From positions 1-21,206 of the IMG/VR virus record IMGVR_UViG_3300046001_001498: DNA of 21,206 bases. One strand, given 5' to 3'. The notes below the pieces were generated by a model that saw only the letters and a program-made list of their open reading frames with translations, had not been told where the DNA came from and made no database searches. Source of the DNA: a virus. Made by a program: the position numbers and the translations under genes. This document shows, one piece after another, positions 1 to 21,206 of the stretch; position 1 is the first letter of the stretch; every line of letters begins with the position of its first letter.

Positions 1-579
1 ACTGAGTATGTGGTCCATGGCTAACTGCTCAGGAAATGGAGCTGGATGCTTTACGCCATTGAAGCTTGTCACATACTTCCAAATGTTATTTCTAGGCGAG
101 AATTCAGGAACTGGATTTTTGAGTTTGCCCGAAAAGTCTTTATGCCCAGCCCATTTATTTGGTTTATCACAAATCAGTTGCTTTGGAACGGAACCCTTTG
201 CAAACACAAACATAAACTCAAAGATTTGTGTATAACGATTGCCGTTGCGCTGGGCTGGATAAGCAGGGCTGTTCTTTTCATAAATCATGGTGTCATGTAG
301 TTTTAGCCCAAGCTCCTTGAAGAATAGGGCCTGCCTAAAGCTTGTTCCCGTCTCTGAGCCATCAATAGTTGCATCGCCAACTATCCACACCAAAATACCG
401 TCTTGGGCTAAAACTCTATAAAGCTCTCTAGCAATGCTTTCAAAGTCAAATTCATAACCGTCATAACTACGCAGATTGTCATAAGGCGGTGATGTCAGAA
501 CTAAATTGACAAGAGCATCTGGCATCTGTTTCATAGTTTCTAAGCAATTTTCGTTATGAATTTTGTTTAGCAATGTCAC
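1..579 (-). CDS. DNA methyltransferase (N4-cytosine / N6-adenine type), C-terminal part outside window
   Basis: Transfers a methyl group from S-adenosylmethionine to an exocyclic amino group of DNA; in phages this usually protects the genome from host restriction. 193 codons are visible. The catalytic motif IV TSPPY lies at residues 29-33, followed by DNLRSY and a second hydrophobic strand ending IVGDAT. TSPPY near the N-terminus is the motif order of the beta class (PF01555), in which the FxGxG cofactor motif comes late, so here it would lie beyond the left edge. The start is GTG at 577-579, overlapping the TGA of the metallophosphoesterase gene as GTGA, which indicates coupled translation. 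Methylated base and target site cannot be read from the sequence. Confidence 0.88.
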   Translation of the reverse strand, partial: MTLLNKIHNENCLETMKQMPDALVNLVLTSPPYDNLRSYDGYEFDFESIARELYRVLAQDGILVWIVGDATIDGSETGTSFRQALFFKELGLKLHDTMIYEKNSPAYPAQRNGNRYTQIFEFMFVFAKGSVPKQLICDKPNKWAGHKDFSGKLKNPVPEFSPRNNIWKYVTSFNGVKHPAPFPEQLAMDHILS

Positions 580-1721
580 AGCTTGTAAACCGTCCCTGTA
601 AAGTCCACGCCCTTTTCCAGCATGAGGACCCCCAGTCCTGGGACCGAATCTTCACCAGTGACCTTGCGCCACCAGCCAGATCCGTTGTCCATGGTCGGAG
701 CCATGACTAGGAAGCGTGATGTGCCGCGTGGTGTGCTGCCCATCTCTGTTACGCGTAGGTGATGCCAGTGACCGTGTATCAATACTGATGCGTCTGCAAC
801 TGGTTGCCTACCGAATGCCTGACCACGCCACCAGGTTGCCATTGCGTCTGGGCGCTTGGCTTGATGTCCGTGAGCAATACCAAGAATGTGAAAACCGTCA
901 CCGAATACATCCAGGGCCAGCGATTCATCATGCTCTTGAGGTTCGATGAACCGAATTTTGAGTCCCGCTTCTTGGCTAAGCCTAGCTAACTGACGGCCAA
1001 TGAAGATGCCCCAGTCGTCACTTGGCTTGCCAACTGCTTCACGGCCTACACGCCACTGACAGTGGTTGGAACCGACTGATGCGTAGGTTACATCTGGGAC
1101 CTTCTCTGCCAGCATCTTGATTGTCTGCCATGCGAATGTAGTGGCCAAATCCACCTGCTCCATGATGGACAAATCCGACGATTGGAGCTGTTGCATTGGT
1201 GCGGCGTTCTGAAAGTTTTCTACAGTGTCACCCAGGTCTGCAAAAATTACTTTTTCTGGTTTCTGTTCCTTCACCATCTGCATGAGGCGAGCCTGCATTA
1301 GCTCGACACGCTCAATCAGTGAAAGTGAGTTGCCACGGTAGTCAACTTTGCCAACCTGTAAGTCTGACCACATGACCACCATGCAGCGGGCTTCTGGTTT
1401 CTCTAGCTTGGCTGGCTTTGCTTTTTTCTTTGCTTCCTGTAGCAGCAGCGGAAGATTGAGGTTCGCAATCTTACGGCGGAAGTTGAAGCGGTAGGCAGTG
1501 AGCCACTCGCCGTCATACTTCTGCCAGCGTGAGGTGCGTGGTGTCCCGACAATCTCAATCTCGTTCGGGTCGAATCCTGCCTCGGCCAAGAATGTGTCAA
1601 AGTTTGGTTGGTCTGTATAGCCAGGTGTTGTGGCGATACCTTCAGTTCCATCGAATTCAATGCCTGGGCGAAAGTTCGCTGGGGCAACAACCCTGGAAGC
1701 TGGCTGAATGTTTTCTAGCAT
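576..1721 (-). CDS. Calcineurin-like metallophosphoesterase
   Basis: A 381-residue protein carrying the motif series of two-metal phosphoesterases: SDLQVGK, then GDTVEN, then GSNHCQ (in place of GNHD), then AHGHQ and finally HGHWHH. The first motif has D-x-Q where the classic family has D-x-H; from memory, actinophage members often show a Q here, so the enzyme may still be active. The N-terminal 110 residues have no motif I recognise. The substrate could be a nucleotide, nucleic acid or phosphoprotein; context (replication and recombination operon, next to a methyltransferase) suggests DNA or nucleotide metabolism. Its stop overlaps the methyltransferase start. ATG at 1721 is chosen because it follows the upstream gene by 9 bases. 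Confidence 0.85.
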   Translation of the reverse strand: MLENIQPASRVVAPANFRPGIEFDGTEGIATTPGYTDQPNFDTFLAEAGFDPNEIEIVGTPRTSRWQKYDGEWLTAYRFNFRRKIANLNLPLLLQEAKKKAKPAKLEKPEARCMVVMWSDLQVGKVDYRGNSLSLIERVELMQARLMQMVKEQKPEKVIFADLGDTVENFQNAAPMQQLQSSDLSIMEQVDLATTFAWQTIKMLAEKVPDVTYASVGSNHCQWRVGREAVGKPSDDWGIFIGRQLARLSQEAGLKIRFIEPQEHDESLALDVFGDGFHILGIAHGHQAKRPDAMATWWRGQAFGRQPVADASVLIHGHWHHLRVTEMGSTPRGTSRFLVMAPTMDNGSGWWRKVTGEDSVPGLGVLMLEKGVDFTGTVYKL

Positions 1722-1730
1722 GGTTCAAGC

Positions 1731-1958
1731 CTAACTTCTATAGCAAACGCAAATGCGGTTGCGGTGTTTGGTAATGGTGTGATCTGCCACGATAATTCCC
1801 CTATCCCGTAGCGCCGAACTAAGTGCATTGGATGTCCAGGTAGCGACATCTGCCACCGCATCTGTCAGTATCTGGCCGTCCTTCTCACCTAGGGTATCCA
1901 TAAGCTTGCGAACAGCACAAGCAGTGTTTTTCTTTTTTGGCTCAAGCCCCTCTAGCAT
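1731..1958 (-). CDS. Small helix-turn-helix-like protein
   Basis: A 75-residue basic protein. The central part (about 30-60) reads as helices around SNALSSALRDRG followed by TITKHRNRICVCY, a pattern seen in small actinophage helix-turn-helix proteins in which a recognition helix is followed by an HR..C.C ending. DNA binding is therefore plausible but not proven. ATG at 1958 is preceded by AAAGGAG about 10 bases upstream, a good ribosome binding site. It overlaps the preceding gene by 17 bases and sits directly before the metallophosphoesterase. It could be a regulator or a nuclease accessory protein. Confidence 0.7.
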   Translation of the reverse strand: MLEGLEPKKKNTACAVRKLMDTLGEKDGQILTDAVADVATWTSNALSSALRDRGIIVADHTITKHRNRICVCYRS

Positions 1959-2199
1959 TCTTCATTCTCTCCTTTAGCATTTTGACTGCATTGTCATAAC
2001 TGGCATCCAGTAGCTTCTTCAGCTCGTCCTCTGTGAATGCCGTTACATCTTTGACGACCAGCGACTTCAGGAACTCCAGTCCTGTAGCCCTGACGCCCAA
2101 CTGAATTCCAGCCTCAATTAGTTTCATTGAGATTGCCTCAAACTGGTCCTGATACTTCCATCCGTTTATCAAGTCATCTACATTCAGGTCATCGTTCAT
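1942..2199 (-). CDS. Hypothetical acidic helical protein
   Basis: 85 residues, strongly acidic at the N-terminus (MNDDLNVDDLI) and predicted almost entirely helical, with no membrane segment, cysteine pair or catalytic motif that I recognise. The ATG lies in an ATGA overlap with the upstream gene and the end overlaps the next gene by 17 bases, so it is embedded in the translationally coupled early operon. No function is proposed. Confidence 0.75.
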   Translation of the reverse strand: MNDDLNVDDLINGWKYQDQFEAISMKLIEAGIQLGVRATGLEFLKSLVVKDVTAFTEDELKKLLDASYDNAVKMLKERMKNARGA

Positions 2200-2447
2200 C
2201 GCACGCTCAAGTCATTCTCATCCGCCAACAGCCGCTGCACGACTGCGATTAGATGCTCGCTGTTAGCCGCACCGAATAGTGCGCGCTGCTCTAGGTATTC
2301 CGCCAAGTCCTCGCGGATGCAATCTAGATCGGCAGACCACACTAGGTTCTTATCCCTTAGTAGGGCTGCGGCCTGCCGAAAGTCAGTGTAGATACGCTCG
2401 TTGCGTATAAACTCTCGTTCCTCTTTTAGTTCTCTTTTGTTAGCCAT
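2196..2447 (-). CDS. Hypothetical charged helical protein
   Basis: 83 residues rich in Glu, Arg and Leu, starting MANKRELKEEREF and continuing in amphipathic helices; a short coiled coil in the first 25 residues is possible. No motif is recognised. ATG at 2447 lies inside the end of the metalloprotease gene (22-base overlap), with an AGGA about 10 bases upstream. It ends in an ATGA overlap with the following gene. Confidence 0.75.
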   Translation of the reverse strand: MANKRELKEEREFIRNERIYTDFRQAAALLRDKNLVWSADLDCIREDLAEYLEQRALFGAANSEHLIAVVQRLLADENDLSVR

Positions 2448-2767
2448 TTCAATAATCCTGGATTCTCTTTCATAATCATTAGTAAAGATGTTTCGTAGAT
2501 GCCGATGAAGTAGTGTTCCCAGTCCTCAAAAGATGCTTTGTCTTTTGGTCTGACTGGCAGTTCATAAACCATCCGCGCCGCGTGAAGAATCTCATGCAGC
2601 AGTGTCACTTTTTTCTTTGTAATGTGAAGCTCTGAGTCCACCACGATAATGTTTGCCTCATCGCGGGTATAGCCATAGTTCCCTTCCGCCAAGAAGGTGT
2701 CTTGCTTTTTAGTGCGCTCAAAGATGTCAAAGGTCTGAGCGCCTATCTTGACGGACTTTGGAATCAT
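2426..2767 (-). CDS. HExxH zinc metalloprotease-like protein (ImmA/IrrE-like)
   Basis: 113 residues. The zinc-protease signature HEILH is at residues 58-62 (His58 and His62 as metal ligands, Glu59 as general base) in a helix preceded by KVTLL. A later helix containing YETSLLMIMKENP (about 91-103) carries Glu92, a candidate third ligand. Size and layout resemble the compact gluzincin or ImmA/IrrE-like proteins of phages. ImmA proteins cleave phage repressors; here no repressor is visible, so the target is unknown and could be a host regulator. The start overlaps the stop of a 28-codon gene as ATGA, which fixes the start. Confidence 0.75.
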   Translation of the reverse strand: MIPKSVKIGAQTFDIFERTKKQDTFLAEGNYGYTRDEANIIVVDSELHITKKKVTLLHEILHAARMVYELPVRPKDKASFEDWEHYFIGIYETSLLMIMKENPGLLKWLTKEN

Positions 2768-2850
2768 TCTTCGTTAGCTCCCATTTTCAAAAGCATTATT
2801 GCTATCAATAAAGTATTTACGACTGACAGAATCATTATGAACTCAATCAT
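2764..2850 (-). CDS. 28-residue single-pass membrane microprotein
   Basis: A short open frame, MIEFIMILSVVNTLLIAIML followed by LKMGANEE. Residues 4-21 form one uninterrupted hydrophobic segment followed by Lys and an acidic tail, as in a single-span membrane peptide with a short charged C-terminus. Support for real coding: its ATG overlaps the stop of the upstream gene (8-base overlap), its TGA overlaps the ATG of the metalloprotease as ATGA, and a GAGG sits about 10 bases before the start. Without it, 75 bases of this otherwise gapless operon would be empty. Function unknown; inner-membrane location inferred. Confidence 0.65.
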   Translation of the reverse strand: MIEFIMILSVVNTLLIAIMLLKMGANEE

Positions 2851-3121
2851 CTTCGCCAACCTCGATTAGGCCAGCTACCAACTCGGCCAATTCGTTTTGA
2901 TTCATTGGCTCTTGTGCGTAAGGTATCTCCCACTCCCTAACTGGTTTGTTTAGGAATGTCAAAACGCTACGGTTACTTCTCGACTGCTCATCTTCCCATT
3001 CTTCAAGTCCAAGATAACCAGCTCGTCTGTCAATAAAAAAGAAACGATTTTGGTAGTTGACCTTGGCATAGGTTTGATACCAGTTGTTTATTTCTATCAA
3101 GACTTCAATGTCTTTAGTCAT
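2843..3121 (-). CDS. Hypothetical protein
   Basis: 92 residues with many aromatics (NNWYQTYAKVNYQNRFFFID, then GYLGLEEWEDE) and an acidic end VGEDD. The mix of aromatic strands and charged loops suggests a small globular fold; no family is recognised. The ATG lies within the last codons of the NrdH-like gene (8-base overlap) with GGAAG just upstream, and the stop overlaps the 28-codon membrane gene. Position between a redoxin and a membrane peptide says little about function. Confidence 0.75.
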   Translation of the reverse strand: MTKDIEVLIEINNWYQTYAKVNYQNRFFFIDRRAGYLGLEEWEDEQSRSNRSVLTFLNKPVREWEIPYAQEPMNQNELAELVAGLIEVGEDD

Positions 3122-3422
3122 CTTCCACTTCCTCTGCCACTTGCTTGATTGGTTCTAGTGGAACATTGATGCCGTGAGCGCGCTCTGACTTCAGGTGCAT
3201 CGCAAGGCTGTTGATCTTGTCCAACCGAAATCCACTCCAGCGGCGGTCATCTGTTTCGATAATCGGAGCCTGACTGAATCCCAGCTCCAAGAATCGCTTG
3301 ACTGCCTTCTGTGATTTGTTTAGCTGGCGCGTCTCAAACACGATGCCTCGCTTTGTAAACTCACGCTTGGTCTGGTTGCACTGCACGCAGTTTGGCAGTT
3401 CCCAGACGGTTATCTTCATCAT
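3114..3422 (-). CDS. NrdH-like glutaredoxin
   Basis: 102-residue thioredoxin-fold redoxin. The redox-active pair is CVQC (Cys12, Cys15), followed by TKREF; the cis-proline loop is QAP at 51-53 and the NrdH hallmark WSGFR is at 62-66. NrdH proteins pass electrons from thioredoxin reductase to class Ib ribonucleotide reductase, so this gene probably boosts dNTP supply during infection. No reductase subunit is in the window; it could serve a host enzyme or one encoded elsewhere. The family often reads WSGFRPD; here it is WSGFRLD. The C-terminal 25 residues extend beyond a minimal NrdH and end acidic. Start overlaps the upstream stop as TAATG. Confidence 0.9.
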   Translation of the reverse strand: MMKITVWELPNCVQCNQTKREFTKRGIVFETRQLNKSQKAVKRFLELGFSQAPIIETDDRRWSGFRLDKINSLAMHLKSERAHGINVPLEPIKQVAEEVEDD

Positions 3423-3682
3423 TAGAGCATGGCTCCTGTCCTGGATGTGATGGTCTTTTTGGACTCGCGGATTGCTTTGCGAGCGACCTCAAAGCCTACC
3501 TGCTGCGACTTAGTTAGCTCTGCTTTTTCGCCTGCTTCTATAACTTGAAAAGACATTAGACGGGCTGCATACTCAGCGCCCACCCGAATGCCCTGCTCGT
3601 AGGCTTTGTCCATCTGTTTTGGGAACAGCCAGTCAGCCACGTCATACCACCAGTCCTTGATGTCACCTTGTAAAGTTTTCAC
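3422..3682 (-). CDS. Hypothetical protein
   Basis: 86 residues, N-terminus rich in Trp and Asp (IKDWWYDVADWLFP), then a helical basic part ending TITSRTGAML. No domain is recognised. The start is GTG at 3680-3682, chosen because GAGAGGG lies 5 bases upstream; it overlaps the preceding gene by 20 bases. Its TAA overlaps the ATG of the NrdH-like gene (TAATG). Confidence 0.7.
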   Translation of the reverse strand: MKTLQGDIKDWWYDVADWLFPKQMDKAYEQGIRVGAEYAARLMSFQVIEAGEKAELTKSQQVGFEVARKAIRESKKTITSRTGAML

Positions 3683-3872
3683 TTATACCCTCTCTCATGT
3701 GATTTACAGCCGCACGAATTACTTCAGCGCTCGCTGGTAATCCGTTGTTCCATTCACGGTCTGCAAGTTGATCTAGCTCCTCTAGCACCGAATTCCAGCC
3801 CATGTCATAGCCAGCCTGGAACAGTGCGTCTGCGAAGAAGTCAAGTTGCCCCTTGATTTCATTTACTCTCAT
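3663..3872 (-). CDS. Hypothetical small acidic protein
   Basis: 69 residues starting MRVNEIKGQLDFFADALFQA. The frame is open further upstream to 4001, but that would overlap the RusA gene by 47 bases and run through a hairpin. The ATG at 3872 has GAAAGGA five bases upstream and is much the better start. The protein is acidic and helical; the segment DMGWNSVLEELDQLADREW resembles helical small phage proteins. No function is proposed. It is the first gene after a hairpin that may split the operon. Confidence 0.75.
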   Translation of the reverse strand: MRVNEIKGQLDFFADALFQAGYDMGWNSVLEELDQLADREWNNGLPASAEVIRAAVNHMREGISENFTR

Positions 3873-3877
3873 AACAG

Positions 3878-3884
3878 TCCTTTC
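3878..3884 (-). promoter_or_regulatory. Ribosome binding site that sets the start at 3872
   Basis: GAAAGGA on the minus strand, five bases before the ATG at 3870-3872. It decides between this start and an in-frame upstream start at 4001. Confidence 0.75.
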
Positions 3885-3902
3885 ATCTGTTGATACAAGT
3901 AA

Positions 3903-3923
3903 ACCCCACCACTGGGGCGGGGT
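3903..3923 (-). terminator. Hairpin between RusA and downstream genes: weak terminator or attenuator
   Basis: On the minus-strand RNA, ACCCCGCC pairs with GGUGGGGU around the five-base loop CCAGU, giving 8 pairs including one G-U. On the plus strand the same position would be an A-C mismatch, so the fold favours minus-strand RNA. The bases after it (TTACTTGTATC) are only partly T-rich, so termination would be leaky. It fills the only sizeable gap inside the early operon, which supports an attenuator or mRNA-stabilising or processing role. Confidence 0.5.
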
Positions 3924-3954
3924 CTCTCTTGTAAGCCGTGTCGTTATCAAAAAG

Positions 3955-4350
3955 TTATACAGGGATAATCCTGATAGTTGCGCCCATCTGCCTTTCGTCA
4001 TCGTAAAGCTTACGGGCCATGATTTCTACAACCTGAGAGTCATCTCCCCAAATCATGCCCGACTGACCAACGCCGTCTAAACAGCCCCGCAGGAGCTTAT
4101 CCAGATCGGGCGGGACGATTGGTAGCGCCCTATCTGCTACACGAACAGACTTGGGTCTAGGCAAATAGAAATCCACCTCAACCCTTACGGGGCCAAGATG
4201 GATGTTCTGGTTTGCATACGGTTGGCAAGCTTCTGCGATTGCAGCGCGCCATTTTTTGAGATTGACTGATTGTGCTTCGACCAGCCGCCCATGGTAAATG
4301 TTTTTGGAACCCTGTGGGGTTGGCCTGCCGAATACTTCTAGAACAATCAC
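3955..4350 (-). CDS. rusA: RusA-family Holliday junction resolvase
   Basis: 131 residues. RusA is a homodimeric, magnesium-dependent nuclease that cuts four-way DNA junctions symmetrically. The family signature is PPDLDK with Asp82 and Asp84, followed by RGCLDGV and the third acidic cluster WGDDSQV (Asp103/Asp104), matching the catalytic aspartates of E. coli RusA. The N-terminus FGRPTPQGSKNIYHGR is also family-typical (P-x-P-Q-R/G substrate loop). It would resolve recombination intermediates or debranch replicating DNA before packaging, in line with the exonuclease and annealing protein upstream. Start is GTG at 4350, ten bases after the previous stop. Confidence 0.93.
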   Translation of the reverse strand: MIVLEVFGRPTPQGSKNIYHGRLVEAQSVNLKKWRAAIAEACQPYANQNIHLGPVRVEVDFYLPRPKSVRVADRALPIVPPDLDKLLRGCLDGVGQSGMIWGDDSQVVEIMARKLYDDERQMGATIRIIPV

Positions 4351-4359
4351 CCATTAAGT

Positions 4360-4632
4360 CTAGAACGGAGAGTCAGACTTGATGATTGGGTTGTTCACAT
4401 GGATGGCAGCAGCCTGCTTTTCCTGGCCTGTTCTCTTGTCCTCGTAGTTCTCAATACGAACCGAAAGGTCGCCAACGATTTCTACTACATCGCCCTTCTG
4501 GAACTTCTGCTCTGTCCAGACTTTGTAATACTCGTCACGCATCTCACCCAGAACCTTGACTTGACCTTTGGCGGTGAAGCCCTTTGGGTTTGTGTAAACA
4601 ACTGTTGCGCCGCTGATTTTTACTTGTGCCAT
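4360..4632 (-). CDS. OB-fold single-stranded DNA-binding protein (SSB-like)
   Basis: 90 residues, almost all beta strand. The part KGDVVEIVGDLSVRIENYED followed by KRTGQEKQAAAIHVNNPII looks like strands 3-5 of an OB fold as in SSB proteins, where the G-D-L-x-R-x-Y strand binds DNA. The protein ends KSDSPF; an acidic tail ending in Pro-Phe is how bacterial SSBs recruit partner proteins. It is shorter than a cellular SSB and lacks the long linker. It would coat ssDNA during phage replication and recombination. AAAGGA lies 8 bases before the ATG, inside the end of the upstream gene. Confidence 0.7.
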   Translation of the reverse strand: MAQVKISGATVVYTNPKGFTAKGQVKVLGEMRDEYYKVWTEQKFQKGDVVEIVGDLSVRIENYEDKRTGQEKQAAAIHVNNPIIKSDSPF

Positions 4633-4636
4633 TTTC

Positions 4637-4900
4637 TTATCCTTTCACATGGCCTGAATTCACACAATCCAGCTTGCCACAAATTCTGTATCCTGGCAAG
4701 ACGGGATTGCCGTATTCGTCTATTGGTGTTGTCATGTCCTCTGCGAAGTGGCCGTGCCAGGGTAGGCACTTATGCTCTCCGTTTTGGACGGTGTTAGCTT
4801 TGCTGACCCTACAGCTCTCACAAAACATCCTTGCTTTGATCCGTTTGCGGTTGACCAAAAAGGTCGCACCACAGCGGTAGCAGTCAACAAATTCATCCAC
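4637..4900 (-). CDS. Zinc-ribbon / HNH-like small protein
   Basis: 87 residues with two zinc-binding clusters: CYRC (Cys7, Cys10) with CESC (Cys27, Cys30), then CLPWHGHF followed by CGKLDCVNSGH (Cys74, Cys79, His84). The C-terminal C-x4-C-V-N-x2-H resembles the zinc-anchored end of HNH nucleases, while the first half is a plain zinc ribbon. A family with TPID.G.PVLPG.R.CG..DCVN is, from memory, widespread in actinophages with no assigned role. It may bind or cut nucleic acid; no full H-N-H triad can be assigned. It lies between the replication initiator and the SSB-like gene. Confidence 0.75.
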   Translation of the reverse strand: MDEFVDCYRCGATFLVNRKRIKARMFCESCRVSKANTVQNGEHKCLPWHGHFAEDMTTPIDEYGNPVLPGYRICGKLDCVNSGHVKG

Positions 4901-4909
4901 ATGGTAAGC

Positions 4910-5695
4910 CTATCCTCCGACACAGAGAGAACACAATGCGAGATTCTTGCCGTGTCTGCATTTGGGTGGTGGCGCTGCCTGGCTCTTGAGTTTCTCCATC
5001 TCAGCCAGATACTGCTCAGTCGCACTAAGGTCCTTCGCTCGGCGCTCGCTACCGAATTCCTGTATCTGGTTATGCGTAGCTGCATCTTCCCAGGCGTCCT
5101 CGTTCAAAAAGGTTGCTGGAAGCTTGATAAATCCACGCCTAACTCTGTCTGAGCTTCTATAGGCAATTACACCAGCGATGATGTCCTCAAACGATGCTCT
5201 TGATAGGGCTGACCTAAAAGCCTTGAAGGCTGGTTTCTTTCCTTCCTTGCGTGGATACTCTTTCCAGAATTCATCAAACAATTTTTCCGACTGTATTCTC
5301 TGGTTATTCTTAATCTCTTGTTCTTCTATTGAATTATGTTCTTCTTTATGCCCTGTTTCACCGTGACGGGGTTTTGCCGTAACGGGGTTTTGGAACGGGT
5401 CTTGAGTTTTGAAGTCATAGTCAGCGAAAGTCCCATCCTCGTTATGGCCCTGTTCTGATGATCTAACGAGATAGCCAAATTTCTCAAGTTCTAAAATGGC
5501 GCTTTTTATGGTGTCTTGTCCAGTTCCATTCACCTTTGCCAATGACCGAATGCTCATTCGCCAGCCTGGTGTATGACTCATTATCTGAGCCAGTAAACCA
5601 ATAGCCTTCAAACTCAAGCGTGTATCCCGAACCCAGTCGTTAGGTATCTGGGTAAAGTGGTCGTCAAATGAATGGTGTCCCCTGATTAGTGGCAT
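4910..5695 (-). CDS. Phage replication initiator (winged-helix, O/DnaD-like)
   Basis: 261 residues. Residues 15-90 look like a winged helix: PNDWVRDTRLSLKAIGLLAQ, then SIRSLAKVNGTGQDTIKSAI and LEKFGYL. A low-complexity linker follows (about 95-135). Then FDEFWKEYPRKEGKKPAFKAF (about 140-160) starts the C-terminal domain common in phage replication and helicase-loader proteins. The extreme C-terminus CRHGKNLALCSLC is a probable small zinc site. The protein would bind the origin and load replication machinery. The gene contains two tandem iteron-like repeats and an AT-rich block in its linker, as in the lambda O gene. AGGAGG lies just before ATG 5695, overlapping the upstream stop. Confidence 0.78.
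   Translation of the reverse strand: MPLIRGHHSFDDHFTQIPNDWVRDTRLSLKAIGLLAQIMSHTPGWRMSIRSLAKVNGTGQDTIKSAILELEKFGYLVRSSEQGHNEDGTFADYDFKTQDPFQNPVTAKPRHGETGHKEEHNSIEEQEIKNNQRIQSEKLFDEFWKEYPRKEGKKPAFKAFRSALSRASFEDIIAGVIAYRSSDRVRRGFIKLPATFLNEDAWEDAATHNQIQEFGSERRAKDLSATEQYLAEMEKLKSQAAPPPKCRHGKNLALCSLCVGG
5281..5400. other. Putative replication origin inside the initiator gene
   Basis: Two 16-base tandem repeats (5361-5392), with a degenerate third copy just beyond, lie next to a 70-base AT-rich block (5281-5350, 20 G or C by count) in the linker of the initiator gene. Iterons beside an AT-rich unwinding region within the initiator gene is the layout of lambdoid origins. The assignment is inference from layout; no function is shown. 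Confidence 0.45.
5361..5392. repeat. Two tandem 16-bp iteron-like repeats
   Basis: CCGTGACGGGGTTTTG at 5361-5376 and CCGTAACGGGGTTTTG at 5377-5392 differ by one base. Each contains the interrupted palindrome CCGT-N-ACGG, a dyad suited to a dimeric binding protein. A partial third copy (AACGGGTCTTG) follows at 5394. Confidence 0.85.
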
Positions 5696-5703
5696 TGTTC
5701 CTC

Positions 5704-6051
5704 CTAGAACAATTTATGAATAGTTCTTGTTATTGCCTTCTTTGTGCCGTCTGGCATTAGCTGATACCACTCCCCATCACAGCGGTCATAGATTGGCTCC
5801 GAAAAGTCCTCCCAGGACTCTAGTTTGTGGGACCATCCTCTTGCTTCTGCTGCGACATCTGAGTTCGATTCCATGGCGGTGTTGTAGCTTTGGCAGACCC
5901 TAAGTAGGTTCTCGTATGTGTCAAGAACCTTGGAGCCGCCCATCCCGCGATTTTTCCGATGGTGAATAACAAGATCAGTAGTTTCGCCACAGTGAACGCA
6001 GTATGGGTCCCTTTTCTCAAGTTGTCCTCGCATGAATTTGTTTATGGTCAT
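5704..6051 (-). CDS. HNH endonuclease-like protein
   Basis: 115 residues. The HNH core begins CVHCG (Cys18, Cys21), then VIHHRKNRGMGGS (His30/His31 as the first catalytic His) and YENLLRVC (Asn48, Cys53). After Cys53 the family normally has a second zinc Cys then His or Asn (C-x2-C-H/N); here it reads CQSYN, with Tyr56 where the Cys is expected and Asn57 in the final position. The metal site may be weakened or the enzyme altered. It may nick or cut DNA during replication or recombination. Its position away from the packaging genes argues against the terminase-associated HNH. Start forms ATGA with the previous stop. Confidence 0.8.
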   Translation of the reverse strand: MTINKFMRGQLEKRDPYCVHCGETTDLVIHHRKNRGMGGSKVLDTYENLLRVCQSYNTAMESNSDVAAEARGWSHKLESWEDFSEPIYDRCDGEWYQLMPDGTKKAITRTIHKLF

Positions 6052-6371
6052 CGCATCTCCGCTTGCATCAGCTTCACTTGAGTTCCAATCGCCATTAGCG
6101 ATGTCTCAATGATTTTGATTTTGACTTTGATTCTGTTGAATTCTGCTCGTCTAAGGTCGCGCTGTAGGCGAGCGTCAGCAGATTCTAGCTTTGCGAGTGC
6201 AGTTCTATCGGCAACAGTCCCTTGTGTCTTGATAAAAGCTTTTTGTTCTATCGTGTCAAGTTCGTGTTCAGCTTCAGCCAGAGCGACTTCAGCTTGGTAA
6301 AGCGCATCAGCCCCGCGTTGGTTTTCCTGAATCAGGCGGGCTATTTCTTCTGTGATCTGGGAAGGTATCAC
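6048..6371 (-). CDS. Coiled-coil protein of unknown function
   Basis: 107 residues, helical throughout and rich in Ala, Glu, Gln and Lys, with heptad-like spacing from about residue 5 to 100 (for example LYQAEVALAEAEHELDTIEQ). No catalytic motif. Start is GTG at 6371 with GGAA a few bases upstream. It lies between the annealing protein and the HNH gene and ends in an ATGA overlap. It may be an accessory subunit in recombination, but that is only positional inference. Confidence 0.75.
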   Translation of the reverse strand: MIPSQITEEIARLIQENQRGADALYQAEVALAEAEHELDTIEQKAFIKTQGTVADRTALAKLESADARLQRDLRRAEFNRIKVKIKIIETSLMAIGTQVKLMQAEMR

Positions 6372-6504
6372 TTAGATTCCAAATCGCATAAGTAAGTTCG
6401 ATTTTCCAGAAGGCAGCCTCATTTTGATTGCCCCTCTGTAGCGCCTGTTGATACGCCTCCGTCAGCTCCGCCACTTTCGACATCAGCACTGAACTGTTTG
6501 GCAC
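6307..6504 (-). CDS. Possible small overlapping gene
   Basis: An open frame that overlaps the end of the annealing-protein gene and the start of the coiled-coil gene. GTG at 6504 has AAAGGA nine bases upstream; a weaker alternative is ATG at 6483. The core reads SKVAELTEAYQQALQRGNQN followed by EAAFWKIELTYAIWNL, an amphipathic helix pattern that looks protein-like, and it would cover the 47-base gap at 6372-6418. Against it: long overlaps on both sides and a less protein-like C-terminus. Uncertain. Confidence 0.35.
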   Translation of the reverse strand: MPNSSVLMSKVAELTEAYQQALQRGNQNEAAFWKIELTYAIWNLSDTFPDHRRNSPPDSGKPTRG

Positions 6505-6982
6505 GAGCTTCAATCCTTTCCAGAACATCAGGTGTTGCACCTTCGCCCTTCGCCTTCGCGTAGAGCCAGCGCAAACCGCCTATGTCTGAAATCTTATCCG
6601 CTTCAACCAACCAATTGTCTTTCATTTCTGTAACGCGATTGACCTTTTCCATCTCCTCGCGAGATGCGCGCTTGTTGCCACTGAATCCAGCAGAGGCTAA
6701 AGCTCGTCCGATGGCAGAGGTTTCTGCATTTTCAAGAGCCGAAGTCTGATTCGCACCAGGACCACCATCAATCTCGAATGCCAGACCCGTGGCCTTCGGG
6801 AGATTGTTTGCTTGGTCGCCAGCAGTAAGGTAAACCGCTGCGCCAACAACCCAAGTCGCCACAGAGCGGTCAGTAGTAGTTGTAAGGTTTTGCGTGATAA
6901 TGCGTCCATCGGGATACTCCTTGTAGAACTTCCTAATTCGTTCTTCAACAGTTTCATAAGTAGATAAATCAAAGCGTGGCAT
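6419..6982 (-). CDS. Putative single-strand annealing protein (ERF/Rad52-like)
   Basis: 187 residues. The core has a W-V-V-G-A-A-V-Y-L strand, then KATGLAFEIDGG and the conserved motif ENAETSAIGRALASAGF at 84-100, followed by KRASREEM. The E-x-x-E/T-x-A-I-G-R-A-L-A segment is characteristic of the ERF/Rad52-type annealing superfamily; closely similar proteins are common in actinophages. The C-terminus (from about 160) is a Gly/Ser/Glu-rich disordered tail. It would anneal ssDNA made by the exonuclease upstream, forming a two-part recombination system. AGGAGG lies right before the ATG and overlaps the exonuclease stop. Assignment to a named family is inferred from motif memory. Confidence 0.6.
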   Translation of the reverse strand: MPRFDLSTYETVEERIRKFYKEYPDGRIITQNLTTTTDRSVATWVVGAAVYLTAGDQANNLPKATGLAFEIDGGPGANQTSALENAETSAIGRALASAGFSGNKRASREEMEKVNRVTEMKDNWLVEADKISDIGGLRWLYAKAKGEGATPDVLERIEARAKQFSADVESGGADGGVSTGATEGQSK

Positions 6983-6990
6983 TTTTCCTC

Positions 6991-7875
6991 CTAGATCCAG
7001 CTTGTGCCTTTTTTGGTGATAACCAGTGACGGCGAGCTGCCTCTCATCTGGCGTGTAACTATGCGTTCTGAGTTGACAGTTCCATACTTGGCTCTACCCA
7101 TGCTGTCCATCACCTCAGACTTGACCCTCAGAAGCTCAGAATTGGCCCTATCAGCCCTTTCCTGGGCCTGGAGTAGTAAAACCCCTACCTGACCGAGTTC
7201 GTGGTCCCTAATCTCAATCTGCGGGTTCTCAGCCCTAACTGCCTGGTAGGTGCTTTCCGAGCCATCCCACTCAGGTTTTTTGTCTGACTGAATTGAAGCC
7301 CAGAATTGGTCAATCATTTCGTTCTGTAGGTCTATGGCCGATGCGATAAATGGCACATCGTATTCGTTCCAGGTCATACCTGCCACGGCCACGATCATGC
7401 CGCGCTGTATCTTCAGCACACCCATGTAGTGCAAGACCTGAGCCATGTAGGACGGTGGAACCGATTCCCATGTGCTGCGGGCTGTCTTGACCTCAATGAC
7501 CATCATCTCCTGCGTGGTCTTGTGGATGGCTATGGCATCAGGGTTAGCGTGGCGGTATTCACAGTCGCCATCTGCGTATGTGCCAGTTGTATAGACATCC
7601 CAATCAGGATGTTCCTCCATCCACAGTTTTAGGATTGGCTCCTCAAAAGCCTTACCGAACCGAATTGCCCAGTTCTCCTGAATCTCAGATGGAATCCTGC
7701 CTGTCTTTTTGGCCCATAAAGCGTAGGCGCTCTCGTAAGGGTTCAGACCGAGTATGGTCCCTACTTCACTACCCCCAACGCCCCTAGACCGCTCAGAATG
7801 CCACTCAGGGCTTCCTGGCTCAAAGTTACCCAGCAGCTTTGCCCCATTTATGAAATCTGGTGCATAAATCTGCAT
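6991..7875 (-). CDS. YqaJ-type viral recombinase (lambda-exonuclease-like)
   Basis: 294 residues. Begins with the YqaJ pattern SRGVGGSEVGTILGLNPYES (31-50), then IRFGKAFEEP (71-80), and the metal-binding nuclease core NPDAIAIH with Asp113 and VIEVKTA with Glu128 and Lys130, followed by YMAQVLHYMGVL with Gln146. This is the PD-(D/E)XK arrangement of lambda exonuclease, a 5'-3' resector that feeds ssDNA to an annealing protein. A coiled coil occupies about 230-265. First gene of the early operon. ATG at 7875 with AAAGGAG four bases upstream is preferred over an in-frame ATG at 7923, which would lie upstream of the predicted promoter start point. Confidence 0.92.
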   Translation of the reverse strand: MQIYAPDFINGAKLLGNFEPGSPEWHSERSRGVGGSEVGTILGLNPYESAYALWAKKTGRIPSEIQENWAIRFGKAFEEPILKLWMEEHPDWDVYTTGTYADGDCEYRHANPDAIAIHKTTQEMMVIEVKTARSTWESVPPSYMAQVLHYMGVLKIQRGMIVAVAGMTWNEYDVPFIASAIDLQNEMIDQFWASIQSDKKPEWDGSESTYQAVRAENPQIEIRDHELGQVGVLLLQAQERADRANSELLRVKSEVMDSMGRAKYGTVNSERIVTRQMRGSSPSLVITKKGTSWI

Positions 7876-7879
7876 TTTT

Positions 7880-7886
7880 CTCCTTT
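7880..7886 (-). promoter_or_regulatory. Ribosome binding site that sets the exonuclease start
   Basis: AAAGGAG on the minus strand, four bases before the ATG at 7873-7875. It supports this start over the in-frame ATG at 7923. Confidence 0.8.
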
Positions 7887-7901
7887 CACCGAGTAGCCTT
7901 A

Positions 7902-7930
7902 CTTTATGCGATGGCTCGGACATTTATCAA
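7902..7930 (-). promoter_or_regulatory. Predicted early-operon promoter
   Basis: On the minus strand TTGATA (7925-7930) is followed after 17 bases by ATAAAG (7902-7907), a fair sigma-70-type match. Transcription would begin near 7895, leaving a 20-base leader holding the ribosome binding site of the exonuclease gene. A second -10-like TATACT lies at 7934-7939 on the same strand but lacks a good -35. Confidence 0.5.
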
Positions 7931-7938
7931 GCGAGTAT

Positions 7939-8166
7939 ATGAAATTGTTATTTTCTATACAGGCTGTAGGGGGAGTAGAGTGCGAAAAGCACCCTGCGCT
8001 GTGGTATCCAGAGGATGAGCCAGATGCTACGGTGCGGCATCAGATGAGCGTAATTGCCAAGGGTATTTGCTATGACTGCCCAATCAAGAAACAGTGCTTT
8101 GACTATGCGCTACGCACCAATCAGCGACACGGTATCTGGGGCGGAACTAGCCCCGAAGAACGCTGA
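7939..8166 (+). CDS. WhiB-family transcriptional regulator 1
   Basis: 75 residues with the four-cysteine iron-sulfur pattern: Cys15 (GVECEKHPALWYP), then AKGICYDCPIKKQC giving C-x2-C-x5-C, and the G-[VI]-W-G-G turn RHGIWGGTSPEER. Wbl proteins bind a 4Fe-4S cluster and contact the sigma-A region 4 of RNA polymerase to redirect transcription. It is minimal: no basic DNA-binding tail after GTSPEER. ATG at 7939 puts the first Cys at a normal distance; an in-frame ATG at 7906 would overlap the divergent promoter. No strong ribosome binding site or promoter of its own is seen, so start confidence is limited. Opposite strand to flanking operons. Confidence 0.88.
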   Translation: MKLLFSIQAVGGVECEKHPALWYPEDEPDATVRHQMSVIAKGICYDCPIKKQCFDYALRTNQRHGIWGGTSPEER

Positions 8167-8167
8167 T

Positions 8168-8196
8168 TTGACAAACTGAATTAGCAAGCCTAGATT
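8168..8196 (+). promoter_or_regulatory. Near-consensus promoter giving a leaderless whiB mRNA
   Basis: TTGACA at 8168-8173, exactly 17 bases, then TAGATT at 8191-8196. Six bases later comes the ATG of the second whiB gene at 8203, so the expected start point (7 bases past the -10) falls on the A of the ATG. No ribosome binding site is present or needed for a leaderless message, which is common in Actinobacteria. The -35 begins two bases after the stop codon of the first whiB gene. Confidence 0.75.
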
Positions 8197-8202
8197 GCTT
8201 GC

Positions 8203-8556
8203 ATGATTTATCATCCCGAATACATAAAGCTTGCTGAGGCGATGGAACAAGCGCCGACAATCCCACCCTGCACCAATACAGACCCAGAGCTGTTCTTTCC
8301 AGATCAAGATGCCAATGTGAATCTTTACATGGTAGCTAAGCAGCTATGCGCTCAGTGTCCAGTTATAAAGCAGTGCTTGACTTACGCGTTGAAAACCAAT
8401 GAGGAGTATGGCGTGTGGGGCGGGCTAACGGCTTATGAGAGACGGAAGCTCAAAAAGGGCGGGAAAATCACAGTGGCTAAAGCTACTCGTGCAGGACGAA
8501 CATACGACTGGAGACGGGGAGATGTTCAAACCGCGATTGTTTACAAGGTGGCCTAA
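8203..8556 (+). CDS. WhiB-family transcriptional regulator 2
   Basis: 117 residues. The iron-sulfur cysteines are in PPCTNTDPELFFP and AKQLCAQCPVIKQC (C-x2-C-x5-C), followed by the turn YGVWGGLTAYERRKLKKGGK. Unlike the first WhiB, it continues with about 40 basic residues (KATRAGRTYDWRRGD), a likely DNA-contacting tail. ATG at 8203 is fixed by the promoter six bases upstream. Phage Wbl proteins such as WhiBTM4 of mycobacteriophage TM4 interfere with host WhiB function and cell division; whether this one does so is inference. Similar core to the first WhiB suggests an old tandem duplication with divergence. Confidence 0.93.
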   Translation: MIYHPEYIKLAEAMEQAPTIPPCTNTDPELFFPDQDANVNLYMVAKQLCAQCPVIKQCLTYALKTNEEYGVWGGLTAYERRKLKKGGKITVAKATRAGRTYDWRRGDVQTAIVYKVA

Positions 8557-8609
8557 CAACAGCGCATGGCCGTTGTCGCACCTATAGATGACATACCTAC
8601 AAAAAGTAT

Positions 8610-8638
8610 TTGACAAATCTAAAATCCCCTGTTATTTT
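8610..8638 (+). promoter_or_regulatory. Strong promoter downstream of whiB 2, no gene behind it
   Basis: TTGACA at 8610-8615, 17-base spacer, TATTTT at 8633-8638. The sequence around the -35 (TTTGACAAA) matches the leaderless whiB promoter. The predicted start is near A8645, followed by no convincing reading frame before the terminator at 8716. Confidence 0.65.
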
Positions 8639-8644
8639 CTTATT

Positions 8645-8747
8645 AGTCACTTAGCTACAAATGTTGCCAAGACAAACCGAGAGTGATCCCTGCGGGGTCG
8701 GGTCGGGACAAGAGAAACCCCTAGAGGATTGGCTAGGGGTTTTTTCT
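8645..8747 (+). ncRNA. Candidate small RNA of about 100 nt
   Basis: Defined by the promoter at 8610-8638 and the intrinsic terminator at 8716-8747. Inside, GATCCC TGC GGGGTC (8686-8700) can form a tight hairpin, followed by the G-rich GGTCGGGAC and then the terminator stem. Only a 33-codon frame from 8661 is open and it reads through the terminator, so I treat the RNA as noncoding. No match to a known RNA family is recognised. It could be a regulatory RNA or a leader-like decoy. Existence is inferred from signals alone. Confidence 0.45.
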
Positions 8748-8750
8748 TTT
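8716..8750. terminator. Strong intrinsic terminator, probably bidirectional
   Basis: AACCCCTAG (8716-8724) pairs with CTAGGGGTT (8733-8741) around an eight-base loop, with a run of T to 8750 on the plus strand. On the minus strand the stem is followed by TTTCTCTTG, weaker but usable. It sits exactly where the plus-strand whiB/ncRNA unit meets the minus-strand late operon, whose last stop codon is at 8749. Confidence 0.85.
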
Positions 8751-8943
8751 AGTCCTTTTTGAAAGCGACTGAAGTCAGAATAGACAGGAAACCAGCACCT
8801 AGCGATACCGATGCCAGGCTAACCCAGTCAATTGCGAATAGTCCGATTGAGCCAGTTCCGAGAACGGCGATTGCGGATTGAGCTACTGTCTTGATGGCGC
8901 GCTCGCCAGCGTAGCTCCAGAATTCCAAACTAAAAATCTTCAT
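8749..8943 (-). CDS. r1t-type holin
   Basis: 64 residues, two membrane spans (about 14-38 and 41-60) with a short turn, N-terminal WSYAGERAIKTVAQS and C-terminal LTSVAFKKD. The E-R-x-x-K-T-x-x-Q entry into the first span and D-W at the turn are the pattern of the phage r1t holin family. It would form membrane lesions at the end of infection and let the endolysin reach the wall. Last gene of the late operon; its stop abuts the terminator. ATG at 8943 overlaps the end of the preceding membrane protein gene by 14 bases. Confidence 0.85.
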   Translation of the reverse strand: MKIFSLEFWSYAGERAIKTVAQSAIAVLGTGSIGLFAIDWVSLASVSLGAGFLSILTSVAFKKD

Positions 8944-9151
8944 TGTCCCTTTTCCTTGTCTTTACATCTTCGTATGTTGCAAATGCAGTATAAGCGGTCA
9001 GGATAATGCTTATCAAGGCGACACCGCCGATTATTAGTTCCCTGCTGACCGAACTGTCAGAGGCGTAGGTAGCTGCACCAAACAGAATCATCAGAGCAGA
9101 CAGAGCAAAGCTCATGTAGATCAGCCTGCGGCGGTGCTTCCAGCTAGGCAT
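8930..9151 (-). CDS. Two-span membrane protein of the lysis cassette
   Basis: 73 residues starting MPSWKHRRRLIYMSFALSAL: a basic N-terminus, a first span (about 10-30), a short loop with SSVSRE, a second span (about 37-58) and a charged tail KTRKRDNEDF. This is holin or antiholin topology; next to a second holin gene it might set lysis timing, but that is inference. ATG at 9151 overlaps the endolysin stop by 8 bases and is preferred over an in-frame TTG at 9184, which would add eleven residues inside the endolysin gene. Confidence 0.75.
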   Translation of the reverse strand: MPSWKHRRRLIYMSFALSALMILFGAATYASDSSVSRELIIGGVALISIILTAYTAFATYEDVKTRKRDNEDF

Positions 9152-9566
9152 CGAGACGCTCGTCAATGAACTTTTCAGGGTCAAAGACAGTGCCGAATGT
9201 TACCGATGTGACCTTTGGGCCAATTGTTAGATGAAGATGAGCGCCCTTGGAAGCTGACCCCGTGTTGCCTACTTTGCCGACTGTCTGACTTTGCGTAATG
9301 ACAGTTCCTGGTTTTAGTTTTGGCTGTTCCTGCAAATGGCAGTAGCCAATGTAAACAACTTTGTCATTGATTGAATCCCAGGCCGTCTGCACCAGCACCC
9401 AACCCAGAATGCTTGACCACTTGACAACCTGCACGGTTCCACCGCTAACGGCGGGAATGCGGGTGCCTTCTTTTGGTGCGTAGTCCAGTCCACGGTGCGG
9501 AATTACACGGCCCTTGATTGCACCAAATCGCGAGGTAATTGTCTTTTTAGAAAATGGATGTCTCAT
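9144..9566 (-). CDS. M23-family endolysin (peptidoglycan metallo-endopeptidase)
   Basis: 140 residues. The LytM/M23 zinc site is complete: His24 and Asp28 in HRGLDYA, and GAHLHL with His110 and His112, where His112 is the third zinc ligand; His77 in YCHL is the expected second active-site His. The enzyme cleaves peptide cross-links in peptidoglycan. It is a catalytic domain only, with no signal peptide and no wall-binding domain, so it needs a holin for release. SRFG near residue 12-15 is typical of the fold's start. Start overlaps the upstream stop as ATGA. Confidence 0.92.
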   Translation of the reverse strand: MRHPFSKKTITSRFGAIKGRVIPHRGLDYAPKEGTRIPAVSGGTVQVVKWSSILGWVLVQTAWDSINDKVVYIGYCHLQEQPKLKPGTVITQSQTVGKVGNTGSASKGAHLHLTIGPKVTSVTFGTVFDPEKFIDERLDA

Positions 9567-9805
9567 CGCAGAATGGCCCAGATAGCAGCTATGAATCCTG
9601 TGATGCCAGAACCCAGAGCAGTAAAGACAAGCTTCTCAATCCACTCCATGCGAGCAAGTTTCTGCTCCACTCGATTCATGCGGGCGGGTAAGTCTTTGAG
9701 ATTTTTGATGTCTGCGACTATCTCAATCTGAACTGACTGAACTTCAATAAGTTTTTCGTAGATGTCGCGTTGCGTTATACGAACGCCGTTTGTTTCTTCT
9801 GGCAT
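9563..9805 (-). CDS. Coiled-coil protein with C-terminal membrane anchor (holin-like)
   Basis: 80 residues. Residues 10-60 form a coiled coil (EKLIEVQSVQIEIVADIKNL, then RMNRVEQKLARMEWIEKL); residues 60-79 form one membrane span ending AIWAILR. This resembles XhlA-type holin-associated proteins, which couple a coiled coil to a membrane helix and work with a holin and an endolysin. First gene of the lysis cassette, translationally coupled to the endolysin by ATGA. Confidence 0.75.
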   Translation of the reverse strand: MPEETNGVRITQRDIYEKLIEVQSVQIEIVADIKNLKDLPARMNRVEQKLARMEWIEKLVFTALGSGITGFIAAIWAILR

Positions 9806-9823
9806 GGTTCTATTTTATTCTCT

Positions 9824-10663
9824 TTAGTCGCCTAGCTGAGCCTTGGTATAACGGACGATAACAAAACCGCTACCGCCAGCTCCTCCGCCTCCACCGCCAC
9901 CTGCGCCTTGGTATTGGCCACCCGATGTTCCTGGCGATCCAGTTTGGGGTATACGGCCACCTGTTCCTCCACCACCAATACCACCTGCTCCACCAACATC
10001 TCCACCAGATCCACCTGAACCGCCGCCGCCACCAGCTACATAAGTTTCTAGGCCACAGGCAGTCGTCCAAGATGAATAAGTATTAGATCCAGCACCACCT
10101 GCTCCACCTCTTGCGCTAGACGGATCAACAGCATTGCCACCTACGGCAGAAGCGCCACCACCACCACCACCAGCACCAATTGGACCAAATGTTCCAACAC
10201 CAGATCCACCATTATTACCCTGACCAGAAGTTCCAGTTCCACCCGTAAAAGCTTGTTGGCTCGCACCACCTCCACCACCAGAGCCTCCATTAGAACCAGC
10301 AGCATTAGTTCCACCTACACCACCAGCAGATGCGGCTGTTAGTCCCGTAAAGCTTGAGTTATTACCATTAGCTTGGCTTGCTCCTCCAGCCCCAACTGTC
10401 ACAGTAAAACTTCCAGTTAGTCGTTGGTTAGAATGAACAATAAGACCACCAGCACCACCTCCACCAGCACCAGAAGCACCTGATGTTCCACCGCCACCCG
10501 CTCCTCCAGCAAGAACAAGAATGTCACACTTCAAAGAGCTACCAGAAACGCTAAATGTAGAAGTAGATAAGAAACGGCGATAGTAATAGGTGCTATCTGA
10601 GTAAAGGTCCCCACCACTTACAGTTGGGAACACATCCGAACTGAGGATGGCTACGGGAATCAT
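9824..10663 (-). CDS. Glycine-rich tail fibre / adhesin
   Basis: 279 residues. After an N-terminal stretch (YYYRRFLSTSTFSVSG) comes one full glycine-rich module: entry strand ILVLAGGAGGGG, internal FTVTVGAGG, many Gly runs with spaced Asn, Ser and Ala, and exit strand GSGFVIVRYT. This Gly-rich domain occurs in phage tail fibres and host-recognition tips, where Gly runs can pack as polyglycine-II helices. It probably acts at the tail tip in receptor binding. It resembles the second module of the 609-residue protein encoded at 11661-13490, so the two are likely duplicates. Start overlaps the previous stop (ATGA). Confidence 0.78.
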   Translation of the reverse strand: MIPVAILSSDVFPTVSGGDLYSDSTYYYRRFLSTSTFSVSGSSLKCDILVLAGGAGGGGTSGASGAGGGGAGGLIVHSNQRLTGSFTVTVGAGGASQANGNNSSFTGLTAASAGGVGGTNAAGSNGGSGGGGGASQQAFTGGTGTSGQGNNGGSGVGTFGPIGAGGGGGGASAVGGNAVDPSSARGGAGGAGSNTYSSWTTACGLETYVAGGGGGSGGSGGDVGGAGGIGGGGTGGRIPQTGSPGTSGGQYQGAGGGGGGGAGGSGFVIVRYTKAQLGD

Positions 10664-11271
10664 ACGACTACTTTACCAATAACCCTGTATTGATTGGCAG
10701 CGGTCTTGATGACTGCCGCAGCGGTATAAGGGGAGTCCATGAGAAAAGAAATGGCCGTTCCAGCCGTGCCTACACCAGCCCAAGATGTCACGCCAGTTCC
10801 AGCCCTAAGCGTCACTATTCCAGTGGAATTGTTTATCACTTGAATCATGTCACCAATTTCAGTTAGAACATCTGGGAATGTGACAGTAGCAGCGCTAGTG
10901 AAGTTCAGAACAGTATTTGCATCTCCAGATGCTGCTGTATAGGCGGCAGATTTGTTTGTCAGGGTGGTTGCAATAAATTGAGCATTCATGTCACCGAATG
11001 CTGGCTTTGCAGTTCCACCAGAAACAAAAGCTTGACCTGATGTGCCTGTTGCACCCACAGCGGTTAAAAGGTTTACCCAATTTGAGCCGTCATAATATTC
11101 AATAACATTGCTGTCAGTTAGATAAGAAATCATTCCCTCATCTGGTGATACAACAGCAGATGAACGAGCAGCAGAAGTAGAAAAGACCATTAGTGATTGA
11201 TCTTGTAAATAATTCTGAACATTGCTGGCAGTTAGGATTTCGCCAGGTGTCCAAGTTCTGTAACCGCTCAT
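10660..11271 (-). CDS. Tail fibre / minor tail protein
   Basis: 203 residues. N-terminal part (about 5-70: WTPGEILTASNVQNYLQDQ, later SPDEGMISYLTDSNVIEYYD) is a tail-attachment module shared with the protein encoded at 13500-14120. A linker GTSGQAFVSGGTAKPAFGDM and a beta-rich C-terminal part follow (ATVTFPDVLTEIGDMIQVIN), ending NQYRVIGKVVV. It is translationally coupled to the glycine-rich gene after it, so it may anchor that adhesin to the tail. No enzymatic motif. Confidence 0.7.
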   Translation of the reverse strand: MSGYRTWTPGEILTASNVQNYLQDQSLMVFSTSAARSSAVVSPDEGMISYLTDSNVIEYYDGSNWVNLLTAVGATGTSGQAFVSGGTAKPAFGDMNAQFIATTLTNKSAAYTAASGDANTVLNFTSAATVTFPDVLTEIGDMIQVINNSTGIVTLRAGTGVTSWAGVGTAGTAISFLMDSPYTAAAVIKTAANQYRVIGKVVV

Positions 11272-11277
11272 TATTTC

Positions 11278-11637
11278 CTAAAGTGTAATCTGGACTAAAT
11301 CCCAGGTTTGTTTTTCTTCATTCCATGTATAGATATTCTCTGAATCGCCAGGATAAGGAATTGGTGCTTCCCATTGACAAGTTTCTTCATTTAGCATCCA
11401 GCTTGGGAATGGCTTAGGTGGAATAAAAGCATCTAATTCATCATTGTAGCTATAGCCGATTCCCGCATAGTTTTTACGAATGTTGCCATTATAGGAAGTG
11501 CGAACGCAACGCTGATTGTATAGATTGCCATAATAAGCTTCCCAATCGCTTATGCCATCTATTACTTCGTATTCGTTACGACCAACGATAACTTGAGTAA
11601 CCATGTTATTTTCATCTAAGAATGCGTAATGTGCCAT
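11278..11637 (-). CDS. Conserved phage tail-region protein of unknown function
   Basis: 119 residues beginning MAHYAFLDENNMVTQVIVGR. The sequence VRTSYNGNIRKNYAGIGYSY followed by DAFIPPKPFPSWML and WEAPIPYPG matches a widespread small phage protein found among tail fibre genes in cyanophages and freshwater phages. Function is unknown; a fibre-associated or assembly role is inferred from position between fibre genes. It is rich in Tyr, Trp and Asn. Preceded by a ribosome binding site (AAAGGA) about 4 bases before the ATG at 11637. Confidence 0.75.
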   Translation of the reverse strand: MAHYAFLDENNMVTQVIVGRNEYEVIDGISDWEAYYGNLYNQRCVRTSYNGNIRKNYAGIGYSYNDELDAFIPPKPFPSWMLNEETCQWEAPIPYPGDSENIYTWNEEKQTWDLVQITL

Positions 11638-11660
11638 TTTTATCCTTTTCCTAATTCTAC

Positions 11661-13490
11661 CTAAATCGGGTATCTAATGATTACAACACCAGCGCCACCA
11701 TTACCACCAGGATAAGTTGCAGCTCCAGAATTGTAGCTAAACCCGCCGCCACCGCCGCCAGTCTTGTTTAGACCATCAGCTACGGCATTACTACTTCCGC
11801 CCCCGCCTCCATCGGTTCTTGTTGTAATAAAGTTTCCACCGCCAGAGGCGTTGCAACCAGAAGCAGCACCGCCAGAATAATACCCATTTGAATCACCAGT
11901 ATTGGTAGCTGTCGCCCAAGTCGAATAGGTATTTGTTCCGCCTCCACCAGCGCGAGAATTTTGATTCGCTGAAGATCCTGTTCCCGCGGCGTTGAAACCT
12001 CCACCACCTCCACCTGGGAAGTTTCCAGAATTGTTGGTTCCACCATTATTTCCTTGACCTGATGTTCCAGCTCCTCCTATACCGCCATTATCATTACCTG
12101 CACCACCACCTGAGCCTCCTGCGCGTCCGTAATGAGCATTACCTCCAACATTAGAGCATCCTCCGCCACCACCACCATCGGCAGCGGTCAAGCTAATACC
12201 AGATCCAGTTACATTGGAATCGGTGCCATCAGATCCCTGAACAAAGCTATCCCCACCTTTAGCTCCACCTGCACCAACAGTAACGGTATATGCACTTGTT
12301 CCAAAACTAACTGATGAGTTGTAAACCAAACCACCAGCTCCACCACCACCACCAGTGTTTTTACCACCACCACCGCCGCCACCAGCTACAGTTAGAACTT
12401 CACAGCTCAAAGAGACAGAAGGTGTGAATGTTCCAGATACTGTAAATGTGTGATAGGTATAAGTTCCATTTTGTGTTATTGTTCCGCCTGTTGCATAAAC
12501 ACCAGATAGGAAACTAATGTTATCTGATCCTGCTGTAAAGGTAGTAACTGAATAACCTCCAGAGGTAGAAGTTGTTGAAGTAAGCCCCGCTCCTACAACA
12601 ATGGAATAAACATCTGGGTATTTTAAAATTACAATTCCAGAACCTCCAGCAGAAGCGGCCTTGCTGCTACCACCATTACCAGCACCACCACCACCACCAC
12701 CACCAGTATTTGCGGTTCCTGCAACAGAAGCAACAGCACCAGAAGCACCTCGACCACCACCGCCCGCGCCACCCGCGCCTGAAGCTGGGGAGCCAGAAGG
12801 CCCATCAAAATCTGAGCCACCGCCGCCGCCACCAGCGCGAGTAGTAGAAGTTCCTGTTATGGATGAAGATACTCCAGTTCCCCCATCTCCACCTCCATTT
12901 CCACCGACATTTGTAGCTTCACCAGCGGCGGCCGCACCACCTCCACCACCGCTGTTATACGCTGACTGATTAGCCGCACCTCCTGCATAACCTTGATTAG
13001 CAGTTCCAGCACCACCACCACCATTAAAAAACTCACCAGCACCACCACCAGAACCACCACTTGATCCATCGGTTACAACTGGTCCGCCCTTACCTCCACC
13101 AGTTGAGGTAATAGTTGAAAATACTGAATTAGAACCATTTGCATTGGCAGCTCCTCCAGCACCAACTGTTACGGTGTAAGAAGTCCCGACTACGCCAGTA
13201 AAAGCAGATTCAGCACTAGAGCCTCCTCCAGAGTTTTCGCCCGTAACATTACAACGATAGCCTCCAGCTCCGCCACCACCACCTGCGCGAGCGCCACCAC
13301 TTCCACCACCTGCTCCACCAGCTATAACCAGATAACTAATTGAAAGCGGCGCGGCAGATTCGTAAAACTTTTTCCAAGAACCGCTTATCTTTGAATAGCC
13401 TTCGGCCACTTCTTTCCAAGATCCGCCAACGCGAGCGTATACGGCATCTATCTCATACCATGTAGCGCTTACTCTGCCGTGTGCAGTCAC
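11661..13490 (-). CDS. Large glycine-rich tail adhesin with two modules
   Basis: 609 residues. Residues 1-45 hold two short repeats with GSWK (VGGSWKEVAEGY, ISGSWKKFYES). Module 1 (about 51-292) runs from ISYLVIAGGAGGG through YTVTVGAGG to GSGIVILKYPD; a Ser/Thr-rich linker follows (about 293-335); module 2 (about 336-609) runs from GGTITQNGTYTYHTFTVSG through LTVAGGGGGGG and YTVTVGAGG to GVVIIRYPI. Gly runs are broken by Asn, Ser and Ala, as in polyglycine-II tip domains. Likely the main host-binding fibre. The DNA is highly repetitive (CCACCA-type codon runs on the plus strand), which favours recombination between modules. Confidence 0.78.
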   Translation of the reverse strand: MTAHGRVSATWYEIDAVYARVGGSWKEVAEGYSKISGSWKKFYESAAPLSISYLVIAGGAGGGSGGARAGGGGGAGGYRCNVTGENSGGGSSAESAFTGVVGTSYTVTVGAGGAANANGSNSVFSTITSTGGGKGGPVVTDGSSGGSGGGAGEFFNGGGGAGTANQGYAGGAANQSAYNSGGGGGAAAAGEATNVGGNGGGDGGTGVSSSITGTSTTRAGGGGGGSDFDGPSGSPASGAGGAGGGGRGASGAVASVAGTANTGGGGGGGAGNGGSSKAASAGGSGIVILKYPDVYSIVVGAGLTSTTSTSGGYSVTTFTAGSDNISFLSGVYATGGTITQNGTYTYHTFTVSGTFTPSVSLSCEVLTVAGGGGGGGKNTGGGGGAGGLVYNSSVSFGTSAYTVTVGAGGAKGGDSFVQGSDGTDSNVTGSGISLTAADGGGGGGCSNVGGNAHYGRAGGSGGGAGNDNGGIGGAGTSGQGNNGGTNNSGNFPGGGGGGFNAAGTGSSANQNSRAGGGGTNTYSTWATATNTGDSNGYYSGGAASGCNASGGGNFITTRTDGGGGGSSNAVADGLNKTGGGGGGFSYNSGAATYPGGNGGAGVVIIRYPI

Positions 13491-13499
13491 GAACTCCCC

Positions 13500-14120
13500 T
13501 TATGGTGTGTAAACCAGCCAGACATCTCCATCCATACCTGTTGCCGTTCCAGGTGTGGCTGTGGATAGCGTTATGTTTCTTACTACTGCTGAACCAGCAG
13601 TGGCAGTTGTAACGGTTCCATTTGACTGAGCAACTTTACCATTCAACTGAGTCTGAATCGCCGATGTCACGCCGTCTAGATAACCGATTTCTGTAGAGCT
13701 TACTGAACCGATAGAGGTAGTGGTTGGCAGAAAAGCAGTGCCACCTACGCCCAGGTTGCCCGTGACTGTTCCAGCAGCAATTGTGGCTGTTCCAGTAAGG
13801 CTTGGAGAGGCAAAGATAGAGGCCAGGTTGACATTTAGAGTTACATCGCCAGAAGATCCGCCGCCAGTAAGTCCAGTTCCAGCCGTGACTGCTGTGATGT
13901 CACCAGGGCTTGAAACATCAGCCCAAGCCGTTCCGTTGTAAACCTGCAAGGTATTTGAATCAGATAGGTAGGAAACCATACCCTCGGTAACTGCGGTTCC
14001 TAATGCTGTAGAGCGAGCAGCAGTTCCAGCGTAGACCTGAACTACCTGGTCTTGGACATAGCTCTGGAAGTCATCGGCAGTGACGATTTCATTTACAGCC
14101 CAGTCTTTCCAACCTGCCAT
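13500..14120 (-). CDS. Tail fibre / minor tail protein
   Basis: 206 residues. The N-terminal module (about 3-68: WKDWAVNEIVTADDFQSYVQDQ, TEGMVSYLSDSNTLQVYNGTAW) is shared with the protein encoded at 10660-11271. Then GDITAVTAGTGLTGGGSSGD, a sequence common in phage fibre shafts, precedes beta-helical or collagen-like repeats, and YLDGVTSAIQTQLNGK is another frequent fibre motif. It probably forms part of the distal fibre just before the large adhesin. The preceding minor tail gene ends 8 bases upstream. Confidence 0.75.
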   Translation of the reverse strand: MAGWKDWAVNEIVTADDFQSYVQDQVVQVYAGTAARSTALGTAVTEGMVSYLSDSNTLQVYNGTAWADVSSPGDITAVTAGTGLTGGGSSGDVTLNVNLASIFASPSLTGTATIAAGTVTGNLGVGGTAFLPTTTSIGSVSSTEIGYLDGVTSAIQTQLNGKVAQSNGTVTTATAGSAVVRNITLSTATPGTATGMDGDVWLVYTP

Positions 14121-14128
14121 TATTACTC

Positions 14129-15355
14129 CTAGTAAGCCAGTGAATTGCCCGCACTCAGTCTACCAAAGATGATGTCGGATAGTCGCCATGGGCTGACTTC
14201 TAGGCTTCCTAGACCGAATGTTATTTGGTGGCTGTCTGGGACAACATTGTGTGAGATACGGATTATTTCGGCAGTCCGTTCGATTGGATCGCCAATACCA
14301 TTAGGGGTGAACTTTAGGAATACTGCGTCTCCCAAGTCTGCCTCTAAAAGCTTTGTCTTGTCGGCAGGGTCCAGTTTGTCTAGCTGCACTGTAACCCTGT
14401 CGAATCTGTATTCTGGCTGGCTGTATTTAGCCGCCAAGAAGGTAGCTAGGTTTACTGCGTCTGACTGCTCATCCATCAGAAGGTCGCTGACCGAATAGGT
14501 CAAGATACCGTATTGGTCCTGTGACTCTAAGTCATCAGCGGTGACAGTTACGCCATTCTTTTGTGACAGTGTGACAGCGTTGTAAAGCAGTTCAGAGCCG
14601 TATAGAACCTCTAGGTTTTTGTATGGAATTCCTGTTCCATCATCAGCAAAAGTAATGTTAGTATCCGTGGTTCTTCTGTATCTGCCAACAAACTCAGCAA
14701 AGCCATCTCGGTTTACGAAGAAGAATCCAGGCTCGCTTTGAGCTACCTGCTGAATGTAGCTAAGAGCGTTAGTTCCCTCGCTAATAGTGTCAGCTTGCAA
14801 CAGTGTTTCACCCGTGTCAAGCGTTCTGATTTCAGCAGGCCAGTTGACTTCTGTTTTGTTTAGAATGCTGTTGATACGCGGACCTGGGAATTGAGTGGTG
14901 TTGGTAGCCGAGCCTAGGGACTGGTTGGCCAGCAGGTATGTGTTGTCGGAACAGACTGCCATAGCCTGTGAGCGACCAGAAACCTCGTAGCTGAGGTCCC
15001 AGTCATCGATGCTGCCTGTATAGATACGGCTGCCGTCTACACTAATACGAACAGCGCGTCTAGGGATAATCTGACCGAAATATGGCCCATCGGCATACAA
15101 CGGGTCGTAGCGCCTATCCTCATTGTTCAAGGTGATTGCAGCGTTACCAGCACCGTATCTGTCAAGCTGTCTATTCTTACCGCGATTTACGCTGAAATCT
15201 ACAACATCGTCTGTAACATCAAAAAACAGCGCTCCACCCAAGACATACTGAGTAGAGTCCAGCAATCCTTTGACTGGATCATCAAGCTCAAGAAATACCG
15301 TGTTTTCGGCGTTGGTTAGGTCAAAACCTATTTCAACCGTGTAGTTCTGGGCCAT
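14129..15355 (-). CDS. Minor tail protein / baseplate-associated protein
   Basis: 408 residues. The N-terminal half carries DFSVNRGKNRQLDRYGAG (about 53-70), AITLNNEDRRYDPLY and PRRAVRISVDGSRIYTGSID, a pattern typical of the minor tail proteins encoded directly after the tape measure gene in actinophages. These sit at the tail tip and link the tube to the fibres. Mostly beta; no enzymatic motif. The TAATG overlap with the tape measure stop indicates coupled expression. Confidence 0.8.
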   Translation of the reverse strand: MAQNYTVEIGFDLTNAENTVFLELDDPVKGLLDSTQYVLGGALFFDVTDDVVDFSVNRGKNRQLDRYGAGNAAITLNNEDRRYDPLYADGPYFGQIIPRRAVRISVDGSRIYTGSIDDWDLSYEVSGRSQAMAVCSDNTYLLANQSLGSATNTTQFPGPRINSILNKTEVNWPAEIRTLDTGETLLQADTISEGTNALSYIQQVAQSEPGFFFVNRDGFAEFVGRYRRTTDTNITFADDGTGIPYKNLEVLYGSELLYNAVTLSQKNGVTVTADDLESQDQYGILTYSVSDLLMDEQSDAVNLATFLAAKYSQPEYRFDRVTVQLDKLDPADKTKLLEADLGDAVFLKFTPNGIGDPIERTAEIIRISHNVVPDSHQITFGLGSLEVSPWRLSDIIFGRLSAGNSLAY

Positions 15356-18300
15356 TAGCTTCCTGACCTAGCAAATACCGTTCCAGATGAGCGTTCGTAT
15401 TTTAGGATTTCATTTACTATCTGCTGACCAATCTGAGTGCCATCTGCGCCTAGACCAGCATTGACAACCAACTCAAAGTAGTTCTGAACTGCACCGCTAC
15501 CTAACGCGCCAGCCCTAGGAATCAGCTCAGCCGATGATAGACCCGAAACAATGCCACCTAGGTCAAAGCGCATACCTGCAAGCAAGTCAGTCTTGATTGC
15601 CTCAAAGACATTGCGCTTGAACAAGATACCGATGCGAGCAGCTTCGCCCTTGACAACATCCATTGCGGCAGTTGCGCCATCAATCAGCTTTTGAATCTGC
15701 ATGACTGAAGCAATGTCAGCAGTCTGCGCCTTGGTTACAGCGTTTTCAGCTTCCTTCAGAACTTGCTCAGCAGCTCTAATAGGAATGTCAATTGCAATGT
15801 TTAGGCTATTCTTGAAAGTCTCGCTAAAGGTCTTAGCCATTTCAATGGCTTGGTCATAAAGCTGCTGTTGTTCTGACCGAATTCCGTCTATTAGACCGAA
15901 TGTCATGTCCCGACCTGCGTCATACATTGTCTGACCAACATCCAAGCCCAGTTCAGCACCCAGCTTGTTTATTTCACTAAACAGGCTGTTGATTTCACCA
16001 ATAGTCTCAGAGCCACCTTCAACCAAGGCTTGAGCAGTCTCACCACCAGCCTCAACACCAGCCTGGACTAGATCCGAGAACAGCATTGGGTCTAGACCCA
16101 TGTCCCGTAGCTTGACCAGGTTGGCTGCGAAGTCGCGAGCCTTCTGGGTCATTGTCTTGAATTCTTCGACTAGGGCTGCTGACTTGCTGGTCGTTTGCTC
16201 AATGGTCTTTTCGTAAGTCCTGGTGACTGTTACACCGAATTCCTTCAGTGTGCTTCCAAGCTTGATAACGCCCTCGGAAACCTCAGTGATTGTGACCTTT
16301 TCGGTCTCGTTCTTTAGCCTGCTGAACAAGCTTGTGAGCTTCAATGCACTGGTTAGAGCGCCTTGGTATTCCTTGATTAGCGATTCAGATAGGGCTGCCC
16401 TATTAGCTAGATCATCACGGCGCTTGGCAATTTCTTGCAGTGCCTTTGATTCAGTATTGACCCATGCGCTTAGACTGCGGAAGCTGGCATCTGTAATAAG
16501 TCCACTGCGGACGGCAGATGTTAGTTCTGACTGAATTCCAGAAATTGTGGAAACAATTGCTTCTTCAAATCGTCCTAGCTCGCGCTCAAAATCTGGCAGT
16601 ATCCGAATGTTTGTTAGGTTGTCTAATGACCATCGTCTAAAGTCCTCAGCCCTAGCTTTGACATCTGCAAGGGCGTCTGCGGCTTCTCTTGCTGCACTCT
16701 TTAGAGACTTGACATTTGATTCAATTGCTTCTATGGCTGCATCTCTAGCTGCTTTATTTGCATCTGCAAATTCTTTAGCTGCTTCAGCGGCTTCCTTTAT
16801 GCCATCAGCAGTTTTGTTGAACTGTTCTTGTAATTTTCGTAAACCAGAGGGGCCTGTAGCAATAATTCGCTTATAGGTTTCTTCCCATTTATCTGCCCCA
16901 AGAATTGCCTGAATAAGTCCTTCGCTGGCCTTCATAGACCTGAGCTTGCTTGCAGCAGCCTGCTTTGCTACTTCCTCATTCAATCCCTCAAAGAAATTCT
17001 TGCCTGTTTTAGATCCAGTAGTTTTTGGATCTGTAGCCGCAAATAGCTCATTCAGTCGTTTTTCAAGTTCGGCCTTGGTATTACTCAAACCAACTGCTGC
17101 GCTAAGAGACAAAACCTTTGTGATGTCTATAGCAGCTAATTTTGCATAGGTTTGAATTACTTCAAAAATTTCTTTCCAGTTTGGTCTGGTCAGAGCTTCT
17201 TCAATAAAGGCAGCACTTAGGCCCAAGTCCTCCATGCTTTGCTTAGCATTGCTCTTTTCAACTGCATCGTCAATGTCCTTGAATACGCCTGCTAAACCAC
17301 CAAGCTTGCCATCTGCGTTGACTGCACCAGTCGCAATTCCTCTTAGTGAATCTTCTAATTTTCGACCTGATTGAGACGCCTCTAATTGAGCAGCGCTCAT
17401 TCTTTGAACTGAATTTAGAGCAAAGGTAGTGTCGTCATAGAACTTACCCATTGCCGTTTTGTTTTTATAGGTAAATCTTTCAAGAGCTTGCTCGCCCTTG
17501 GCCAGATCTAAGCCTAATAAAGTTCCTAGCAAGCCCGCTTCGGCAAATTTCTCTAACGAACCAAAATCAATTTTGTCTAGTTGTAAAAGTGAAGCAATAA
17601 AATCTAATGCACCTTGAGTTGCTCTAGTAAAACTTGATGTAGAGGCATCAAGGGCCAATACTAAAAGATTTCCTATTTTGTTTGTAACATCTAAAACTGG
17701 AACAATTACTGCCCCAAGTATGTTTGTGAACATACTAAGTAAATCAATAACTTGTTGTAGCGGGGCTATCAATAGGAAGAATGATTCGCCTAGAACCTTG
17801 ATAAATGGAGCCAGGGACTCTATAGCAGCACCAAGAGAGTTCGCAATGTCAACGACCTGTGGCCCAAATTCTTGAGCCAAATCAGCAAAGATGTTGTTTA
17901 CTTCTGCCAGTGGTTTCTGTAGCGGAGTTCCAAAAGCAACTTGTAAATTGCCAACAATGGCATTTAGTCGCTGTTGTGATGCGTAAAGAGTGTCAGAAGC
18001 TCTAGTGAAAGCACCAACAGCATCATCGGCTCTTTCAAACAGCATTGTCAGACGAGCTTGGGCTTGAGCCAGGTTTAGTGCCTCACCCTCCAGGTCGCCC
18101 ATTCCTTCAGCAGCAAGACGAGCATTTACTTCGCTTTGCTTCATAGCGACACCGAACTTTTCAATCGGGTCGTATTCACCACGGAATAGGGCTGTGATAG
18201 CTAGAAGGGCGGTCTGTAGGTCATAGCCATAGGTAGTCGCCAAGTCTTGTGCAAGTGTTACAAGTCTTTCGGTCTGATCTGCTGATTGCTGAGTTGTAAA

Positions 18301-18660
18301 TCCGTATTGTTTTAGAACAGAACCCAGGAATACTGAAGCTTGAGCTGCTTGGCTTTGTGATAAACCGTAGTTCTCTACCTGGTTTGTAAAGTTGCGGATT
18401 TGTGGTGTGATGTTTTCAAATACCTGATTTAGACCAAGAAGGTTTCTTTCAAACTGAGCAGTTGCATTGACCGAATCTATTGTGAATTGTCGGGCAGACG
18501 TAAGGGCAGAAAAGGCTCCAAATGAACCAGCGGCTAAACCAATCTTTCCAGCTAGGCTTTCAAAGTTGCCAGTTAGTCCCCTGAGTGCGCCAGAAGCCTG
18601 TTGCAGACCAGCGCTGCGAAAGACCGAAAGAATCGGGAGTATCAGGTTCTGTAAAGCCAT
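15355..18660 (-). CDS. Tape measure protein
   Basis: 1101 residues, the longest gene in the window and in the expected place after the tail chaperones. Residues about 30-230 hold a conserved tape-measure region (QFERNLLGLNQVFENI, RGEYDPIEKFGVAMKQSEVN). A hydrophobic segment follows (about 290-345: FFLLIAPLQQVIDLL, ILGAVIVPVLDV), thought in this family to insert into the host membrane during DNA entry. The middle (about 590-850) is long coiled-coil helix rich in Ala, Glu and Lys. At roughly 1.5 angstrom per residue this implies a tail near 165 nm. No lysozyme or peptidase motif is seen. Start overlaps the upstream stop as TAATG. Confidence 0.92.
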   Translation of the reverse strand: MALQNLILPILSVFRSAGLQQASGALRGLTGNFESLAGKIGLAAGSFGAFSALTSARQFTIDSVNATAQFERNLLGLNQVFENITPQIRNFTNQVENYGLSQSQAAQASVFLGSVLKQYGFTTQQSADQTERLVTLAQDLATTYGYDLQTALLAITALFRGEYDPIEKFGVAMKQSEVNARLAAEGMGDLEGEALNLAQAQARLTMLFERADDAVGAFTRASDTLYASQQRLNAIVGNLQVAFGTPLQKPLAEVNNIFADLAQEFGPQVVDIANSLGAAIESLAPFIKVLGESFFLLIAPLQQVIDLLSMFTNILGAVIVPVLDVTNKIGNLLVLALDASTSSFTRATQGALDFIASLLQLDKIDFGSLEKFAEAGLLGTLLGLDLAKGEQALERFTYKNKTAMGKFYDDTTFALNSVQRMSAAQLEASQSGRKLEDSLRGIATGAVNADGKLGGLAGVFKDIDDAVEKSNAKQSMEDLGLSAAFIEEALTRPNWKEIFEVIQTYAKLAAIDITKVLSLSAAVGLSNTKAELEKRLNELFAATDPKTTGSKTGKNFFEGLNEEVAKQAAASKLRSMKASEGLIQAILGADKWEETYKRIIATGPSGLRKLQEQFNKTADGIKEAAEAAKEFADANKAARDAAIEAIESNVKSLKSAAREAADALADVKARAEDFRRWSLDNLTNIRILPDFERELGRFEEAIVSTISGIQSELTSAVRSGLITDASFRSLSAWVNTESKALQEIAKRRDDLANRAALSESLIKEYQGALTSALKLTSLFSRLKNETEKVTITEVSEGVIKLGSTLKEFGVTVTRTYEKTIEQTTSKSAALVEEFKTMTQKARDFAANLVKLRDMGLDPMLFSDLVQAGVEAGGETAQALVEGGSETIGEINSLFSEINKLGAELGLDVGQTMYDAGRDMTFGLIDGIRSEQQQLYDQAIEMAKTFSETFKNSLNIAIDIPIRAAEQVLKEAENAVTKAQTADIASVMQIQKLIDGATAAMDVVKGEAARIGILFKRNVFEAIKTDLLAGMRFDLGGIVSGLSSAELIPRAGALGSGAVQNYFELVVNAGLGADGTQIGQQIVNEILKYERSSGTVFARSGS

Positions 18661-19448
18661 TACTGTTCCAGCCTTTTGTTCATCATGGTAATAACATCAT
18701 TCATCAACTGAGAAGCATTTGTTTTGTGCTTGCTCATGTATTTTGTCATAGTTGGCCACGCATACCGTGAGGCCTTGCCTTGTCGCCTATTGTGAGCGCG
18801 ACTATCCAAAGCCTGTAGCCAATCATCAATTGCCACCCTGCGGGCTGGCGTAATGACATGGCGTTTGGTAACTACGCCCCTGCCGAATAAATCTGTCTGG
18901 TATTCGCGGCTAAAAGATCCCACTGCTTTTTTAGCTTTGTTGCTTTTTCCAGCCATGTCAGCCACAATGTAGGCGGGCGACTTTACTAAAAGCCTAACGA
19001 TTGAGATAGTCCCATCCTGCGCTCTGGCCAAATCGCGCAGCGCCTTGCCCTCAGTTCTATTTTTGTAGTTGATGTCAATACCGCGAGAAGAAGCTCCCAT
19101 GGCAACGCCACGAGAGTAGGACAAATGCCCTCTGCTGTAATTGGTGGACATCTTGTCATAGGTTCTTCCCTTACGCCTTGGAGCGCCTAAAGGACCATGA
19201 ATGCCGACTGATCGGAATACGCTTCTAAGCGCATCGCGGGCTGGATGTCCAAGTTGACGAGCATCCTTTTTGAATTTCTTGAAAGCTTCTGGACCAAGCT
19301 CATTCAGGGCCTTTTCAAGGCTTTTTAGGTCAGATAGAACAACTACAGCTTTTGAATTGGTAATGTCCATCTCTTTTAGGGCGTTGTAATCGCCAATCGC
19401 CATACCACTTGCGCCAGCTACTCTGGCCCAGCCACTAGCGGCGGACAT
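18660..19448 (-). CDS. Putative tail protein before the tape measure gene (HK97 gp10-like N-terminus)
   Basis: 262 residues from the ATG at 19448. The segment VVVLSDLKSLEKALNELGPE followed by FKKFKKDARQLGHPARDALR resembles the start of HK97 gp10-like tail-completion proteins. The rest is very basic and unrecognised. It lies between the tail assembly chaperone and the tape measure gene, an unusual place for a gp10-like protein, and it is the first gene after a terminator. The start is uncertain: in-frame ATGs also occur at 19403 and 19370, the latter directly before the conserved part, and a TTG at 19514; none has a convincing ribosome binding site. It ends in a TAATG overlap with the tape measure gene. 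Confidence 0.6.
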   Translation of the reverse strand: MSAASGWARVAGASGMAIGDYNALKEMDITNSKAVVVLSDLKSLEKALNELGPEAFKKFKKDARQLGHPARDALRSVFRSVGIHGPLGAPRRKGRTYDKMSTNYSRGHLSYSRGVAMGASSRGIDINYKNRTEGKALRDLARAQDGTISIVRLLVKSPAYIVADMAGKSNKAKKAVGSFSREYQTDLFGRGVVTKRHVITPARRVAIDDWLQALDSRAHNRRQGKASRYAWPTMTKYMSKHKTNASQLMNDVITMMNKRLEQ

Positions 19449-19532
19449 CGTGTATGACCGAGTTAGCGAGCCAAGAATGGAAGCTAGAAACAAGGGAGAC
19501 CGCCTTACTTTCAAACAATTCTACCGCAATGA

Positions 19533-19558
19533 GAAAAACCGCCCCCGAAGGGGCGGCT
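19533..19558 (-). terminator. Intrinsic terminator inside the late operon
   Basis: CCGCCCC and GGGGCGG (19550-19556 and 19539-19545) pair around a four-base loop on the minus-strand RNA, followed by TTTTTCTC. It starts two bases after the stop of the frameshift product at 19560 and lies before the tape-measure side of the operon. A leaky terminator here would lower tape measure expression relative to major tail protein. Confidence 0.8.
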
Positions 19559-19559
19559 C

Positions 19560-19957
19560 TCATTTGCTAACGTTCTTAGCTACTATCCAGCGATACATAG
19601 TCCACAACATCCTGTCGCTGAGTTGCATCAACTCACGCGGAGAGATGTGCGTCTCTACTGCAAGAGCGGCGATGAACCAATGTGCGGACTCATCACCGAG
19701 ACCCCTTATTTTGGGTCTGTTTCTGATTCTCCTACGCTTTCAACTGTATCCAGCCAAGCCTCGAAGTCCAGAGTTGTTGCTTTGCGGCGGAACTCGCTAT
19801 GCCAGGCTAGGAACAACAGGTGTCCTAGACGCTGGCTAGTAGCGAGCGAGCCGATTGGGACATTGAATTTGTCCTCAAAGGCAACCAGGTCAGCAGCGCT
19901 GGCCGTGATTTCCTTTTTAGTTTTGTCTGCGAACTGAATTACTAGGTTGAATCGCAT
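19560..19957 (-). CDS. Tail assembly chaperone, -1 frameshift product (gpGT-like)
   Basis: 132 residues if ribosomes slip -1 at 19709-19715. The first 83 are those of the short chaperone; the next 49 come from the -1 frame and begin IRGLGDESAHWFIAALAVET, ending RMLWTMYRWIVAKNVSK with TGA at 19560-19562. Tail chaperone pairs made this way are nearly universal in long-tailed phages; the longer form holds the tape measure protein while the tube polymerises. The -1 frame stays open exactly from the slip site to the terminator, and HWFIAAL reads like the second half of this family. Confidence 0.85.
19706..19957 (-). CDS. Tail assembly chaperone, short form (gpG-like)
   Basis: 83 residues. MRFNLVIQFADKTKKEITAS followed by ADLVAFEDKFNVP is the conserved N-terminal pattern of actinophage tail chaperones, including the helix LGHLLFLAWHSEFR. 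It ends SETDPK, with the stop codon TAA directly after the slippery sequence. Made in excess over the frameshifted form, it coats the tape measure during tail assembly and is absent from the virion. It follows the major tail protein gene by 12 bases. Confidence 0.9.
   Translation of the reverse strand: MRFNLVIQFADKTKKEITASAADLVAFEDKFNVPIGSLATSQRLGHLLFLAWHSEFRRKATTLDFEAWLDTVESVGESETDPK
19709..19715 (-). promoter_or_regulatory. -1 ribosomal frameshift site CCCAAAA
   Basis: The heptamer is in the correct phase (C CCA AAA in the short frame) and fits X XXY YYZ. The zero-frame stop TAA follows at once. Five bases after the heptamer a stem can form (GGUCUC with GAGUCC, one U-U mismatch, positions 19686-19703), a normal distance for a stimulatory structure. 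Confidence 0.85.
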
Positions 19958-19969
19958 TTCTATTCCTTA

Positions 19970-20383
19970 CTACGCTGTTGCGTAAGTTACTGCTCCCGTG
20001 GTTGGGAACGATACGCTGAAGGTGCTGAGGTCGCCTACTGCACCCGCTACTGGGGTGAAGGAGTTGATTAGCACTGTTGCAGTATAACGCGGGGTCGTAG
20101 CCGATGGAGCGGTTCCGTTTCCTGCGATCATGGTTACAGTGCCGATGGTTCCAACAAGGTCCTGGAATAGTGTAGATACTGCTCCAGCACCAAAGTCAGA
20201 GTGGAAGTCCAGGGAAACGGTTCCAGACTTTAGTCCGCCGATTACCTCTGTCCAGCCGTTAGAACCGAAGTCTGTTACATCAACCTCGGCTGAACTCAGA
20301 ACAAGTTCTGCACGAGCTACGCTTGGGCTAACTGTTCCTCCGTTTAGGGTCACTGTATTTGCAGTGACAACGAATTTTGGCAT
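19970..20383 (-). CDS. Major tail tube protein
   Basis: 137 residues, nearly all beta with many Thr, Val, Gly and Ser, beginning MPKFVVTANTVTLNGGTVSP. Small size, position between the tail terminator and the chaperone pair, and the strand pattern VTDFGSNGWTEVIGGLKSGT (charged loop before G-L-K-S-G) fit the tail tube proteins of siphoviruses, which stack as hexamers. A strong ribosome binding site, AAGGAG, is seven bases before the ATG, as expected for a highly expressed protein. Confidence 0.85.
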   Translation of the reverse strand: MPKFVVTANTVTLNGGTVSPSVARAELVLSSAEVDVTDFGSNGWTEVIGGLKSGTVSLDFHSDFGAGAVSTLFQDLVGTIGTVTMIAGNGTAPSATTPRYTATVLINSFTPVAGAVGDLSTFSVSFPTTGAVTYATA

Positions 20384-20394
20384 TTATTTTCTCC

Positions 20395-20799
20395 TTATGC
20401 AAAGACGGTGACTGTGAATTCAGCCGCCAGATAGGTTTGGTCGTTTATGGTTATAGACCCTATTGAAGTAGCGCGTTCAACCCGTAGGTCATACACCAAC
20501 CCCGAAAGAGTCTTATCTGATTCTATCGCAGCTTTCACGCTGTCTGAGCCTGTCGGACTGCAATAGGCATCAAGTTTTCGCTGCATCTGCCTCTCAGCCG
20601 CACGGCCTACGATAACGGTTGCAACGAAGTTATAGGTCACTAGACCACCATTGATTGCCCCATCGTATTCAACGCTCTCCATGTTGACGATACCGATTGG
20701 TGGGGTTGGATTGTCTGGCACTTCAGCAGACGCACGAAGCCCGCTGATAGTTGCCAGATTGGTTGCGATGCCCTGTCGAATCGCGCTTATGTCAGCCAC
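20395..20799 (-). CDS. Tail terminator / tail completion protein
   Basis: 134 residues. The start ADISAIRQGIATNLATISGL with VPDNPTPPIGIV, then GRAAERQMQRKLDAYCSPTG, VKAAIESDKTLSGLV and the closing strand AAEFTVTVFA form a pattern I know from actinophage tail terminator or head-tail joining proteins. Such proteins cap the tail tube and attach it to the connector. Start is GTG at 20797-20799, overlapping the TAG of the upstream gene (TAGTG). It stands immediately before the major tail protein gene, the standard order. Confidence 0.8.
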   Translation of the reverse strand: MADISAIRQGIATNLATISGLRASAEVPDNPTPPIGIVNMESVEYDGAINGGLVTYNFVATVIVGRAAERQMQRKLDAYCSPTGSDSVKAAIESDKTLSGLVYDLRVERATSIGSITINDQTYLAAEFTVTVFA

Positions 20800-21206
20800 T
20801 AGGCCATCCTGATTTTACGAAACGGAGCAAGCAGCGATTCAATGTCTGGATCTGTTCTGCTTACACGAACTACGCCAATCTCACCGAATCCAGCCACGCC
20901 AAGGGGTGAGTCATAGCGCTTGAATTCACGAACAGCTAGGAAATTGCAAGCCTGACGAATGTCAGTAGGAACAGCGGTTCCATAACCAAATAGTCCGACA
21001 ACCTGCACCGTAGCCTCGCCCTGGGAGTCTGGGAAGTTTACCGTTGGGAACAAATAGTCACCGACAGCACGAATGCGAGTGTAAGGCGTGTAAACGCCAC
21101 CAGCAATGCCGTTTAGTGGCTCAAGCTGATAATCAGATGTTTTCCAAGTGGTGTCAAAGCTGCCATCGGCATCTGTGGAAGTTTTTAGGGTTGTTAGACT
21201 AACGAG
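20799..21206 (-). CDS. Head-tail connector / adaptor protein, N-terminus outside window
   Basis: 135 codons are visible and the frame is open through the right edge. The segment LVSLTTLKTS, then DYQLEPLNGI, VGLFGYGTAVPTDIRQACNF, REFKRYDSPLGVAGFGEIG and RVSRTDPDIESLLAPFRKI is typical of actinophage head-tail adaptors of the HK97 gp6 type, which form a ring under the portal. The DPD-x-x-x-LL-x-P-F/Y-R end is especially characteristic. It precedes the tail terminator, as expected, so portal and capsid genes should lie to the right. Confidence 0.8.
   Translation of the reverse strand, partial: LVSLTTLKTSTDADGSFDTTWKTSDYQLEPLNGIAGGVYTPYTRIRAVGDYLFPTVNFPDSQGEATVQVVGLFGYGTAVPTDIRQACNFLAVREFKRYDSPLGVAGFGEIGVVRVSRTDPDIESLLAPFRKIRMA

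Follow-up and report, generated by a model that had tools for sequence, protein, structure and literature searches.

In the window, the whole stretch of 21,206 nucleotides analysed here (virus record IMGVR_UViG_3300046001_001498), positions 5281-5401 very probably form a phage theta-type replication origin located inside the gene encoding its own initiator (4910-5695, minus strand). This reading is drawn from sequence because the gene belongs to an initiator family, its internal repeats are out of frame and, in relatives, such repeats exceed a synonymous null and are inherited together with the N-terminal domain. The features of an origin embedded in an initiator gene were found at the sequence level: multiple iterons within the coding sequence and an adjacent AT-rich element.

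Iterons and AT-rich block in the window

The linker-coding part of the initiator gene contains a tandem 16-bp repeat, CCGTRACGGGGTTTTG, in two copies followed by a degenerate third. The full copies, CCGTGACGGGGTTTTG (5361-5376, dyad at 5361-5369) and CCGTAACGGGGTTTTG (5377-5392, dyad at 5377-5385), differ at one base; each contains the dyad CCGT-N-ACGG and is a proposed binding site for an initiator dimer. The third copy or half site, GGAACGGGTC (5392-5401, sense GACCCGTTCC), is found as the same word in the close relatives L005, L006, L059 and L131 of the same iteron class. On the sense strand of the gene, which is the minus strand, the linker DNA reads GACCCGTTCC AAAACCCCGTTACGGC AAAACCCCGTCACGGT GAAACAGGGCATAAAGAAGAACATAATTCAATAGAAGAACAAGAGATTAAGAATAACC. 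This arrangement had been described in the initial annotation, as had a neighbouring 70-base block with 20 G or C; both were confirmed, the repeats at 5361-5401 and the block, to the base, at 5281-5350.

The dyad word CCGTNACGG is present in the 21,206-base record at 5361-5369 and 5377-5385 only, against 0.07 occurrences expected, and no shuffle contained two. Allowing up to 3 mismatches, the 16-mer had 2 matches in the record (0.26 expected), a number reached by 4 of 100 shuffles. The tandem score of the initiator gene was reached in 4/1000 and 1/300 protein-preserving codon shuffles, and three other genes of the window reached their own score in 19-223 of 300. On its own, the iteron repeat of the window is a modest signal (p about 0.001-0.004). 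Its period of 16 bp does not fit the reading frame, and translation of the same word gives PVT in one copy and RHG in the other, so a repeated peptide cannot be its source. Every other one of the stronger short-period repeats in the window is in frame, with a period divisible by three, and several of these lie in Gly-rich proteins. Short in-frame tandem repeats (9, 12, 15, 24 and 30 bp) were also seen at 12330-13060, within a 609-aa gene (11661-13490, PHROG 2295). An RNA hairpin at the dyad was rejected by reasoning, since a 4+1+4 arrangement leaves a one-base loop, which is impossible for RNA and fits a protein dimer.

The AT-rich block (5281-5350) is the proposed unwinding element, and purines account for 73% of the sense (minus) strand in its lowest-GC 60-mer. 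Equally AT-rich 70-mers were found at about 2422, 2781, 8580-8601 and 17539-17563 of the window; given these four other stretches, the block by itself is not special, and its AT richness is partly forced by the Lys/Asn/Glu-rich linker that it encodes. Boxes of the type TGTTCTTCTTTA, missed by the initial annotation, are repeated inside the block on the minus strand, with the sense sequences TAAAGAAGAACA (box 1, 5337-5348), AATAGAAGAACAA (box 2, 5318-5330) and TTAAGAATAA (box 3, 5304-5313). A GC-skew shift, proposed earlier as a check, was not seen at the site; across 1-8 kb the skew declines evenly, the pattern that a single coding strand would give.

The initiator and its gene neighbourhood

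The 261-aa initiator is made of a winged helix (HTH_36), a disordered linker and a C-terminal helical domain of the FDEFWKEYPRK type. The N-terminal winged-helix DNA-binding domain (aa 1-98) is encoded at 5402-5695 on the minus strand, as indicated by PF13730, AlphaFold2 and VIA-align; the conserved C-terminal domain (aa 138-205), a proposed recruiter of the host replication machinery, is encoded at 5081-5284 on the same strand, as indicated by AlphaFold2 and PHROG 9327/9474. The match to PF13730 (E 5.6e-9) scored 36.1 bits against a curated Pfam cut-off of 25. PHROG 270, 'replication initiation protein', matched aa 10-222 (E 9e-35), a full-length match including the C-terminal part, and this part was also recognised by PHROG 9327 ('primosomal protein') and PHROG 9474 ('replication initiation protein'). 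In the AlphaFold2 model, the winged helix spans residues ~18-100 and residues 106-121 have a pLDDT below 50; the disordered linker covers residues ~100-138 and is followed by the helical domain, which opens with FDEFWKEYPRK. VIA-align placed the N-terminal domain among winged-helix folds including the plasmid initiator structures 4pt7, 4pql and 5kbj (Z 8.3-9.2), a level also reached by many unrelated winged helices. Foldseek searches with the initiator returned generic winged helices at best (E > 0.008), with TubR among the weak matches. A search of solved structures with the initiator profile found no relative, and a search of NCBIfam found no match. HTH_36 was the sole Pfam match of the initiator, and the RepA_N N-terminal domain (PF06970) was not detected.

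The origin had been called lambda-O-like in the initial annotation. This description holds for the layout and probably for the mechanism, but not for membership by sequence. O-like families matched the initiator weakly (PHROG 678, 5e-6; PHROG 345, 5e-5), far below PHROG 270, and a P-type helicase loader gene, which in the lambda O family stands beside the initiator gene, was not found among the window proteins scanned. Assignment to the lambda O protein family by sequence was rejected because the best family is PHROG 270/PF13730. The module had also been described as self-contained. This overstates the case: the scanned window proteins include no identified helicase, helicase loader or primase, so host factors would have to be recruited.

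The neighbours of the initiator in the window encode a YqaJ/RecE-like exonuclease, a RusA resolvase, an HNH nuclease, a protein with a weak SSB-like match and two WhiB-like proteins. The two WhiB-like genes are adjacent (7906-8166 and 8203-8556, plus strand) and divergent from the replication cassette; their presence supports an actinobacterial host, as judged from gene content. Among isolates, the initiator gene adjoins DnaB-like helicase or primase/helicase genes in VanLee, PL-1, Tank and Pureglobe5. VanLee is a GC-rich Gordonia phage, and the linker of its gp45 (L189), encoded next to the DnaB-like helicase, carries CCACATGTGG palindromes and a TAAAGAAGAC box.

These data bear on the possibility that the winged-helix protein serves chiefly to regulate transcription, of itself or its operon, that the repeats are operators within its own gene and that replication starts elsewhere. 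The fold is a general one, and MarR/TFE-type regulators lead the structure matches. However, the family models name replication initiators, the exonuclease, RusA, HNH and SSB-like neighbours make up a replication/recombination cassette, the isolates place the gene next to helicase or primase/helicase genes, and the sites lie in mid-gene with an AT-rich block behind them that an operator would not need. We therefore consider the operator reading improbable; autoregulation may exist in addition to origin function.

Iteron classes, AT boxes and proposed mechanism

Two scans of viral contigs and one genome scan yielded 151 distinct homologous genes, 70 of which, non-redundant and close, were compared. 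In most relatives, the winged-helix code gives way directly to tandem dyad repeats at aa about 98-115, with a unit of 15-16 bp or, in one group, 21 bp. Behind them the 60-mer of lowest GC begins, at aa 105-125 in 65 of the 70. Relatives with the same initiator but without repeats and AT-rich block had been named beforehand as evidence against an origin; instead, most were found to have the repeats and nearly all to have the block behind. The same layout was seen in the cultured phages Cinna, Matzah, MO526, Nicole72, phiPsal1 and PL-1. Relatives of the N-terminal domain are encoded on Streptomyces plasmids (H103-H112), where they are annotated as hypothetical protein.

The repeats fall into at least four classes. 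Class A (CCGTNACGG, 16-bp period) comprises the window, L005, L006, L010, L059 and L131; class B (CCGNNNNCGG, 15 bp) comprises L007, L015-L018, L027, L062 and others; class C (CCTACGTTGG / CCTACGCAGG, 15 bp) comprises L020-L048 and L107; and class D (AGGGGTGACA, 21 bp) comprises L050-L052, in which a different O-like N-terminal domain is joined to the same kind of C-terminal domain. The N-terminal domain of L050 matched the O-like PHROG 8540 (E 6e-22). The combination of this kind of C-terminal domain with a different O-like winged helix and 21-bp AGGGGTGACA repeats was observed in L050-L052, L049, L121, L126, L128 and L130, and in this group the exchange extends to the initiator-iteron module as a whole. 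Counted on both strands, class A words were found 18 times within the gene and 0 times outside over 38 kb, class C words 20 and 0 times (73 kb), class D words 30 times and once (58 kb), and class B words, defined by a looser pattern, 38 and 10 times (77 kb). The recognition-helix region also differs by class, reading GTGxDTIK in A, QEGKDAIR in most of B and GVGRDAIR in C. In the genus Mementomorivirus, Matzah (L316) has class B iterons and Cinna (L317) class C iterons, and their N-terminal domains differ, making them a useful laboratory pair; MO526 is L318.

Synonymous resampling indicated that the repeat DNA is kept beyond protein constraint in related initiators, a check put forward in the initial annotation. 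The tandem score of the iteron region, summed over 47 relatives, was 564, as compared to 305 (sd 14, max 344) under the synonymous null. The period was 15 in 32 of these relatives and 16 in 9, and 23 of the 47 reached p <= 0.05 singly. In control tests of the same kind, lambda O (3/300) and Tuc2009 rep (0/300), two genes already known to harbour their origin, were flagged and lambda P (300/300) was not.

Iteron distance followed the N-terminal domain (partial Mantel r 0.73 given the C-terminal domain) and not the C-terminal domain (0.19 given the N-terminal domain), values to be read with the caveat that the sequences are related, not independent, and that proximity linkage contributes, as the iterons lie beside the N-domain code. 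The AT-rich block depended equally on both domains (0.32 and 0.33). Natural chimeras gave a similar picture. L005 and L016 have C-terminal domains that are 97% identical and N-terminal domains that are 61% identical, and carry class A and class B iterons, respectively; their DNA identity is 0.5-0.7 up to nt 420 and 0.88-0.98 thereafter, a jump at nt 420-421 that places the crossover just behind the AT-rich block. The window and L007, which differ in iteron class, are 97% alike over the first 60 nt and 88-97% over the last 90 nt, with identities of 0.4-0.6 through the winged helix and iterons. When the window is compared with L005, the iterons (DNA identity 0.82-0.83) rank among the best-matching parts of the gene and exceed the stretches that flank them on either side. 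The Mantel tests and the chimeras, both comparative evidence, locate iteron specificity in the N-terminal domain, and the comparisons show an apparent exchange of repeats and binding domain as one unit among relatives.

A reading in which the DNA has no function of its own would explain the linker as fast-evolving and disordered, its short peptide repeats as products of slippage and its AT-rich codons as a consequence of Lys/Asn richness. The linkers are indeed low-confidence in the AlphaFold2 model, and in many relatives the 15-bp repeats are in frame and show up as peptide repeats (PTQDNPTQDN, PTTENPTTEN). This explanation is very unlikely in view of the out-of-frame 16-bp period of the window's class, the resampling result, the confinement of the iteron word to the gene and the recurrence of these types of dyad in cultured, unrelated phages of high GC. 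The idea that the repeats mark a locus for partition (a centromere) or incompatibility instead of an origin, suggested by winged-helix partition proteins such as TubR (the weak Foldseek match) that bind direct repeats, can be practically dismissed, since no partition ATPase or TubZ was found among the scanned window proteins and the AT-rich block and initiator family suit an origin better.

Returning to the embedded origin, boxes of the type TAAGAAYA / TAAAGAAGAACA recur behind the iterons, about every 14-18 bp overall and about every 15-19 bp in the window. In the AT-rich blocks of relatives, TAAGAAYA was observed 73 times, as compared to 28 (max 39) expected when synonymous codons were drawn from the AT blocks themselves, and never on the other strand. 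The boxes are not tied to one iteron class and are also present in GC-rich Microbacterium and Arthrobacter phages, as TAAAGAAGAACA in Nicole72, TAAGAACACAAG in Cinna and Matzah and TAAAGAAGACCA in Wheelbite. They lie mostly in one frame, and a peptide role may also exist. We tentatively propose that the AT-rich block, besides melting readily, carries a conserved, strand-specific array of boxes that initiators with very dissimilar iterons have in common and that persists in Microbacterium phages of 66-69% GC; it could serve as a single-strand loading site read by the initiator C-terminal domain or a host factor, with the iterons providing interchangeable specificity.

In the mechanism that we envisage, initiator dimers would contact the dyad iterons with their N-terminal winged helix, whose code lies immediately upstream on the sense strand. 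Binding would bend or wrap the segment and open the adjacent purine-asymmetric, AT-rich block; the C-terminal domain would bring in the host helicase and replisome, and replication would start at 5281-5401. This locates a candidate origin to within about 100 bp in a group of uncultivated actinobacterial phages, as well as in cultured relatives without an annotated origin. The four or more iteron classes with matching N-terminal domains, including chimeras with a common C-terminal domain, constitute a data set on how winged-helix residues relate to iteron choice, and compact initiator-origin cassettes (about 0.5 kb) could become vectors for actinobacteria.

Comparison with known embedded origins

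The lambda origin lies in gene O and shares with the window an N-terminal DNA-binding domain and mid-gene dyad iterons (PMC5043065, PMC7466680, PMC6022878). In lambda, O dimers bound to the iterons open the AT tract next to them when the DNA is supercoiled (PMC5043065, PMC7466680); by analogy, the window initiator is expected to bind as dimers and melt its block. In both systems the AT tract lies sense 3' of the iterons with a purine bias on its sense strand. The lambda tract is strand-asymmetric in purines (PMC5043065), and purines make up a fraction of 0.68 of the lowest-GC 60-mer in lambda O and of 0.73 in the window initiator gene, with gene means of 0.57 in both. The two differ in that lambda has four iterons about 20-24 bp apart and the window two at 16 bp, with another iteron sequence; a P-like loader is absent beside the window initiator, and the window protein is only weakly O-like. 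O still works in trans after in-frame AT-tract deletions (PMC6022878) and the central part of pSK41 Rep is dispensable as protein (PMC5703833), so the linkers in these systems matter as DNA.

A direct likeness to the lambda AT tract was noted for the class A' relatives L042, L069 and L070, which share ACACAAARRACACTATTACNAAAGAA with it (score 19, 0/300 dinucleotide shuffles); a 29-bp near match, ACACAAAGAACACTATTACTAAAGAACAA / ACACAAAAGACACTATTACAAAAGAAAAA, was seen between class A' linkers and lambda O (L194, about 620-650). This likeness was dropped as evidence because the peptide is also shared (DTK-TITKE) and the comparison had been selected post hoc; a scan of viral contigs with CACTATTACNAAAGAA, which returned mostly unrelated genes beginning MTTITKE, also counts against it. 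The AT-rich block of the window itself gave no score against the lambda tract, with 66 of 100 resampled blocks doing as well.

SPP1 gene 38 and Tuc2009 rep2009 are, as in the window, Gram-positive phage initiator genes with direct repeats and an AT-rich element inside. The origin in SPP1 gene 38 is oriL (PMC6316719), and Tuc2009 rep is annotated 'contains origin of replication'. Unlike the window, both have Firmicute hosts and other repeat sequences, and SPP1 also encodes its own loader and helicase and carries a second origin, oriR. An origin within repA has been proposed for mycobacteriophage RepA, with no repeats identified (PMC7157519). Among cultured actinobacteriophage relatives, the RepO linker of Pontimonas phage phiPsal1 has 15-bp dyad repeats (TTCCACTGTGG x4), and Microbacterium phages have 15-bp linker dyads of the CCTACGCAGG type (Cinna, x3) or the CCGACGACGG type (Matzah, Nicole72), with a TAAGAAC/TAAAGAAGA box right behind the repeats in Cinna, Matzah, MO526 and Nicole72; their C-terminal domain is another one than in the window. 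The Microbacterium proteins are listed only as HTH protein or hypothetical protein, and the feature tables examined contain no annotated origin.

Among experimental precedents, pPR9 comes closest. In pPR9 and pSK41 rep, which are of the RepA_N type, the origin lies, as in the window, centrally in the gene, in the linker between a DNA-binding N-terminal domain and a recruiting C-terminal domain (PMC5703833). An HTH_36 (pfam13730) N-terminal domain with its own origin has replaced that of pSK41 in pPR9, giving a functional mini-replicon compatible with pSK41 (PMC5703833); compared by published description, this is the same module swap as seen here. Unlike the phage, pPR9 and pSK41 are plasmids, with a DnaD-like/pSK41-type C-terminal domain in place of the FDEFWKEYPRK domain. 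Collectively, the embedded-origin layout is already known from lambda O, SPP1 gp38, Tuc2009 Rep and pSK41/pPR9, and the window is a well-supported further case.
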